Source of the DNA: Kitasatospora sp. NBC_01287
Lineage (GTDB): Bacteria; Actinomycetota; Actinomycetes; Streptomycetales; Streptomycetaceae
NCBI RefSeq assembly: GCF_026340565.1
Contig: NZ_JAPEPB010000001.1
Span: 310,001-374,000, forward strand
DNA: 64,000 nt
Direction: 5' to 3'
Of this stretch, positions 1-64,000 are shown piece after piece (position 1 is the stretch's first letter; each line of letters begins with the position of its first letter). Below the pieces are notes generated by a model, which had not been told where the DNA came from, made no database searches, and worked only from the letters and a program-made list of their open reading frames with translations. A program made the translations under genes and the position numbers.

Positions 1-101
1 CGCGCCGCACCGCCCGTGCCGCACCGGGTGCGGGCAGGGTCGGTTGGTACCCCGGGTCGGCACGCCGCCGACCCGCCGATCCGACCCAAGGAAGTGGCCC
101 G

Positions 102-1718
102 ATGGGCTCCCAACCCGCCAGCGGGGCGTCCTCGCCCGCCGCCGCGAGCCAGTCGCTGACACTGGCGGCGATGATGTTCGCCGTCTCGATGACCTTCATC
201 GACCAGACGATCGTCTCCATCGCCGCCCCCAGCATCATTCGCGAGCTGGGCCTCTCCTCGGCCGGCATGCAGTGGGTGGTCAACGCCTACCTGCTCTCGC
301 TGGCCGCCTTCTTCGCCCTCGGCGGACGGCTGGCGGACATCCTCGGCCACAAGCGGATGATGCTGATCGGCACCCTGACCTTCGTCGTCTCCTCGGCCCT
401 GTGCGGCGCGGCGCCCTCCGGCAGCGGGGCGGAGACCTGGCTGATCGTCTTCCGCGCGGTGCAGGGCCTGGGCGCGGCGCTGATGTTCCCCGCCGCGCTC
501 GCGGTGGTCGTCGAGGTGTTCCCGCTGGAGCGGCGCGGCCGGGCGCTGGCCCTCTTCTTCGGAGTGGCCGGCGGGCTGACCGCGATCGGCCCGATCCTGG
601 GCGGCTGGTTGACCAGCTGGACCTGGCGGGCGATCTTCTGGGTCAACGTCCCGGTCGCGATCGTGGCGGTCGTGCTGACCCTGCTGGCCGGGATCCGCAA
701 CACCCCGCGCCCCGAGCCGATCGACTGGCGGGGCGCGGCGCTGGTGGCCATCGGCATGGGCCTGAGCGTGCTGGGTCTGCAGCAGGCCTCGACCTGGGGC
801 TGGGACAGCGCGGCGACCTGGCTGTGCATCGGGTTCGGCCTGGTCTTCCTGATCCTGTTCGTGCTGGCCGAGCAGCGCGCCGTCGACCCGCTGATCAAGA
901 TGCGGGTCTTCCGTGACCGCGCCTTCGCCGTCGACAACGCCGTGCTCTTCTTCGCCATGATGGCCTTCGTCCCGGTCTTCTTCTTCGCCTCGGTGTACGC
1001 GCAGGTCGCGCTCGGCTACAACGCCAACCAGGCCGGCCTGTACCTGCTCGTCTTCTTCGCCGGCTTCGCCCCCGGCTCGCAGCTCGGCGGCCGGATGCTG
1101 GACAAGCGCGGGGCCAAGGCACCGATGCTGCTGGGCACCGCACTCGGCGCGGTCGGCTTCGCGTTCTGGGCGGCGAAGATCACCGACCTGTCGCTGGGCG
1201 CCCAGTGGTGGTGCATCGTGCTGGGCGGTGCGGGCATCGGGCTGCTGCTCACCCCCGCCTCCACCGACGCCGTCAACCGCGCGATCGGGGCCTCCTACGG
1301 CGAGGTCACCGGCATCACCCAGACCATCCGCAACTACTCGGCCAGCCTCAGCCTGGCCGTCCTGGGCACGGTCCTGCTCAACACCACCACCTCGAAGATC
1401 ACCAGCACCCTGACCCAGCAGGGCCTGCCGTCCGGCGTCGCCCACAGCACCGCCGAGAACATCACCCAGAACCTCACCGGCCACAGCGGCGGCACCGCCC
1501 CCAGCGGCACCAGCAGCGGCACCCTGGACGCCATCCGGCTCGACTTCGCCGAGGGAAACCGCTACGTCCTCTACGGCATGGCCGGGGCCCTGGCCGTCGC
1601 GTTCCTCTGCGCGCGCCTGCACCCCGGCACCCGGGTCACCCGCGACACGCAGAGCGCCGAGCGGCCGGCCGGGGCGCACCTGGACCCCGGCGGGGCCGAG
1701 GGGCCGCGCGGCGCCTGA
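102..1718 (+). CDS. MFS drug exporter, DHA2 (EmrB/QacA) family
   Basis: A 538-residue integral membrane protein with about 14 hydrophobic segments, the size and topology of proton-driven DHA2 multidrug exporters. The first helix carries TFIDQTIVSIAAP (residues 31-43), a version of the family motif LDxTIVNVALP. Motif A is GGRLADILGHKR (74-85) and the motif C-like stretch GGLTAIGPILGG lies in helix 5. The ATG at 102 is preceded by AAGGAAG, which fixes the start. The C-terminal tail after the last helix is hydrophilic and rich in Gly and Pro. The substrate cannot be read from sequence. No regulator is visible because the window begins just upstream. Confidence 0.9.
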   Translation: MGSQPASGASSPAAASQSLTLAAMMFAVSMTFIDQTIVSIAAPSIIRELGLSSAGMQWVVNAYLLSLAAFFALGGRLADILGHKRMMLIGTLTFVVSSALCGAAPSGSGAETWLIVFRAVQGLGAALMFPAALAVVVEVFPLERRGRALALFFGVAGGLTAIGPILGGWLTSWTWRAIFWVNVPVAIVAVVLTLLAGIRNTPRPEPIDWRGAALVAIGMGLSVLGLQQASTWGWDSAATWLCIGFGLVFLILFVLAEQRAVDPLIKMRVFRDRAFAVDNAVLFFAMMAFVPVFFFASVYAQVALGYNANQAGLYLLVFFAGFAPGSQLGGRMLDKRGAKAPMLLGTALGAVGFAFWAAKITDLSLGAQWWCIVLGGAGIGLLLTPASTDAVNRAIGASYGEVTGITQTIRNYSASLSLAVLGTVLLNTTTSKITSTLTQQGLPSGVAHSTAENITQNLTGHSGGTAPSGTSSGTLDAIRLDFAEGNRYVLYGMAGALAVAFLCARLHPGTRVTRDTQSAERPAGAHLDPGGAEGPRGA

Positions 1719-1725
1719 GCGGAGC

Positions 1726-1750
1726 GGCCGGGGCGGCCGGGGCGGCCAGG
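1726..1750. repeat. 9-bp G/C-rich direct repeat after the MFS stop
   Basis: About 2.7 copies of a CGGCCGGGG-type unit start 8 bases after the MFS stop codon. It is a weaker example of the stop-adjacent repeats seen elsewhere in the window; the stop itself is outside the unit. Confidence 0.5.
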
Positions 1751-1848
1751 GTGGTCAGGAGGCCTGATCGCCCGGCCGCCCCGGCCGCTTGGATGCGACA
1801 AAAGGGGCATATTGGTCATACGCGGGGGCAGAGCAGGAGGTGTCGGCG

Positions 1849-2991
1849 ATGGCCAGACCGGTCTGGACGGGTGTGCTGAGCTTCGGATTGGTGACCGTGC
1901 CGATCGCGCTGTACTCGGCCACCGAATCCCACTCCGTGAGCTTCCGGCAGATCGAGCGCGGCACCGCCGACCGGGTGCGCAACAAGCGGGTCAACGAGCG
2001 CACCGGCGAGGAGGTCCCGTTCGCCGACATCGTGAAGGGATACGAGGTCGGCGAGGGCGAGTACGTCGTGATCGAACCCGGCGAGCTGGAGCAGCTGTCC
2101 CCCGGACGGTCCAAGACCATCGAGATCACCGGTTTCGTCGACCTCGCCCAGGTCGCGCCGATCTACTTCGACACCACCTACTACATCGGCCCCAAGGGCA
2201 AGGAGTACGCGAAGGTCTACGCCCTGCTCCAGCGCGCGATGGAGCGCTCGAACCGGGCCGGCCTGGCGCTCTTCTCGATGCGCGGCAAGGAGTACCTGAC
2301 CGCGGTGAAGGCCGAGGACGGCATCCTCAGCGCCCACACCATGCACTTCGCCGACGAGGTGCGCGACCCGCACCGCGAGGTCGACAACCTGCCCGAAGCC
2401 GACCTCGCGGTCTCCGATCGCGAGCTGTCGGCGGCCGAGCAGCTGATCGAGATGCTCGCCGTGGACTGGGTGCCGGAGGACTGGCACGACAGCTACGGCG
2501 AGCAGGTCCGCGAACTCGTCCGGGCCAAGGCCGAGGGCCGGGAGATCACGGTCAGCGAGGGTCCGGCCCAGGCCAGCAACGTCGTCGACCTCGTCTCGAT
2601 CCTGGAGCGCAGCCTGGCCGGCGGCGACCGGGCGAGCGGGGCGGAGCAGGCGAACGCGGCAGGCGGGCCGGACACGGCGGCCGACACCGCCGACGCCGCT
2701 GACGCCGCCGGGGCGGGCGGGCGCGCCCCGACGGGCCGCCGCACCCCGAAGTCGGCCGGCGGCACCAAGAACACCTCCAGCCGGGCGGCGGCAGGCACCC
2801 CCACCGCCCGCAAGACCACCAGCACGGCCAAGGGCGGGCAGCAGGACCTGGGCGCGCTCACCAAGGCCGAGCTCTACAAGCGGGCCACCGAGCTGGACAT
2901 CCCGCACCGCTCCACCATGACCCGCGACCAGCTCCAGGACGCCCTGGAGCACACCACCCCGCCCGAGCGCCGCCACCTGCGCAGCGCCTGA
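1849..2991 (+). CDS. ku: Ku protein of bacterial non-homologous end joining
   Basis: A 380-residue Ku homologue, starting MARPVWTGVLSFGLVTVPI, the classic bacterial Ku N-terminus. Homodimeric Ku binds DNA ends and recruits ligase D. The Ku beta-barrel core covers about residues 1-255. It is followed by a long Ala/Gly/Thr-rich linker and a basic SAP-like C-terminal motif (LTKAELYKRATELDI, about 333-347), typical of actinobacterial Ku with a DNA-binding tail. The ATG at 1849 is chosen over the upstream in-frame codon at 1789 because AGGAGG sits at 1835-1840 and the family begins here. No ligD lies in the window. Confidence 0.95.
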   Translation: MARPVWTGVLSFGLVTVPIALYSATESHSVSFRQIERGTADRVRNKRVNERTGEEVPFADIVKGYEVGEGEYVVIEPGELEQLSPGRSKTIEITGFVDLAQVAPIYFDTTYYIGPKGKEYAKVYALLQRAMERSNRAGLALFSMRGKEYLTAVKAEDGILSAHTMHFADEVRDPHREVDNLPEADLAVSDRELSAAEQLIEMLAVDWVPEDWHDSYGEQVRELVRAKAEGREITVSEGPAQASNVVDLVSILERSLAGGDRASGAEQANAAGGPDTAADTADAADAAGAGGRAPTGRRTPKSAGGTKNTSSRAAAGTPTARKTTSTAKGGQQDLGALTKAELYKRATELDIPHRSTMTRDQLQDALEHTTPPERRHLRSA

Positions 2992-3020
2992 GCGGTGCCT
3001 GAGCTGCGCCTGAGCCTGAG
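2984..3020. repeat. 11-bp tandem repeat containing the ku stop codon
   Basis: Three copies of GCGCCTGAGCN plus a partial copy. The TGA of ku (2989-2991) lies in the first unit and every unit repeats CTGAG. As 11 is not a multiple of 3, successive TGA triplets fall in different frames. Confidence 0.8.
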
Positions 3021-3034
3021 CCGGCGTCGCCGCC

Positions 3035-3520
3035 CTACAGCTCCTGCTCCAGCGAGACCGAGTTCGGGGTGAATCCGTGCCGCTCGTAGAAGCGGATCGC
3101 GCCGTCGTTGGCCGCGTAGGCGGTCACGGCGATCCGGGCCGCGCCCTGCCGCTTCGCCCAGTCGCGGAAGGCCGCCACCAGCCGGGCACCCACCGCGCGC
3201 CGCCGGTGGGCCGGCCGGACGTACATGCTCAGCAGCGTCGCGCTCGCCAGCGGCTTCATCGCCGAGGCGGCGGCCAGCACACCCGCCAGATGCGCCACCA
3301 CCTCGCCGTCGGCCTCGGCCACCAGCAGCAGCCGGGTCGGATCGGCGATGGTCCCGGCGAACCGCTCGGCACCGTGGGTCCGCGGCCAGTCGATGTTCAC
3401 GCCCGCCGGATCCCGGGTGCCCGCGTCCTCGGCGAAGAGAGCCGCGCTGCAGTCCACCACGCCGGGGATGTCGGCCGCGACCGCCGGTCGGATGACCGCC
3501 TCGTCCTGTCCAATGCTCAT
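3035..3520 (-). CDS. GNAT-family N-acetyltransferase
   Basis: A 161-residue single-domain GNAT protein. The acetyl-CoA site is visible as MYVRPAHRRRAVGARLVAAF (about residues 99-118; R/Q-x-x-G/A loop slightly altered), followed by the conserved YAANDGAIRFYERHGF that forms the last strands. The N-terminal IRPAVAADIPGV strand is also typical. The acceptor substrate is unknown. It converges with ku, and the 43-bp gap holds the end of the ku repeat array. No strong ribosome site precedes the ATG. Confidence 0.85.
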   Translation of the reverse strand: MSIGQDEAVIRPAVAADIPGVVDCSAALFAEDAGTRDPAGVNIDWPRTHGAERFAGTIADPTRLLLVAEADGEVVAHLAGVLAAASAMKPLASATLLSMYVRPAHRRRAVGARLVAAFRDWAKRQGAARIAVTAYAANDGAIRFYERHGFTPNSVSLEQEL

Positions 3521-3780
3521 GGGTCGTCAGCGTACGGCGAGTTGACCGGGCAGCCGAGCCGTCGATCGCCACGGGCCCGACTGCGGCAGGTCGGCCCGGC
3601 GCGTGCCGAGCATCGGACGGTACGAGGCGGGCCTCGGTCGACCGACAGCGGAGCGACAGCCGGCGACAGCGCCCTGACGGCGGCGTGACAGCGGTGGCCG
3701 GGAGAGTGGCGGTCAGGGCGCCGCCGAGGCCGCTCCGGCCGGGGCCGCCCGAGCCCCGCCGAGGGGCGGGCCCTCCGGCG
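3521..3780. other. Non-coding gap, 260 bp
   Basis: Gap between the convergent-side acetyltransferase start and the amidohydrolase stop. It contains several imperfect GACAGCGG-type short repeats around 3640-3700 but no credible gene, and it must hold the acetyltransferase promoter. Confidence 0.5.
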
Positions 3781-4845
3781 TCAGGCGATCACGCGGCCCC
3801 GCAGGATGATGCGGCTCGGGTGCGCGAGCGCGGCGGCGTCGAGCGTCGGGTCGGTGGCGTAGGCGACGAGGTCGGCGGGGCCGCCGTCGACCAGCCCCGG
3901 CAGGCCGAGCCAGTCGCGCGCCGTCCAGGAGGCCGCGCCCACCGCCGCCGCCACCGGCAGGCCGGCCCGGACCAGCCAGCCGACCTCGCCGGCGACGGTG
4001 CCGCACGGAAAGCTGTCGGTCCCGGCCAGCACGGTGACCCCCGCCTCGTGGGCCGCCCGGACGCCTGGCGGCAGGCCCGCCCAACCGGCCAGCCACTGGT
4101 CCCGGGCGGCGCTCGGTTCCGCGGCCCGGCGGCGCTCCTCCCCCGCGCCGAAGACGCCGAGGGTGGGGACCAGCGCCGTGCCCTGGGCGGCCATCCGGTC
4201 GAGCAGCCCCGGATCCAGGTGCATGCCGTGCTCCAGGCTGTCGGCCCCGGCCAGTACGGCATTGCGACAGCCCTCGGCGGTCTGGCAGTGCACCGCCACC
4301 CGCCCGCCGACCGCGTGCACGGCCTCGACGACGGCCACCAACAGCTCCAGCGGCACGGCCGGTTGGTCGTACTTCCAGTCGCCGATGACCTTGCACCAAC
4401 CCGAGGACGCCTGGGCCTCCTCCACGGCGGAACGCACCAGGTCGGCCTCGCTGACGTCCCGTCCGAAGCCGGGGAAGAACCGGCCCGGGGTGGCCAGCCA
4501 GCGGCCGGCCGAGCGGACGCGCGGCAGCTCCGGGTCGTGCTCCACCCAGTCCGGGATCCGGGCGGCGGTGCCGGGCGTGCGGACGAGCAGCACCCCCGCG
4601 TCCCGGTGATCGGTCAGGTGCCGCCGGAGCACCTCGTCGCTGAACAGATCGGTGCCCCGCTCGGTCGGGTCGCGCCGCTCGGTACCCGGATGGGTGTGCA
4701 CGTCGACCAGGCCGGGCAGCAGCCAGCCGCCGTCGACGACCGTCTCCGCCCCCGGGACCGGGTCGGTCCGCAGGCGGTCGCCGTCGATCCAGAAGGACCG
4801 CTCCTCCCGCTCCGGCAGCACAACTCCCCGCACCCGCAGCACCAT
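3781..4845 (-). CDS. Amidohydrolase family protein
   Basis: A 354-residue metal-dependent hydrolase of the amidohydrolase superfamily. The metal-binding motif VDVHTHPGTE lies near residue 50. Further metal ligands are expected at CKVIGDWKYD, at AVHCQT, and at the GTDSF aspartate near residue 265. The protein ends with an extra beta-strand segment (LAHPSRIILRGRVIA), as in imidazolonepropionase-like members. An ATG further upstream (4947) would overlap the signal peptidase gene; the ATG at 4845 has GAGGGGG 7 bases upstream and starts with the family's first beta-strand, MVLRVRGVVLPE. Substrate unknown. Confidence 0.88.
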   Translation of the reverse strand: MVLRVRGVVLPEREERSFWIDGDRLRTDPVPGAETVVDGGWLLPGLVDVHTHPGTERRDPTERGTDLFSDEVLRRHLTDHRDAGVLLVRTPGTAARIPDWVEHDPELPRVRSAGRWLATPGRFFPGFGRDVSEADLVRSAVEEAQASSGWCKVIGDWKYDQPAVPLELLVAVVEAVHAVGGRVAVHCQTAEGCRNAVLAGADSLEHGMHLDPGLLDRMAAQGTALVPTLGVFGAGEERRRAAEPSAARDQWLAGWAGLPPGVRAAHEAGVTVLAGTDSFPCGTVAGEVGWLVRAGLPVAAAVGAASWTARDWLGLPGLVDGGPADLVAYATDPTLDAAALAHPSRIILRGRVIA

Positions 4846-4919
4846 CGGTACGCCCCCTCGAATCCGCCGAGCCCTCCGTGCGCGGCCCGGCCCCGTGCGC
4901 ACCGATCCTACGGGTGGGT

Positions 4920-5891
4920 TCAGCGCGCCGAGCCGCGCGCCGACCACCGCCGGCGGCGGCGCCGGGTCAGCAGCGCGGTCACGGCCAGCCCGGCCGCACC
5001 CACCAGCGTCGGGCCGCCCGCGGCCAGCCCGGCCGAGGCGGGCGCGGGCGAGGCGGGCGCGGGCGAGGCGGGCGCGGGCGAGGCGGGCGCGGGCGGCGTT
5101 CCCGGCGCGGTAGCCGCCGCGGCTGCCGAGGCGGCGGAGATCGGCAGCGTCCCCCAGTGGGTGGGCGGCCAGGCGACCGCGAGAGCGCGGCCGACGACGT
5201 CCTTCACCGGCACGGCCCCGCCACCGGGCTCGTCCATGTGGTAGCGCGAGTCACTGGAGTCGCCACGGTTGTCGCCCAGCACCCAGATCGAGCCGGCGGG
5301 CACCGTGAGCGGCCCGAAGCCCCGGTCACCGCACGGCGTCGTCCCCGCCGGGAGGTACGGCTCGGCCAGGGCCCGGCCGTTGACGTACACCGGGCCGGTG
5401 CCCTGGCAACTGATCCGGTCGCCGCCCACCGCGATGACCCGCTTGATCAGGTCCTTCTCGCTCGGGTCCGGCATGAGTCCGACCGTGCTGAGCACGCCCT
5501 GCATCCCGCGCACCACCGAGTTGCCACCGGGCTGCTGACCGGCCTCGTTCCTCAGCCAGTTGTCGGGGTCGTGGAAGACGACCACCTCTCCGCGGGACGG
5601 CCCGGCGCCCAGACCCGGCGTCAGTTTGTCGACCACGACGCGGTCGCCGACCCGCAGGGTGCCCATCATCGACGGGGAGGGGATGTAGAACGCCTGGGCC
5701 AGGAACGTCTTGATCAGCAGCGCCAGGACCAGCGCGACCCCCGCCAGGACCGGCAGCTCCACCCAGAACGGCCGCTTCTTGCGCGGCGCCCCCGACCTGC
5801 CGCCGAGCAGGCGCCGCGCCTTGGCCGTCACCCCCGCCACCCTCGTTCGTTGCTCCTGCGGCTCCCCGCCGACGATCGGCAACTCCCCCAT
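4920..5891 (-). CDS. lepB: Signal peptidase I
   Basis: A 323-residue type I signal peptidase that removes Sec and Tat signal peptides at the outer face of the membrane. An N-terminal membrane helix (about residues 45-68) precedes the catalytic serine box IPSPSMMGTL (nucleophile S74). The general base is K150 in LIKRVIAVGGD and the domain-III signature is LGDNRGDSSDSR. A Pro/Ala/Ser linker of four APASP repeats leads to a second C-terminal helix and an Arg-rich tail, the two-helix arrangement common in Streptomyces. The 15-bp DNA repeat for this linker lies at about 5037-5095. CGGAGATG precedes the ATG. Confidence 0.95.
   Translation of the reverse strand: MGELPIVGGEPQEQRTRVAGVTAKARRLLGGRSGAPRKKRPFWVELPVLAGVALVLALLIKTFLAQAFYIPSPSMMGTLRVGDRVVVDKLTPGLGAGPSRGEVVVFHDPDNWLRNEAGQQPGGNSVVRGMQGVLSTVGLMPDPSEKDLIKRVIAVGGDRISCQGTGPVYVNGRALAEPYLPAGTTPCGDRGFGPLTVPAGSIWVLGDNRGDSSDSRYHMDEPGGGAVPVKDVVGRALAVAWPPTHWGTLPISAASAAAAATAPGTPPAPASPAPASPAPASPAPASAGLAAGGPTLVGAAGLAVTALLTRRRRRRWSARGSAR
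5037..5095. repeat. 15-bp in-frame tandem repeat in lepB
   Basis: Four copies of a GAGGCGGGCGCGGGC unit encode the APASP repeats between the catalytic domain and the C-terminal helix. The unit is five codons, so copy-number change would keep the frame. Confidence 0.85.
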
Positions 5892-6034
5892 GGCACATCT
5901 CCGTTTTCTGGCAGACCGTCAGCGCCCGTACGGCTGAACCGAAGCCATCATCACGGCACGGGGGTGTGAGGGGCGTAAGAGCAGGCTGTGCGCGACCGGA
6001 CCGGAGGCCTGCGCGGCTCCCGCCCGGCGCCCGG

Positions 6035-6700
6035 TCAGCTCGCCGCGGCGCGCAGGGCCAGGACGACCAGGACCGCGGCGCTGACCCTGCTGAGGAGTGC
6101 CTTGACGCGCGGTGCGGCGGCGGCGCGCGCGGCCCTGCCGAGCACCAGCGTCCAGCTCAGCAGCCAGAGGGCGAGCAGCGCGGCGTGGGCGGTGGCGAGG
6201 ATCAGGACCTGCCGTGGCAGGGAGTGGTGCGGATCGATGAACTGGGGCGTCAGCGTGAGGTAGATCGAGGCCGCCTTGGGGTTCAGCACGTTGCCGAGCA
6301 AGGCCCGGGTGTAGGTGGAGCCACGCGCGTGCGGCACCCGTCGGCGGATCGGCAGAGCGCGGGACAGCCGGGCGCGGATCCACCGGGCGCGGACCGGCCG
6401 GGCCGCCGGGCGTGGCGCGGCGGAGCGCCAGATCGAGAGGGCGAGGAGGAGCAGGTAGCCGGCGCCGAGCAGGCGGACGACGGCGAACGCCTGGCTCGAA
6501 CGCATCACCACGGCGGACAGGCCCAGCGCCGCCAGCGTCGCGTGGACGTACAGGCCGGTGACGGTACCCAGGACGACCGGCAGGCCTTCGCGCCGGCCGC
6601 CGGTGGCGACCCGCTGGACGAGCAGGGTCAGGCTCGCCCCGGGGGTCGCGACCAGCGGCAGGACCGCGGCTAGGAAGCCGGCCACGGCGGAGGGGTTCAT
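6035..6700 (-). CDS. LysE/RhtB-family amino-acid exporter
   Basis: A 221-residue membrane protein with six hydrophobic segments. The N-terminal LPLVATPGASLTLL matches the family motif GPNxxxxL in degenerate form, and NVLNPKAASIYLTLTPQF is the highly conserved NPK box of LysE/RhtB exporters. A basic, Arg-rich loop (about residues 95-125) separates the two halves. It begins 21 bp after the metallophosphoesterase stop and is probably co-transcribed with it. The exported amino acid or metabolite is unknown. Confidence 0.87.
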   Translation of the reverse strand: MNPSAVAGFLAAVLPLVATPGASLTLLVQRVATGGRREGLPVVLGTVTGLYVHATLAALGLSAVVMRSSQAFAVVRLLGAGYLLLLALSIWRSAAPRPAARPVRARWIRARLSRALPIRRRVPHARGSTYTRALLGNVLNPKAASIYLTLTPQFIDPHHSLPRQVLILATAHAALLALWLLSWTLVLGRAARAAAAPRVKALLSRVSAAVLVVLALRAAAS

Positions 6701-6721
6701 GGTGGCGGCTCGCGGCGGCCG

Positions 6722-7459
6722 TCAGGCCACGACGCGGAAGTGCGTGACGATCCGCCCGTCCTCGACGACGTGGAAGGCCAGTCCGGGCGGGGCGTCCAGG
6801 TCGGCGATCCGCTCGCCCTGCCAGGGCAGGCCCAGGGTCCACACCGTGCCGGGGGCCACCCGCACGGGCCGGCCGGCGAACTCGCCCACGGCGCCGGTGT
6901 GGGCGTGGCCGGTGAGCAGCGCGAGGACCTGCGGGTACGCGTCCAGCACCTCGGCGAGCCCCTCGGTCTGCCCGAGCCTGATCGAGTCGGGCAGCGGGTG
7001 GTGCAGGAGGACCGGCGGGTGGTGGAACGCGAGCAGGGCCGGGGTGTCGGGGCCCAGCTCATCGAGGCTGGTGGAGATCCAGGCGAGGGTCTCGGGCGCG
7101 AGCAGGCCGTCATGGCGGTCCGGGATGGTCGAGTCGGCCATCAGGATCGCGGTGCCGCCGATCCGGTGGAGGCTGTTGACCGGCCCGTCGGCGGCCGGGC
7201 GGCGCAGCAGGGCCGTGCGGTAGGCCGCGCGCACGTCGTGGTTGCCCGGGCAGGTCAGCACCGGGAAGGGCGCGCTGAGGATCTCAGCGGCCTGCTCGTA
7301 CTCGGCCGGATCCCCGTGGTCGGCGATGTCACCGGTGACCAGCAGGGCGTCGGGGAGCCGGGGCAGCGCCCGGAGGTGGTCCATGACGCGGGTGGCCCGC
7401 TCGGCCGCACGCGCGGTGCCGTCGAGGTGGAGATCGCTGATGTGTGCCAGGAGGAGCAT
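6722..7459 (-). CDS. Class III cyclic-nucleotide phosphodiesterase-like metallophosphoesterase
   Basis: A 245-residue calcineurin-like phosphoesterase close to CpdA and Rv0805. All five metal motifs are in order: HISDLHL near the N-terminus, VTGDIADHG, CPGNHDVR, LAFHHPP and GHAHTGAVGEF. The GNHD and GHAH boxes are intact, so an active dinuclear metal site is expected. The ATG at 7459 follows AAAAGGTGAG and gives the usual N-terminus MLLLAHISDLH; the in-frame extension to 7504 is unlikely. The gene is divergent from the CGNR regulator and shares the intervening inverted repeat. Confidence 0.9.
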   Translation of the reverse strand: MLLLAHISDLHLDGTARAAERATRVMDHLRALPRLPDALLVTGDIADHGDPAEYEQAAEILSAPFPVLTCPGNHDVRAAYRTALLRRPAADGPVNSLHRIGGTAILMADSTIPDRHDGLLAPETLAWISTSLDELGPDTPALLAFHHPPVLLHHPLPDSIRLGQTEGLAEVLDAYPQVLALLTGHAHTGAVGEFAGRPVRVAPGTVWTLGLPWQGERIADLDAPPGLAFHVVEDGRIVTHFRVVA

Positions 7460-7512
7460 GCTCACCTTTTCCGTGTGGAGTCCGACCGGGCAGTACCCGG
7501 CCACCTCTGCGT

Positions 7513-7541
7513 CTAACGCTAAAACTTTGTCGATGCGTTAG
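7513..7541. promoter_or_regulatory. Inverted-repeat operator between metallophosphoesterase and CGNR regulator genes
   Basis: Exact 7-bp arms CTAACGC (7513-7519) and GCGTTAG (7535-7541) are separated by 15 bp. The site overlaps a plausible promoter for the plus-strand gene (TTTGTC, 16 bp, TAGACT) and lies in a 143-bp divergent region. The CGNR protein downstream is the natural candidate to bind it; this is inference. Confidence 0.6.
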
Positions 7542-7602
7542 AGACGGTAGACTGCGCACCAGCACTTGATCAAGTGGATCCGCAACGGCGGACCATGATC
7601 GG

Positions 7603-8316
7603 ATGGAGCCCATGGACGACACGGAGACGATGGATCGGTGCCTCGCGCTCGAACTCGCGAGCACCATCCGCCATGACGGCGACGGCGGTGTGGCGGACGA
7701 CCTGTCCGACGCGCCGGGCCTGACGCGATGGTTGAGCGAGCGCGCCGAGCTGCTGGCCGGAGCGGTCGGCACAACGCCCCACACAGCCGGCTCCACCACC
7801 GACTCCACCACTCGCTTCACCACCGGCTCCACCACTGGCTTCACCGCCGGGGAGACGGACAGGGCGGCCGTCGTGGCGGTGCGCGAGGCCGTCCGGGCGC
7901 TCTTCGCGCACGCCGTCAGCCCAGCGCCGCCGAGCCCCGCCGACGCCCAGCGGCTGATCTCCGTGGCCGACGCGCTGGAGCGCCTCAACGCGGCCGCCCG
8001 CCGCGTCCCGGTGAGTCCGCGGCTGACCTGGCCCGCCGACGGGCCGCCGCTGCGGCAACTGGTCGCACCCGGCGCGACCCGGGACCCGCTCGACGCGTTG
8101 ACCGCCGCGCTCGCCCGCTCCGCCATCGACTTCCTGGCCGGGCCGCGCCGCGAACAGTTGCGCGCCTGCACCGCGCCGCGCTGCGTGCGCTACTTCCTCA
8201 AGGGGCACGGCCGGCAGGAGTTCTGCAAGCCCTCCTGCAGCAACCGCGCCCGGGCCGCCCGCCACTACCAGCGCCACCACGAACCGGCGACCGCGAGCCG
8301 GACGACCAAGGACTGA
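7603..8316 (+). CDS. ABATE-domain / CGNR zinc-finger transcriptional regulator
   Basis: A 237-residue protein with the two-part structure of this family: an N-terminal ABATE ligand-sensing domain (LALELASTIRH at about residues 13-23) and a C-terminal CGNR zinc finger. The finger begins LRACTAPRCVRYFLK and ends EFCKPSCSNRARAARHY, with four Cys ligands and CSNR in place of CGNR. A Thr-rich insertion of about 20 residues (about 66-86) interrupts the sensor domain and is encoded by imperfect 12-bp repeats. It probably regulates itself and the divergent phosphoesterase gene through the nearby palindrome. Confidence 0.85.
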   Translation: MEPMDDTETMDRCLALELASTIRHDGDGGVADDLSDAPGLTRWLSERAELLAGAVGTTPHTAGSTTDSTTRFTTGSTTGFTAGETDRAAVVAVREAVRALFAHAVSPAPPSPADAQRLISVADALERLNAAARRVPVSPRLTWPADGPPLRQLVAPGATRDPLDALTAALARSAIDFLAGPRREQLRACTAPRCVRYFLKGHGRQEFCKPSCSNRARAARHYQRHHEPATASRTTKD

Positions 8317-8350
8317 GAGGCGGGGGCCGGGAGGGGGGCAGGGGCCAGGG

Positions 8351-8926
8351 TCAGTCGAGGTCCAGGCGCCAGCGGACCTCGCCGTCCTGCCACCGGTCGG
8401 TGGGGGTGAGTCCAGCGGCACGGGCCACGGCGGCGGAGGCCTCGTGGTCAGGATGGATGTGGGCGATGACCGTGCGCACCGCTCGCTCCCCGAGCCGGCC
8501 GACCAGGGCGCGGGCCGCCTCGGTGGCGATGCCGCGCCGCTGCCAAGGGGTGCCGATGACCCAGGCGATCTCCGCGCAGGGGCCGCGGTCACCCTGAGTG
8601 ATGGTCGCCTGCACCGTGCCGACCAGGCAGGCCTGGTCACGTAGCCGGACGGCCCAGTTGCACCAGGAGACGGCGGGATCCGGCGAGCCGGCGGCCCAGC
8701 GGGCGTAGCGGGCGCGCAGCACCTCGGGGCCGTCGGGGGCGCCGCCGATGAAGGCGTGCAACCCCGGGTCGGCGAGCGCGGCGGCCATCTCCTCCGCGTG
8801 CTCGACGGCCAGCGGCAGCATGGTCAGGCGGCCGCTCCGGAAGGGCCCGGACTCGATGGCCCCGGGCTCAGCGGCTGCCGGCCGATCGGCTATCGGGTCA
8901 CCGGCCATCGGGTCACCGGCCATCAC
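8351..8926 (-). CDS. GNAT-family N-acetyltransferase (RimJ/RimL type)
   Basis: A 191-residue acetyltransferase of the RimJ/RimL branch. The N-terminal part FRSGRLTMLPLAVEHAEEMA matches the RL-x-L-R strand of these enzymes, and the CoA loop is WVIGTPWQRRGIATEAARAL, with the Q-R-R-G-I-A signature. Residues 1-25 contain two MAGDP copies and could be an over-long start; initiation may be at the second or third in-frame Met. It is divergent from the pirin gene. The substrate cannot be predicted. Confidence 0.85.
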   Translation of the reverse strand: MMAGDPMAGDPIADRPAAAEPGAIESGPFRSGRLTMLPLAVEHAEEMAAALADPGLHAFIGGAPDGPEVLRARYARWAAGSPDPAVSWCNWAVRLRDQACLVGTVQATITQGDRGPCAEIAWVIGTPWQRRGIATEAARALVGRLGERAVRTVIAHIHPDHEASAAVARAAGLTPTDRWQDGEVRWRLDLD

Positions 8927-8969
8927 GCCGCCTCCGCCCGGGCCAGCCGGCAGCGGCCGGTCGGGAATA

Positions 8970-9012
8970 GCTCAAGGCGGTGATTGTTGAAGATTTAACA
9001 TCTAGCAAAGGA
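8970..9012. promoter_or_regulatory. Possible operator and ribosome site before pirin
   Basis: An AT-rich island in an otherwise GC-rich region contains the imperfect palindrome TGTTGAAGATTTAACA (about 8984-8999), followed by AAAGGAG. Such sites upstream of pirin genes suggest MarR-type control, but no MarR gene is present here. Weak evidence. Confidence 0.35.
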
Positions 9013-9020
9013 GAACTCCG

Positions 9021-9782
9021 ATGGCTTCCATCCTCGACGTCCGCCGCGCCGGCGAACGCTTCCACACCCGGGCGGGCTGGCTCGACTCCCACCACTCCTT
9101 CTCCTTCTCCCGGCACTGGGACCCCGCCAACACCCACTTCGGGCTGCTGCTGGTGAGCAACGACGACATCGTCGCACCCGGCACCGGCTTCGACACCCAC
9201 CCCCACCGCGACATGGAGATCGTCACCTGGGTGCTCGACGGCGCCTTGGTGCACCAGGACTCCGAGGGCCACAACGGCATCATCTACCCGGGCCTGGCCC
9301 AGCGGATGAGCGCGGGCAGCGGCATCCTGCACAGCGAGAAGAACGACTCCTGGACGCTGACCGGCGACCCCGAGCACCGCGATCCGGTCCACTTCCTCCA
9401 GATGTGGACGATCCCCGACGAGGCCGGGATCCAGCCGGGCTACGAGCAGCTCGACGTCAACGACGAGCTCGCGCGCGGCGGCTGGGTGACCCTCGCCTCC
9501 GGCATGGACCGGGACGCCGACCGGCGGGCCATCGCCATCCGGCAGCGGCACGCCGCGCTGCACGCCGCCCGGATCCGCCCGGCGGAGACCCTGCAGCTGG
9601 CCACCGCCCCCTTCACCCACCTGTTCGTCGCCCGCGGCAGCGCCGAACTGGAGGGTGCCGGCGAGCTGGCGACCGGTGACGCGGTGCGGATCACCGGCGC
9701 CGAGGGCCAGCGGATCACCGGCGGCCCGGCCGGCGCGGAGCTGCTGATGTGGGAGATGACCGCCGCGGCCCAGGTGGGCTGA
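9021..9782 (+). CDS. Pirin family protein (YhhW-like bicupin)
   Basis: A 253-residue two-cupin pirin. The metal-binding cupin motif is FDTHPHRDMEIVTWVLDGALVHQDS followed by GSGILHSEKN, giving His, His, His and Glu ligands near residues 55-105. Members such as YhhW show quercetin dioxygenase activity and others act as redox sensors. The C-terminal cupin (about 160-240) lacks clear ligands, as usual. The start is supported by AAAGGAG 8 bases upstream. It is a single gene with no evident operon partner. Confidence 0.9.
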   Translation: MASILDVRRAGERFHTRAGWLDSHHSFSFSRHWDPANTHFGLLLVSNDDIVAPGTGFDTHPHRDMEIVTWVLDGALVHQDSEGHNGIIYPGLAQRMSAGSGILHSEKNDSWTLTGDPEHRDPVHFLQMWTIPDEAGIQPGYEQLDVNDELARGGWVTLASGMDRDADRRAIAIRQRHAALHAARIRPAETLQLATAPFTHLFVARGSAELEGAGELATGDAVRITGAEGQRITGGPAGAELLMWEMTAAAQVG

Positions 9783-9864
9783 CGGGCCGCACGCCGCGCG
9801 GCGCGGCGGTGGGTACCGTGGAGGCAGGGGTCCGTGCGGGCCCCCGCCGACCAGGAGGTGTCCG

Positions 9865-10101
9865 ATGGCTGAAGCCGCGTACGAGCTGGTCTTCGTCCGC
9901 GTGATCGCCGGGCACGAGCACGAGGACGTCGTCCGGGTCCGGCCGGTCGGGACGAAGGGCCCGGGCGGCCATCCGGTCTACGCCGACGGGAGCGGAGCCG
10001 TCCGGGCCGAGATCAGCGACCAGGGCGAGATCCGGATGATGGCCACCACCGGTCAGCAGGACCTGCGCTCGCCGACGACCGTACGCCGGGTCGAGGTCTG
10101 A
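9865..10101 (+). CDS. Small conserved protein, DUF6296-like
   Basis: A 78-residue soluble protein: an antiparallel-looking strand (YELVFVRVIAG), a charged turn, then GGHPVYADGSGAVRAEISDQGEIRMMATTGQ. The GGHPVY and VRAEISD segments recall DUF6296 proteins that I associate with Kitasatospora; this is from memory and not checked. AGGAGGTGTCCG precedes the ATG, so it is very probably translated. Function unknown. Its stop codon is the first element of a 17-bp tandem array. Confidence 0.72.
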   Translation: MAEAAYELVFVRVIAGHEHEDVVRVRPVGTKGPGGHPVYADGSGAVRAEISDQGEIRMMATTGQQDLRSPTTVRRVEV

Positions 10102-10175
10102 ACCGGCTCGGGGCCTGAACCGACTCGGGGCCTGAACCGACTCGGGGCCTGAACCGACTCGGGGCCTGAACCGAC
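10098..10175. repeat. 17-bp tandem repeat starting at a stop codon
   Basis: 4.6 copies of CTGAACCGACTCGGGGC. The first CTGA contains the stop of the small DUF6296-like gene (10099-10101), and the CTGA recurs at 10115, 10132, 10149 and 10166. With a period of 17, the TGA triplets cycle through all three frames. Confidence 0.9.
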
Positions 10176-10280
10176 CGCACGGGCGGCGGCCACTCGTGTG
10201 GCCGCCCAGCGCGGCGGCTCAGCCCGGCGGCTCAGCGTGGCCTCCCGGAGCGCGCCGGTTCCGGCCGGTAGAACGGTGCC

Positions 10281-12227
10281 GTGCCTCGATTCCCAGCTGC
10301 CCTCCTCACCCTGGCGCTCGGCTGCGGCGCCGCCCTCACCGGCCCCGCCGCGGCCCAGGCCACCCCGCCCGACAGCGGACCCGCCGCGCTGCAGCGGCAG
10401 TTCGCCGCCGCCGCGACCGAGTTCGGCGTTCCGCGGAGCGTGCTGCTGGCGCTGGCCTACCAGGAGAGCCGCTGGGAGTCCCACCAGGGCAGGCCCAGCA
10501 CCACGGGCAACTACGGCGTGTTCGGCCTGACCGACGCCGACACCCCGCCGACCCACACCCTGGACGAGGCGGCCCGGCTGATCCACCGCCGGCCCGAGGA
10601 GTTGCGCGAGGAGAGCGCTCAGAACATCCGCGGCGCGGCGGCGCTGCTGACCTCGTACCAGAAGGCCCTCGGGGCACCGACCGACGGCGGGTCGGCCGGC
10701 TGGTACCGCGCGGTCGCCCGCTACGGGCAGGCCGGCGTGACGGGCACGCGGGCCGAGACGGCCGGGCGGGTCTTCGCCGAGCGGGTGTACCGGACGATCC
10801 GCACCGGCGCCGCGCGCACCACACCGGAGGGCCAGCGGGTGGTGCTGCCGGCCGAGCCCGGGCTGCGGCTGGAGGGGCCGACGCCGGGCGCGGGGCCCGA
10901 CACGGGGCCGGCGCCTGAAACCGGGGCGGCGCCCGGTGGCGGCGCGGCAACGGGCGACGGGGCGAGCGACCCGACGGCCGCCGCCCCCGCCCCCGCCGAG
11001 TGCCCGCCGGAGCTGGGCTGCGACGTCACACCCGCCGCCTACGCGCTGACCGACCCGCACGACCCGACGTCCTTCGGCAACTACAGCAAGGCCGACCGGC
11101 CGCAGGACGGTGAGCAGATCCGCTACGTGGTGATCCACGACACCGAGGGCGACTACCAGTCGGCCGTCTCCGCCTTCCAGGACCCGGCGGACCAGGCCAG
11201 CGCGCACTATCTGGTGCGGGCCGGCGACGGGCACGTCACCCAGCTGGTGCCGACCCGCGACATCGCCTGGCACGCGGCCAACAAGACCATCAACATGCAC
11301 AGCATCGGCATCGAGCACGAAGGCTTCGCGCTGCCGAAGACCAAGCCGACCTGGTACTCCGAGCAGCTGTACCAGTCCTCGGCCGAGCTGGTGCGCTACC
11401 TCGCCGCCCGGTTCGGCATCCCGCTGGACCGCGAGCACGTCTTCGGGCACGACGAGGTCCCCGGGCCGACCCAGCAGGCGATCAGCGGGATGCACTGGGA
11501 CCCGGGCACATTCTGGGACTGGGCGCACTACCTGGAGCTGCTGCACGCGCCGATCGATCCCGGCCTCGACCGGCCGCCGCTGCCCGGCGAGACGGTCACC
11601 ATCGCGCCGCCGTTCACCGCCGACAACGAACCCGCCGTGGCGGGCGTGGCGGCCCGGCCGGAGAACTTCGTCTACCTGCGCACCGGCCCGGCCGCCGATG
11701 CCCCGCTGCTGAACGGCGGCGGCACCGACGCCTCGGACTGGACCGACAAGGCGGTCACCGGCGTGCGGTACGTGGTCGCCGACCAGCGCGGCGACTGGAC
11801 GGCGATCTGGTACGGCGGCAAGGAGGCCTGGTTCGCCGATCCCGGCGGCAGCACCGCCAGGACGGACCGCCAGGGCGACCACCCGCAGCAGTTGGTGACC
11901 CCGCGGCCGGGCGCCGCGAGCGTCCCGGTCTACGGACGGGCCTACCCCGAGGCGGCGGCCTACGCCCCGTACCCGGCGATCTCCCCGATCGCGGTGGTGC
12001 CGCTCACCGCGACCATCCCGGCCGGGCAGGCCTACGTCTCGGTGGACGACGCGCCGCAGCCGGCGCAGTTCTACTACGACCAGAACATCAACGGCGACGC
12101 GCCGAACGACCGGACGCTGGTGGTCGGTCAGGAGAAGTACTACGCGATCCGCTTCAACCACCGGCTGGCCTTCGTGAAGGCCGCCGACGTCCGCCCGATC
12201 GCGGCGCAGGGGGCGAGCGACTGGTAG
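10281..12227 (+). CDS. Secreted N-acetylmuramoyl-L-alanine amidase with lysozyme-like N-terminal domain
   Basis: A 648-residue exported cell-wall hydrolase. A Sec signal (about 1-26, ending PAAAQA) is followed by a transglycosylase-like domain (FGVPRSVLLALAYQESRWES, about 53-72, with the YQESRW glutamate) and a Gly/Ala/Pro linker. The Amidase_2 domain (about 280-420) shows YVVIHDTEG, SAHYLVR, IAWHAAN, IGIEHEG and FGHDEVPGP, the zinc and catalytic residues of type 2 amidases. The C-terminal 200 residues look SH3-like and probably bind wall. The GTG start follows a possible -10 (TAGAAC, 10269-10274) by 6 bases, so the mRNA may be leaderless. Confidence 0.9.
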   Translation: MPRFPAALLTLALGCGAALTGPAAAQATPPDSGPAALQRQFAAAATEFGVPRSVLLALAYQESRWESHQGRPSTTGNYGVFGLTDADTPPTHTLDEAARLIHRRPEELREESAQNIRGAAALLTSYQKALGAPTDGGSAGWYRAVARYGQAGVTGTRAETAGRVFAERVYRTIRTGAARTTPEGQRVVLPAEPGLRLEGPTPGAGPDTGPAPETGAAPGGGAATGDGASDPTAAAPAPAECPPELGCDVTPAAYALTDPHDPTSFGNYSKADRPQDGEQIRYVVIHDTEGDYQSAVSAFQDPADQASAHYLVRAGDGHVTQLVPTRDIAWHAANKTINMHSIGIEHEGFALPKTKPTWYSEQLYQSSAELVRYLAARFGIPLDREHVFGHDEVPGPTQQAISGMHWDPGTFWDWAHYLELLHAPIDPGLDRPPLPGETVTIAPPFTADNEPAVAGVAARPENFVYLRTGPAADAPLLNGGGTDASDWTDKAVTGVRYVVADQRGDWTAIWYGGKEAWFADPGGSTARTDRQGDHPQQLVTPRPGAASVPVYGRAYPEAAAYAPYPAISPIAVVPLTATIPAGQAYVSVDDAPQPAQFYYDQNINGDAPNDRTLVVGQEKYYAIRFNHRLAFVKAADVRPIAAQGASDW

Positions 12228-12261
12228 CGGGCGAGGGGCCGGCAGCGGGCGAGGGGCCGGT
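12225..12261. repeat. 18-bp direct repeat at the amidase stop
   Basis: Two exact copies of AGCGGGCGAGGGGCCGG(C/T), at 12226 and 12244; the TAG stop at 12225-12227 straddles the first copy. Confidence 0.8.
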
Positions 12262-12288
12262 CCCGCGCCCGGGCGGGCTTGCCGGCCC

Positions 12289-13689
12289 TCAGTCCGAGGA
12301 GCGCCGCGCGGCGAAGACCCAGCCGCGCAGCAGCACGAAGCGCAGCACGGTCGCGGCCAGGTTGGCCCCGATGAGCACCAGCAGTTCGACCTGGTGCGAG
12401 GAATCGCCGCCGACCGCGTGCAGCCCCGCCAGCGCCCCGGAGGTCAGCGCCAGGCCGACGGCGAACACCGCCAGCCCCTGGGCCTGGTGGCGCACCGCCC
12501 CGGCCCGGCCGCGCACCTTGAAGGTCAGCCGGCGGTTGGCGGCCGTGTTGGCGAGGGTGGCCGGCAGCAGCGCGAGCGCGTTGGCCGCCTGCGGGCCGGT
12601 GCCCAGCCGGAGAGCCGCGTAGAGGCCCAGGTAGAGCAGGGTGCTCAGGCCGCCGATGACCGCGAACGCGGCCAGCTGGCGCACCGCCGCCGGGCGGGCG
12701 CCGCCGGCCGCCGGCCGGTCCCGCGGATCGTCGCCGGACGGGCGGCGCAGCGCGTCCAGCGGCAGCGCGCCGGTGGCCAGGGCCCGGCCGATCCGCCAGA
12801 CGCCCTTGAGGTCGTCGGTGGCGGTCCTGACGATCCGTACGCTGGAGTCGGGGTCGTCCACCCAGTCCACCGGCACCTCGTGGACCCGCAGGCCCGCGCG
12901 CTCGGCGAGGACCAGCAGCTCGGTGTCGAAGAACCAGCCGCCGTCCTCGACCAGGGGCAGCAGCCGGTGGGCCACCTCGGCGCGGATCGCCTTGAACCCG
13001 CACTGGGCGTCGGAGAAACCGGCCGCCAGGGCACCGCGCAGGATCAGGTTGTAGGCCCGGGAGATGAACTCGCGCTTGGGCCCGCGCACCACCCGCGCGG
13101 AGCGGGCGAGCCGGGAGCCGATCGCCAGGTCGGAGTGGCCCGAGATCAGCGGGGCGACCAGCGGGAGCAGCGCGTTCAGGTCGGTGGAGAGGTCCACGTC
13201 CAGGTAGGCCAGCACCGGCGCGTCCGAGGCCGACCAGACGGCGTTCAGCGCCCGGCCGCGCCCCTTGCGCTCCAGCCGCACCGCGCGCACCCGGGGGAAC
13301 TCGCCGGCCAGCTCGCGGGCGACGAGCGGCGTGCGGTCGGTGCTGGCGTTGTCCGCGATGGTGATCCGGAAGCCGTAGGGGAAGGTCTCGGTGAGGTGCG
13401 CGTGCAGGCGGCGCACGCACGGGGCCAGGTCCTCCTCCTCGTTGTGGACCGGGACGACGATGTCGAGGACCGTGCGGGTGCGGTCGGCCGGCAGGTGCTC
13501 CCGGGTCGGCAACTGCTCCCGGGTCGGCAGGTGTTCCCGGGCCGGCGGACGCTCCCGGGTCGGCGGCGCGGGGAGCTCCGGCAGCTCCGGGAGCACCCGG
13601 GGTGCGGCCGGCCCGGCGGACGGGGTGTCAGGGGTCGCACCGGGGCGGCGGGTCGGGGCGGCGACCGGCGGGGGCGGCGGAGTACTCAT
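12289..13689 (-). CDS. GT2 glycosyltransferase fused to a GtrA-like membrane domain
   Basis: A 466-residue DPM1-type polyprenyl-phosphate sugar transferase. After a Pro-rich N-terminus with four or five THLPTRE-like hexapeptide repeats comes the GT2 domain: DIVVPVHNEEEDLAPCV, IADNASTDRTP, and the metal-binding AYLDVDLSTDL. The second half (about 320-466) has four hydrophobic segments and the GtrA signatures FAVIGGLSTLLYLGL and ATLANTAANRRLTF. Such fusions make and flip lipid-linked sugars for wall or surface glycans. The 18-bp DNA repeat encoding the N-terminal hexapeptides lies at about 13490-13575. Confidence 0.9.
   Translation of the reverse strand: MSTPPPPPVAAPTRRPGATPDTPSAGPAAPRVLPELPELPAPPTRERPPAREHLPTREQLPTREHLPADRTRTVLDIVVPVHNEEEDLAPCVRRLHAHLTETFPYGFRITIADNASTDRTPLVARELAGEFPRVRAVRLERKGRGRALNAVWSASDAPVLAYLDVDLSTDLNALLPLVAPLISGHSDLAIGSRLARSARVVRGPKREFISRAYNLILRGALAAGFSDAQCGFKAIRAEVAHRLLPLVEDGGWFFDTELLVLAERAGLRVHEVPVDWVDDPDSSVRIVRTATDDLKGVWRIGRALATGALPLDALRRPSGDDPRDRPAAGGARPAAVRQLAAFAVIGGLSTLLYLGLYAALRLGTGPQAANALALLPATLANTAANRRLTFKVRGRAGAVRHQAQGLAVFAVGLALTSGALAGLHAVGGDSSHQVELLVLIGANLAATVLRFVLLRGWVFAARRSSD
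13490..13575. repeat. 18-bp in-frame tandem repeat in the GT2 gene
   Basis: Four to five imperfect copies of a unit encoding (T/A)RE-(H/Q)LP. The period is six codons, so the expansion is frame-neutral. Confidence 0.75.
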
Positions 13690-13809
13690 GCCTATGACCC
13701 TGCGCGCCGGGGCTGTTCCACCGGTGTGGCACGGATGTGGATCAGCTGTGGACGCGGCCCGGGGTCGCCGCGTGGGGACGGCGCCCGGGGACGGCGCGGC
13801 GGCCCGGGA

Positions 13810-15374
<1,565 letters not shown>

Positions 15375-15378
<4 letters not shown>

Positions 15379-16181
15379 GGGGACCCGGTCGTATCGGGTG
15401 ACGCGGGTGACACGGGTGACACGGGTGACTCGGGTGACTCGGCGGGCTTGATCTGGTAGCCCGCGCCCCGGCGGGTGTGGATCATCGGGGCGTGTCCCGC
15501 GTCGATCTTGCGGCGCAGGTAGGAGATGTACAGCTCGACCACATTGGTCTGGCCGCCGAAGTCGTAGGACCACACCCGGTCCAGGATCTGCGCCTTGCTC
15601 AGCACCCGGCGCGGGTTGCGCATCAGGTAGCGCAGCAGCTCGAACTCGGTTGCGGTCAGCTCGATCTGCCGGCCGGCCCGGGTCACCTCGTGGCTGTCCT
15701 CGTCCAGGGTGAGGTCGCCGACCACGATCAGCGACTCGGTCCGCAGCGCCGCCGCGCCCGAGCGGCGCAGCAGCCCGCGCAGCCGGGCCACCACCTCCTC
15801 CAGGCTGAACGGCTTGGTCACGTAGTCGTCGCCGCCCGCGGTCAGGCCGGCGATCCGGTCCTCGACCGAGTCCCGGGCGGTCAGGAAGAGCACCGGGACG
15901 TCCGGCACGTCCCGGCGCAGCCGGTACAGCACCTCCAGCCCGTCGAAGTCGGGCAGCATGACGTCCAGCACGACCGCGTCCGGACGGAAGTCGCGCGCGG
16001 CACGCAGCGCGCCGGCGCCGTCGGCGGCGGTGCGCACCTGCCAGCCCTCGTAGCGCAGGGCCATCGAGAGCAGCTCGGCGAGCGACGTCTCGTCGTCCAC
16101 CACGAGCACGCGCACGGGTGAGCCGTCGGCTCGGGACAGCTCGGGGCGGCCGGCGGCGGCCGGCGGTTGGAGTGCAGCCAT
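15375..16181 (-). CDS. OmpR/PhoB-family response regulator
   Basis: A 268-residue two-domain regulator. The receiver domain (about 22-137) has VVDDE, the phospho-acceptor D73 in VVLDVMLPDFDG, T101 and K123 in YVTKPF. The winged-helix DNA-binding domain (about 150-245) has ELTATEFELLRYLMRN, VLSKAQILDRVW and VVELYISYLRRKID. It lies upstream of and overlaps the kinase by 4 bp, so the two are translationally coupled. The last 20 residues are a repeat-derived Ser/Pro tail without structure. The stimulus is unknown; the arrangement resembles TcrXY/CseBC-type pairs but no target is evident here. Confidence 0.93.
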
Positions 16182-16445
16182 GGAACGACCTTCGGCGGCA
16201 CGCCTGAGAGCGGGCTGTCGCGAACCTGTGGATCCGCTAAGAAGGTCGGCCCGGGGCTCCCCCGAGCGCCACCGGTCCTCCCCCGGGGCTACCGCCGCAG
16301 GTGGAGCCGGGGGCCGGCTGATGCCAGGGTTTGCCCGCGCTTCAACCCGCCGCCGTATGTGCAGCGCGGGCCGGCGCTCCTAGGTTCGTCTCAGAACGGG
16401 CCCGCACCGAACGGCCCGAGTTCCTCACCAGGGAAGGGAACCGAC
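16182..16445. promoter_or_regulatory. Divergent promoter region, 264 bp
   Basis: Separates the minus-strand response regulator from the plus-strand I36 inhibitor. GTTTGCCCGCGCTTCAACC and TAGGTTCG (16381-16388) could form a promoter for the inhibitor, but the match is weak. No gene is supported. Confidence 0.4.
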
Positions 16446-16814
16446 ATGCTCAAGCGCGTCCTCTCGGCCGCCGCCGTACTCCTCGGGGTGACCACCTGCA
16501 TCGCCGTGGCACCGTCCGCCGAGGCCGCCGCTCCCCCGCCGTACTGCGACGCCGGATGGCTCTGCGCCTACTACGACGCCTCCTACGGTGGCGGCTCGCC
16601 GCAGCACGTCTCCGGGAACAACGACGACCTGACCGGCTTCGACCTCTTCTACAACATCCAGGGCGGCTCGCTCTACAACAACGGCACGCAGTGCAACGTC
16701 ACGGTCTACACCGGCAAGAACCGCGGCGGGTCCGCCTACCCTCTCAACCGCGGCACCGGCTGGAAGTCGATCGGCTCCAACCTGCCGCACATCGAGTCCA
16801 ACCACTGGTGCTAG
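16446..16814 (+). CDS. Secreted peptidase inhibitor, family I36-like (SMPI fold)
   Basis: A 122-residue exported protein. A Sec signal (LSAAAVLLGVTTCIAVAPSAEAA, cleavage near residue 27) precedes a mature domain of about 95 residues with CDAGWLCAYYDASYGGG, NNDDLTGFDLF and a C-terminal HWC. The two-Cys WLCAYYD start and the Asn/Gly-rich turns resemble the beta-gamma-crystallin fold of the Streptomyces metalloproteinase inhibitor SMPI and its I36 relatives. The ATG at 16446 follows GGGAAGGGAACCGAC; the open frame extends 5' but without a better start. The target protease is unknown. Confidence 0.8.
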   Translation: MLKRVLSAAAVLLGVTTCIAVAPSAEAAAPPPYCDAGWLCAYYDASYGGGSPQHVSGNNDDLTGFDLFYNIQGGSLYNNGTQCNVTVYTGKNRGGSAYPLNRGTGWKSIGSNLPHIESNHWC

Positions 16815-16827
16815 GTCGGGCCACGCC

Positions 16828-17778
16828 ATGAGACCCCGACCGCACGGCATCGCCGCGGTGCTGCTGGCGGTCGGCCTCGGTGCTGCCGGCTGCGCTCCCG
16901 CCGGCGGCACCGCCGCCGACCCGGCCCAGCCCGCCCCGTTCGGCAACGTGGTCGCCGGCGACCCCGCGACCCTCCCCGCGCTGCACCGGGCGTACGAGCA
17001 GGACACCGCCGCCTGCATGCTCGGGCGCGGGTACACCTACCATCCGGAGCCGCTCAGCACGCAGGACAGCAAGCCGCCGCGCAACCCGTACGGCCTGCTC
17101 ACGGCCACCGAGGCGGGCGCCGACGGCTACGGCCTGACCAGTGGCGCGCTCGCCGCGCCGCCCGCAGACCCGAACCAGGCCCGGAGCACCGACAGCGGTT
17201 GGAGAACGGCCCTGCTCGGCACCGCCGCCCACCAGGTGACCGTGCAGGTCCCCGGTGGCCAGGCGTTCTTCTACAACTCGGACGCCTGCCTGACCACCGC
17301 CGAGGACCAGCTGTACGGGCCCGACTACCAGCGCCTGCACAACACCTTCCAGGTGCTGACCAACCAGGTGCTGACGGCGGTCCAGCAGGACCCGCGCTAC
17401 CTGGCGGCGCAGCGCGACTGGGCCGCCTGCATGGGCCGGGCGGGCGTGGCGGTCAAGGAGTTGGCCGACGCGCCGGCCCTCGTCGGCGACCGGCTGGGGC
17501 AGGCGGGCCAGGATCCGGCCGCCGTACGCGCGGTCGGACTGGACGAGTTGCGCACCGCCCGCACGGACGCCGGCTGCCAGCGGAGCAGCGCTCTGGCCGC
17601 CGCCGTCGCGGCCGCCCAACCCGGTGCCGAGCGGGCCACGCTCGGCACCCACGCGGCCGACCTCGACCGGCTGCGCGCGCTCACCGGGGCGGCGGTGGCG
17701 CGCGCCACCACCGGAAATGCCCCTGCGGCGGGGCGGGTTGCGACGGCGGAACGCTCGACCACGGGCTCGGACGACTGA
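16828..17778 (+). CDS. Putative lipoprotein of unknown function
   Basis: A 316-residue protein with a clear lipoprotein signal: MRPRPHG, hydrophobic core IAAVLLAVGLGA and lipobox AAGC at about residue 22. The mature part is Ala-rich, mostly helical and carries paired Cys: AACMLGRGY near 68, DACLTTAED near 153, WAACMGRAG near 200 and AGCQRSS near 253. Two W/ACM elements suggest an internal duplication. It starts 13 bp after the I36 inhibitor stop without a good ribosome site and may be read from the same mRNA. I do not recognise the family beyond similar streptomycete lipoproteins. Confidence 0.75.
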   Translation: MRPRPHGIAAVLLAVGLGAAGCAPAGGTAADPAQPAPFGNVVAGDPATLPALHRAYEQDTAACMLGRGYTYHPEPLSTQDSKPPRNPYGLLTATEAGADGYGLTSGALAAPPADPNQARSTDSGWRTALLGTAAHQVTVQVPGGQAFFYNSDACLTTAEDQLYGPDYQRLHNTFQVLTNQVLTAVQQDPRYLAAQRDWAACMGRAGVAVKELADAPALVGDRLGQAGQDPAAVRAVGLDELRTARTDAGCQRSSALAAAVAAAQPGAERATLGTHAADLDRLRALTGAAVARATTGNAPAAGRVATAERSTTGSDD

Positions 17779-17824
17779 CCTCACTCGGCCGAGTGGACCA
17801 GCGCACCCCCCGTCCAGGGAGCCC

Positions 17825-19081
17825 CTAGCTCTGGCCGACCCGGCGGCGGCCGGTCTCGCGGGAGGCGGCCACCAGCGGGAAGGCGTAGTCGGCCATCCTG
17901 CTCTCGTACTCGCGCACGGCCGTCACCAGCGGCGCCCCGGTGCCGGCGGCGCGGGTGAGCGCGAGCAGCAGTTCGCCGGCGTCGCGCAGCGCGGTGTTGG
18001 CGCCCATCGCCAGCACCGGGCTCATCGCGTGGACGGCGTCGCCGATCAACGTGACCGGCCCCGGCTCCCAGCTCGGGCCGGGGACAGCGGTGGAGATCCG
18101 CAGCGGGAAGAGGGAGTCGGTGTCCCAGAGCCGCAGCAGCTCGTGCAGCTCCGGGTGCCAGTCGGGGCCGAACAGGCCGGTGGCCAGCTCCCGCAGGGCC
18201 GCCGGGCCCAGCCGCCGCAGCTCGGCGAAGTCGGGCAGGCCGGGGTGGCCGACCGGGGCGCCGACCAGGCAGGCCAGGTAGTCCTGGACCGGTGCCAGCG
18301 CGACCGGCGGGCGCAGCGCCCGCCCGGCCAGGTCGGGTCGGGTGGCGGGCTCCACCGGCCCCACGCCGAGGTGGGGGCGGCCGGGGCCGCCGGTGACCAC
18401 GGTGAAGATGCCCGCCATCGCCCACTCGGGGATCCGGGCCCGGGTGGCCGGGTCGAGCGGGATCCGGCCGTACACCAGGCGAAGGCCCGCGTCCTCGACC
18501 CCGGCGTGCGGCAGCAGCTGCCGGCGCACGGCGGAGCCCACACCGTCGGCGCCGATCAGCAGGTCGGCGGTGGCGGTGCTGCCGTCGGCGAACCGGGCGG
18601 TGACGGTGCCGTCCGGCTCGCGGCTGTGGTCGACCAGCCGCGCCCCGTGGTGCACCCGGTCCTCCAGCCCGGCGAGCAGGATCTGGCGGAGCGTGGGCCG
18701 GTCGAACGCGCGCGGTCCGGTGCCGGTTCCGGTGCCGGGGCCGCTGCTACTGCCGCTGCTACTGCCCTCGGGCCCGGTGGCGTCCGGCCCCGTGGCAGCT
18801 CGGTCGGCGAGCACCGCGAGCTGCCGGTCGCGCACCACGACGCGGGCAGGCGGGGCACCCGCCGTGTCCAGTGCGAGCTGACAGAGCGGCGCGGGCAGGC
18901 AGCGGCTCAGGCCGGTCAGGCCGGGCTCGTCGAGTTGGATGCGGTAGCCCTGCGGTCGGGCCCCCGGGTGGGCGTCGCGCTCGTAGACGTCGACGGGGAA
19001 GCCCTGGCGGCGCAGCCCCTGGGCCAGCGCGAGGCCGCCCAGGCCGGCGCCAATGATGATCACACGATACGTGCGGTGCAC
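17825..19081 (-). CDS. FAD-dependent monooxygenase (PHBH fold)
   Basis: A 418-residue class A flavin monooxygenase. Motifs: the N-terminal dinucleotide site VIIIGAGLGGLALAQGL (about residues 7-23), the DG-type LLIGADGVGSAVRRQL, and the FAD ribityl GD motif LIGDAVHAMSPVLAMGANTA. A Gly/Ser/Thr low-complexity insertion (about 100-120) interrupts the second Rossmann strand region. The frame is open to 19324 but GTG at 19081 follows AGAGGA and places GxGxxG at the expected position. The substrate is unknown. It is divergent from the acyl-CoA oxidase-like gene across a 370-bp region. Confidence 0.87.
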   Translation of the reverse strand: MHRTYRVIIIGAGLGGLALAQGLRRQGFPVDVYERDAHPGARPQGYRIQLDEPGLTGLSRCLPAPLCQLALDTAGAPPARVVVRDRQLAVLADRAATGPDATGPEGSSSGSSSGPGTGTGTGPRAFDRPTLRQILLAGLEDRVHHGARLVDHSREPDGTVTARFADGSTATADLLIGADGVGSAVRRQLLPHAGVEDAGLRLVYGRIPLDPATRARIPEWAMAGIFTVVTGGPGRPHLGVGPVEPATRPDLAGRALRPPVALAPVQDYLACLVGAPVGHPGLPDFAELRRLGPAALRELATGLFGPDWHPELHELLRLWDTDSLFPLRISTAVPGPSWEPGPVTLIGDAVHAMSPVLAMGANTALRDAGELLLALTRAAGTGAPLVTAVREYESRMADYAFPLVAASRETGRRRVGQS

Positions 19082-19451
19082 AGTCCTCTGCCTTCGTAGG
19101 TCGATCACGAAGGAAGGCACTGGCTCCCCGAAGACGGGGCAGGAACACCCGGTGACGGGTGCCGCTCCGAAACACCATTCAGGAGCGAATTTTTCGCGCA
19201 TTCCGTTGGAACGGGAGAGAACGTACCATGGTTCGCGGCCGGACCGGCGCCCGATCAGCGGTCGACCAGCGGTCGACCAGCGCCCGACCAGCGCCCGACC
19301 AGGGCACGACCGCAGCCCGACCACGGCACGACCACGGCACGTGGTCCATGTGACATATCATCAGATCTCCGAGTCGGGTCGCCGCGTACGCGGCCCCGGG
19401 CCACTCCGGCAGGCGCGGCCGTCGCCGGCCCCGCCCCCAGGAGCAGCGCTG
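19082..19451. promoter_or_regulatory. Divergent intergenic region with degenerate 10-bp repeats
   Basis: 370 bp between the monooxygenase and the acyl-CoA oxidase-like gene. It includes an AT-richer part (19170-19230) and about nine degenerate copies of CGACCAGCGC at 19247-19342. An ORF runs through on the plus strand but its codons here are repeat-derived and lack a start signal. TGACATATCATCAG (about 19350) may be a promoter element. Confidence 0.5.
19247..19342. repeat. Degenerate 10-bp tandem repeat
   Basis: Roughly nine units of CGACCAGCGC drifting to CGACCACGGC; not linked to a stop codon. Confidence 0.7.
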
Positions 19452-21365
19452 TTGACCAACCGCCCCGACCCCGCTCTGGTCGCGCTCTTCGCCGACCCGT
19501 TCTTCGCGCCGCCACTCGGACCCGGGGACCATCTCCCCTACCTCGGGCTGCGCCGACTGAACAGTGAACTACCCTCCGAACAACCATTGCTGACTGATCA
19601 TCAAAACCTCGGCGCGCTGCTCGACCTGGCGGCTGTCACCGATCCCCGCCTGTTCCGGGTGATGGCCCTGCACCACTGCGCGACCATCGGACCCGCGCTG
19701 GCGTGCGGCGCGGCGCCGGAGGACATCGCCGAGCTCGCGACCACGCGCTCGATCGGCGGCGCGCTGCTGACCGAGCTCGGCGGAGGCGAGGGCGACGGCG
19801 GCGGCGGCAACGGCGAGGGCAACAGCACCGGCGGCGAGGTCCGCACCGAGGCCGTCTTCGACCCGGCGACCCGCGAATTCGTGCTGCACACCCCGAGCAG
19901 CGCGGCGGTCAAGTACCCGCCCGCCGTGGGCCAGGACGGCCTGTCCCGGCTCACCCTGGTCAGCGCCCGCCTCACGGCGGCCGGGGCCGACCGCGGCACC
20001 TTCCTCTTCCTGGTCGCCCTGCGCGACCGGGCACGCCCCGCCGCCGGGGTGACCATCGAGCGGCGGCCACCCACCGCGCTGCTGCCACTCGACTACGCCG
20101 CCGTCCGCTTCGACCAGGTCCGGGTGCCATACCGCCGCTGGCTCGCCGACGGTGCCGGCATCGACGCCGAGGGCAGGTTCCACGAACCGCTGGACGGACC
20201 CTCCCAACGCACCCTCCGCAGCGCGAGCCTGAGCAGATTCGCGTGGGGCGCGGACAGCACCGGCCTGGCCGCCGTCGCCCGGGCCGCCGTCGCGCTGGCC
20301 CTGCCGCATGCCGAGCGCCACCTGCCCGCCGACCGACGGCGGCTGCTGCTCGGCGCCCTGGCCGACGCGGTGGCGGCCACCGCACTGGCGCACCAGGTCA
20401 CCGCCGCCTGCTGGCAGTTGCCCTCGAACCGCGGTGAGGGCGACGGCACTCACCGCGGAGGCGAGGGCACTCACGCCGGCGGCGACAGCCAGGGCGGCGG
20501 CCGCGCGGACGGTCCGGGCACTGCGGACGATCCGAGTGCCGCCACCCTGCGCGCCCTGGCCCTGGCGAGGGTGAGCGCGGGACGGCTGGCCGACCGCGCC
20601 GTCGAGCAGTGCCGCGAAGCCACCGGCGTGCTCGGGTTCTTCTCGGAGAACCGCCTGATCGACTACCAGGCGCTCACCAGCGCCTGCCGCGCCGATGGGG
20701 ACGAGCAGCGACTGCTGCTGGACGCGGCGTGGACGATGGCCACCGGCGACGACTACCGGCCCCCGGCCGACGGCCCCGCTCCAGGACCCGGCGGACCCGG
20801 CGGACCCGGCGGACTCAACGGACTCAACGGACTCGACGAAGCCGACGGGTTCGATGGAGTCGACCCCGATGACCTGCTCGGACTGCTGCGCGCCCGCGAG
20901 CACCTGCTGCACCGCGACCTCACGGACCGGCTGCGCGCCGCCGAGGCGGCGGGCACCGAACGCCCCGCCGCCTGGCGCGGCCTCGCCGAACCGGCGCGGG
21001 AACTCGCCGAGGCGCACGCCGCCCGCAGCGCGGCCCAGGCGTTCGCGGCAGAGGCCTTCGCCGCACAGGCACGGGCGGAGCAGCCGGAGGACGAGGCGGC
21101 GCTGCTGGAGGACCTGCAGCGGCTGCACTGCCTGGCCCAGGTGGAGCCCCACCTCGGCTGGTACCTCACCGAGGGCGTGCTGACGCCGGCTCAGGCCCGC
21201 ACGCTGCCGGTGCTGCGCGCCGCGGCCGTGGAGCGCCTGCTGCCCCGCGCCGGGGAGTTGACCGCGCTACTGCGGATCCCCGCCGAACTGCTGCACGGTC
21301 CGCTGGCCGGCGATGACCACCGCTCGGCCCTGGCACCGGCACCAACGCCGGTGCCGGCCCACTGA
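19452..21365 (+). CDS. Acyl-CoA oxidase / dehydrogenase-like protein
   Basis: A 637-residue protein with acyl-CoA oxidase organisation: an N-terminal helical domain (DHQNLGALLDLAAVTDPRLFRVMALHH), a beta-domain with GGALLTELGG and LPLDYAAVRFDQVRVPYRRWLA (about 220), and a C-terminal helical domain containing ATGVLGFFSENRLIDYQALTSACRADGDEQRLLLDAAW, typical of FAD acyl-CoA oxidases. The TTG start at 19452 has AGGAG 8 bases upstream and LTNRPDPALVALF matches family N-termini. Three Gly-rich insertions (about 117-132, 335-360, 440-465) come from short DNA repeats. Enzymatic substrate unknown. Confidence 0.82.
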   Translation: MTNRPDPALVALFADPFFAPPLGPGDHLPYLGLRRLNSELPSEQPLLTDHQNLGALLDLAAVTDPRLFRVMALHHCATIGPALACGAAPEDIAELATTRSIGGALLTELGGGEGDGGGGNGEGNSTGGEVRTEAVFDPATREFVLHTPSSAAVKYPPAVGQDGLSRLTLVSARLTAAGADRGTFLFLVALRDRARPAAGVTIERRPPTALLPLDYAAVRFDQVRVPYRRWLADGAGIDAEGRFHEPLDGPSQRTLRSASLSRFAWGADSTGLAAVARAAVALALPHAERHLPADRRRLLLGALADAVAATALAHQVTAACWQLPSNRGEGDGTHRGGEGTHAGGDSQGGGRADGPGTADDPSAATLRALALARVSAGRLADRAVEQCREATGVLGFFSENRLIDYQALTSACRADGDEQRLLLDAAWTMATGDDYRPPADGPAPGPGGPGGPGGLNGLNGLDEADGFDGVDPDDLLGLLRAREHLLHRDLTDRLRAAEAAGTERPAAWRGLAEPARELAEAHAARSAAQAFAAEAFAAQARAEQPEDEAALLEDLQRLHCLAQVEPHLGWYLTEGVLTPAQARTLPVLRAAAVERLLPRAGELTALLRIPAELLHGPLAGDDHRSALAPAPTPVPAH

Positions 21366-21426
21366 GCTCGCAGGCCCAAGGGCCAGGGGCCAGGGGCCGT
21401 GTCCGTGGCGGCCGAGTTGTGAGCTG

Positions 21427-22353
21427 TCAGGTGAGGGCCGCCGCCAGGAGTGCGGCGGTCCTGGCGATCAGCGGCTCGTCCGCCGGCGCGGCGGCGTCCT
21501 GCTTGGTGGCCAGCACGGACAGGACGACGGGCGTCCCGTCCGGGGTCCAGGCGATGCCGACGTCGTTGGTGGTGCCGTAGTCACCGGTGCCCGTCTTGTC
21601 CGCGAGGGTCCAGTCCGTGGGCAGTCCGGCGCGCAGGCGGGCGGCGCCGGTGGTGTCGGCGAGCAGCCACTCGGTCAACTGCCGCCGGTCCCGCGGAGCG
21701 AGGGCGTCCCCGAGGACCAGCTCCCGGTGGGTCCACCCGATGGCGGCCGGGCTGGTGGTGTCCGTCCGGCGTCCCGGTTCGGCGGAGTTCAGCGCGGGCT
21801 CCCACCGGTCGAGCCGCGTCACGTCGTCGCCGATGGACCGGCAGAAGCGGGTGATCGCGGTGGGACCGCCGAGCTCGCGGAGCAGCAGGTTGTTGGCGGC
21901 GTTGTCGCTGTAGTCGATGGCGGCGGCGCACAACTCGGCGACGGTCATGCCGTTCGCGAGGTGCCCGGGCGTGCCCGTGATCGGGGCGTAGCCCGCGGCC
22001 GTGACGTCCTCGCGGGTGTACCGGATCCGCCGGGCGAGGAACGTGCCGTCCCGGTCGAGGTCCCGCAGGACCGCGGCGGCGGTGATCGTCTTGTGCACCG
22101 AGCAGATCGGGAAGAGCTCGTCGGCGCGGTACGCCACGCTCCTACCCGTGAGCGTGTTCCGCGCGAACACCCCCAGCCGGGCGGCGTGCTGCCGCTCAAG
22201 GTCGGCCAGCGCCCGGGCGATCGAATCCGCGCCTGGAGACCGGTTGCCCGCGGCATAGGCCCGCCCGCCCGTGGACACGGCGGCGGCCAGTACCGTCCCG
22301 GCGCCGAAGGCCAACACCGCGCGCCGACTCGGGCGCCCTGCGAGGGTCTGCAC
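21427..22353 (-). CDS. Class A beta-lactamase, Tat-exported
   Basis: A 308-residue serine beta-lactamase. The twin-arginine signal is SRRAVLAFGAG (RR at 10-11), with cleavage near AYAA. Catalytic elements in order are S85-V-H-K88, S149-D-N151 in YSDNAANNLLL, E185 in RWEPALNSA (the omega-loop general base) and K253-T-G in DKTGTGDYGTTND. All class A residues are therefore present and the enzyme should be active on penicillins. No regulatory gene (blaI/blaR type) is adjacent. It converges with the acyl-CoA oxidase-like gene. Confidence 0.93.
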   Translation of the reverse strand: MQTLAGRPSRRAVLAFGAGTVLAAAVSTGGRAYAAGNRSPGADSIARALADLERQHAARLGVFARNTLTGRSVAYRADELFPICSVHKTITAAAVLRDLDRDGTFLARRIRYTREDVTAAGYAPITGTPGHLANGMTVAELCAAAIDYSDNAANNLLLRELGGPTAITRFCRSIGDDVTRLDRWEPALNSAEPGRRTDTTSPAAIGWTHRELVLGDALAPRDRRQLTEWLLADTTGAARLRAGLPTDWTLADKTGTGDYGTTNDVGIAWTPDGTPVVLSVLATKQDAAAPADEPLIARTAALLAAALT

Positions 22354-22604
22354 GATCGTGTCCTCCTCTGTTCGACTGCTCGACCGTCCGATTGCTCAAC
22401 TGCCCAGCTGCCTCATTCCTATCCTCGCCCGCCGGCCGTTCTTGGCCGGGGCGACACGTCGGAGCGCGTCACGTCCTTCAACGCGGCGAGCGCCGCGCTG
22501 CCGGGGCAGCGCGGCGCTCGGCACCCGTGGCGCGCGGGTGCGGGTGCGGGTGGAGCAGGGTGGATCAAGTGGACCAGGTCAGTGGACCAGGTCAGTGGAC
22601 CAGG
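22354..22604. other. Intergenic region, 251 bp
   Basis: Between the beta-lactamase start and the C1 protease stop. The part next to the beta-lactamase has CGACTGCTCGACCGTCCGAT-type short repeats (22370-22415); the part next to the protease holds the 13-bp array. No gene seen. It should carry the beta-lactamase promoter on the minus strand. Confidence 0.5.
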
Positions 22605-22612
22605 TCAGTGGA
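22568..22612. repeat. 13-bp tandem repeat containing the C1 protease stop
   Basis: Three exact copies of AGTGGACCAGGTC (22568, 22581, 22594) and a half copy. On the minus strand each unit reads CACTGACC-like, and the stop TGA (22605-22607) is in the first unit after the coding sequence. The next TGAs are out of frame by one base each. Confidence 0.9.
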
Positions 22613-23477
22613 TGCCCTGCCCGGTCGCCACGATCGAGCCGACCGCGTCGGCCTCCTCGATCTGGTTGGTGACGAACTTCCACGGCACGGTGAAGTAGCC
22701 GTTGGCGCCCCACGAGGAGCCCCACGAGTTGGCGATCTTCACGCCCTGGCTGTTGTAGCCGACGATCGCCACCTCGTGGCCGCCCAGCGGCTGCCGGCGC
22801 AGCTCCGAACTGGTCGGGTAGTAGGTGTAGTTGGCGGCCGTGGTGGCGCTGATGTCCTCCAGGCTCTGGTAGACCTCGAAGGCGAAGACCACCGGCTCGC
22901 CCTGGGCCAGCGCGCTCTTGACCTCGTTCTGCAGCGCGCTGCCGGTGTTCAGCGCGGTGTAGCCGGAGAGCTTCCAGTTGGCCGCGTTGGCTGTCTCGTT
23001 GGCGTCGGGCTGGGTGGTGTAGTCGAAGTCGCCCTGCCAGTAGTCGGCCTTGGTGTCCAGGCCCTGGCTGGTCAGGATGGAGAAGTGCTGGCTGGCGTAG
23101 CTGCCCTCGTCGTCGCCCTGGGCGATCTGCGCGTAGGTGTACATCGGCGCGTGCGGGGCGCCCTGGATGCCCTCCTCGCCCTCCAGGACGGTGAAGGCGG
23201 AGTAGTCGATCGCCCAGGCCACGCACGACCCGACCTGACCCTGGTCGCCCACGGTGGGAATGTAGTTGCTCAGGTCCACGCTCGCGGGGAGCGCGGCGTT
23301 GCTGTGCACGGCCAGCGCGGTACGGGTGTGGTCGGCGGTCGGGGAGACCAACGCGCCCAGCGCGTAGTGGTGGTGCTGCTGGGCGGGGGCCGCGGAGGCG
23401 GCGGGGACGGCGGCCGCACCGAGTGCGCCGGCTATCGCCAGGACGGCGATGACGCGGCCGCGGAGGTTCTTGGACAC
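22605..23477 (-). CDS. Secreted papain-like (C1 family) cysteine protease
   Basis: A 290-residue exported protease. The Sec signal spans residues 1-30 (GALGAAAVPAASAA). The active site is DQGQVGSCVAWAID: Q79 oxyanion, nucleophile C85. H234 lies in PLGGHEVAIVGYN and N250 in IANSWGSSWGANGYF, so the papain triad is complete. The usual Cys before the nucleophile (QGxCGSC) is replaced by Val, so one disulfide is absent. The prodomain is very short (about 35 residues), like other bacterial C1A-like enzymes. The stop lies in a 13-bp array. Confidence 0.9.
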   Translation of the reverse strand: MSKNLRGRVIAVLAIAGALGAAAVPAASAAPAQQHHHYALGALVSPTADHTRTALAVHSNAALPASVDLSNYIPTVGDQGQVGSCVAWAIDYSAFTVLEGEEGIQGAPHAPMYTYAQIAQGDDEGSYASQHFSILTSQGLDTKADYWQGDFDYTTQPDANETANAANWKLSGYTALNTGSALQNEVKSALAQGEPVVFAFEVYQSLEDISATTAANYTYYPTSSELRRQPLGGHEVAIVGYNSQGVKIANSWGSSWGANGYFTVPWKFVTNQIEEADAVGSIVATGQGIH

Positions 23478-23935
23478 GGGCGTTCTTCCTTCTCTGGTGG
23501 GGGGACACGCGACCCGGTGGCATGCGGGGGCCAGCGGGCAGAGCGCGGGAGTCGGTCACGGACCGCATGACCGGCGGGAGGACGCGAAAGGGGGGGTGCG
23601 GAGCTCCGGCCGGCCCGGCGACCTGCGGCCTGAGGGGCGGTTCCGCGGTGCCGGCGGCGGGGCCTGACCCAACGATAGGGTCAGCTGACGGGACCATGCC
23701 AGGTCGACAACCTGACATGACCGGAACACGACAGCAAGGTGTGCCGCGGGTAACGGGACTTGCCGTTGTAACACGCTGGTGGTCCGCCCACTGATAGCCC
23801 CACTCACCGGACGTTCTCGGCCTGTTCATCGAATGACCGCGACGCGGCGCCGGGCCGGTGCGGCAGAGTCCTCATCGGAACGGTCGAACCATCTTCCCCG
23901 GCACAGCGAAGAACTGACGGAGAGGCAGGAGAACC
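23478..23935. promoter_or_regulatory. Divergent intergenic region, 458 bp
   Basis: Carries the promoters of the C1 protease (minus) and phospholipase C (plus). It includes the 10-bp palindrome GTCAGCTGAC (about 23679-23688), the inverted repeat AGGTCGACAACCT (about 23700-23712) and the PHO-box-like repeat listed separately. No coding sequence is supported. Confidence 0.55.
23802..23834 (+). promoter_or_regulatory. PHO-box-like direct repeat upstream of phospholipase C
   Basis: Three consecutive 11-bp units: ACTCACCGGAC (23802), GTTCTCGGCCT (23813) and GTTCATCGAAT (23824). The Streptomyces PhoP box is a direct repeat of 11-bp units beginning GTTCACC. The order and period fit, and the gene downstream encodes a phosphate-releasing exoenzyme. 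The individual units match only in part. Confidence 0.55.
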
Positions 23936-25378
23936 ATGTCCGGAATGACCCGACGCAGGCTGCTCGGTGCGGCGGCCGGTGTGGCAGGCGGCGCGGCGGC
24001 GATGACGCTGCTGCCGCCGAGCGTCCAGCAGGCGGTGGCGGCCGGCGTGCCGCGGCGCGGCTCACTGCGCGACGTGGAGCACGTGGTCCTGCTGATGCAG
24101 GAGAACCGCTCCTTCGACCACTACTTCGGCACCCTCTCCGGCGTGCGCGGCTTCAACGACCCGCACGCGCTGCGCCTGGACACCGGCCGCTCGGTCTTCT
24201 ACCAGCCCGACAGCGTCAACCCCGACGGCTACCTGCTGCCGTTCCACCTGGACACCCGCACCACCAGCGCCCAGGCGATCCCGTCCACCAGCCACGCCTG
24301 GTCGGTGCAGCACCAGGCCTGGAACGGCGGCAAGATGGACCAGTGGCTGCCCGCCCACCGCGCGGCGGACGGCGTCAACGGCCCCTACGTCATGGGCTAC
24401 TACACCCGCGACGACATCCCGTTCCAGTTCGCGCTGGCCGAGTCGTTCACCATCTGCGACAACTACTTCTGCTCGGTGCAGGGCCCCACCTGGCCCAACC
24501 GGCTCTACTGGATGACCGGCAGCATCGACGCCGCGGGCACCCAGGGCGGCCCGATCATCCAGAACTCGGCGCCCAAGCCGCTGACCTGGACCACCTACGC
24601 CGAGCAGCTGGAGTCGGCCGGGGTGAGCTGGAAGGTCTACCAGGAGGCCGACAACTACGGCACCGACGTCCTCTCGCTCTTCGCCAACTTCCAGAACGCC
24701 AAGCCGGGTGACCCGCTGTACGACAAGGGCATGACCGCCCAGCCGACCGGCACCTTCGAGGACGACGCGCGCAACGGCCGCCTGCCGGCCGTCTCCTGGA
24801 TCCTGCCGACCAGCTACCAGTCCGAGCACCCGAACTACCTGCCGGCCGCCGGGGCCGACTTCGTCGCCTCCAAGATCGAGGCGATCGCCAGCAACCCGGA
24901 GCTCTGGGCGAAGACCGTCTTCATCCTCAACTACGACGAGAACGACGGGCTCTTCGACCACGTGGCACCCCCGGTGCCGCACAACCCGGCCACGGAGGGC
25001 GAGTTCATCCAGGGCCTGCCGATCGGCGGCGGCTTCCGGGTGCCGTGCATCATCGTCTCGCCGTGGACGGTGGGCGGCTGGGTGGCCTCCGAGGCCTTCG
25101 ACCACACCTCGGTCCTGCAGTTCCTGGAGCGCTTCACCGGCGTGACCGCCGCCAACGTCACCGACTGGCGGCGCGACACCTTCGGCGACCTCACCTCCGC
25201 GTTCCAGTTCCGCACCGGCACCTCCCGGGCGCCGAAGCTGCCCGACACCGCCGCCCAACTCGCGCTGGCGGAGCAGGAGGTGGCCACCAACCCGAAGCCG
25301 ACCCTGCCGGGCGCCACCCAGCACTTCCCGCGCCAGGAGCCCGGCCACCGCCGCCAGGTCCCCCCGCACCGCGGCTGA
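23936..25378 (+). CDS. Tat-exported phospholipase C (phosphoesterase family)
   Basis: A 480-residue enzyme of the bacterial phospholipase C/acid phosphatase family. A twin-arginine signal is present (MTRRRLLGAAAGVAGG). The hallmark HVVLLMQENRSFDHYFGTLSGVRGF lies at about residues 47-71, with ENRSFDHYFG metal and catalytic residues. Later family boxes are TWPNRLYWMTGS, ILNYDENDGLFDHV (about 325-338) and GFRVPCIIVSPW. It has no long C-terminal duplicated domain, as in shorter actinobacterial members. AGGAGAACC precedes the ATG. A PHO-like box upstream fits induction by phosphate limitation. Confidence 0.92.
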   Translation: MSGMTRRRLLGAAAGVAGGAAAMTLLPPSVQQAVAAGVPRRGSLRDVEHVVLLMQENRSFDHYFGTLSGVRGFNDPHALRLDTGRSVFYQPDSVNPDGYLLPFHLDTRTTSAQAIPSTSHAWSVQHQAWNGGKMDQWLPAHRAADGVNGPYVMGYYTRDDIPFQFALAESFTICDNYFCSVQGPTWPNRLYWMTGSIDAAGTQGGPIIQNSAPKPLTWTTYAEQLESAGVSWKVYQEADNYGTDVLSLFANFQNAKPGDPLYDKGMTAQPTGTFEDDARNGRLPAVSWILPTSYQSEHPNYLPAAGADFVASKIEAIASNPELWAKTVFILNYDENDGLFDHVAPPVPHNPATEGEFIQGLPIGGGFRVPCIIVSPWTVGGWVASEAFDHTSVLQFLERFTGVTAANVTDWRRDTFGDLTSAFQFRTGTSRAPKLPDTAAQLALAEQEVATNPKPTLPGATQHFPRQEPGHRRQVPPHRG

Positions 25379-25407
25379 GGCCCCGGCCGGCCCTACCCGG
25401 CCCGACC

Positions 25408-25454
25408 CCGTGTGAGGGTGGCCCGCCGCACCAGGCGGCCCACCCCCGCACGGG
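25408..25454. terminator. Bidirectional hairpin between convergent genes
   Basis: Nested arms: CCCGTG pairs with CACGGG, and inside them GGGTGGCCCGCC pairs with GGCGGCCCACCC with one mismatch and a 6-base loop. It sits between the phospholipase C and HAD genes, as expected for a shared terminator. Confidence 0.75.
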
Positions 25455-25465
25455 GGTCCGGCTGA

Positions 25466-26188
25466 TCAGGCGGTCGGCACCGGCTCCCCCGCGGCTTCGG
25501 CGGCGTCCCCGGCGGCGTCCTCTGCCCACGGGCCCGGCGCGGCAGCGCGCATCCGGTCGAGCAGCCGAGGCAGCTCCCGCATGTCGTCGAGGAGCACCGT
25601 GCCAGGACCGCGCAGCCGCTCCGGGCGGCTCAGGCCACCGTGGTACCCGAACGAGCGCATGCCCGCCGCCCGGGCCGCCGCGAGGCCGAACGGACTGTCC
25701 TCGACCACCACACAGGCACCGGGGTCCACGCCCAGTCGCGCCGCCGCGTGCAGGAAGAGGTCCGGCTCCGGCTTGCCCCGCGCCACGTCCTCCGCGCTGA
25801 AGATCCGGCCCGCGAACCGCTCGTGGAGGCCGGTCATCCCGAGCGTCCTCCGCAGCCGCGCGTGGCCGCTGCTCGATGCCACGCAGGTGGGCAGGTCGAT
25901 CGCGTCCAGGGCGGCCACGATGCCCTCGACCGGTGCCAGCTCGCGTTCGAACGCCTCCTCGTAGAGCGGCCTGAACTCAGCGTCCCAGTCGGGCGGCAGG
26001 CGCCGGCCCAGGTGGGCCTCGATGTCGGCCGTCATCGAGGCGTGGGACCGGCCGACGAAGCGGTCGACGATCTCCTCCTCGCCCATCGGCCACCCCAGGG
26101 CGGCGAGCACCACCGCGTCCACCCGGACAGCCAGACGCTCGCTGTCGATGAGGACCCCGTCGCAGTCGAAGATCACCAGTTCGATCAT
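25466..26188 (-). CDS. HAD-superfamily phosphatase (beta-phosphoglucomutase-like)
   Basis: A 240-residue HAD hydrolase, subfamily IA. Motif I is IFDCDGVLIDSE (nucleophile D8, acid/base D10), motif II is CVASSSGHARL, and motif III/IV is GKPEPDLFLHAAARLGVDPGACVVVEDSPFG. A helical cap lies between motifs I and II. The set resembles sugar-phosphate phosphatases and beta-phosphoglucomutases. The C-terminal 20 residues are Ala/Glu-rich and probably disordered. Substrate unknown. Confidence 0.88.
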   Translation of the reverse strand: MIELVIFDCDGVLIDSERLAVRVDAVVLAALGWPMGEEEIVDRFVGRSHASMTADIEAHLGRRLPPDWDAEFRPLYEEAFERELAPVEGIVAALDAIDLPTCVASSSGHARLRRTLGMTGLHERFAGRIFSAEDVARGKPEPDLFLHAAARLGVDPGACVVVEDSPFGLAAARAAGMRSFGYHGGLSRPERLRGPGTVLLDDMRELPRLLDRMRAAAPGPWAEDAAGDAAEAAGEPVPTA

Positions 26189-26362
26189 GCGGGCAGCCTA
26201 ACCGGCGCCCTCTCCTGGCCGCCGCGCCGCGGTGCGGTCCTCGTGCCGCAGCGGCCGGGACGGCACCGGCAGCAGCACCGGCACCGGCAGCACCCCCCCC
26301 CGTTCGGGGGGTATTGGTCCAACCGCCTGTCAGCGCCGCGACGCCTCAGTAGCCTCAGGGGC

Positions 26363-26815
26363 GTGGACGAGAAGAAGACTCCCGCCCAGGTGGCACTGGA
26401 CGACCAGATCCGGGCTGCCGGGGCGGACGCGGCCGGGCTCGGCGCGGCGGAGGGCTGGGGCATCCCCCGGAAGATCGCCGTCGACCAGGCGCCGCCGTGG
26501 TTCAGGAAGGCCTCCGCCATCATGCAGGAGGCGCTGGCTCGCGGGGAGCTGGCGTACTGCTCGCACTTGGGCGGCGGCCCCCAGCCCGTGGTCCTGCTGG
26601 CCGAGGAGCCCCGGCGCTGGTACTGCCTGCCCTGCTTCCGCCGCGCGCAGGCCACCCGCCGCTGCCTGCGCTGCGGTCAGCCCTCCGGCGAGCTGACCCC
26701 CGAGGGCGGCCACGAGGACGTGATCCAGGGCCCTGTGATCACCTACTCGATGGTCCGCTGCCCGGCCTGCTACGAACGCGGACCCGAGGTCCCGGACACC
26801 TTCGGCCGGGGCTGA
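26363..26815 (+). CDS. Zinc-knuckle protein of unknown function
   Basis: A 150-residue soluble protein. The N-terminal half is helical (TPAQVALDDQIRAAG); the C-terminal half has CSH, WYCLPCFRRAQATRRCLRCGQP and RCPACYERGPE, i.e. three CxxC pairs able to bind one or two zinc ions. The GTG at 26363 follows a possible -10 (TAGCCT, 26350-26355) by 7 bases and has no strong ribosome site, so a leaderless mRNA is likely. Its last 46 bp overlap the end of the convergent sigma-factor gene. Function unknown; nucleic-acid or protein binding is a guess. Confidence 0.72.
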   Translation: MDEKKTPAQVALDDQIRAAGADAAGLGAAEGWGIPRKIAVDQAPPWFRKASAIMQEALARGELAYCSHLGGGPQPVVLLAEEPRRWYCLPCFRRAQATRRCLRCGQPSGELTPEGGHEDVIQGPVITYSMVRCPACYERGPEVPDTFGRG

Positions 26816-27516
26816 CGGCGCGCGGGCCGACCACCGGGTGCCGGTGCCGGGCACCCGAAGCAGGACCTCAGGCGGATGATCGCGTCCCGCAGCCGGGTCT
26901 TCACCGTGCCCACCGGTACGCCCAGCAGCGCGGCGGCCTCCGTGCTGGTGCGGCCCTGGAAGTAGGTCAGCGACACGGCCTCGCGCTGGATCGGGCTCAG
27001 CACGCCCAGGAAGGCGCGCAACCGCTCGTGCTCCGAGCGGCGCTCGACCGACCAGGCCACGTCGTCCGGTGCCGCCTCGGGGAGCAGGGCGCCGGCCCGC
27101 CGCTCCCGCTCCCGCTCGGCGTGCAGCGACCGGACCCGGTCCACCGCCCGGTGGTGAGTGATCGTCAGCACCCAGGGCAGCACCTCGCCGCGGTCCGGGT
27201 GGTACCGGGCCGCCGAGCGCCACACCTCCGTCATCACCTCCTGTGCCACGTCCTGGGCGAGGTCGACGTCACGCAGCACCTTGAGGGCCAGTCCCAGCAC
27301 CGGCCCCGCCGTGAGCTCGTGGAACCGCTCGAAGGCGGGTTCGTCGCCGGTCGCCACGGCGGCGACGGCGGCGCGCAACTGAGCGGCGGGAGCGGCGGAG
27401 TCGAGTGCCCGACGGAACAGTTCGGTTGCGGAGGGCGCGGAGGGTGCGGAGGGTGCCGACGGGGCGGCGGAAGGGACGGGAGGGACGGGAGGGACGGGAG
27501 GGACATGACGTGGCAC
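26770..27516 (-). CDS. ECF RNA polymerase sigma factor (SigK-like)
   Basis: A 248-residue ECF sigma factor. Region 2 is FHELTAGPVLGLALKVLRDVDLAQDVAQEVMTEVWRSAARY with LPWVLTITHHRAVDRVR, region 4 is LSPIQREAVSLTYFQGRTSTEAAALLGVPVGTVKTRLRDAIIRLR. These resemble SigK/ECF19 factors, normally paired with an RskA-type anti-sigma gene, which is not present here. GTG at 27516 follows GGGGGAG; the N-terminal PPVPPVPPVPSAAPSAPSAP is repeat-encoded and probably disordered. An ATG at 27506 is in another frame. The C-terminus overlaps the convergent zinc-knuckle gene. Confidence 0.87.
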   Translation of the reverse strand: MPRHVPPVPPVPPVPSAAPSAPSAPSAPSATELFRRALDSAAPAAQLRAAVAAVATGDEPAFERFHELTAGPVLGLALKVLRDVDLAQDVAQEVMTEVWRSAARYHPDRGEVLPWVLTITHHRAVDRVRSLHAERERERRAGALLPEAAPDDVAWSVERRSEHERLRAFLGVLSPIQREAVSLTYFQGRTSTEAAALLGVPVGTVKTRLRDAIIRLRSCFGCPAPAPGGRPARRQPRPKVSGTSGPRS

Positions 27517-27700
27517 GCGGCTCCCCCAAGCCAGGCGGCGCCGGGGTGCCGGCGCGACGGGATCGAATCGAGGGGTGAGCCTCACTCGGGCCGGACCGGT
27601 CGGGCCACTCGCAGCGGTTGTGCGTCGAGCAACCGTTTCTGCGGGCCCGGCCGCCCCCGCCGGGGAGCCGGTGCCGGACGACCGGGCCGGTGCGCCGACC

Positions 27701-28864
27701 TCAGCGGGTGACCGCCGCCGGGACGTTCTCGTAGATGTTGGTGCTCACGTCCGCCTGCACCCGGTAGTGCACCACGCTCAGCGGGCCGAGGCCGGAGAGC
27801 ACCTCGATCAGATCGGTCACCCCGAGCGCTGGGCAGCCCACCCCGCGCACCGCCCCCTCCAGCCGATCGATGACGGCGACCGTCGCGGCCGCCCCGAGCT
27901 CCTTGGGGTCCAGGTCACCCAGCCCTACCGGCGCCAGAACCCGCTGGGCCGCCGGCAGGTCATGGTCGCACCGGTCGTCAGCACCCGCGCCGCCGCCACC
28001 GCCACCACCGCCCTCACCGCCCAGGAGCAGCACCAGGTCGCTGGCCGCCGCCGCCAGCCGGACGGCGGCGCGGGCCCGCGAGGCGGCGTAGCACCACTGG
28101 TCCGGGTGCGGCCCCCGGATCAGCGGGAACCTGGCGCGCAGCACGTGCAGCACCTCGGTGACGTCCTCGATCACCGAGCAGGGGCGGATCGCGTACGACA
28201 GCCTGGCGGGATCCGCGACCTCCAGCCGCCGGGCCTGCTCGACGGTCGGCACACGGAGCAGCGGTCCTGACGGTCCGCCAGCCCAAGGTTCGTCGGTTCC
28301 GGTTCCGGCTCCGGCTCCGGCTCCAACCAGCAGCACGGTATCCCCGCGGCCGCGGCCTGCCCGCACCGACTCCCAGGCGGCGACCGCCGCGCGGCATCCG
28401 GTCCCGGCCGCAGCCACCGGCGGTGACCCGGCGGCGGCCCCGCGCTGCGGGCGGGGCACCGGGGCACCCGCCGCGCAGGCCCGCGGGGCGAGCGGCACGA
28501 GCACCCGGCGCGTGCGGATCACCTGGGACCAGGTGTCGACGGCCAACCGCACCAGGCTCACGTCCTGGTCGGCCGCGGCGGCGGCCGCCAGGCCGACCAC
28601 CCTGCCGTCGAGGTCGCGGTAGCTGCTGCCGACCAGCACGCCCCCGGTTCGCCGCGGCGGCCCGCTCGGCCGTGTCACCGCGTCCGGCTCCAGTGCGGCG
28701 AGCACCACCCGCGCGCCTCGCCGGACGAGCCAGGCGGCCAGCAGCGGCGCGGCCGGGCACCGTACGACACCGCGTTGCGGGTGGTTGAAGCTCGTCACCA
28801 CCGTGATCCCATCCGAGCCGGCCGCCGTGGTGGCGAACTCCTCGGTCAACAGCGACCTGTTCAC
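27701..28864 (-). CDS. Divergent IspH (LytB)-like protein lacking active-site residues
   Basis: A 387-residue protein whose C-terminal half aligns by eye with 4-hydroxy-3-methylbut-2-enyl diphosphate reductase: LLRVPTVEQARRL, VIEDVTEVLHVLRARFPLIRGP and DQWCYAASRARAAVRLA match the IspH segments around the third cluster cysteine. Candidate cluster ligands are C36, C157 and C258; the 157-258 spacing (101) equals that of E. coli C96-C197. The histidine/glutamate box (GHPEVEG) is replaced by GAGAGAGTGTDE and the serine/asparagine loop by a Gly run. So a normal IspH reaction is doubtful. GTG at 28864 follows GGGAGGG. Function unknown. Confidence 0.7.
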   Translation of the reverse strand: MNRSLLTEEFATTAAGSDGITVVTSFNHPQRGVVRCPAAPLLAAWLVRRGARVVLAALEPDAVTRPSGPPRRTGGVLVGSSYRDLDGRVVGLAAAAAADQDVSLVRLAVDTWSQVIRTRRVLVPLAPRACAAGAPVPRPQRGAAAGSPPVAAAGTGCRAAVAAWESVRAGRGRGDTVLLVGAGAGAGTGTDEPWAGGPSGPLLRVPTVEQARRLEVADPARLSYAIRPCSVIEDVTEVLHVLRARFPLIRGPHPDQWCYAASRARAAVRLAAAASDLVLLLGGEGGGGGGGGAGADDRCDHDLPAAQRVLAPVGLGDLDPKELGAAATVAVIDRLEGAVRGVGCPALGVTDLIEVLSGLGPLSVVHYRVQADVSTNIYENVPAAVTR

Positions 28865-29158
28865 TGGCCGATACCCTCCCGCCCGGCGCGTCGGCGCCGG
28901 TGTCGTGCGCCCGGGGCAGCGGGGCGCGGTCCTCCTCGTTCGGCCGGCGGGGCGGCGGAGATTGGTGGCGCCCTCGGTTCGGGTCCCAGGTTCACCCGTA
29001 CGAGGGGCGCGAGGTCGGCGGCAGAGCCGCGAGAGCCCCGGGAGAGGCCGCCGGAGAGGCGCGGCGGAGGGGCGCGGCGGACGCATGGCCGCCGGGCGAG
29101 CGGGCAGACGCCGGGCGGGCGGCAGTTCCGTCCTGGTTCTCACGGCAGGAGTCAAGCG
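28865..29158. promoter_or_regulatory. Divergent intergenic region, 294 bp
   Basis: Lies between the IspH-like gene and the SRPBCC gene and must contain both promoters. It is strongly G/C-rich with GAGAGGC-type short repeats near 29040-29070; no gene or clear operator is seen. Confidence 0.45.
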
Positions 29159-29614
29159 ATGTCAGAGCTCACGGAGTCGATCGAGGTGGACGTCCCGGCG
29201 GCGGTGGCCTACCAGCAGTGGAGCCGGTTCGAGGAGTTCCCCGCGTTCATCAGCGGCGTCGAGCGGGTCGAACGCGTCGAGCGGGTCGATCAACTCGACC
29301 GGGAAACCCCCGAGCTGACCCACTGGGTGGTGAAAGTGGGCGGCAGCGTGAAGGAGTTCGACGCCCGCGTGACCGAGCGGACGCCCGGCGAGCGGCTGGC
29401 CTGGACCACGGTGGCGGGCGAGTTGCACCAGTCGGGCGTGGTCACCTTCCACCGCCTCGGGAACGGTCGGTCCAGAATCATGCTGCAACTGGTCCACGAA
29501 CCGCACGGGCTGGTCGCGACCGTCGGCGACAAGCTCGGCTTCCCCCAGCGGCAGGCCTTCGACGGGCTGCGGCACTTCAAGGCCTTCGTCGAGTCGCGGA
29601 GCCAAGGCCGGTGA
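29159..29614 (+). CDS. SRPBCC family protein (polyketide cyclase/dehydrase-like)
   Basis: A 151-residue START-fold protein. It begins MSELTESIEVDVPAAVAYQQW, the typical first strand and helix (IEVxVP..AYxxW), and continues FEEFPAFISGVERV. The last helix is FGLRHFKAF-like (DGLRHFKAFVES). A short repeat (ERVERVERVDQLD) enlarges one loop. Such small SRPBCC proteins often bind hydrophobic ligands and many actinobacterial copies belong to stress regulons. AGGAG lies 8 bases before the ATG. Ligand unknown. Confidence 0.85.
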   Translation: MSELTESIEVDVPAAVAYQQWSRFEEFPAFISGVERVERVERVDQLDRETPELTHWVVKVGGSVKEFDARVTERTPGERLAWTTVAGELHQSGVVTFHRLGNGRSRIMLQLVHEPHGLVATVGDKLGFPQRQAFDGLRHFKAFVESRSQGR

Positions 29615-29692
29615 GGCCGCTCCCCTTCGCCGCCGTGCACCTCCCGTCAGCCTGGCCCTGCCCCGCCCCGCGTCTGCGGCCGGCCGCCGCGG

Positions 29693-29748
29693 CCGCTCAG
29701 CCGCTCAGCCGCTCAGCCGCTCAGCCGCTCAGCCGCTCAGCCGCTCAG
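29693..29748. repeat. 8-bp tandem repeat containing the phosphatase stop codon
   Basis: Seven exact copies of CCGCTCAG. On the minus strand this is CTGAGCGG; the stop codon of the SpoIIE-type phosphatase gene (29745-29747) is the first TGA, followed by six more at 8-bp steps in all three frames. Confidence 0.95.
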
Positions 29749-30881
29749 CCGCAAGGGTCCGGCACGCGGCGGACCACCGCGAGCATCGCCATGTCGTCGT
29801 CCCGGGGACCGCCGGTCCACCGCTCGACGTCGCGGACCAGCGCGTCCACCAGCTCGCGCGGCGTGCCGCGGCGCCCGAGGTCGGCCAGCCGCGGCACCGG
29901 GTCGTAGAACCGTCCGGCACCGTCGCGGGCCTCGGTCACCCCGTCGGTGACCAGCAGCAGGGTGTCGCCCACCGCGAAGCGCCAGCTCTCCGGGCCCGGC
30001 CGCGGGCCGCCGAGCGCGCCCATGCCGAGCGGCACGCCGGGGTCGCGGGCGTCCAGGCGGCGCACCGGTCCGGTGCCGGCGGGCAACAGGTAGGGCCCGG
30101 GATGGCCGCAGTCGAGCAGCCGCAGCTCGTCGCGCCCGGTGTCGAACTCGGCGAGCAGCGCGGTGATGAACCCTTCGAGCCGCACCTCCTCGTCGGCCCG
30201 CTCGGCCTCACGGATCAGGGTGCTCTCCACGGCGTCGGCCACCGCGACCAGGTCGAGGGCCTGCTGGGCGGCCTCCCGGAAGGCGCCGAGCAGCACGGAG
30301 ACCGCTGCCACCGCCTTCAACCCCTTGCCGCGCACGTCCGCGATCAGCACCCGGACGCCGAACGGGGTCTCCTGGACGGCGTAGGCGTCGCCGCCGATCA
30401 GCGCCTCCGTCTGGGCCGCGCTGTAGCGGGTGGCCACGGTGAGCGGCCCCACCTGGCTGGGCGGCAGTGGGAGCACGGCCAGCTGGGCCGCCCTGGCCAC
30501 CGACTGCACGCGGCGCAGCTGGCGTCCGTAGCGGGCGGCGATCCGGTTGATCCAGATGCCGACGGAGACGGTGAAGAGCGTGTTGGCCAGTTCGAGGTAG
30601 CCGTCGTCGTTGCCGATCGAGCCGTCCTTGGCGGTGAGCACGAGGATGCCCAGGAACACGGCGGCGCCCACGGCCACCGTGTCCCCGAGCGACAGCAGCG
30701 CGCCGGCCGCCACCACGGCGGCCGCCAGCATCGGGTCGCCCCAGTAGTCGGCGGGCGCCAGGAAGTTCCAGATCAGGCCGCCGACCACCAGCACCCAGGG
30801 CACCAGCCGCAGGTTGCGCGGCGGGGGCAAGGAGATCGACGCCATGGCAACCACGGGTCCCGTCTGTGGGGTGGGGGCCAT
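29745..30881 (-). CDS. Membrane-bound SpoIIE/RsbU-type PP2C phosphatase
   Basis: A 378-residue protein. Three or four N-terminal hydrophobic segments (about residues 20-110) are followed by a PP2C/SpoIIE domain: QTEALIGGDAYAV, VRVLIADVRGKGLKAVA, LRLLDCGHPGPYLL, LLLVTDGVTEARD and GGPRDDDMAMLAV, with metal-binding Asp residues in each. Such proteins dephosphorylate anti-anti-sigma factors. The start is uncertain: ATG at 30881 or 30845 are both in frame and neither has a strong ribosome site. The stop lies in the octamer array. Confidence 0.88.
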   Translation of the reverse strand: MAPTPQTGPVVAMASISLPPPRNLRLVPWVLVVGGLIWNFLAPADYWGDPMLAAAVVAAGALLSLGDTVAVGAAVFLGILVLTAKDGSIGNDDGYLELANTLFTVSVGIWINRIAARYGRQLRRVQSVARAAQLAVLPLPPSQVGPLTVATRYSAAQTEALIGGDAYAVQETPFGVRVLIADVRGKGLKAVAAVSVLLGAFREAAQQALDLVAVADAVESTLIREAERADEEVRLEGFITALLAEFDTGRDELRLLDCGHPGPYLLPAGTGPVRRLDARDPGVPLGMGALGGPRPGPESWRFAVGDTLLLVTDGVTEARDGAGRFYDPVPRLADLGRRGTPRELVDALVRDVERWTGGPRDDDMAMLAVVRRVPDPCG

Positions 30882-31027
30882 ACCGATTTTATCCGGCACG
30901 GGGCGGGTCGCCCGGCGACGGGGCCAGAGGTCGGCCCCGCCGCCGGTTGCGGGGCCCGCAGGCCCTCCCACCGGGTGCGGGGCGCGGGCCCCCGTGTGCC
31001 CGCGCCCCGCATCCGCCCCCGCCCCCG

Positions 31028-33163
31028 CTAGCGGGCGCGAGCGGCCACGGCCGACCCGCTCGGCACCGGGGCGTAGCCGGCGGGCCGGCCGGTGAAGGTG
31101 CCCCGGCCCTGGGTGCGGCCGCGCAGCCGGGTCGCGTACCCGAACAGCTCGGCCAGCGGCACCACGGCGGTGACCTGCGCCGTGCCGCCCCGCGAGGTCT
31201 GCCCGGTGATCCGGGCGCGCCGGGCGGCCAGGTCGCCGAGCACACCGCCCACCGCGTCCTCGGGCACGGTGACCGTGACCTCGGTCATCGGTTCGAGCAG
31301 CACCATCGCGCCCGCCCGCAGCGCCTCGCGCAGCGCCAGGCGGCCTGCCGTGCGGAACGCCTGCTCCGAGGAGTCCTTGACGTGGGTCGCCCCGTCGGTC
31401 AGGGTCACCCGCACCCCGGTCACCGGATGGCCGCCGAGCGGGCCGTCGAGCAGAGCGTCCCGGCAGCCCGCCGCCACGGCGCGCACGTACTCCTGCGGCA
31501 CCCGGCCGCCGATGACGGCAGAGCCGAAGACGAACTCCGCCGCCCCGCCCTCGCCGGGCACCAGCGGTGCCACGTCGAGCACCACCTGGGCGAACTGACC
31601 GGCGCCGCCGTCCTGTTTGACGTGCCGGTACACCAGGCCGGTGACCGGGCGGGTGGGTGTCTCCCGGTAGGCCACCTGCGGCCGCCCGACAGTCACCTCC
31701 AGCCCCTGCGCCCGGCGGATCTTCTCCACCGCGACCTCCAGGTGCAGCTCGCCCATCCCCGACAGCAGGGTCTGCCCGGTCTCGGCGTCGCCGCGCACCA
31801 CCAGCGAGGGGTCCTCCTCGGCCAGTCGGGCGAGCGCCGCCACCAGCCGCTCGGTGTCGGTGCTCCGGCGGGCCTCGACGGCCACCGAGACGACCGGGTC
31901 GGCCACTGTCGGCGGCTCCAGCAGCAGTGGTGCCGAGGGCGCGCAGAGAGTGGCGCCGGCCCGGGCGGCCTTGGGTCCGACCACCGCGACGATGTCGCCG
32001 GCCACCGCCCGCTCCACCTCGAAGTGGCGGTCGGCCTGCACCCGCAGGATCCGCGCGATCCGCTCGGTGCGCCCCGCTGCCACGTCCACCACCACCTCTC
32101 CCTTGCGCACCGTGCCGGAGTAGACCCGCAGGACGGTCAGCCGCCCGGTCGGGGCCGCCTGGACCTTGAAGACCAGCGCGGCGAACGGCGCCGCCGGGTC
32201 GGCCGGCCGCTCACACACCTCCGCCGCCATCGCCACCGCCACCGGCCCGCCCACCGACGTGCCGCGCACCGACGTGCCGCGCACCGGCGGGACGTCGAGC
32301 GGCGAGGGCAGGTAGTCCACCACGGCGTCGAGCAGCGGCTCGATCCCCCGGTTGCGGTACGCGGAGCCGCAGAGCACCACCACGCCCGCGCCGGTTCGGG
32401 TGACCTCGCGCAGCGCGGCGGCGAGGGTGTCCCCGGTGAGCGTCCCGGTGGCGCAGAACTCCTCCAGCGCCACCGGGTCCAGCTCGGAGACCGCCTCCAC
32501 CAGCAGCCGCCGGCGCAGCTCGGCCTCGGCCCGCAGCTCCTCGGGCACCGGGCCCTCGGTCAGCGTGCCCTGGCCGCCCGGCCAGCGCAGGGCGCGCGGC
32601 CGGACCAGGTCCACCACGCCGGTGAAGCCCTCCTCCTGACCGATCGGCAGCTGCACCACCAGCGGGACGGTGCCCAGCCGCTCGCGGATCGAGGCGACCG
32701 CCGTGTCGAGATCGGCGCCGGTGCGATCCAGCTTGTTGACGAAGGCGAGCCTCGGCACGCCGTGCCGGTCCGCCTGCCGCCAGACCGACTCGCTCTGCGG
32801 CTCGACCCCGGCGACGGCGTCGAAGACCGCGACCGCGCCGTCCAGCACCCGCAGCGAGCGCTCCACCTCGTCGGCGAAGTCGACGTGGCCGGGCGTGTCG
32901 ATGAGGTTGATCCGGTGGCCGGCCCAGTCGCAGCTGACCGCCGCGGCGAAGATGGTGATCCCGCGCTCGCGCTCCTGCGGGTCGAAGTCGGTGACGGTGG
33001 TGCCCTCGTGGACCTCGCCGCGCTTGTGGGTGCTGCCGGCCAGGAAGAGGATCCGCTCGGTGACCGTGGTCTTGCCGGCGTCGACGTGGGCGAGGATGCC
33101 CAGGTTGCGGACGGCGGCGAGCGGGTTGACGGACTGGCGGTCCTGTGAGGTGGTGGTGCGCAC
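31028..33163 (-). CDS. EF-G-like translation GTPase (second copy)
   Basis: A 711-residue EF-G family GTPase. G motifs: [26 protein letters not shown] and the G5 region [14 protein letters not shown]. Domains II-V follow, with [16 protein letters not shown] and the domain-IV tip [11 protein letters not shown]. The rapidly evolving differences from housekeeping EF-G ([10 protein letters not shown] repeat and altered domain IV) and the absence of rpsL, rpsG or tuf nearby mark it as a secondary EF-G, as found in many streptomycetes. AAGGG precedes the GTG. Whether it is a stress, antibiotic-protection or recycling factor is unknown. Confidence 0.92.
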
Positions 33164-33619
33164 GGCCCTTGGCCTTTCATGGTGTGCGGGAGCGGGGCTG
33201 CGCGATTCCCGGACGGTACGACCCTCGTGCGGGCCGGGCGTGGACCTCGGCCGGCCACTGCCCGGGCCGCGGTTCGGCGACGACGGGCGGGGCGGGCAGG
33301 GTCAGGCGTTCGTCTCGGGCATCCGGTACCGGCCGCGCGGCGGGCACCGGAGGATCGAGGACACCAGAATCACCTCGGAGAGCGAGGCGGGGGCGGCAAC
33401 GGCGATACGGTCACGCACGGCCAGGCCCCCCTTCTCGTCTCGGGCGCGCCGCCGATCGGTCGGGCGGCGCGTGTTCTGCGCACCACTGTAGGGATGCTGA
33501 CGCCGCGTCGGAAGCGATTTAGCGGCCGCGCGGACAGCCGCGGGCCCCTGCCGCGAACGGAGTGGCTGTGCGCCCGTCCGAGGAGGTGCCGGGGATCCGT
33601 GGCTCGGTCAGACCGCCGG
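33164..33619. other. Intergenic region, 456 bp, with a possible small ORF
   Basis: Upstream of the EF-G gene. It holds the promoter on the minus strand, the possible leader ORF at 33302-33418, and the 12-bp array at its right end. Nothing else is seen. Confidence 0.45.
33302..33418 (-). CDS. Possible 38-aa leader peptide upstream of the EF-G gene
   Basis: A minus-strand ORF begins VRDRIAVAAPASLSEVIL and ends RYRMPETNA. GTG at 33418 is preceded by AAGGGGGGCC at workable spacing. It lies 139 bp before the EF-G start and points the same way. No family is recognised; it could be a leader peptide or chance ORF. Only frame and ribosome-site evidence support it. Confidence 0.3.
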   Translation of the reverse strand: MRDRIAVAAPASLSEVILVSSILRCPPRGRYRMPETNA

Positions 33620-33654
33620 TCAGACCGCCGGTGCGGCCAGCGGTGCGGCCAACG
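33607..33654. repeat. 12-bp direct repeats at the end of the YczE-MurI gene
   Basis: TCAGACCGCCGG occurs twice (33607, 33619 region) and contains the minus-strand stop (33620-33622). A second 12-bp unit, GTGCGGCCA(G/A)CG, occurs twice at 33631-33654 and encodes PLAAPLAAP. Confidence 0.75.
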
Positions 33655-34630
33655 GGGAGCGGGTCGTGGCGTAGATGAGAATCTCGCGGGGCACCCGCGC
33701 CGCGGTGGCCAGCGCGCGGCCCACCGGGTAGGCGTGGGCGCCTGGTGGGAGGTTTCCGCGGCGACCGCTGACCATAACGTCGACGGAGCCCATGGCGCTG
33801 TGCGAGTTCCCGGTTCGGTCCAATCGCCGCAGTGTCTGGCGGGCGACCGCCTCCGCGCTGTCGTACAGGGTGGTTCCGGCGGGCAGGCTCCGCAGGATCT
33901 CCGGCGCCATCAGGGGGTAGTGCGTGCATCCCAGCACCACGGAATCGCAGTCCTCGGGGGTTCGCCCGGCCGCGTCGGCGGCGTCATCGAGCTCGGCGGC
34001 ACTCCTGTAGGCGAACCAGGGTATGAAGAACTGGGCTATCGGGCCGATCGCGAGCGAGTACATCACGGTGCCGACGCCCACACCCCCGCCGAGCAGCCAA
34101 CCCGCGGCGAGCACGGCGATCTCGATCAGGGTGCGGACGAGCCGGATGGAGCGCCCGGTCAGGGCGGAGGTGCCGGTCATCAACCCGTCCCGGGGGCCGG
34201 GTCCCAGGCGTGCGCCGACGTAGACCGCGACCGACAGGCCGTTGAGGACGATGCCTCCGGCGAGCAGACCGACGCGGGCCGGGAGGCCGAGGTGCTGGGG
34301 CAGGAGGAGGAGGCCGAGGTCGGAGGTGAACGCGAGGACGATGATGTTGGCGAAGGTGCCCAGCTTCGGCCTCTGCTTCAGGGGGATCCACAGCAGCAGC
34401 ACGAGGATGCCCACGGCAGCGCTGATCGTGCCGAAGCTGAGGGGGATGTGGTTCTCCAGGCCTTCGTTCAGGACGCTCCACGGGTTGACGCCCAGCGAGG
34501 CCCGGACCGTGACCGAGAGACTGAATCCGTACAGGGCGAGGCCGGTGAACAGCTGGGGGAGACGCCGCAGCGGACGCTCGCCGAGCGGGACGAAGGTGAT
34601 GGGCGGCATGGGTGGGCGTGTCTTGGCCAT
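33620..34630 (-). CDS. YczE-like membrane protein fused to C-terminal part of glutamate racemase
   Basis: A 336-residue chimera. Residues 1-210 are a YczE/YitT-type integral membrane protein with five or six helices (LFTGLALYGFSLSVTVRASLGVNPW, GARLGPGPRDGLMTGTS, IGPIAQFFIPWFAYR). Residues about 226-310 match the C-terminal end of MurI: CDSVVLGCTHYPLMAPEIL with the second catalytic Cys235, DSAEAVARQTLRRL and a SGRxGxLPP..AYPxGRAL tail. The N-terminal two-thirds of racemase, with its first catalytic Cys, is missing, so racemase activity is not expected. It is divergent from a MocR regulator, the usual partner of yczE. The single open frame shows no frameshift. Confidence 0.8.
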   Translation of the reverse strand: MAKTRPPMPPITFVPLGERPLRRLPQLFTGLALYGFSLSVTVRASLGVNPWSVLNEGLENHIPLSFGTISAAVGILVLLLWIPLKQRPKLGTFANIIVLAFTSDLGLLLLPQHLGLPARVGLLAGGIVLNGLSVAVYVGARLGPGPRDGLMTGTSALTGRSIRLVRTLIEIAVLAAGWLLGGGVGVGTVMYSLAIGPIAQFFIPWFAYRSAAELDDAADAAGRTPEDCDSVVLGCTHYPLMAPEILRSLPAGTTLYDSAEAVARQTLRRLDRTGNSHSAMGSVDVMVSGRRGNLPPGAHAYPVGRALATAARVPREILIYATTRSPLAAPLAAPAV

Positions 34631-34727
34631 CTGACTTTCCGTGGTCGGGTGTGCTGTCGGCGCCCGTCTCGCTGAAGCCGGCCGGCGCGCCGGAGGCCGA
34701 AGCTACGTGCCATCCGACCTGGCCGCC

Positions 34728-34753
34728 TGGTCCAATCATGAGAAAGTGGTCCA
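34728..34753. promoter_or_regulatory. MocR-type operator: direct repeat in the divergent promoter
   Basis: TGGTCCA at 34728-34734 and again at 34747-34753, a 19-bp period, ending one base before the MocR GTG start. MocR/GabR/PdxR regulators bind direct repeats near their own promoters. The site also faces the yczE chimera 98 bp away. Confidence 0.65.
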
Positions 34754-36121
34754 GTGCGAATCACGGAGAGCCAGCTGGCCGAGGCGCTGAGCGGATGGCG
34801 CACGCCTGGGATCCCGCTGATCGCGGCACTCGCCTCGGCAGTACGGGAAGGCGTCCTGGACGGCCGGCTGCGGACCGGCGGCGCGCTGCCCGCCGAGCGC
34901 CGCCTCGCTGCCGTCCTCGGCATCAGCCGCGGCACGGTGATCGCCGCGCTGACAGTTCTCCGGGACGAGGGCTGGGTGCACACACGGCAAGGAAGTGCGA
35001 GCACGTTGCGGCTCGCTCCCGTCGCGGCCGAGCGCCTGGCACCCCGATCCGCGACCGGGGAGATCGGGGTCATCGATCTGCGACGCGCCGTGCCCGCCGC
35101 GCCGCACGCCGCCTACCAGGCCGCGATGACGCGCGCGATCGGGCGCTCAGGCGTTCTCCTGGCACAGGAGGGGATCCCCGGGCCGGGACTGCCCGAACTA
35201 CGAGCCCTGATCGCCCAGCGCTACACCGAGGACGGACTCGCCACTCGGCCGGAGCAGGTCCTCGTCACCTCCGGAGCCCGCTCGGCCCTCGCCCTGCTGT
35301 GCGCGCATCTGCGACCGCGCGCGGCAGCGGTCGAGGTCCCCACCTACTTCGAGGCCCTCGGCCTGCTGCGCGGCGCCTCGACCCGGCTGAGCGGATTCAG
35401 GGTCACCTCGGAGGGCTGGGACACCGATCAGATCGCAGCCGCCTTCCACGCCGCGCGAGGCGGTCTGGCCTACCTGACACCGGACTTCCAGAACCCGACC
35501 GGCGCTCTCATGGAGAGCGCCACCCGGCGGACCGTCGCCGACCTGGCCGCGCGGCACCGTCTCACGCTCGTGGTCGACGAGACCGTGCGCGACCTCGACC
35601 TGCGCGAAGAGCCGGTCCCCGCGCCCCGGATCGAGGGCGCGCTGCTGATCGGCTCGACCAGCAAGACGGTGTGGGGCGGGCTGCGCGTGGGATGGATCCG
35701 CGGGCCCTCGGCCGTGATCGCCGAGCTTTGCCGCGACCCGCTGAGCGGCCCGCTGTCCGCGGCACCTGTCCAGCAACTCGTCGCCGTCGAACTACTCAGC
35801 GACGGCGATGAGTTGCTTCGACAGCGCCGGGCGGACCTTCGGCGCCGACGCGACCATCTCAGCGGCCTGCTGATGGGTGACAACCGGTGGCGGTTCACGA
35901 TCCCGGACGGAGGACTGGCACTGTGGCTGCGGCTGACCACTGATCGTGCGGACGAACTGGCGGCCCGAGCCCGAGCCGACGGACTCGAAATCACCCCCGG
36001 CTCCCGTTTCGCCGCCGACACCACGCTGACGCAGTACCTACGCCTGCCGTTCACCCCGCCGACCGCCGTCCTCGACCGCGTCGCCGACATCCTGGGCAGA
36101 GCCGCCCGGCAGTCAACTTGA
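34754..36121 (+). CDS. MocR-family transcriptional regulator (GntR HTH plus aminotransferase domain)
   Basis: A 455-residue regulator. The GntR winged helix (about 10-80) has IPLIAALASAVREGVLDGRL, LPAERRLAAVLGISRGTVIAAL and GWVHTRQGSAST. A fold-type I aminotransferase domain follows, with TSGARSALALL, YLTPDFQNPTGALM, VVDETVRDL and the PLP lysine in GSTSKTVWGGLRVGW (about 297). In family members PLP or an amine ligand alters DNA binding. The GTG start lies directly after the direct repeat with no ribosome site, which suggests a leaderless transcript. It is divergent from the yczE-murI chimera. Confidence 0.9.
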   Translation: MRITESQLAEALSGWRTPGIPLIAALASAVREGVLDGRLRTGGALPAERRLAAVLGISRGTVIAALTVLRDEGWVHTRQGSASTLRLAPVAAERLAPRSATGEIGVIDLRRAVPAAPHAAYQAAMTRAIGRSGVLLAQEGIPGPGLPELRALIAQRYTEDGLATRPEQVLVTSGARSALALLCAHLRPRAAAVEVPTYFEALGLLRGASTRLSGFRVTSEGWDTDQIAAAFHAARGGLAYLTPDFQNPTGALMESATRRTVADLAARHRLTLVVDETVRDLDLREEPVPAPRIEGALLIGSTSKTVWGGLRVGWIRGPSAVIAELCRDPLSGPLSAAPVQQLVAVELLSDGDELLRQRRADLRRRRDHLSGLLMGDNRWRFTIPDGGLALWLRLTTDRADELAARARADGLEITPGSRFAADTTLTQYLRLPFTPPTAVLDRVADILGRAARQST

Positions 36122-36151
36122 CCCGGCCCTGAGGGGCCGGGTCAAGTTGAC
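36112..36151. terminator. Perfect 18-bp hairpin over the MocR stop codon
   Basis: Arms GTCAACTTGACCCGGCCC (36112-36129) and its exact complement (36134-36151) with a 4-base TGAG loop. The stop codon of the MocR gene is inside the left arm. There is no U-tract, as usual in actinomycetes. Confidence 0.85.
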
Positions 36152-36269
36152 GCAGCGGTTTCACGCAGCGGTTCAGGCAGCGGTTCGCGGGACGGCCCCG
36201 CAGTCGCGGGGATCAGGGGTAGGAGACCACGTCGCTCGGACCGCCGAAGCTGGAACTCACCGAAGCTCC

Positions 36270-36410
36270 AGTACCGTTGGGGCCCGCGGCTGCCTGGAGG
36301 CCTACGTCGGCACCGAGGCGGTGCTCGGGGAGACCACCGAGTACCTCGGCGCGGCCATCGCCGACCTGATCAACCTCTTCAACCCCGAGCGGATCATCCT
36401 GGGCGGCTGA
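36270..36410 (+). pseudogene. Remnant of a ROK-family sugar kinase/repressor
   Basis: About 45 residues are recognisable: ARGCLEAYVGTEAVL, the ROK zinc/signature Cys-Leu-Glu-Ala box, then directly GETTEYLGAAIADLINLFNPERIILGG, the ROK box that normally lies about 60 residues further on. The N-terminal domain, the segment between the boxes and the C-terminal helix are missing. The upstream open frame (from 36147) shows no ROK similarity and no start signal. So it is an internally deleted fragment; its stop lies in a 14-bp repeat. Confidence 0.75.
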
Positions 36411-36434
36411 GCGGGGCGAGCTGAGCGCGGCGAG
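36407..36434. repeat. 14-bp direct repeat at the ROK remnant stop
   Basis: Two copies, CTGAGCGGGGCGAG and CTGAGCGCGGCGAG; the first contains the TGA stop. Confidence 0.75.
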
Positions 36435-36523
36435 CCGGCCGTGGGTTATTGGCGTGCGCCGCTGGCGGCTGATCCGTCTACGAGTGAGCCGTCCCGCCAC
36501 CGCCGGCGGGACGACCGCGGCCA

Positions 36524-36793
36524 CTACCGGTTGACCTTGCGCCGCGACCAGGCCGGGCTGACCAGGGCGATCAGTCCCACCGCGAAGGCGAGTTGCAGGA
36601 TGTGGCGGATCCAGTCGATGCCGGACGTGTGCCGGACGCCGATCCAGCCGGCCACCGCGTTGCCCAGCAAGGCACCTGCCGCACCGAGCAGCATGGTCAG
36701 CCAGAGGGGGATCGCCTGCGGGCCGCGGAGGATCAATCGCGCGAGCAGGCCGAGCACGAGGCCGATGATGAGGATCCAAATGATCTGGAACAC
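36524..36793 (-). CDS. GlsB/YeaQ/YmgE-family stress membrane protein
   Basis: An 89-residue protein of three hydrophobic helices. The family pattern is clear: IIWILIIGLVLGLLARLIL, LLGAAGALLGNAVAGW and a C-terminal helix ending in basic residues (WSRRKVNR). These transglycosylase-associated proteins are small inner-membrane proteins linked to general stress. GTG start with GGGAGG just upstream. Adjacent genes give no further hint. Confidence 0.85.
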   Translation of the reverse strand: MFQIIWILIIGLVLGLLARLILRGPQAIPLWLTMLLGAAGALLGNAVAGWIGVRHTSGIDWIRHILQLAFAVGLIALVSPAWSRRKVNR

Positions 36794-37260
36794 GACGCCT
36801 CCCGGTCCAGCGGATGAGCACTCCTTTCGAGGCTAGGGCGCTCGGGGCCACCCGGCATCCGGGGTGCGGGCCGCGCTCGACGATGACGCGTGCGGCGCAG
36901 GCCGCCGGCCCGCCGAGCTGACTCCGCACCAGCCCCAGCCCCAGCCCCTGCCCCTGCCCCAGCCTCGGGCGCGGGCGCGGGCTCGCGGTGCCGTCGGACC
37001 ACCGTCGGATCACCCTCGGAGCACCGTCCGCCCACCGCATCCACACAGCGCCGCAGGTCGCAGGCCGACTGCGTGGATTCTGTGCGTTTCCTGAGAGAGC
37101 CATTGTTGTCATGGGCATGCAGACCTACTCTCATGCCCAGCCGCTCAGTCGACCGGCCCCGACGCCAGCACACCGTCGGCGGCCGAGCGCGGCCGGCCCG
37201 AGGGCACCCCACGCCCGCACGGCCTCCCCCACGTCGTGCACAGCACGGAGGAGCACGTCT
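36794..37260. other. Intergenic region, 467 bp
   Basis: Divergent region between the GlsB-type gene and the sedolisin. It includes a run of CAGCCC/CTGCCC hexamers at about 36928-36966, a GCGGGC run after it, and an AT-richer stretch near 37080-37110 that may hold the sedolisin promoter. The plus-strand open frame here lacks coding character. Confidence 0.5.
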
Positions 37261-38544
37261 TTGCGTACCCCCATGAACCCGAAGGCCCGGCGTACCACGC
37301 TGGCCCTCACCGCCGCGACGGGTCTGGCGATCGCCGGGCTCGGCCTCGGCACCCAGACCGCGACCGCGGCGGTCGGCAGCGCTCACCACAAGGTGACGTT
37401 CACCCGCTCCTGCGCGGTTCCGCAGCACGCCGGATACCTCGCCTGCAACGCGCTGCGGGTCACCGGCGGAACCACCGTCAGGACCCGGCTCGCGCACCCG
37501 GCGGCGGCCCCCCGCTCCGCCGCCGGGCGGGCCGACGGCTCCGTCTCCGGCTACGGTCCGGCCGACATCCAGAGCGCCTACAACCTCGCCTCGCCCGCCG
37601 CCGCCAACGGCGCCGGTGAGACGGTGGCGATCGTCGACGCCCAGGACGACCCCAACGCCGAGGCCGACCTGGCCGCCTACCGCAGCCAGTTCGGCCTGCC
37701 CGCCTGCGGCTCCGACAACGGGTGCTTCAGCAAGGTGGACGAGAACGGCGGTACCAACTACCCCTCCCCCGACTCCGGTTGGGCCGGGGAGATCTCGCTC
37801 GACCTGGACATGGTCAGCGCCACCTGCCCGAACTGCAACATCCTGCTGGTCGAGGCGAACTCCGCCAGCACCGAGGACCTCGGCACCGCCGTGAACCAGG
37901 CGGTGGCGCTGGGCGCCAAGTTCGTCTCCAACAGCTACGGCGGCTCGGAGTCGGCGGACGAGGTGTCGGCCGACAGCTCGTACTACGACCACCCGGGCGT
38001 CGCGATCACCGCCTCGGCGGGCGACAGCGCCTACGGCGTCGAGTACCCGGCGGCCTCGCCGTACGTGACGGCCGTCGGCGGCACCTCGCTGACCCAGGAC
38101 TCCAGCGCCCGCGGCTGGAGCGAGTCGGTCTGGGGCACCAGTGCCTCCGAGGGCACCGGTTCGGGCTGCTCGGCCTACGAGGCCAAGCCCAGCTGGCAGA
38201 CCGACAGCGGCTGCGGCAACCGGACGGTGGCCGACGTCTCGGCGGTCGCCGACCCGGCCACCGGCGTGGCCGTGTACGACACCTACGGCGCCTCGGGCTG
38301 GCAGGTCTACGGCGGCACCAGCGCCTCCTCCCCGATCATCGCGAGCGTCTACGCGCTGGCCGGCGCCCCGGGCGCGAACACCACCCCGGCGGCCGACGCG
38401 TACGCTGCCGACCCGTCCGCGCTGAACGACGTCACCAGCGGCTCCAACGGCGACTGCGGCTCCTACCTGTGCACCGCGGGGCCGGGCTACGACGGCCCCA
38501 CGGGCCTGGGCACGCCCAACGGCACCGCGGCCTTCTCCGGCTGA
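37261..38544 (+). CDS. Secreted sedolisin-type (S53) serine-carboxyl peptidase
   Basis: A 427-residue exported protease. The signal peptide is ALTAATGLAIAGLGLGTQTATAA (cleavage near 37). Catalytic residues: E177 and D181 in AGEISLDLDMVS, oxyanion D255 in ASAGDSAYG, and S354 in GGTSASSPI, which is the sedolisin Ser-Glu-Asp set rather than subtilisin's. SPYVTAVGGT is also typical. TTG at 37261 is chosen because GGAGGAG lies 7 bases upstream; ATG at 37273 would be 19 bases away. The prosegment is about 60 residues, much shorter than the 180 of classic sedolisins. An SSI inhibitor gene follows downstream. Confidence 0.9.
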   Translation: MRTPMNPKARRTTLALTAATGLAIAGLGLGTQTATAAVGSAHHKVTFTRSCAVPQHAGYLACNALRVTGGTTVRTRLAHPAAAPRSAAGRADGSVSGYGPADIQSAYNLASPAAANGAGETVAIVDAQDDPNAEADLAAYRSQFGLPACGSDNGCFSKVDENGGTNYPSPDSGWAGEISLDLDMVSATCPNCNILLVEANSASTEDLGTAVNQAVALGAKFVSNSYGGSESADEVSADSSYYDHPGVAITASAGDSAYGVEYPAASPYVTAVGGTSLTQDSSARGWSESVWGTSASEGTGSGCSAYEAKPSWQTDSGCGNRTVADVSAVADPATGVAVYDTYGASGWQVYGGTSASSPIIASVYALAGAPGANTTPAADAYAADPSALNDVTSGSNGDCGSYLCTAGPGYDGPTGLGTPNGTAAFSG

Positions 38545-38631
38545 TCACCACCACTGATCACCACCGCTGATCACCACCGCTGGTCACCGCCGCTGATCCG
38601 GGCCGCTGGTCACCGCCGCTGATCGCACCGC
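38541..38631. repeat. 13-bp tandem repeat starting at the sedolisin stop codon
   Basis: Seven units of CTGATCACCACCG (38541, 38554, 38567, 38580, 38593, 38606, 38619), degenerating to the right. The first CTGA holds the stop (38542-38544). Confidence 0.92.
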
Positions 38632-38669
38632 ACCGCAGATCGCCCGACCCCCACCGCCCGACCCCCACC

Positions 38670-38717
38670 GGCCGGCCACCGCGCGAGTCCCCCCACGGTC
38701 TCGCGCGGTGGCCGGCC
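38670..38717. terminator. Perfect 18-bp hairpin downstream of sedolisin
   Basis: GGCCGGCCACCGCGCGAG and its exact complement separated by a 12-base loop. It lies 125 bp after the stop codon, beyond the repeat array. Confidence 0.85.
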
Positions 38718-39036
38718 GCTCCCGTTGCCGGCCGGTGACCGCCCGCCCGTCACTCGGGGTGCACCGGAGCTCGACACATGGTGGCCATCTCGGCCGTTCG
38801 CCGGTGGCCGACTCGCCGGGCCGACCCGGCCGGCCCGGTCGGCGCGGCGGCGGCCGGTGGGGCCGGTGAGGCGGGGATGGCCGCGTGGGAGCCGGGCGAG
38901 GGCCGGGCGACGGCGACTCCCGGCCACCGGAGCGGCGGACCGCGGTGGCTGTCCAGCGCCGTTCGATTGCGTCCATGACAAGTTCCTGTGGTGATACTGC
39001 CGAGTCCGTCCGGACAGTCGACCAAAGGAGTTCGAT
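38718..39036. other. Promoter-side intergenic region, 319 bp
   Basis: Between the sedolisin terminator and the SSI gene. No gene is supported: the ORFs here on both strands are Arg/Pro/Gly-rich with no start signals. AAAGGAG at its end serves the inhibitor gene. Confidence 0.5.
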
Positions 39037-39534
39037 ATGCGTACTCGTCGTGTCCTCACCGCGGCCCTCGGCGCCACCACCGCCGCGATCCTGGCGGCCT
39101 CGGCAGCCGGCAGCGCCGCCGCCGACGCACCCGCCCCCGGCAGCACGGTCAGCGTCACCGCCACCGCCACCGCCACCGGCACAGGCACAGGCACAAGCAC
39201 CGCGATCGGCGCCACCGGCCCCGCTCTGCTGATCCTCACCGTGGCGCCGACCGGCCCGAACGCCACCACCACCGAGCGCACGGTGACCCTGGCGTGCGGC
39301 GACGCGCAGCCGGCCGGGGACCACCCCGACGCCGTCGCGGCCTGCGCGGATCTGCTGGTCGCCCAGGGCGACCTCGGCGCGCTGCCGCCGTCCCGGACCT
39401 TCTGCCCCGAGCTCTACCTGCCGGTCACCGCCACCGCCGACGGCTTCTGGAACGGTCAACCCATCGTGTACCAGCAGACGTTCACCAACGAGTGCTCGTT
39501 GCACCGCGCGACCGGGCGGGTCTTCGCCTTCTGA
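39037..39534 (+). CDS. SSI-family subtilisin inhibitor, glutamate at P1
   Basis: A 165-residue secreted inhibitor. Signal peptide 1-30, then a Thr/Ala/Gly-rich tract (about 38-58) and the SSI domain: LTVAPTGPNATTTERTVTLACG, HPDAVAACADL, TFCPELYLP, FWNGQPIVYQQTFTNECSL and RVFAF. The four Cys (87, 103, 123, 153) form the two conserved disulfides. Against SSI (MCPMVY, P1 Met73) the scissile bond is E125-L126, so P1 is Glu. That predicts inhibition of a Glu-specific protease, not subtilisin. AAAGGAG precedes the ATG. The sedolisin gene lies upstream on the same strand. Confidence 0.93.
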   Translation: MRTRRVLTAALGATTAAILAASAAGSAAADAPAPGSTVSVTATATATGTGTGTSTAIGATGPALLILTVAPTGPNATTTERTVTLACGDAQPAGDHPDAVAACADLLVAQGDLGALPPSRTFCPELYLPVTATADGFWNGQPIVYQQTFTNECSLHRATGRVFAF

Positions 39535-39652
39535 CGCCCGCCCCGCGGGTGCGCTGAGCAGGTCGGCGGGTGCGGCCGGCGGCACTGGTCGCCCCACGGC
39601 CGGCCGCACTCGCCGGAGGACTCCCCGGTGCGGCGGCGGATACCATCGCCAG

Positions 39653-40183
39653 GTGTTTGATCTTCGAAGGACCGTGGCCGCCCATGGGCCGGCGCTGCGG
39701 CGCGCGCTGCCGATCGCGTTCAGCGCGGCCGGCTTCCTGCTGATGCCGTGGATCGTCGTGCTCGCGATGGACGTGCGGGGCCACTTCGGCGCCCGCAACC
39801 TCTCCAACTCCTGGGTCTGGCTGGACGTGATGGAGGTGTCGGCGCTCTTCCTGCTGGCCGCCCTGGTCCGTCGGCGGCACCGCGCCACCAGCCCGGTGGC
39901 CTCGGCCACCGCGGTCCTGCTCGGCCTGGACGCCTTCTTCGACCTGTGGTCCGCCCACCGCGGCTCCGCCTACGAACTGGCCCAACTCCTGGCCTACTTC
40001 GCCGAACTGCCGAGCGCCGTGGTGCTGGCCGCGCTCTCCTGGTACTCGCTCGCCTGGGCCGCCGACCCGGCCCGGGGCACTCGCGCGCACGAGGAGCACG
40101 ACCCGCGCCGCCGGCCGGGCTCTCAGCAGGATCCGGGTGCTCGGGAAAGCCTGCGTCGCCAGGAGCGCCTGGGCGATCAGTAG
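39653..40183 (+). CDS. Hypothetical integral membrane protein
   Basis: A 176-residue protein with four predicted helices: LPIAFSAAGFLLMPWIVVLAM, WVWLDVMEVSALFLLAAL, VASATAVLLGLDAFFDLW and LLAYFAELPSAVVLAALSW. The C-terminal 40 residues are hydrophilic. GTG at 39653 lies 6 bases after a TACCAT box (39641-39646), so a leaderless start is likely. Its end overlaps the convergent GT39 gene by 7 bp. No recognised family. Confidence 0.72.
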   Translation: MFDLRRTVAAHGPALRRALPIAFSAAGFLLMPWIVVLAMDVRGHFGARNLSNSWVWLDVMEVSALFLLAALVRRRHRATSPVASATAVLLGLDAFFDLWSAHRGSAYELAQLLAYFAELPSAVVLAALSWYSLAWAADPARGTRAHEEHDPRRRPGSQQDPGARESLRRQERLGDQ

Positions 40184-41688
40184 AAGTGGCGCAGTTCGGG
40201 CCAGAGGGCGGACCACGGAGCGGTGGTGCCGGAGCAGAGCAGGACGGGCGCGTGCTGCTCCTGGTTGGGCACGGCCTGGCCGTTGTCCACCCGTGCGACG
40301 ACGTGGCAGTCGGTGAACTCCTTCTCCACATCGGCGTATCCGTCCGGGTGGATCAGCAGCACCGGGCCGTTGGCGGTGTCCGGCGGCGGTCCCCAGTCGG
40401 CAAGGCTCATGTGGCCGGAGTACGGGGCGGGCAGGCCGTAGCGCGGGCCGTAGCGGGCCAGCGCGCCCGCCTCGCCGTAGTTCGCGGCGAAGACCACCGC
40501 CCGGGCCCGGCGGTCGGGCGGGACGGCGGCCCAGCCCTCGGCGGCCGCCGCGGCCAGTTCGGGCCAGCCGACCTGCTCTCCCTGCTCCGGGTAGATCCAG
40601 TTGACCGCCGGAAGCAGGCGCGGGGGCAGCACCGGGAGGGTGATCACGATGTTCAGCGCGGCGCCGAAGGCCAGCCAGGCCGCCAACCCGGTCCGCCGCC
40701 GGCCTGGCGCCGCGACGCGCCGCGCCAGCGGTTCGCAGCCCGCCGCGGTGAGCACGAGCAGCAGCGGGAGCGCGTAGTAGGGCTTGCCGCCGGTGGCCAG
40801 GACCAGGACGCAGAGCAGCGGATAGGCGAGGGCGAAGGCCCGGGCCCAGCGCAGGGCCGGTTCGGTCAGCAGCCGCCGGATCCCGGCGACCCAGACCGGT
40901 ACCAGCACGGGTGAGAGGTAGAGGAGCTGCATCGGCACGAAGAGCAGCCGGTTGTGCGGCCCGTCCTTGCCGCTGATGCCACCGGCCACCGTCAGTTCGG
41001 GCCAGCCGTGGGCGGCCTGCCAGTACAGGTTCGGCAGCGCGAGCGCCACCGCGGCCAGCAGCCCGGCCGCCGGCCACCAGCCGCGCAGCGCCCGCCGGGG
41101 CCCCAGCGCCAGGACGGCGGGGACGAGGGCGGCGGCGAGCAGCAGGACCAGGTCCTTGTTCAGCAGCGCGATCCCGGTGGCCGCTCCGATGGCCGTCCAC
41201 CATCGGCCGTCCCCGGTCCGCAGCAGGCGCAGGACCAGCAGGCAGACGACCAGCCAGGCGAACAGGTCGAACGTGGTGGTGGACAGCAGGTGCCCCACGG
41301 CCAGCACGGCCGCCGAGCACGCCGCGCAGCAGGCCGCGAGCAGTTGCCCGCGCGCCGCCGCCCCCAACTCCCGGGCCAGCAAAGCCACCAGGGCGACGGT
41401 CACGGCGCTCAGCAGCGCGGGAACCACGCGCAGCCCGGTCGGGCTGTCGCCGAACAGCGCCACCGACGCCCTCGCGACCAGCGGTGTGAGTGGCGGCTGG
41501 TCGGTGTAGCCGAGCGCCGGGTGCTGCCCGGCGAGCAGGAAGTACAACTCGTCGCGGTGGTAGCCGTAGCGCCCCGAGAGCAGCCCCAGCAACGTGGCGA
41601 CCGCCGCGGCGACGCCGGCGACCGGCCAGGCTGCGAACGGCGCGATGGCCACGGCCGGTTGAACCGGCGCATTCCCCCGAATGTGCAC
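40177..41688 (-). CDS. GT39-type membrane glycosyltransferase
   Basis: A 503-residue polytopic protein of the dolichyl-phosphate-mannose/ArnT family. The first loop carries GRYGYHRDELYFLLAGQHPALGYTDQPPLTPL, with the catalytic HRDE and the DQPP motif. About ten hydrophobic helices follow and the last 150 residues form an extracytoplasmic domain. Such enzymes transfer sugars from polyprenyl-phosphate donors outside the membrane. Acceptor unknown. It may work with lipid-linked sugars made by GT2 enzymes such as the one at 12.3-13.7 kb, but no physical link is shown. Confidence 0.88.
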   Translation of the reverse strand: MHIRGNAPVQPAVAIAPFAAWPVAGVAAAVATLLGLLSGRYGYHRDELYFLLAGQHPALGYTDQPPLTPLVARASVALFGDSPTGLRVVPALLSAVTVALVALLARELGAAARGQLLAACCAACSAAVLAVGHLLSTTTFDLFAWLVVCLLVLRLLRTGDGRWWTAIGAATGIALLNKDLVLLLAAALVPAVLALGPRRALRGWWPAAGLLAAVALALPNLYWQAAHGWPELTVAGGISGKDGPHNRLLFVPMQLLYLSPVLVPVWVAGIRRLLTEPALRWARAFALAYPLLCVLVLATGGKPYYALPLLLVLTAAGCEPLARRVAAPGRRRTGLAAWLAFGAALNIVITLPVLPPRLLPAVNWIYPEQGEQVGWPELAAAAAEGWAAVPPDRRARAVVFAANYGEAGALARYGPRYGLPAPYSGHMSLADWGPPPDTANGPVLLIHPDGYADVEKEFTDCHVVARVDNGQAVPNQEQHAPVLLCSGTTAPWSALWPELRHFY

Positions 41689-41746
41689 CTCGAAAGTGTG
41701 GCAGCCGCCGGCGGGCGTGGGAAGGGGCGCCGGCCGGCGAGGCGCC

Positions 41747-41836
41747 GGTCCTCGGTTCGGTGCCGGTCCTCGGTTCGGTGCCGGTCCTCGGTTCGGTGCC
41801 GGTCCTCGGTTCGGTGCCGGTCCTCGGTTCGGTGCC
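41747..41836. repeat. 18-bp exact tandem repeat
   Basis: Five exact copies of GGTCCTCGGTTCGGTGCC, from 41747 to 41836. It lies between the GT39 start and the stop of the gene fragment upstream, 33 bp from that stop. Confidence 0.95.
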
Positions 41837-41868
41837 GTGCGGTCCGCTTGTCCCGCTCCGCACCGCCG

Positions 41869-42108
41869 TCAGCCGGTGAACGGCCGCAGTGCCGCGGTCT
41901 CCTGGGCGAGGGTGGGATGCGACAGGAGCTTCCGGGGGACGCCGTTGGTCTCGGTCATCGAGGCGGGACAGGACGCCTCGGTGCCGATGCCGACCGGTAC
42001 GGTGCCGATCTTCCGGCCGCTCGCCGCCTCGTACACCGTCAGGTCGTAGGCCTGCCGGTCCACGTCCACCACCAACTGCCCGTCCACGGAGGCGCGGCCC
42101 GCCGTCAT
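41869..42108 (-). pseudogene. C-terminal fragment of a hypothetical protein
   Basis: 79 residues remain if translation began at ATG 42108: VVDVDRQAYDLTVYEAASGRKIGTVPVG, SCPASM and RKLLSHPTLAQETAALRPF. The pattern is that of the last strands and tail of a larger beta-rich streptomycete protein. No ribosome site or N-terminal domain is present. The frame continues upstream into the start of the plus-strand gene at 42164, where coding character ends. It is most likely a truncated remnant. Confidence 0.5.
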
Positions 42109-42163
42109 GTCCGCGAGGGTGCCTTTGAAGAAGCACTGCTCGGATGGGCCAGGATGTGGCCTC

Positions 42164-42772
42164 ATGACGACTCCGATAACCGGCCTCGACCTCACCGGGT
42201 TCCAGCAGCGCGAGCAGGCCGTCTGGACCGACGCCCAGGGGCTCATCCTCTCCCTCCACTACTTCCCGCTGGTGCCGGACCTGCCCGCCCCGCTGCACGC
42301 GCTGCCGCACCTGCGCGCCGCCCTGGCCCGGTCCACGGCGGCCGCCGGCGCGGGCCTGATCGAGGCGGACGCGGCCGAGGTGCACGCCGTGCCCGCGCTG
42401 CGCCAACTCCTCAAGATCCCGCACCCGCAGGGCCACGGCCAGGTCTTCATCGGCTCCTACACGATTCCGAAGGCCACCTGCAGTGCGGTGATCAAGCTCC
42501 AGGCACCCGAGCGGGGTCCGACGGGCATGCGCGAGTCCATGGTCGCCGCGCGGGTGGGGCACGAGCACTACTTCAGGCCGCACCCCTACGCCCCGGACGC
42601 CACCGGCGGACTGCCCTACCACGTGGCCGACCTGCCGGAGTGGGACGCGTCCTTCCCCGGCCACCCGCTGACGCTGGTCCGCGCCGGGCTGCACCGCCTC
42701 GCCCCGACGGTCTCGCTGCACGAGCAGTTCCGCACGCTCCCGCCGTTCGGCCACTTCCCGCCGGCCGGCTAG
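42164..42772 (+). CDS. Hypothetical protein, 202 aa
   Basis: A soluble alpha/beta protein of 202 residues that I do not recognise. Visible features: LILSLHYFPLVPDLPAPL near the N-terminus, GQVFIGSYTIPKATCSAVIKLQ (about 92-113), GHEHYFRPHPYAP and a C-terminal helix FRTLPPFGHFPPAG. The pattern of conserved Phe, Tyr and His suggests a real enzyme or toxin-like domain, but no motif decides. ATG at 42164 follows CAGGATG at weak spacing. Confidence 0.7.
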   Translation: MTTPITGLDLTGFQQREQAVWTDAQGLILSLHYFPLVPDLPAPLHALPHLRAALARSTAAAGAGLIEADAAEVHAVPALRQLLKIPHPQGHGQVFIGSYTIPKATCSAVIKLQAPERGPTGMRESMVAARVGHEHYFRPHPYAPDATGGLPYHVADLPEWDASFPGHPLTLVRAGLHRLAPTVSLHEQFRTLPPFGHFPPAG

Positions 42773-42825
42773 GAGCTGTCCGGCGGGTGCCGCACGGGCG
42801 GGGCTCGGCGGCCGGGCCCAGCCGA

Positions 42826-42868
42826 ACGAACATGTTCGTCAGAAACTTGTTCGCGCCGAACATGTTCG
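42826..42868. promoter_or_regulatory. Double palindromic operator of the TetR/TetX-like unit
   Basis: CGAACATGTTCG occurs twice, at 42827-42838 and 42857-42868, centres 30 bp apart; the first is flanked to give ACGAACATGTTCGT. A further TTGTTCG half-site lies between. It is located 13-55 bp before the TetR gene, a typical place for autorepression. Confidence 0.85.
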
Positions 42869-42881
42869 TTACCGTGGAGGC

Positions 42882-43619
42882 ATGACAGCAACGCCCTCCC
42901 CCGCCTCCCGCAGCCGCCGCGAGCGGCCCGCGAAGCCCGCCCTCACCCGCGGCGGCATCGTCGCCGCCGCGGTGGCGCTGATGCGCGCCGAGGGCCTGGA
43001 GCGGGTCACCATGCGGCGGCTCGCCCAGGAGCTGGACACCGGCGCGGCCTCGCTCTACGTCTACGTCCGCAACACCGCCGAGTTGCACGCCGCGATCCTG
43101 GACGAGCTGCTCGGCGCGGTGGAGCTGGGCCCGGCACGGGCCGCCGGCGACTGGCGCGAGCGGCTGGCCGCCGTGCTCACCTCGTACACCGAGCTGCTGT
43201 TCGAGCACCCGGGCCTGGCCCGCTCCGCGCTGGTGGCCCGGCCCAGCGGGGAGTGCTACCTGGAGCTGTTGGAGGCGCTGCTCGCGCTGCTGGACGAGGG
43301 CGGCGTCCCGCCCGAGCGCGCCGCCTGGGCGGTCGACCTGCTGCTGCAGCACGCCACCGCCACCGCGGCCGAGCAGGCCACCCGGGACCAGGCGGCCACT
43401 GCCGACGCTGCCGACGCCCGGGCCGAGCAGGACGCCCTCGCCGCCGCCCTGACCGGCGCCGACGGCACGCGCCACCCGCGGATCGCCGCGCTCGGCGCCG
43501 AACTGCTGGCCGGCAGCGGTGAGCACCGGCTCGCCTGGGGCTTCCAGGTGCTGATCAGCGGGATCCTGTGCACGCCGCGCCCCGACCGGCCCGAAGACAC
43601 CCACCCGAGGAGCACCTGA
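42882..43619 (+). CDS. TetR-family repressor
   Basis: A 245-residue regulator. The HTH lies at about 22-68: LTRGGIVAAAVALMRAEGLERVTMRRLAQELDTGAASLYVYVRNTAELHAAIL. This is the pattern of the TetR(B)-like branch with a TetR_C ligand domain. The ligand domain (about 90-230) carries an Ala/Thr repeat-rich insertion. It overlaps or abuts the following gene (ATG at 43621, next to its stop at 43617-43619), so the two are co-transcribed. The twin palindromes upstream are the probable operator. Confidence 0.92.
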   Translation: MTATPSPASRSRRERPAKPALTRGGIVAAAVALMRAEGLERVTMRRLAQELDTGAASLYVYVRNTAELHAAILDELLGAVELGPARAAGDWRERLAAVLTSYTELLFEHPGLARSALVARPSGECYLELLEALLALLDEGGVPPERAAWAVDLLLQHATATAAEQATRDQAATADAADARAEQDALAAALTGADGTRHPRIAALGAELLAGSGEHRLAWGFQVLISGILCTPRPDRPEDTHPRST

Positions 43620-43620
43620 G

Positions 43621-44844
43621 ATGACCACACCCACCGAGACGACCACCGCCGAGACGACAGCCACTGAGACGGCAGCCACCGCGACGACCACCACCGCGAC
43701 AACGGCCGCGCACCACCCCATCGCCGTGATCGGCGCCGGCCTCGGCGGCCTGGTCCTCGCCCGCGTCCTGCACGTGCACGGGATCGAGGCAGCCGTCTTC
43801 GAGCTCGACCCCTCGCCCAGCACCCGCGCGCAGGGCGGCATGCTCGACATCCACGAGGAGTCCGGGCAGACCGCGCTGCGGGCCGCCGGCCTCTACCAGG
43901 GGTTCCGCTCGCTGGTGCACGCCGGGGGCGAGGAGATGCGGATCCTGGACCAGCACGCCGTGCTGCGCCTGCACGAGGCGGACCAGGGCGACGGCGGCCG
44001 GCCCGAGGTCGACCGCGGGCGGCTGCGCGAACTGCTGCTCGACTCGCTGCCCGCGGGCACCGTCCGCTGGGGTGCCAAGGTCACCGCCGCCCGCGCGCTG
44101 GGCGGCGGCCGGCACGAGGTGGCGCTCGCCGACGGGACCGTCTTCACCACCGATCTGCTGGTCGGCGCGGACGGCGCGTGGTCGAGGATCCGTCCACTGC
44201 TCTCGGCGGCGGTGCCCGGCTACACCGGTCTGTCGCTGGTCGAGCTGGACCTGCTCGACGCCGACACCCGCCACCCGGTCAGCGCCGCCCTGATCGGCGG
44301 CGGCATGTTCTTCGCGCTCGGCGCGGGCAAGGGCTTCCTCGCGCACCGCGAGCCGGACGGCAGCCTGCACGTCTACACCGCGCTGCGCGTCGCGGAGGAC
44401 TGGAGCACGAGCCTGGACTTCTCCGACACCGCGGCCGCGAAGTCCGCCCTGCTGGAGCACTTCGCCGACTGGGACGAGCGGCTGCGCGCCCTGATCACCG
44501 ACGCGGACGGTCCCCTGGTGCCGCGGCCGATCCACGCCCTGCCGGTCGGCCACCACTGGCGCCCCACTCCCGGCGTCACCCTGCTCGGCGACGCCGCCCA
44601 CCTGATGTCACCCTTCGCGGGTGAGGGTGCCAATCTCGCCATGCTCGACGGCGCCGAGCTGGCCGGCGCCATCGCCGCGCACCCCGACGACCTCGCCGCG
44701 GCGCCGGCCCGCTACGAGCGGGCCCTCTTCCCGCGCAGCGAGGCCGCGGCCGCCGAGTCCGCGGCCAACCTGATCCGCTGCTTCGAGTCGACCGCGCCGC
44801 AGGGGCTGCTCGACCTGTTCACCGGCCACGCGGCGGCCCGCTGA
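43621..44844 (+). CDS. TetX-like FAD-dependent monooxygenase
   Basis: A 407-residue flavoprotein of class A monooxygenases, close to TetX and other tetracycline destructases. A Thr/Ala/Glu-rich leader (1-30) precedes AVIGAGLGGLVLARVL. Shared with TetX: GGMLDIHEESGQTALRAAGL, PEVDRGRLRELLLDSL, HFADWDERLRALI and LLGDAAHLMSPFAGEGANLAMLDG. It is encoded directly behind the TetR regulator. Tetracycline inactivation is possible but unproven; many such proteins act on other aromatic substrates. The Thr-rich N-terminus is encoded by ACC/GAC-type short repeats. Confidence 0.85.
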   Translation: MTTPTETTTAETTATETAATATTTTATTAAHHPIAVIGAGLGGLVLARVLHVHGIEAAVFELDPSPSTRAQGGMLDIHEESGQTALRAAGLYQGFRSLVHAGGEEMRILDQHAVLRLHEADQGDGGRPEVDRGRLRELLLDSLPAGTVRWGAKVTAARALGGGRHEVALADGTVFTTDLLVGADGAWSRIRPLLSAAVPGYTGLSLVELDLLDADTRHPVSAALIGGGMFFALGAGKGFLAHREPDGSLHVYTALRVAEDWSTSLDFSDTAAAKSALLEHFADWDERLRALITDADGPLVPRPIHALPVGHHWRPTPGVTLLGDAAHLMSPFAGEGANLAMLDGAELAGAIAAHPDDLAAAPARYERALFPRSEAAAAESAANLIRCFESTAPQGLLDLFTGHAAAR

Positions 44845-45041
44845 CCCACCCGACCGCCACCCGACCGCCACCCGGGGGCCGCCGTGCGGCGGGGTCCCCT
44901 CGCAGGTCGGCGGGGTCGGCCGAGCAAACCGGAACCCATCCGTGCTCTTTCCCGCCCATGATCGATGGCATCATGGCGGATCGCATCGCTGTTCCCTCGT
45001 GACACCCCACGCGATGTCCTGATCGAGCACGGAGCCTGGTT

Positions 45042-46409
45042 TTGCCCAATTCTGTTCGCGACGCGTCGGCCGACCCGGCCGCCCCCGTCGATCTGCGACG
45101 CATCCAGCGCGGCTGGTACCTCAACGACTGGGCCAACGCGGCCTTCTCCGCGACCGTCCTGACCGTCTTCCTGGGCCCGTACCTGACCGACATCGCCACC
45201 AAGGCCGCGGACGCGCACGGCGACGTCCACCCGTTCGGCATCCCGGTGCGGGCCGGATCGTTCTTCCCGTACACGGTCTCGGTCTCGGTCCTGCTCTCGG
45301 TCGCGGTGATGCTGCTGGCCGGCGCCGCCGCCGACCGCACCGGCAGGCACCGCACCCTGCTCGGCTCGTTCGCCTACGTCGGGGCGGCGGCGACGGTCGC
45401 GATGTTCTTCCTCGGCGGCGACCACTACCTGCTCGGCGGCGGGCTGCTGGTGGTGGCCAACATCTGCTACGCCGTCTCGGCGGCGCTGGCCAACTCGTTC
45501 CTGCCGGGGCTGGCCAAGCCGGCCGAGCGGGACGCGGTCTCCTCCAAGGGGTGGGCGTTCGGCTACGCGGGCGGCGGGCTGCTGCTGGTGCTGAACCTCG
45601 CCCTCTTCCTCGGGCACGGCGCGCTGGGCCTCTCCTCGGGGACCGCGGTGCGGATCTGCCTCGCGTCGGCCGGCCTCTGGTGGGCCGCGTTCACCATCTT
45701 CCCGATGCGGCGGCTGCCCCGGCGCCCGGCCACCGCGCCGGTCCCGCAGGCGGTCGACGAGCACGCCGGCGGCACCCTGCGCGAACTGGCCGGCACGCTG
45801 CGCGGCATGCGGCGCTTCCCGCTCACCCTGCTCTTCCTGGCCGCCTTCCTCTGCTACAACGACGGCATCCAGACCGTCATCTCGCAGGCCTCGCTCTTCG
45901 GCAGCGAAGAGCTGCACATGTCCCAGACGACGCTGATCGCGGGTGTGCTGCTGGTGCAGATCGTAGCCATCGGCGGCGCGCTGCTGCTGGGACGGATCGC
46001 GCAGCGCCACGGCGCCAAGAAGACCATCCTCGGCTCGCTGGTCGCCTGGGTGGTCACGCTGGCCTTCGGCTACGTGATGCCGGCCGACCAGCCGATCTGG
46101 TTCTACGCGCTGGCCGCCGCGATCGGCCTGGTGCTCGGCGGCAGCCAGGCGCTCTCCCGCTCGCTCTTCTCCCACCTGATCCCGGCCGGCCGGGAGGCCG
46201 AGTACTTCAGCCTCTACAAGATCAGCGACCGGGGCACCAGCTGGATGGGTCCGCTGGTCTTCGGCCTGGCCTTCCAGCTCACCGGCAGCTACCGGGTGGC
46301 GATCATCTCGCTGCTGATCTTCTTCGCGATCGGCTTCGTCCTGCTGCTGCGGGTGCCGATCCGCCGGGCGATCGAGGCGGTCGGCAACGAGGCGCCCGAG
46401 CTGCTCTGA
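45042..46409 (+). CDS. UMF1/Atg22-type MFS permease
   Basis: A 455-residue, 12-helix permease. The N-terminal WYLNDWANAAFSATVLTVFLGPYL and the middle NSFLPGLAKPAERDAVSSKGWAFGYAGGG are UMF1-family hallmarks, as is the C-terminal PAGREAEYFSLYKISDRGTSWMGPLVFG. The relatives include yeast vacuolar Atg22 and bacterial exporters of amino acids or sugars. The TTG start at 45042 has GGAG 7 bases upstream. A perfect hairpin lies 33 bp after the stop. Confidence 0.92.
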   Translation: MPNSVRDASADPAAPVDLRRIQRGWYLNDWANAAFSATVLTVFLGPYLTDIATKAADAHGDVHPFGIPVRAGSFFPYTVSVSVLLSVAVMLLAGAAADRTGRHRTLLGSFAYVGAAATVAMFFLGGDHYLLGGGLLVVANICYAVSAALANSFLPGLAKPAERDAVSSKGWAFGYAGGGLLLVLNLALFLGHGALGLSSGTAVRICLASAGLWWAAFTIFPMRRLPRRPATAPVPQAVDEHAGGTLRELAGTLRGMRRFPLTLLFLAAFLCYNDGIQTVISQASLFGSEELHMSQTTLIAGVLLVQIVAIGGALLLGRIAQRHGAKKTILGSLVAWVVTLAFGYVMPADQPIWFYALAAAIGLVLGGSQALSRSLFSHLIPAGREAEYFSLYKISDRGTSWMGPLVFGLAFQLTGSYRVAIISLLIFFAIGFVLLLRVPIRRAIEAVGNEAPELL

Positions 46410-46441
46410 CAGCCGCCGCGGGGCGGCGCCCGAGACACCAG

Positions 46442-46477
46442 GCGAGGCGGTGGCCCGATCACGGGCCACCGCCTCGC
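46442..46477. terminator. Perfect 16-bp hairpin after the UMF1 gene
   Basis: GCGAGGCGGTGGCCCG and its exact complement around an ATCA tetraloop. Strong factor-independent terminator for the UMF1 permease. Confidence 0.85.
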
Positions 46478-46643
46478 GGGCTGAGGACCCGCGCGCCGGC
46501 CCCGGCCCGCACTCGGCTCGACCCGCGCTCGCCGCTCGGTTCCCGCTCGCGGCTCAACTCCCGCTCGCGGCCGCCCCCGCGGATCAGCACAGAACCCGGC
46601 GATCGCCCACCGGGCCCATCCGTTGGGCGTAGCGTGTGCGGGT

Positions 46644-47099
46644 ATGGCTGATGAAGACCCCGAGCTGAGTCGGGATGAAGTCCTCCGGGCGCTGGCCGCG
46701 TTGGAGGCGGGCTGGCAGCGCGACGAGCGGGGGCTCGCGGTGCTCGGCGAACGCGGTCCGGGCGAGCGGACGCTGCCGGCGCTGCTCGCGATCTACGGCG
46801 AGCGCACGCTGCGGGCCTTGCTGACCCTGGCCGTCGGCGGCCAGGAGGGCCTCTCCACCCAGGAGGCGATGGACGCGGCGGACCAGTTGGACCGCAGCGT
46901 GGTGGGCCGGATCAGCGGCGTCCTGGGCCAGGCCTTGGAGTCGTGGGCCGAGACGGCGGGGGACGACAGCGTCGCGGCCGGCCACATCGCCCGCACGGTG
47001 ATCGGCGCGATCGCCGCCGTCAGCCAGGATGCCGAGGGTGACGACGTGCTGCCGCTGATCGCCGCCCTGCGCACCCAGACCCTGCGCGAGTCCTGTTGA
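46644..47099 (+). CDS. Hypothetical helical protein, 151 aa
   Basis: A soluble, wholly alpha-helical protein of unknown family. It begins MADEDPELSRDEVLRALAALEAGWQRDERGLAVLGER and has two longer amphipathic helices (LPALLAIYGERTLRALLTLAVGG; IARTVIGAIAAVSQDAEGDD). No metal or catalytic motif is seen. ATG at 46644 follows a TAGCGT box (46630-46635) by 8 bases and lacks a ribosome site, consistent with leaderless translation. The heptamer array begins 3 bases after the stop codon. Confidence 0.65.
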   Translation: MADEDPELSRDEVLRALAALEAGWQRDERGLAVLGERGPGERTLPALLAIYGERTLRALLTLAVGGQEGLSTQEAMDAADQLDRSVVGRISGVLGQALESWAETAGDDSVAAGHIARTVIGAIAAVSQDAEGDDVLPLIAALRTQTLRESC

Positions 47100-47101
47100 C
47101 G

Positions 47102-47150
47102 CGACCCACGACCCGCGACCCAGGACCCACGACCCACGCCTCACGACCCA
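47102..47150. repeat. 7-bp tandem repeat just after a stop codon
   Basis: Seven units of CGACCCA (some CGACCCG, GGACCCA, CGCCTCA) begin 3 bp after the TGA of the hypothetical gene (47097-47099). Confidence 0.85.
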
Positions 47151-47194
47151 CCCATCGCGCCCACGCCCCACCCATCGTGCCCATCTCGTCGCAT

Positions 47195-47225
47195 TGACGA
47201 TAACCACGCCCGCCGGTTATCGTCA
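47195..47225. promoter_or_regulatory. Perfect inverted-repeat operator of the SPFH/NAD-kinase-like operon
   Basis: TGACGATAACC (47195-47205) and GGTTATCGTCA (47215-47225), a perfect 11-bp repeat with a 9-bp spacer, 24 bp before the SPFH start codon. No regulator gene is adjacent, so the binding protein is encoded elsewhere. Confidence 0.85.
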
Positions 47226-47248
47226 TCCAGACGAGAAAGGGCTCACCC

Positions 47249-48298
47249 ATGGCTGACATCACCAAGCGCTTCGGCCTGCTGCACCTGCGCGCCGCCCCCA
47301 CCGCCCACATCCGCCACCTGCACGGCGGCCGACTCGCCCACGAGGGAGCCGGGTTGGCGTTCTGGTTCCGCCCGCTCAGCGCCGCGATCTCCGAGGTCCC
47401 GGCTGACGACCGGGAGTTGTCCATGCTCTTCCACGCCAGGACCGCCGAGTTCCAGGACCTGGCCGTCCAGGCGACGGTCACCTACCGGATCACCGACCCC
47501 GCCGTGGCCGCCACCCGGCTCGACTTCAGCATCGATCCGGAGAGCGGCAGTTGGCGCGCCGACCCGCTCGACCAACTGGCGAGCCTGCTCACCGAGACCG
47601 CGCAGCAGCACGCCCTCGAACTCATCGCGCGCATCCCGCTCGCGCAGGCCCTGGTCGACGGGGTCAGCGCGGTGCGGCGGCGCATCAGTGAGGGGCTGGC
47701 GGCCGAGCCGCGACTCGCCGAGATCGGGCTGGCGGTGATCGCGGTGCGGGTCACCGCGCTTCGCCCGGAACCGGAGATGGAGCGCGCGCTGCGCACCCCG
47801 GCTCGCGAGCAGGTGCAGCAGGAGGCCGATCGGGCGACCTACGAGCGCCGCGCGGTGGCCGTCGAGCGCGAGCGCGCGATCGCCGAGAACGAACTCGCCA
47901 GCAAGATCGAACTCGCCCGTCGCGAGGAGGAGTTGGTCACCCAGCAGGGCGCCAACGACCGTCGCGGGGCCGAACAGCACGCCGCCGCCGACGCGGTTCG
48001 GGCCCAGGCCGAAGCGGTCCGCCGCACCCGGCTCGCGACCGCCGAGGCGGAGGCCGCCCGACTGCTGGCCGCCGCGCAGGCCGACGCCGAACTGGCCCTC
48101 GGCCAGGCCAAGGCGACTGCGCAGGAGGCCTGGCTGACGGCCCATCAACAAGTCTCCCCCGAGGTGCTGCGGGCCTTGGCGCTGAGCCGGCTGGCCGAGC
48201 ACCTGCCGGCGATCGGCAGCCTCACCCTCACCCCCGACGTGCTCACCGGGCTGCTGGCCCAGCTCGGCCTGGCACCGGGTTCCGGCGGTCGGCGGTGA
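47249..48298 (+). CDS. SPFH/Band 7 domain protein
   Basis: A 349-residue protein with an SPFH domain (about 25-170: LFHARTAEFQDLAVQATVTYRITDPAVAATRLDF is a typical stretch) and a long alanine/glutamate-rich coiled coil (about 180-290). No N-terminal membrane helix is seen, in contrast to most stomatin-like members. Such proteins form oligomeric scaffolds. ATG at 47249 follows GAAAGGG. The last four bases overlap the next gene (GTGA), so the two are translationally coupled. The operator upstream is a perfect inverted repeat. Confidence 0.88.
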   Translation: MADITKRFGLLHLRAAPTAHIRHLHGGRLAHEGAGLAFWFRPLSAAISEVPADDRELSMLFHARTAEFQDLAVQATVTYRITDPAVAATRLDFSIDPESGSWRADPLDQLASLLTETAQQHALELIARIPLAQALVDGVSAVRRRISEGLAAEPRLAEIGLAVIAVRVTALRPEPEMERALRTPAREQVQQEADRATYERRAVAVERERAIAENELASKIELARREEELVTQQGANDRRGAEQHAAADAVRAQAEAVRRTRLATAEAEAARLLAAAQADAELALGQAKATAQEAWLTAHQQVSPEVLRALALSRLAEHLPAIGSLTLTPDVLTGLLAQLGLAPGSGGRR

Positions 48299-49203
48299 CG
48301 CTCGCCCCGCGGGTGGTGCTGGTGCACCGGCGCACCGAGTACCAGGAGTTGCTGGCCCAGCACGGCTCGCGCGGCCAGGCCGCCTTCTTCCTCACCAGCC
48401 GCGGCCGGTCACCGGACGAGCTGGACCAGGCCGAGCGACGCCACCACCAGGACCTCGCCGCGCTGGCCGAGGCGGCGGGCGCGGTGCCGCTGGACTGGCG
48501 GCGCAGTCGGGTGGAGCGTGCCGACCTGGACCGCTTCCTGTTCGGGCCGCAGGACATCGTGGTGGCGGTCGGCCAGGACGGCCTGGTGGCGAACGTCGCC
48601 AAGTACCTGTCCGGGCAGCCGGTGATCGGCATCGACAGCGACCCGGGCCGCAACCCGGGCGTGCTGGTCCGCCACCGCCCCGCGGACGCCGCCGAGTTGC
48701 TGCGGCTGGCGGCCCGCGGCCCGGCCGCCGGTCAGCTGCAGGAGCGCACCATGGTGGAGGCCGTCGCCGACGACGACCAGCGGCTGCTGGCACTGAACGA
48801 GATCTACGTCGGCCGGCGCACCCATCAGACCGCGCGCTACCGCCTCACCGTCCCCGACGGCCACTCGGAGGCGCAGGCGTCCTCCGGCGTCCTGGTCGGC
48901 ACCGGCACCGGCGGCACCGGCTGGTGCCGCTCGGCCTGGCTGGAACGCCGCAGCACCCTGCGGCTGCCCGAGCCGCAGGCACCGGCGGTGGGCTGGTTCG
49001 TCCGCGAGGCCTGGCCCTCACCGGCCACCGGGACCAGTTGGGCGCAGGGACTGCTCACCGCCACCGAGCAGTTGGCGATCACCGTCGACTCCGACGAACT
49101 CGTCGCCTTCGGCGACGGCGTGGAGTCGGACGCGCTGCGGCTGAGTTGGGGGCAGACCGTGCGGCTACGGGTGGCCGGCGAGCGCCTACGGCTGCTCGCC
49201 TGA
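48295..49203 (+). CDS. NAD kinase-like protein with a GQDG nucleotide motif
   Basis: A 302-residue member of the ATP-NAD kinase superfamily. The ATP/NAD site is VVAVGQDGLVANVAKYL (G93-Q94-D95-G96) in place of the canonical GGDG. The second domain keeps ALNEIYVG (NE/D motif) and SSGVLVGTGTGGTGWCRS, analogous to the substrate-binding TPTGSTAY region but altered. Two changed boxes mean that NAD phosphorylation is not certain. GTG at 48295 overlaps the SPFH stop. Pairing of SPFH and NAD-kinase-like genes suggests one pathway, possibly nicotinamide nucleotide repair or regulation. Confidence 0.85.
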   Translation: MTLAPRVVLVHRRTEYQELLAQHGSRGQAAFFLTSRGRSPDELDQAERRHHQDLAALAEAAGAVPLDWRRSRVERADLDRFLFGPQDIVVAVGQDGLVANVAKYLSGQPVIGIDSDPGRNPGVLVRHRPADAAELLRLAARGPAAGQLQERTMVEAVADDDQRLLALNEIYVGRRTHQTARYRLTVPDGHSEAQASSGVLVGTGTGGTGWCRSAWLERRSTLRLPEPQAPAVGWFVREAWPSPATGTSWAQGLLTATEQLAITVDSDELVAFGDGVESDALRLSWGQTVRLRVAGERLRLLA

Positions 49204-49382
49204 GCGGCCCGGCGGGCCGTACCTCCACCGGGAACATCTCTGACGCTTCGTCAACTAACGTCAGCTGTCGATGAATCAGTGAGCCTTGTGAAGATTCCCG
49301 GGTGGACGGGGAGGGTACGGATGGCGCGGTGTGCGCGGCCCCGCGCCACCCAACGCAGCTCTTCACGACCGAGGAGTACCTC
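49204..49382. promoter_or_regulatory. Intergenic region upstream of the G1-type peptidase
   Basis: 179 bp. The small palindrome TGACGCTTCGTCA (about 49241-49253) and a nearby ACGTCAG half-site may be an operator. GAGGAG precedes the GTG start of the downstream gene. Confidence 0.5.
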
Positions 49383-51089
49383 GTGCGCCCACTGCGTCTC
49401 TTCGCCACCGCTCTGGTGGCGTTGGGCACCCTGCTCGCCGGGACCACGACCGCCACCGCGGCCACGTCCCGGCCCGCGCCCCCACTCAGCCACACAAGCC
49501 GGACCGGCCAGGCCGGCCAGGTCGGCCAGGTCGGCCAGGTCGGCCAGGTCGGCACGCACCCGACCCGGACCCCCGCTCCCACCGTGCGCCCGTTCGGGAT
49601 CACCAGCAACATCGGAGCCGGCTACCAGGTGACCGGCCCCGGCCAGTCCATCACCGAGGCCCGCGCCTCCTGGGTCCAACCCTTCGTCGACTGCACCTCC
49701 GGCGGCGCGGCCCAGCTCTGGGTCGGGCTCGACGGCGTCGCCTCGAACGACCCTGGCGTCGAACAGGTCGGCACCCAGGTCGACTGCAACGGCGGCAATG
49801 GCCACTACTACGGCTTCTACTCGCTCGACGGCACCAAGGTCGCCTTCGGCAGCGTGATCCCCGAGGACAACATGGCGGCGTCCATCGCGCTGATCCCCTA
49901 CACCAACAGCCAGTACCAGGTGGTCCTCAGCGACTACACCCAGAACTGGACCCAGACGTACACCGTCACCGCCGCCGGCGCGCAGGACGCCAGCGCCGAG
50001 GTCATGGTGAGTGGCGGCGGGACGGCGCTGGCCAACTTCGGCTACAACGGCTTCACCGGCGTGGCGCTGAACAACAGCGCACCGTCGGCCGCCGACAGCG
50101 CCGTCACGCTGAACAACCCGGCCGGCGGCTCGGCCGAGCCGACCGCGCTCAGCGCCAACACCAACTTCGGCGTCTCCTACTACTCCATCGCGGACGTGAC
50201 CGGCCAGCAGATCACCGCCGTCCAGGCCGGCATCCCGCGCAACCAGGTGGTCTACAACTGGACGCCCAACGGCTCCGGCTACACAGGGCAGTCGATCCTG
50301 CGCAACACCAGCCCGAGCCTGGTGATCCTGCCGGACGGCGGCTGGGAGGAGGCGATCATGACGGCGTACAAGACGCTGGTCATCATCGGCTCGGACTACA
50401 CCTACAACACCGGCTTCCCGCTCGCGGGCGGCAGCAGTCCGAGCCTGGCCGTCGCCGCCGACGGAACGCTCGAAGTCGCCTTCGAAGCCTCCACCGGGCA
50501 CCTGTTGACCTACACGCCCGCCTCCGGCGGCCATGACACGCAGCTGCAGATGGCCGGCAGCTCCACCCCGAGCATCGCCGCCCTCGCCAACGGCGGCTTC
50601 GAGATCGCCTACGTCACCAACACCGGGCAGCTGGGCCTCACCGGGCCCTCGGGGAACAGCGTCACCAGCGGCTACGTCCGGGGCGGCACCAACCCCTCCA
50701 TCGCCGCCGAGACCTCGAACGGCTACCTGTACGCCTTCCAGGGCACTGACAGCACCCTGTACGAAGGCGGCTCCAGCTCCGCCCCCACGCCGGAGCCCAC
50801 CTACCACCTGGCCGCCGGGACCAGCCCCAGCGTCGCGTGGCTGAGCGGCGGCCCCGAGGTGGCCTACGAAGCGAGCAACGGCCAGATCAACTGGCTCGGC
50901 GTCTACAGCAGCACCTCCGGCCCCGCCTCGGTGGGCAGCAGCAGCCCGAGCGTCACCGCCTACGCCGGGGGGATCCAGATCGCCTACCAGTCGACCAATT
51001 TCCACCTGGCCATCTACAACCCGGTAAGCTCCTTCAACACCCTGCTCGGCATGGCGGGCACGGGAACCAGCCCCTCCAGCGCCATCTGA
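49383..51089 (+). CDS. Secreted G1-type (eqolisin-like) peptidase with C-terminal repeat domain
   Basis: A 568-residue exported protein. Sec signal (1-27), a Gly-Gln-Val linker (43-57, GQVGQV) and a G1 domain (about 68-270): ASWVQPFVDC, AAQLWVGLDGV, VEQVGTQVDC and DASAEVMVSG. These hold the two predicted catalytic residues, Q128 and E206. The remaining 270 residues contain about five SPS-x-A...G.....EVAYEAS-type repeats of about 45-50 residues, which look like a beta-propeller or lectin-like module that could bind substrate. GAGGAG precedes the GTG. The stop lies in a 15-bp repeat. Confidence 0.85.
   Translation: MRPLRLFATALVALGTLLAGTTTATAATSRPAPPLSHTSRTGQAGQVGQVGQVGQVGTHPTRTPAPTVRPFGITSNIGAGYQVTGPGQSITEARASWVQPFVDCTSGGAAQLWVGLDGVASNDPGVEQVGTQVDCNGGNGHYYGFYSLDGTKVAFGSVIPEDNMAASIALIPYTNSQYQVVLSDYTQNWTQTYTVTAAGAQDASAEVMVSGGGTALANFGYNGFTGVALNNSAPSAADSAVTLNNPAGGSAEPTALSANTNFGVSYYSIADVTGQQITAVQAGIPRNQVVYNWTPNGSGYTGQSILRNTSPSLVILPDGGWEEAIMTAYKTLVIIGSDYTYNTGFPLAGGSSPSLAVAADGTLEVAFEASTGHLLTYTPASGGHDTQLQMAGSSTPSIAALANGGFEIAYVTNTGQLGLTGPSGNSVTSGYVRGGTNPSIAAETSNGYLYAFQGTDSTLYEGGSSSAPTPEPTYHLAAGTSPSVAWLSGGPEVAYEASNGQINWLGVYSSTSGPASVGSSSPSVTAYAGGIQIAYQSTNFHLAIYNPVSSFNTLLGMAGTGTSPSSAI
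49501..49550. repeat. 9-bp in-frame tandem repeat encoding GQV
   Basis: About five copies of GGCCAGGTC encode the GQVGQVGQV linker of the G1-type peptidase. Confidence 0.9.
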
Positions 51090-51115
51090 CGAACAGTCAG
51101 CTGACGATCGGTCAG
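51086..51115. repeat. 15-bp direct repeat with internal dyad at the peptidase stop
   Basis: CTGACGAACAGTCAG and CTGACGATCGGTCAG. The stop TGA (51087-51089) is in the first copy; the second TGA is in the same frame. Each unit is itself an inverted repeat, CTGAC-N5-GTCAG. Confidence 0.8.
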
Positions 51116-51187
51116 CCGAAGCGAGAGCCGTGGCCGTCCCGGACACCCCGGGGCGGCCACGGCGCCGAGCACGGCCTCGGGCAAGCG

Positions 51188-51682
51188 TCAGGCCGCCATC
51201 GCGAGCCGCTCGCCGCCCCGGCGCGGGACCGGGGTCGACTGGGCCTCGGCCGGGACGGCGACCACGGCGCAGCGGGCGCGGGCCAGGCAGTAGCGGCTGA
51301 CCGTGGCGAGCAGCAGGCGCAGCGGGCCACGGCGGCCGCTGCCGACCACCAGCAGGTCATCGGCCCGGTCGGCGATCTGGAGCAGTGCGGGACCGGCCTC
51401 GCCCCGGATCACCACGGGGGTGATCGACAAGCCCGCCGGGTAGCCGCCGAAGGCCTCCTCGAAGGCCTGGTCCAGCCGGGTGCGGGCGGCCCGCTCCCAG
51501 GCGGCGGCCAACGGCGGGCAGGGGTGGGCGCGGTAGGTGGGCTCGCCGCCGACCGGGGTCCAGGCGATCACCGGCACGAGTTCGGCACCGCGCCGAGCCG
51601 CTTCCGCCGCCGCGCGCTGCAGAACCGCCGCGCTGCGCCGCGAGCCGCTGACGCCGACGATGACCCGGGTGGTCTCGGCCAT
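51188..51682 (-). CDS. Universal stress protein (UspA family)
   Basis: A 164-residue USP domain protein. It begins TTRVIVGVSGSRRSAAVLQRA, with the Asp of the first strand's VxVDxS motif replaced by Ser, and contains DDLLVVGSGRRGPLRLLLATVSRYCLARARCAVVAV, which has the GxxG(x)9GS-type nucleotide loop in degenerate form. ATP binding is therefore uncertain. ATG at 51682 or GTG at 51694 could start it; the GAGGGA site fits the ATG better though at long spacing. A good promoter lies upstream. Confidence 0.82.
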   Translation of the reverse strand: MAETTRVIVGVSGSRRSAAVLQRAAAEAARRGAELVPVIAWTPVGGEPTYRAHPCPPLAAAWERAARTRLDQAFEEAFGGYPAGLSITPVVIRGEAGPALLQIADRADDLLVVGSGRRGPLRLLLATVSRYCLARARCAVVAVPAEAQSTPVPRRGGERLAMAA

Positions 51683-51748
51683 GATGTGCTGCACTTCCCT
51701 CAGTCGTGGAGCCCCTTGATCGGGGTCCTTGGTTTATCAGGTGTGATG

Positions 51749-51776
51749 ATCCTAGCGCCTTGTATTCGTAGGTCAA
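51749..51776 (-). promoter_or_regulatory. Sigma-70 type promoter of the universal stress gene
   Basis: On the minus strand TTGACC (51776-51771), 16-bp spacer, TAGGAT (51754-51749). It lies 66-94 bp before the start codon. This is one of the clearest HrdB-like promoters in the window. Confidence 0.6.
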
Positions 51777-51898
51777 GCAGCGGGGATCATCGCAGATCCA
51801 TAAGACCTCAGCCCGGACTCACCTTCGGTTCCTCTTAACGGCTCCCTGACACCCCACCGCCGGTTCCTGACACCCCCTTGACGTCGCCGCCCCCCGGC

Positions 51899-51945
51899 CT
51901 CACCCCAGCCCGGTCTCACCCCAGCCCGGTCTCACCCCAGCCCGG
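51899..51945. repeat. 16-bp tandem repeat containing a stop codon
   Basis: CTCACCCCAGCCCGGT at 51899, 51915 and 51931. The minus-strand TGA of the membrane protein gene (51932-51934) lies in the third unit, and the other two supply TGAs at 16-bp steps downstream. Confidence 0.9.
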
Positions 51946-52501
51946 CCCGCCGCAGCACCTCGCGGGCCCGGGCGCCCGCCACCCGCTCCTCCAGCTCCGC
52001 CAGCACCTGGGCGCCCTCCCGCAGGGTGCCGGCGCGTTCGCACCGGCGGGCAGCGGTGTCCAGGCGGTGCCAGAGCAGCGGATTGGCGAGCAGCACCCGA
52101 GGGTCGAGCGCGACCCAGCCACCGTGCGCGTCGTACAGCACCAATCGCACCGCGATCGCACCCGTCCGGCGCACGGTGACCAGCTGATCGGTCCGCACCC
52201 GACGGCCGCGCAGCGGTTCGCGCACTTCCAGCCAGCCATCGCCCGCCGACACCCGCGGCGGCACGAGGACCACGAAGACCGCCCAGCCCAGCGCCACCCA
52301 GATCCCGGCGCGCAGCGGCGTCAGCCCGCCCGTCCCCCAGTCGGCCCCGGCGAGCAGGGCGGAGAAGAGCACCGCGCAGCTCGCGGCCCGTCGCGCACCG
52401 GCGGCCCAGTACCGGTCGCGGACCGGCACCAGCTCCGTCGTCGCGCGACGGAACGCGTCCGGGTCGAACACCCCGGCCCCGGACGGTTCCTGCTCACTCA
52501 T
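51932..52501 (-). CDS. Membrane protein with PH-like domain
   Basis: A 189-residue protein. Two hydrophobic helices (ASCAVLFSALLAGADW; LRAGIWVALGWAVFVVLVP) follow an acidic N-terminus. The C-terminal half is beta-rich and reads like a bacterial PH domain: GWLEVREPLRGRRVRTDQLVTVRR, IAVRLVLYDAHGGWVALDPRVLLANPLLW and a final helix. ATG at 52501 has GGCAGG close upstream; the frame is open to 52531 without another start signal. Function unknown. Confidence 0.75.
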   Translation of the reverse strand: MSEQEPSGAGVFDPDAFRRATTELVPVRDRYWAAGARRAASCAVLFSALLAGADWGTGGLTPLRAGIWVALGWAVFVVLVPPRVSAGDGWLEVREPLRGRRVRTDQLVTVRRTGAIAVRLVLYDAHGGWVALDPRVLLANPLLWHRLDTAARRCERAGTLREGAQVLAELEERVAGARAREVLRRAGLG

Positions 52502-52681
52502 ACCTGCCCGCCTGCCCACCGTCGTCGTCAACTCGGTTCCGGACGACGAAGGTTAGGCGAGCGATCGGCGCCCACCGGCGGGCCCTGACGGAATCTTGAC
52601 GGCAGCGCCCGTCAGGATTTCGTCAAGATCCTTCCGCCAAGCCATGGTTGACGGTCGATGGTCGGCGACCGCACCCCGGGC

Positions 52682-54406
52682 TCAGGCCGAGCAGAGCCCG
52701 CGGGCGTAGTCCACGGTCGCGGCGGCCTGCGAGTACTGCCACTCCGGCGCCAGCAACCGCGCGTCCAGCTGTGCGGCGGCGGCCTGATCCTCCGTCACGT
52801 ACCCGAAGTCCTGCAGCCAGGCGGGGTAGAGGTTCTTGGAGCCGAGGTAGAACGCCGCGCCGTCCACCGACACCAGCTTGTGGTGCAGCGCGTAGGGGTG
52901 CCCGTCGGCCCACCGGTCACCTGGCGCGGCCCGGAAGGCGGCGAGCTGCAGGTTCTGGCACACGGTGGCCCTGGCGCCCGCCCGGTCCTGGCCGGTGACC
53001 GCGCTGACCCGGTCCAGCAGCACATCGCTGACCTCGGAGAGCGAGGTGATCTGCGAGTACCCGCCGCTGCCGACCGCGCCCCGGTTCGCCGGGTCACTGA
53101 CCACGATCCGCACCTTGACCCCGGCGGCGAGCTTGGCCGCGAGGGCGTCGTAGAGGCGGGCGTCGTAGCGCGGCAGCGGCGGGCAGGTGCCGTTCAGGTC
53201 CTGCTGGGATATCTCGATGTGGCTGGTGGCGCTGGCGACCAGCGCGCGCAACGCGCTCTCCTGCGGGTTCACGGTCGCGTAGTCGCGGTCGGCGTTGGTG
53301 CGATCGGGCAGGTTCAGCGGCCCGCAGGCCGTGGCCGGGCCGCTCACCGGCGCGCTGACCGGCGGCAGTTGGAAGGACGAGGCGGGGTCCACCGCCTGGA
53401 TGCCGACTCCCAGGCCACCGACCGCGATCACCGGCACGGAGCCGGTGGCGGCCGGGGCCGGATCGGCGTCCTGCTCCAGGGTGGCCAGGCAGCCGGCGCC
53501 GTTGGAGGCGGCGAACCACGCGGCCGAGAGGGGCCCGCTGTTGCGGCAGGTCCAGCCCCACAGCGTGTCCAGGTAGCGGCCGGCGGTCGAGGCGGCCGGT
53601 CCGCTCAACGCGAGGTCGGCGTCGGTGACCGGGTGCGCGGTCTCCAGGTAGTCGGCCTTCCAGTCGTTGATGCCGCCGGCGATCACGCTCCGGCCGTCGA
53701 CCACCAGGAGCTTCGAGTGGTTCCAGGAGAAGGCGGTCCTGGCCGTGGTCATCGAGGCCACGTCGAGGGTGACCGACCCGGCCGCGGGCCCCAGCTTCGC
53801 GACCAGCTCGTCGCGGTAGGAGCTGGGCAGCACGTTGATGTTGTACAGCGGCGCGGCGCCGACCAGGATCCGCACCCGCAGCTGGTGGCCCGAGGCCACC
53901 GCCGACTTGAGCCCGGCCACGATGGCGTCCTCGAAGGCGCCGTTCGGCAGCGGGGCGAGCGAGGAGATGTCCACCGTGCGGGTGGCGGCCGCGATGTTCG
54001 CGGTCATCTTCGCCAGCAGCGCCTGGCTGCCCGGACGGTCGGCGCAGCTCGGATCGCCCCAGCAGCCCGGGGTCTGCAGCAGCCAGCCGCCCGGGTCGCC
54101 GGCGGGGGCGTCCAGCGCGTTGCCGTCCGTGCGCTGCCAGACCGTTCCCTCCAGCCCAGGCGAGACCTGACGCAGCGTCTGCTCGACGGCGTCCAGGTGC
54201 GGGGTGGCACTGGCGGCGGAGGCACTGGGGCTGGTCGCCGAAGGGGCAGCCGCCGGGGCCACTGGTGCCGGAGTGGCCGGCGCCGGAGCCGCGAGCGCGG
54301 GCACGGCCGGCGCGGCGGCGAGGATGCCGGCGAAGGTCGCGGCAAGGGTCAGCACCGAGCGCGCCGGACGGCGGTGCGAGCGGGAGGAGGCCCTGGGCAG
54401 AGGCAT
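52682..54406 (-). CDS. Secreted phospholipase D-like protein
   Basis: A 574-residue exported PLD. A signal peptide ([23 protein letters not shown]) is followed by an Ala/Pro/Thr-rich tract and two HKD halves. The first is [21 protein letters not shown] (HxKxxxxD) and the second is [24 protein letters not shown], both with His, Lys and Asp. This is the architecture of secreted PLD and cardiolipin-synthase-like enzymes. ATG at 54406 follows AAGGG at 7 bases; an upstream ATG (54442) is less likely. The region upstream contains GTTCACT and GGTCACC half-sites but not a regular PHO box. Confidence 0.88.
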
Positions 54407-54709
54407 ATGACGGCCCTTCACGAAAGCGGAACAGATGTTCACTGAACTGACCCGGCAAAGCTACTGCTCGGTCACCTTCCGTTTCGACAACTCACCGACC
54501 GTTCCAGCCGGTCGGCGGGGGCATTCCCGCCGACCGACGGGTGTCCCGCGCGGCCGTCCCGGCGTGGGAGAGCAGTCCCCGCGTGGGAGAGCAGGCCCGG
54601 CGTGGGAGAGCAGTCCCGGCGTGGGAGAGCAGTCCCGGCGTGGGAGGGCAGGCCGGCATGGGAGGGTACGAGGGCAACGCCACCGACCTGCCGCCAGGAG
54701 CCACCCCCG
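54407..54709. promoter_or_regulatory. Divergent region with a 19-bp repeat, 303 bp
   Basis: Contains promoters of the phospholipase D and LLM oxidoreductase genes and, at 54563-54667, a 19-bp array. The open frames on the plus strand here are repeat-derived. Confidence 0.5.
54563..54667. repeat. 19-bp tandem repeat upstream of the LLM gene
   Basis: About 5.4 copies of CGTGGGAGAGCAGTCCCGG (54563, 54582, 54601, 54620, 54639, 54658). Each unit has an inner palindrome-like GGGAGAGCAGTCCC able to form a small hairpin. Confidence 0.9.
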
Positions 54710-55759
54710 ATGGACCGCCCGCCCGCCACGTTCCGCCTCGACGCCCCCGCCTCCGGGCAACCCGCCGGCATCCTCGCCGCCGCCGAGCAGGCCGAACGCC
54801 GGGGCATGGACCGCCTGGTGGTCGCCGAGATGGCCCACGACCCGTTCCTGCAACTGGCCAGGGCGGCCGACCGCACCAGCACGATCGAGCTGGCCACCGG
54901 GGTCGCGGTCGCCTTCGCCCGCACCCCGATGACCCTCGCCTACCAGGCTTGGGGACTGCACGAGGCCTCCGGCGGACGGGCCGTCATCGGCCTGGGCTCG
55001 CAGGTCAAGCCGCACATCGAGAAGCGCTTCGGCATGCCCTGGGACCGCCCGGCCGCCCGGATGCGCGAGTACGTCCACGCGGTGCGCGCGATCTGGCACA
55101 GCTGGCAGACCGGCGAGCGGCTCAGGTTCCGCGGTGACTTCTACACCCACACCCTGATGACCCCGCTCTTCTCCCCCGACCCGATCCCCACCGGGGTGCC
55201 GCGGATCCTGCTGGCCGGCGTCGGGCCGCTGATGACCCGCACCGCCGGCGCGGTCGCCGACGGATTCCTCAGCCACCCCTTCACCTCCGTCGACTACCTC
55301 ACCGAGCAGGTGCTGCCGGGCCTCACCGCGGCCCGCGCGCAGGCCGAGGCCGAGGGCGCGCCGTGGACCAGGAGGCCGTTCGAGATCGTCGGCAACGTGC
55401 TCACCGCGACCGGCCGCACCGAGGAGGAACTGCGGGCCAACCTGGCCGGGGTGCGCGAGCGCCTGGCCTTCTACGCCTCCACCCCCGCCTACCGGCCGGT
55501 GCTGGCCCAGCACGGCTGGGCGGAGCTGCACGAGGAGTTGCACCGCCTCTCGCTACGCGGGCGGTGGCAGCAGATGGCCGAGCTGATCGACGACGAGGTG
55601 TTCGCCGCCTTCGCGGTCGCCGGGACGGTGCCGGAGGTCGCCCGCGAGATCCACCGCCGCTACGCCGGGCTGGCCGACCGGATCTCCGTCAGCCTGGGCG
55701 AGGAGGCCGACCCGGAGCTCGCCCTGGACGTCCTGGCGGCCGTGCGCGACCTGGGCTGA
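54710..55759 (+). CDS. LLM-class, probably F420-dependent oxidoreductase
   Basis: A 349-residue (beta/alpha)8 protein of the luciferase-like monooxygenase superfamily. Typical elements are AEQAERRGMDRLVVAEMAHDPF, IELATGVAVAFARTPMTLAYQAWGLHEASGGRAVIGLGSQVKPHIEKRFGM and PRILLAGVGPLMTRTAGAVADGFLSHPF. GLGSQVKPHIEKRF is distinctive of the subfamily often labelled TIGR03617. F420 dependence is inferred from family and host. AGGAG 9 bases upstream fixes the ATG at 54710. Substrate unknown. Confidence 0.9.
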   Translation: MDRPPATFRLDAPASGQPAGILAAAEQAERRGMDRLVVAEMAHDPFLQLARAADRTSTIELATGVAVAFARTPMTLAYQAWGLHEASGGRAVIGLGSQVKPHIEKRFGMPWDRPAARMREYVHAVRAIWHSWQTGERLRFRGDFYTHTLMTPLFSPDPIPTGVPRILLAGVGPLMTRTAGAVADGFLSHPFTSVDYLTEQVLPGLTAARAQAEAEGAPWTRRPFEIVGNVLTATGRTEEELRANLAGVRERLAFYASTPAYRPVLAQHGWAELHEELHRLSLRGRWQQMAELIDDEVFAAFAVAGTVPEVAREIHRRYAGLADRISVSLGEEADPELALDVLAAVRDLG

Positions 55760-55957
55760 GCAACCGCGCCGAGGCGCGCGTGCGCCCGGGGCCGCCAGGG
55801 GCTGCCCGGACACCACGCGCGGCGGGACCTGCCGGACAGGCCCCGGCCCCCAGCCCCCAGGTCCCGGCGCGGCACCGCGCATGGATCGCGTCAACACCGG
55901 GCCCGTACCGCGCGCGTGGCGCGGTGGGCTGCTACACCGGAGGGCAGGAGGTGTGTG
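55760..55957. other. Intergenic region, 198 bp
   Basis: GC-rich and without a credible gene. GGGCAGGAGG at its right end serves the DUF4118 gene. Confidence 0.5.
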
Positions 55958-56818
55958 ATGCTTCGCAGTCCCATCCGGCCCACCGACCGGACACCCCGCC
56001 CGAGCCCCCGGCAGCACCCCGGTCGGCGCCCAGCTCGGCGTCCCGGCCGGAACAGCAGCGGGGCCACCGCTCGGCACCCGGCCCATGGCCCGCTCGCCCT
56101 GCTCGCCGCCGTGGCCGCGCCCCTGGCGCTCTGCGCGGTGCTGCTGCCCTTCCGGGGCGGCATCGCCAACACCAATGTCGCGCTGCTGCTGGTCGTCGTG
56201 GTGGTCGCGGTGGCCGCCCTGGGCCGGCGGTCGGCCGGAGCCGTCGCCGCCGTGGTCGCCGCGCTCTGCTTCGACTTCTTCTTCACACGTCCGTACGAGC
56301 AGTTCGCGATCAGCAAGTCGGCCGACCTGACCACGGCCGCGCTGCTGCTGGCGGTCGGCCTGGCGGTCTCCCAGCTGGCCGCCCGGGCCCGGCGCTTCCG
56401 GGTCCTGGCGATCACCGACGCCGGCTACCTGACCCGGATCCGCGACACCGCCGCGCTCGCGCGCAGTGCCAACTCGGCGCTGACAGTGGTCGACCAGGTG
56501 CGCGACCAGCTGGTCGAGCTGCTCCAACTGCGCGGCTGCCGCTTCGAGTACGGCTCCCTGCTCGGCCGCCCGCCGCGGCTGGAGCACGACGGCTCCATCG
56601 TGGTCGGGCAGCGGAGCTGGGACGCCGACCGGCTCGGCCTGCCGGACGAGGACGTGGAGCTGCGGATGTTCGGCAACGGCACCTACATCGGCCGCTTCAT
56701 GCTCGAACCCACCCCGGGTGCCGTGCCCTCGCGCCAGGCCAGACTGGTCGCCGTCACCCTGGCCTCCCAGGCCGGTGCGGCGCTCGACTCACTGCACCGC
56801 CCGGCGAAGGCCGCCTGA
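55958..56818 (+). CDS. DUF4118 (KdpD-like) membrane sensor protein without kinase domain
   Basis: A 286-residue protein. After an Arg/Pro-rich N-terminus there are three or four helices (LLAAVAAPLALCAVLLPF, VALLLVVVVVAVAALGRR, VVAALCFDFFFTRPYEQFAI). FDFFFTRPY is the KdpD/DUF4118 signature. The C-terminal half (about 155-280) is a GAF-like soluble domain, not a histidine kinase. So it senses a signal without phosphorylating a response regulator. AGGAGG lies 9 bases before the ATG. Confidence 0.85.
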   Translation: MLRSPIRPTDRTPRPSPRQHPGRRPARRPGRNSSGATARHPAHGPLALLAAVAAPLALCAVLLPFRGGIANTNVALLLVVVVVAVAALGRRSAGAVAAVVAALCFDFFFTRPYEQFAISKSADLTTAALLLAVGLAVSQLAARARRFRVLAITDAGYLTRIRDTAALARSANSALTVVDQVRDQLVELLQLRGCRFEYGSLLGRPPRLEHDGSIVVGQRSWDADRLGLPDEDVELRMFGNGTYIGRFMLEPTPGAVPSRQARLVAVTLASQAGAALDSLHRPAKAA

Positions 56819-56884
56819 GCCGCGGCCGTCGAACCACCGAACCGCACCAGCGCCTGAACCGCGCCGAGCGCCCGACGGTGTGCC

Positions 56885-56919
56885 GGGGGCGCGCGACCGT
56901 TCCCCGGTCGCGCGCCCCC
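56885..56919. terminator. Perfect 15-bp hairpin after the DUF4118 gene
   Basis: GGGGGCGCGCGACCG and its exact complement with a 5-base loop, 66 bp downstream of the stop. Confidence 0.85.
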
Positions 56920-57211
56920 TCCCCAACACCTGGCCGCCGATGCCGTCACCGAAAAGCCGGTGCGCTCCCATCGGCGCGGCCCCGCCTGGTCCCCCACGGA
57001 CGAAGCGGTGCCTTACCTCGTCCCGAACACTAACCACCGCCCGATCGATTCCACGCCGCCCTGACGCGCCCTTGGCGCCCAGCGAGCCGATCTTGACACT
57101 TCGCTGGCACCGGACCTGGCAGCAGCCCTGGCACCGGACCTGGCACCGGACCTGGCACCGGACCTGGCAGCAGCCCTGGCACCGGCCGCCGAAGCCCGGC
57201 TCAGACGGCGT
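56920..57211. other. Intergenic region with 12-bp array
   Basis: 292 bp downstream of the terminator and of the convergent universal stress gene. TTGACACTTCGCTGG (about 57092) recalls a -35 element but no gene follows on the plus strand. The 12-bp array occupies 57103-57186. Confidence 0.5.
57103..57186. repeat. 12-bp tandem repeat downstream of a universal stress gene
   Basis: About seven units of CCTGGCACCGGA, some as CCTGGCAGCAGC. The last lies 26 bp from the stop of the minus-strand gene. Confidence 0.85.
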
Positions 57212-57661
57212 TCACCGCTCCTCCGGCCGAACGATCACCACCGGGCAAGGCGCCTGCCGCGCGACCTCGGTGCTCACCGAGCCGAGCAGCGCCCGCGCGA
57301 CCGAGCCGTGGCCGCGGCTGCCGACCACCAGCACCTCCGCCCCGCGCCCCGCTTCCAGCAGCGCCTCCACCGGATCACCTCGCACCAGCAGCTCCCGTAC
57401 CGCCACCGGCCGTTCACCCGCACCCAGCACCGCGTCGAGCTCCTCGGTGAAGCGGCGCCGGGTGACGTCCTCATCGAAGGTGGTGTCCACCACCGGCGCC
57501 GACCAGCCGAAGTTCACCGGCAGCTCGACCACGCCGACCACCTCCACCACCCCGCCCAGCAGCCTCGCGTGCCCGACCGCCCAGCGCAGCGCGGCCCGTG
57601 ACGACGGCGACCCGTCGACACCGACCACCACCCGGGGCGGCACACCGTCGTTCCCGGCCAT
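57212..57661 (-). CDS. Universal stress protein (UspA family), ATP-binding type
   Basis: A 149-residue single USP domain. VVVGVDGSPSSRAALRWAVGHA carries the conserved Asp and Ser, and EVLVVGSRGHGSVARALLGSVSTEVARQAPCPVVIV is the full G-x2-G-x9-G-S ATP-binding loop. Unlike the other USP gene in the window, all motif residues are present. ATG at 57661 has AGGTG 7 bases upstream; a GTG two codons earlier is less likely. Probably a dormancy or stress-regulon member. Confidence 0.9.
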   Translation of the reverse strand: MAGNDGVPPRVVVGVDGSPSSRAALRWAVGHARLLGGVVEVVGVVELPVNFGWSAPVVDTTFDEDVTRRRFTEELDAVLGAGERPVAVRELLVRGDPVEALLEAGRGAEVLVVGSRGHGSVARALLGSVSTEVARQAPCPVVIVRPEER

Positions 57662-57765
57662 CCGCACTCACCTCACCTCAGCTCGGGGCGGCCCCGTCGT
57701 CCGCCGGGTGCCCGCACGGCCGCGGCGGGCCCGGCGACCCAGGCGGTCACCGGTGCCCACCGAGC

Positions 57766-57818
57766 CCCTCGGAGCCAGTGCCCCTCAGAACCCGTGCCCC
57801 CTCAGAACCCGTGTCTCA
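57766..57818. repeat. 16/17-bp repeat at a stop codon
   Basis: Three imperfect units of (C)CCTCAGAACCCGTGCC; the minus-strand stop (57816-57818) lies at their edge and the unit contains the TGA. Confidence 0.7.
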
Positions 57819-58094
57819 GTACGCCGGCTGCCGAGGCCAGCCACCGCTCCCTTCCCGGTGCAGCACCCATCGGGCCGCCCACCAGAGCATCGCCAGCACG
57901 GTGGCGCCCCAGAACACGGAGAAGAGGATCAGGATCCACAGGGTGGAGATCTGGGCCGCCGCGAGGCCGAGCCCCATCGAGATGCCCACCATCCACACCA
58001 CGGCCCAGGTGGGAATCTCGGCCACCTCGTGCACCACGTCGTGCGCGGGGTGCGCCTGCTCCTGACCCCGGTTGAAGTCGGGATGTTCCGCCAT
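57816..58094 (-). CDS. Small membrane protein, 92 aa
   Basis: A short protein with an acidic/His-rich N-terminus (MAEHPDFNRGQEQAHPAHDVVHE), two hydrophobic helices (WAVVWMVGISMGLGLAAAQIS; ILILFSVFWGATVLAMLWW) and a basic tail. GGAGG 8 bases before the ATG at 58094 supports it over longer in-frame forms. No known family; it may be a stress-regulon membrane protein, as it lies next to a universal stress gene. Confidence 0.75.
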   Translation of the reverse strand: MAEHPDFNRGQEQAHPAHDVVHEVAEIPTWAVVWMVGISMGLGLAAAQISTLWILILFSVFWGATVLAMLWWAARWVLHREGSGGWPRQPAY

Positions 58095-58258
58095 CACCAC
58101 CACCTCCGCTTCCGAGCGCTCAGCGGCCAGGGCGGCCGCAGCAGCCGCGGCAGCCGAAACGGCCACGACAGAGCCCCCTCCCATCGTGCCCCCGCGCCCA
58201 CCGCGCCGCCGCCCGGCGCGGGTCAGGCCTGCCGTGCGGCCGCCGTGCCCCGGACGGC

Positions 58259-58732
58259 CTATGCCGTCGGCCGTGTCCACCTGGTGAGCACCCGAGGCTC
58301 CCGCTGCGGCGCCGGCCAGATCTGCAGGCGGATGTCCTCGGAGGCGAAGCCCCGCGGGTCCGCGGCGGCGGCGTCCAGGCCGGAGCGGGCGGCACGCACC
58401 CGGAGCCATCCCACCGGGACGTCGAACCGGGCGGCGTCGGGCAGGTAGTCGGAGCAGCCGAGAACCGTCAGGCACCCCGAGGGCACGTGCAGGGCGGCCT
58501 CCACCACGTGGTCGAAGTCGGCGCTGTCGTCCACCGGCTCGTCGTCGAGGAGGTCCACCGTGACAGCGACGTGCATGTTGTTCACGGTGCCGAGGAGCAC
58601 GATGCCGTCGGCGACGCCGACACCGTCGAGCACCGCCTGTGCGGACCAGGCCCGGCCCAGGTCGTCGTCGGAGTCCTCGTCCATGACGTGGATCTGGTGG
58701 TAGTCGGCGAAAATCTTCAGTCGGGTCGTCAC
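58259..58732 (-). CDS. Conserved hypothetical protein, 157 aa
   Basis: A soluble, acidic protein. It starts TTRLKIFADYHQIHVMDEDSDDDLGRAWS and has alternating strands and helices (GIVLLGTVNNMHVAVTVDLLDDEP; SGCLTVLGCSDYLPDAARFDVPVGWLRVR) ending LQIWPAPQREPRVLTRWT. The pattern of similar streptomycete proteins is competence-/immunity-like, but I cannot name a family. The start is GTG at 58732 with no strong ribosome site; a 30-codon ORF ends 10 bp upstream. Confidence 0.7.
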   Translation of the reverse strand: MTTRLKIFADYHQIHVMDEDSDDDLGRAWSAQAVLDGVGVADGIVLLGTVNNMHVAVTVDLLDDEPVDDSADFDHVVEAALHVPSGCLTVLGCSDYLPDAARFDVPVGWLRVRAARSGLDAAAADPRGFASEDIRLQIWPAPQREPRVLTRWTRPTA

Positions 58733-58742
58733 CGGGCCATCA

Positions 58743-58835
58743 TCAACGACCGGTAGGACAGTCAGATCGGACGGGCCACCCGCCGGACGCCGCGGCGCCA
58801 GGTTTCCGCAGCACCAGGTTAAAGAACAAGCTCAT
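58743..58835 (-). CDS. Possible 30-aa ORF ahead of the 157-aa gene
   Basis: MSLFFNLVLRKPGAAASG... and ends DCPTGR. GGGAGGA lies directly before the ATG, and the stop is 10 bp before the next start, which would allow coupling. Spacing of the ribosome site is tight. No family similarity; low support. Confidence 0.25.
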   Translation of the reverse strand: MSLFFNLVLRKPGAAASGGWPVRSDCPTGR

Positions 58836-58954
58836 TCCTCCCTCACGTACTTCAAGGTGATTGCTCGCATCATGGAGGGAGGTGGAACCCGCTCGGCTCC
58901 TCGGAGTCAGAGCCTCTTCGGCTGATGTCGGCACGAGCTTCTGTTGGGGCGGTC

Positions 58955-60463
58955 ATGAGCGAAAATCACGGCGCGGACGAATCGACCCGATCCGGTGGCC
59001 CGGAGCAGTACGGCCACCCCGACAGCCACGGCAGCGACCACGGCAGCGACCGGGGCGGCGACCGGGGCGGCGCACCCGGCGCAGACCAGGCCCCCGGCTC
59101 CGGCACCAGCCACGGCACCAGCCACGGCACCGGCCCCGCCGTCCCTCCCGGCGGCTGGGGCCCGCCGCCGCTGCCGGGCACGGCCGTCCCGGGCGCGCCG
59201 CCGACCCCGCCGTCCGGCCACCTCCCCCCACCGCCGCCCCCGTATCCGCCCGGCGGCTGGGGCCCGCCCCAGCACGGCTACCCGCCGGTGCCGCCGCGGC
59301 GCGGGCGCGCGGGGCGGACCTCGCTGGTGCTGCTGGCGGTGGTCATGGCCGGCGTGCTGGCGGGGGTCGGCCTCGACCACGCGTTCTGGCAGCAGCGGGA
59401 CGCCGCCTCGCCGCTCCGGCCCGCCAACCCGGCGGCGCCCTTCACGCAGTCGGGCGCGGGCGGGAGCAGCGGTTCCGGCGCGGGCGCGGGAGTGGCCACC
59501 GCGGTCGACCCGACGCTGGTGAACATCGACGTCGCGGTCGGCTACCAGGGCGCCGAGGCGGCCGGGACCGGCATCGTGCTCTCCAGCTCCGGCGAGGTGC
59601 TCACCAACAACCACGTGATCGACGGCGCCACCTCGATCAGCGCGACCGATGTGGGCAACGGCCACACCTACACCGCCACGGTGGTCGGCTACGACCGCAC
59701 CGGCGACCTGGCGGTGATCCAGCTGAAGGACGCCTCCGGACTGGCGCCCGCGAAGCTCGGCGACTCCTCGAAGGTCGCCGTGGGTGACACGGTGACGGCG
59801 ATCGGCAACGCCGGCGGCACCAACCGGACCCCGACCGCGGCCTCGGGCAGCGTGACCGCGCTCAACCAGGACATCACCGCGAGCGACGAGGGCAGCGGCA
59901 CCTCCGAGCAGCTCAGCGGCATGATCCAGGTGGACGCGGACGTGCAGCCCGGCGACTCCGGCGGTTCGCTGGTGGACTCCTCCGGGGCGGTGATCGGCAT
60001 CGACACCGCCGGCTCCGACGGCTCCGGATCGCAGCAGCAGGCCGCCTCGCAGGGCTTCGCGATCCCGATCGACGCGGCGCTGCCGCTGGCCCAGCAGATG
60101 GAGGCGGGCAAGGCGAGCACCGAGGTGCACATCGGCCCGACGGCGTTCCTCGGCGTGGAGGTCGCCACCGGCTCCGGAGCGGGCTCGGGCCAGGGCTCGG
60201 GCTCGGGCTCGGGCCAGGGCTCCGGCTCCGGCTCCGGCGTCCCGATCGCCGGGGTGGTCCAGGGCTCCCCCGCCGCGCAGGCCGGGCTCGCCCAGGGCGA
60301 TGAGATCACCGCCGTCGACGGCCGGACCGTGCTCGACCCGGACGCGCTCACCGATCTGATGAGCAGCCAGACCCCGGGCAGCCAGGTGAGCGTCCAGTGG
60401 GTCGACGCCGCCGGTGCCCAGCACAGCGCCACGGTCACCCTCACCACCGGCCCGGCCGACTGA
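58955..60463 (+). CDS. HtrA/DegP-type membrane-anchored serine protease with PDZ domain
   Basis: A 502-residue protease. A Gly/Pro/His-rich cytoplasmic N-terminus (1-118) leads to one helix (SLVLLAVVMAGVLAGVGL). The trypsin-like domain has H220 in LTNNHVIDG, D251 in RTGDLAVIQLKD and S335 in QPGDSGGSLVDS. A Gly/Ser linker (about 405-425) of repeat origin precedes the PDZ domain (IAGVVQGSPAAQAGLAQGDEITAVDG). The triad is complete, so it should be active in quality control outside the membrane. ATG at 58955 follows GGGGCGG; ATG 58925 is an alternative. Confidence 0.92.
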   Translation: MSENHGADESTRSGGPEQYGHPDSHGSDHGSDRGGDRGGAPGADQAPGSGTSHGTSHGTGPAVPPGGWGPPPLPGTAVPGAPPTPPSGHLPPPPPPYPPGGWGPPQHGYPPVPPRRGRAGRTSLVLLAVVMAGVLAGVGLDHAFWQQRDAASPLRPANPAAPFTQSGAGGSSGSGAGAGVATAVDPTLVNIDVAVGYQGAEAAGTGIVLSSSGEVLTNNHVIDGATSISATDVGNGHTYTATVVGYDRTGDLAVIQLKDASGLAPAKLGDSSKVAVGDTVTAIGNAGGTNRTPTAASGSVTALNQDITASDEGSGTSEQLSGMIQVDADVQPGDSGGSLVDSSGAVIGIDTAGSDGSGSQQQAASQGFAIPIDAALPLAQQMEAGKASTEVHIGPTAFLGVEVATGSGAGSGQGSGSGSGQGSGSGSGVPIAGVVQGSPAAQAGLAQGDEITAVDGRTVLDPDALTDLMSSQTPGSQVSVQWVDAAGAQHSATVTLTTGPAD

Positions 60464-60474
60464 GCCGACCGGCG

Positions 60475-60538
60475 CCCGGGAACACCGCTCGTGAGGAGCC
60501 CCCTCCCGGTGCCGGCGGTGTTCCCGGGCCCGGTCCCG
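60475..60538. terminator. Hairpin after HtrA
   Basis: CCCGGGAACACCGC and its exact complement (14 bp) enclose a 36-base loop, 12 bp after the stop. Confidence 0.7.
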
Positions 60539-60649
60539 CTACCGGCGGCGCCCCGGCGAGCGTACGGTTTCAGACAGAGCACCTCCGCAGGCCGCCGACG
60601 CCCGAGCGGCCCCCGCCGGCACCGCACAGCCACTCCAGCACCACCACCC

Positions 60650-60708
60650 GCACCACCCACCCGCACCACCCACCCGCACCACCACCCGCACCACCCACCC
60701 GCCCGGGG
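60650..60708. repeat. 12-bp C/A-rich tandem repeat upstream of gltD
   Basis: About five units of CCGCACCACCCA, ending 6 bases before the gltD ATG. It replaces the normal ribosome-binding site position; no GGAGG is seen. Confidence 0.8.
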
Positions 60709-60713
60709 CACCG

Positions 60714-62213
<1,500 letters not shown>

Positions 62214-62245
62214 CCCGGGCGGCTCCCGCCCCGCCCCGCGCCCGT

Positions 62246-62290
62246 CCCCCCACCGTCACCGTCCCCCCACCGTCACCGTCACCGTCACGT
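62246..62290. repeat. 17-bp direct repeat after gltD
   Basis: CGTCCCCCCACCGTCAC twice, followed by further CCGTCA copies. It begins 33 bp past the gltD stop. Confidence 0.7.
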
Positions 62291-62367
62291 TCTGCGAACG
62301 TACCCGCATGGATCCGCCCCGGGCGGGCAGGCGACCAGTGCGGGAGCAGCTGAGGAGGATGGTTCGG

Positions 62368-62916
62368 GTGAGCGTGCAGAGTGTCCGGCCCACGGCGAGC
62401 GTCGCCGCCGTCCGGCGCGGTCGCGGCTCGCTGGGGCGAGCGGCGCGGCGCGGGCTGGGCCGGACGCGCGAGCTGGGTCGGCTGCTCGGGCGGGGACGGC
62501 CGCCCGCGTCGGGGCGCGGACGGCGGCGCGCGGTGCTCAAGGTGCCCCGGCAGGTACGTGACTGCCGGGAGTTCACCCGCCGCACGCTGGGCGACTGGGG
62601 TTGGCTGCCGGCCGCCGACCGGGCAGGCCGCGAGTGGGCGGACGACGTGCTGCTGCTGGTCTCCGAGCTGGCCACCAACGCCTTCCTGCACGCGGGCGGC
62701 CCCGAGTACCTGCGCCTGCGCCGCGGCCGGCACGCGCTGCGGGTCGAGGTCGCCGACCGCGAGGGCGACCGCCTGCGACCGCACCGCCCCGACCCGCTGC
62801 GCCCCGGCGGCTACGGCCTGCACCTGGTGCACGAGCTGGCCGCGGACTGGGGTGTGGCACCGCACCGGCGGCGGCGCGGCAAGTCGGTCTGGTTCGAGGT
62901 CCGCACACCGCGCTGA
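62368..62916 (+). CDS. ATP-binding protein, anti-sigma/HATPase_c_2 type
   Basis: A 182-residue protein of the large streptomycete family of RsbW-like ATPases. A basic Arg-rich N-terminus (about 1-55) precedes the GHKL core: N box VSELATNAFLHAGG, then LRVEVADREGDRLRPHRP (G1-like) and GGYGLHLVHELAADWGV (G2-like). The absence of a histidine and DHp domain separates it from histidine kinases. GTG at 62368 is 9 bases after GAGGAGG; an ATG at 62359 overlaps that site. Target unknown. Confidence 0.85.
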   Translation: MSVQSVRPTASVAAVRRGRGSLGRAARRGLGRTRELGRLLGRGRPPASGRGRRRAVLKVPRQVRDCREFTRRTLGDWGWLPAADRAGREWADDVLLLVSELATNAFLHAGGPEYLRLRRGRHALRVEVADREGDRLRPHRPDPLRPGGYGLHLVHELAADWGVAPHRRRRGKSVWFEVRTPR

Positions 62917-63038
62917 CCGCCTGCCGGCAGGCCCCGTCGCGGTGGCCGGCGAGACTCCGCTCCCCGCGGACCCCGCGAGCCCTGCGGTCACTCCCTAATA
63001 CCGTCGCCTCGATGCCACGCAGCCCGTACGGTCGGGCC

Positions 63039-63698
63039 ATGGAACTGCTCAGCGTCAATGTCGGCCGGCCCCGGCCCAACCCCTGGAAGGACCTGCGCAA
63101 CACGGGCATCGACAAGCAGCCGGTCGACGGCCCGGTCGCCGTGCACGCCCCCGGGCCGAAGGGCACCGGCGAGGTCGGCCTCGCCGGCGACCGGGTGTTC
63201 GACGTGAAGAACCACGGCGGCGCCGACCAGGCCGTCTACGCCTACGCCCGCGAGGATCTCGACGACTGGGCGGCCCAGTTGGGGCGGCCCCTGCACGGCG
63301 GCGTCTTCGGGGAGAACCTCACGACCGCGGGGCTGGACGTCAACGGCGCCCTGATCGGCGAGCGCTGGCGGATCGGCTCGGACGTCGTCCTGGAGGTGTC
63401 GTGCCCGCGGATCCCGTGCGGGACCTTCCAGGGCTGGCTGGAGCGGGACGGCTGGATCAAGCAGTTCACCCGGGCCGCTCGCCCGGGCGCGTACCTGCGC
63501 GTGATCGAGCCCGGCGACCTGTGCGCGGGCGACCGGATCGAGATCGTGCACCGGCCCGACCACGACGTGACGGTCGCGCTGGTCTTCCGCGCCCTGACCC
63601 TGGAGCCGGACCTGCTGCCCCGCCTGCTGATCGCCGACGCGCTGCCGCAGGAGGGCAAGGACCTGGCCCGCAGGCGCTCCGCCCGCGATCACGGGTGA
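63039..63698 (+). CDS. MOSC domain protein (YiiM-like)
   Basis: A 219-residue MOSC protein. It starts MELLSVNVGRP, the YiiM family N-terminus, and has GLAGDRVFDVKNHGGADQAVYAY, GVFGENLTT and the conserved cysteine in VLEVSCPRIPCGTFQGWL. Such proteins handle molybdenum cofactor sulfur or N-hydroxylated substrates. The start could also be ATG 63012, 9 codons earlier, just behind a TACCGT box. The stop is inside a long hairpin. Confidence 0.88.
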   Translation: MELLSVNVGRPRPNPWKDLRNTGIDKQPVDGPVAVHAPGPKGTGEVGLAGDRVFDVKNHGGADQAVYAYAREDLDDWAAQLGRPLHGGVFGENLTTAGLDVNGALIGERWRIGSDVVLEVSCPRIPCGTFQGWLERDGWIKQFTRAARPGAYLRVIEPGDLCAGDRIEIVHRPDHDVTVALVFRALTLEPDLLPRLLIADALPQEGKDLARRRSARDHG

Positions 63699-63741
63699 CG
63701 GCCGCCCGAAGGCAGACCGCCGTCACCCGTGATCGCGGGCG
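63680..63741. terminator. Perfect 23-bp hairpin over the MOSC stop
   Basis: CGCCCGCGATCACGGGTGACGGC (63680-63702) and its exact complement (63719-63741), loop 16 bases. The stop codon (63696-63698) is inside the left arm. Confidence 0.9.
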
Positions 63742-63742
63742 C

Positions 63743-63782
63743 CCATGACGGAGCCCCCCTCGCGAGGGGGGCTCCGTCATGG
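63743..63782. terminator. Perfect 40-bp palindrome between convergent genes
   Basis: Two 20-base complementary arms with no spacer, CCATGACGGAGCCCCCCTCG and its complement. It starts one base after the preceding hairpin and ends 9 bases before the transglycosylase stop, so it probably terminates that minus-strand gene. Confidence 0.9.
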
Positions 63783-63790
63783 GGTGGCTG

Positions 63791-64000
63791 TCAGTAGTTG
63801 TGGTGGATCTGCCAGTACGCCCACGCCTGGTTCGGGCTGCCGTACCGCGAGTTCATGTAGTCGTACGCCCACTTGATCTGCGTACCCGCGTTGGTCTGCC
63901 AGTCCGCACCCGCCGACGCCATCTTCGAACCCGGCAACGCCTGCGCCAGACCGTACGCACCCGAGGACGGATTCGTCGCCGTCACGTTCCAACCACTCTC
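63791..64000 (-). CDS. Transglycosylase SLT-like protein, partial (C-terminus)
   Basis: Only the last 69 codons are inside the window; the gene continues beyond the right edge. Readable text is ESGWNVTATNPSSGAYGLAQALPGSKM, AGADWQTNAGTQIKWAYDYMNSRYGSPNQAWAYWQ and IHHNY. These match the C-terminal region of streptomycete resuscitation-like, lysozyme-fold transglycosylases (SLT domain) with GAYGLAQ and IKWAYDYMNSRYG. The N-terminal part and signal peptide are not visible. Confidence 0.9.
   Translation of the reverse strand, partial: ESGWNVTATNPSSGAYGLAQALPGSKMASAGADWQTNAGTQIKWAYDYMNSRYGSPNQAWAYWQIHHNY

Follow-up and report, generated by a model that had tools for sequence, protein, structure and literature searches.

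The window, as we call the whole 64,000 nucleotide stretch of DNA that was analysed, contains a minus-strand gene in which YczE, a membrane protein, is fused to a C-terminal fragment of glutamate racemase (Table 1). The fusion is 336 aa long, its frame runs from an ATG at 34630 to a TGA at 33620–33622 with no internal stop, and there is a plausible ribosome-binding site (GGAAAG) 5 bases 5′ of the ATG. The first part belongs to the YczE membrane protein family, as the NCBIfam model membrane_YczE (NF052291) matches fusion residues 22–205 over its full length (model 2–185 of 185) with 234.5 bits, above the curated cut-off of 205 bits; the YczE core is intact. The glutamate racemase model PRK00865 matches fusion residues 224–275 only (model 170–221 of 260; 42.1 bits, E = 6e-11). 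These matches confirm what had been read from the sequence alone, namely that one open frame joins a complete YczE to a MurI fragment that keeps the cysteine of CTHYPL.

Table 1. Features of the fusion locus; positions are those of the window.
Feature	Position	Strand	Basis
Fusion ORF, YczE plus racemase C-terminal fragment	33620..34630	-	ATG-to-TGA single open frame
YczE part, residues 1-211, complete	33998..34630	-	NF052291 match and identity to stand-alone YczE
Racemase-derived tail, residues 217-336 plus stop	33620..33982	-	70-79% aa identity to stand-alone 274-aa racemases
Junction	33980..33990	-	Window compared by blastn with YczE loci L043-L049 and racemase loci L033-L037
Racemase 3′ flank retained past the stop	33548..33619	-	80% nt similarity to G053 reaching 33548
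Divergent promoter region	34631..34753	.	Alignment with four genus loci
MocR/YczR regulator, 455 aa	34754..36121	+	Pfam GntR E 2e-12, Aminotran_1_2 E 3e-23
Truncated ROK-family fragment	36261..36410	+	Pfam ROK 24.6 bits, profile 211-242 of 294

The fusion does not reach the curated racemase cut-offs (42.1 against 408 bits for PRK00865 and 34.9 against 146.65 bits for TIGR00067) and its match to the Pfam racemase model is sub-threshold. The tail aligns with residues 160–274 of a 274 aa accessory actinobacterial paralogue. It is a C-terminal fragment, as had been proposed, but not a third of the enzyme, since these residues make up approximately 42% of it. Glutamate racemase employs two cysteines in its mechanism. 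Like the MurI/RacE enzymes (PF01177, TIGR00067) the tail has the CTHYPL motif with the second catalytic cysteine (Cys177), but in contrast with them it has neither the CNTAT motif with the first (Cys70) nor the N-terminal 159 residues, so that the fusion has only the second cysteine of the pair and, of the two-lobed fold of a glutamate racemase, only residues 160–274. Because it begins midway through the enzyme, without Cys70 and the first 159 residues, the tail is predicted to be non-catalytic and, as judged from its sequence, cannot racemise by itself.

Divergent from the fusion there is a MocR gene, whose product has a wHTH (GntR) domain and a class I aminotransferase fold, as found in YczR–YczE pairs. 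The sequence VVDET in its translation contains Val-Asp-Glu-Thr, given as the YczR regulator motif by Milano et al. 2016 (PMC4944035). In the promoter region there are two repeats, TGGTCCA (34728–34734) and TGGTCCAGT (34747–34755, extending into the MocR start), which are conserved in the genus relatives. The TGGTCCA-type repeats resemble the published YczR operator motif (PMC4944035) without being identical to it and form a putative operator. The locus thus has in common with the published MocR(YczR)–YczE divergent pair (PMC4944035) a MocR with Val-Asp-Glu-Thr, a divergent YczE and a 123 bp spacer with similar, TGGTCCA-type repeats; the difference is that the YczE of the fusion has a racemase-derived tail of 120 residues and not a hydrophilic end of ~10–30 residues. 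The regulator is ordinary for YczE. A link between the ligand of MocR and the racemase-derived tail had been thought intriguing, but it gains no special support, because MocR accompanies YczE with or without a tail.

The YczE of the fusion is closest (81%) to that of a genome from another genus, and the MocR of that genome is only 39% identical to the one in the window. The MocR of the fusion locus is closest (63%) to those of the genus relatives, and their YczE proteins are ~71% identical. Trees of both proteins were built with FastTree. They show no well-supported conflict and a separate origin of YczE and MocR was rejected on this ground; reshuffling of the pair (window 34004–36121) is left unsettled by the trees.

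Both parent genes are found as stand-alone genes in relatives. The YczE proteins of genus and family relatives are 70–82% identical (aa) to fusion residues 1–211 and end in a short hydrophilic tail. The accessory racemase is a stand-alone gene in five members of the genus and, partly in more diverged form, in ten further genomes of the 395 family genomes sampled; in the closest genomes, its residues 160–274 are 70–79% identical to the tail. Its best relative is a solved glutamate racemase (2jfn, E = 7e-34) and it carries both CNTAT at Cys70 and CTHYPL at Cys177, so it looks like a whole racemase. The genome that carries the fusion has a second YczE, 53% identical, at C1:2623283, and its remaining full-length racemase is only 43–45% identical to the tail. 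A search of this genome found no intact copy of the accessory racemase paralogue elsewhere. By these identities, the source of the tail is the accessory paralogue and not the remaining racemase.

Two further observations concern the racemases. The only full-length racemase of the fusion genome (L055, G000:C1:8251591–8252160) reaches 108 bits with TIGR00067, below the cut-off of 146.65, and no protein of this genome passes that canonical MurI model. The accessory racemases of G053 (L033 7232–8056) and G039 (L034 7158–7982) differ with a dS of 0.11 in the N-terminal part and 0.35 in the C-terminal part. This unevenness suggests that recombination has occurred within the accessory racemase gene.

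The change from one parent to the other is abrupt. The window resembles YczE DNA (84% with G303) from 34607 to 33988 and racemase DNA (80–86%) from 33980 downwards, so that the switch occurs within ~10 bp and at most ~10 bases come from neither parent. Within the window, blastn found no trace above background of the racemase 5′ part, which encodes the N-terminal 159 residues. At window 33600–33660 there are also two 12 bp tandem duplications that the compared racemase relatives do not have: one lies within the final codons of the fusion (LAAPLAAP) and the other spans the stop codon (GGCGGTCTGACC twice).

Whole-protein searches covered the genus (70 genomes), the family (395 genomes), the genus to which the closest YczE belongs (393 genomes) and a further genus (35 genomes), which with overlaps makes approximately 700 genomes. 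Among these ~700 genomes of the family the whole protein is matched only in the genome of the window, and no homologue retains the tail, an outcome that had been named beforehand as refuting the proposal; looking for the same fusion elsewhere had been proposed from the sequence. A conserved fusion protein family was rejected on this result. Nor were the parents found side by side in any relative. No YczE was found near the racemase in racemase loci taken with ~7 kb on either side (that of G170 lies on a 3 kb contig), no racemase was found in the YczE loci of relatives, and in G143, which has both parents, they are 484 kb apart. A deletion between formerly adjacent genes is therefore not supported, as no relative examined has that adjacency. 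The sequence-only reading had offered such a deletion between neighbours as one explanation of the fusion. Of this, a truncating rearrangement agrees with the abrupt switch of parent, with the intact parent genes of other genomes and with the lack of the racemase 5′ part, but no relative shows the parents as neighbours.

The genome, 9.49 Mb in four contigs, carries the locus on contig 1, 344 kb from where that contig starts, and in relatives with long contigs both parents are mostly close to contig ends. Gene content and the size of the neighbouring genus suggest that this genome is of the same family as Streptomyces. Streptomyces chromosome arms recombine heavily, with deletions, insertions and end-joining repair (PMC8627663). 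The fusion locus shares with the rearranged genes of these arms (PMC8627663) a subterminal position, gene fragments and high turnover; it differs in that the join happens to be in frame. Directly downstream of the fusion, in this chromosome-end region, there is a complete EF-G-like protein of 711 aa (31028–33163, minus strand).

On the other side of the MocR gene there is a second gene remnant. The ROK fragment matches only 32–39 of the 294 profile positions and this remnant-sized match stands alone at the site, with GCLEAYVG joined to ETTEYLGAAIADLINLFNPERIILGG. There is a strong hairpin (~36115–36150) between MocR and the fragment, which lies directly 3′ of the MocR terminator and faces the MocR–YczE pair. 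Both remnants, racemase and ROK, are missing the 5′ part on the side that faces this pair. The ROK remnant supports local rearrangement as a second sign of it. Insertion of the MocR–YczE pair between a racemase and a ROK gene would give both remnants. This stays a suggestion, because no relative was found with ROK beside the racemase, save for one weak match in G006 (E = 2e-4), ~6 kb away from the racemase gene.

The tail shows no visible decay. Its frame is kept, and at the 70 positions where the other racemases do not vary it has five changes, each of them conservative. A branch-specific codon model gave an omega of 0.27 (95% ~0.12–0.62) for the tail branch compared with 0.25 in intact enzymes, a sign of purifying selection and a value whose reading is limited by the fact that this branch includes time before the fusion as an intact racemase. 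An omega of 1 for the whole tail branch is rejected (2dL 9.1). For the head (YczE) branch, omega is 0.10 (95% ~0.05–0.20). At the upper bound of ~0.6, up to approximately half of the tail branch could be neutral time after the fusion, and the selection data agree with a fusion of fairly recent date whose tail is a passenger.

Structure prediction of the tail, a check proposed with the sequence-only reading, gave low confidence. AlphaFold2 returned a mean pLDDT of 63.9 and a pTM of 0.43 for the tail alone, and a pLDDT of 57 for the whole fusion from only 19 sequences, a confidence so low that no topology is claimed. In Foldseek, racemases rank first for the tail, but with E > 0.02. By these models, the tail is not confidently predicted to fold alone.

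We consider it probable that a one-off illegitimate recombination in the chromosome arm has given a YczE that is under YczR control and carries a passenger tail. In a single event, presumably of the end-joining type, the end of yczE would have been joined to the middle of the accessory glutamate racemase gene. The last ~10 hydrophilic codons of YczE would thereby have been swapped for 115–120 in-frame racemase codons and the racemase stop codon reused. The fusion would still be transcribed from the divergent promoter under the control of YczR. If the protein is made, its YczE membrane core is probably normal and working, and its tail soluble, non-catalytic and at most partly folded. Two things count against this account. 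The intermediate, with the parents side by side, is unseen in relatives, and the tail, with its frame, its conservative changes and an omega like that of intact enzymes, is less decayed than a long-lived pure passenger should be. Either the join is recent, therefore, or the tail is functional.

The latter alternative, that the tail has been domesticated and serves YczE in the cytoplasm for docking, for stability or for responding to a ligand, is in our view unlikely. The state of the tail and the rejection of neutrality over its whole branch speak for it, as does the architecture of the YitT relatives of YczE, DUF161 membrane proteins that carry a soluble DUF2179 domain at the C-terminus (PMC4944035). 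The fusion resembles the YitT family (DUF161 plus DUF2179) loosely, in that a membrane protein of the DUF161 type is extended at its C-terminus by a soluble part; in contrast with that family, this extension derives from a racemase, has no relation to DUF2179 and is found in one genome only. Its occurrence in a single genome among ~700 also argues against domestication, as do the fact that the fragment is only part of the racemase fold, the low AlphaFold2 confidence both alone and in the fusion, and the neutral time after fusion that the upper bound of omega would allow. The earlier proposal that the tail is retained as a sensing or docking domain thus receives no positive support, although the tail is undecayed. 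That a broken racemase has become a tail for regulation or docking, giving a membrane protein under MocR control a new cytoplasmic module, is doubtful indeed.

It is also rather unlikely that the fused gene as a whole is being lost, as an incipient pseudogene in which the tail destabilises YczE and the second YczE of the genome covers for it. The existence of that second copy and the local gene loss seen in the truncated ROK gene would agree with this, but the low omega of the head, the lack of any disabling change and the intact ribosome-binding site, start and putative operator repeats do not. An error of sequencing or assembly by which two real genes were joined, the case that had been named as refuting the fusion, is most improbable: although a single assembly stands behind the fusion, the junction is internal to the contigs of the genome, a frameshift between two whole genes is ruled out by the absence of the racemase 5′ part from the window and an assembly chimera by the absence of an intact donor paralogue from the genome, so there is nothing to join.

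Taken together, the fusion looks like an ordinary accident of a chromosome arm rather than a new two-part protein. On the evidence so far, it would be a mistake to annotate the tail as a racemase or the open reading frame as a two-domain sensor. Read as a rearrangement with a passenger tail, the locus is a clean snapshot of chromosome-arm recombination yielding in-frame chimeric genes. If the tail were shown to matter, the fusion would be a rare case in which a broken enzyme provided, in a single step, a soluble module for a membrane protein.
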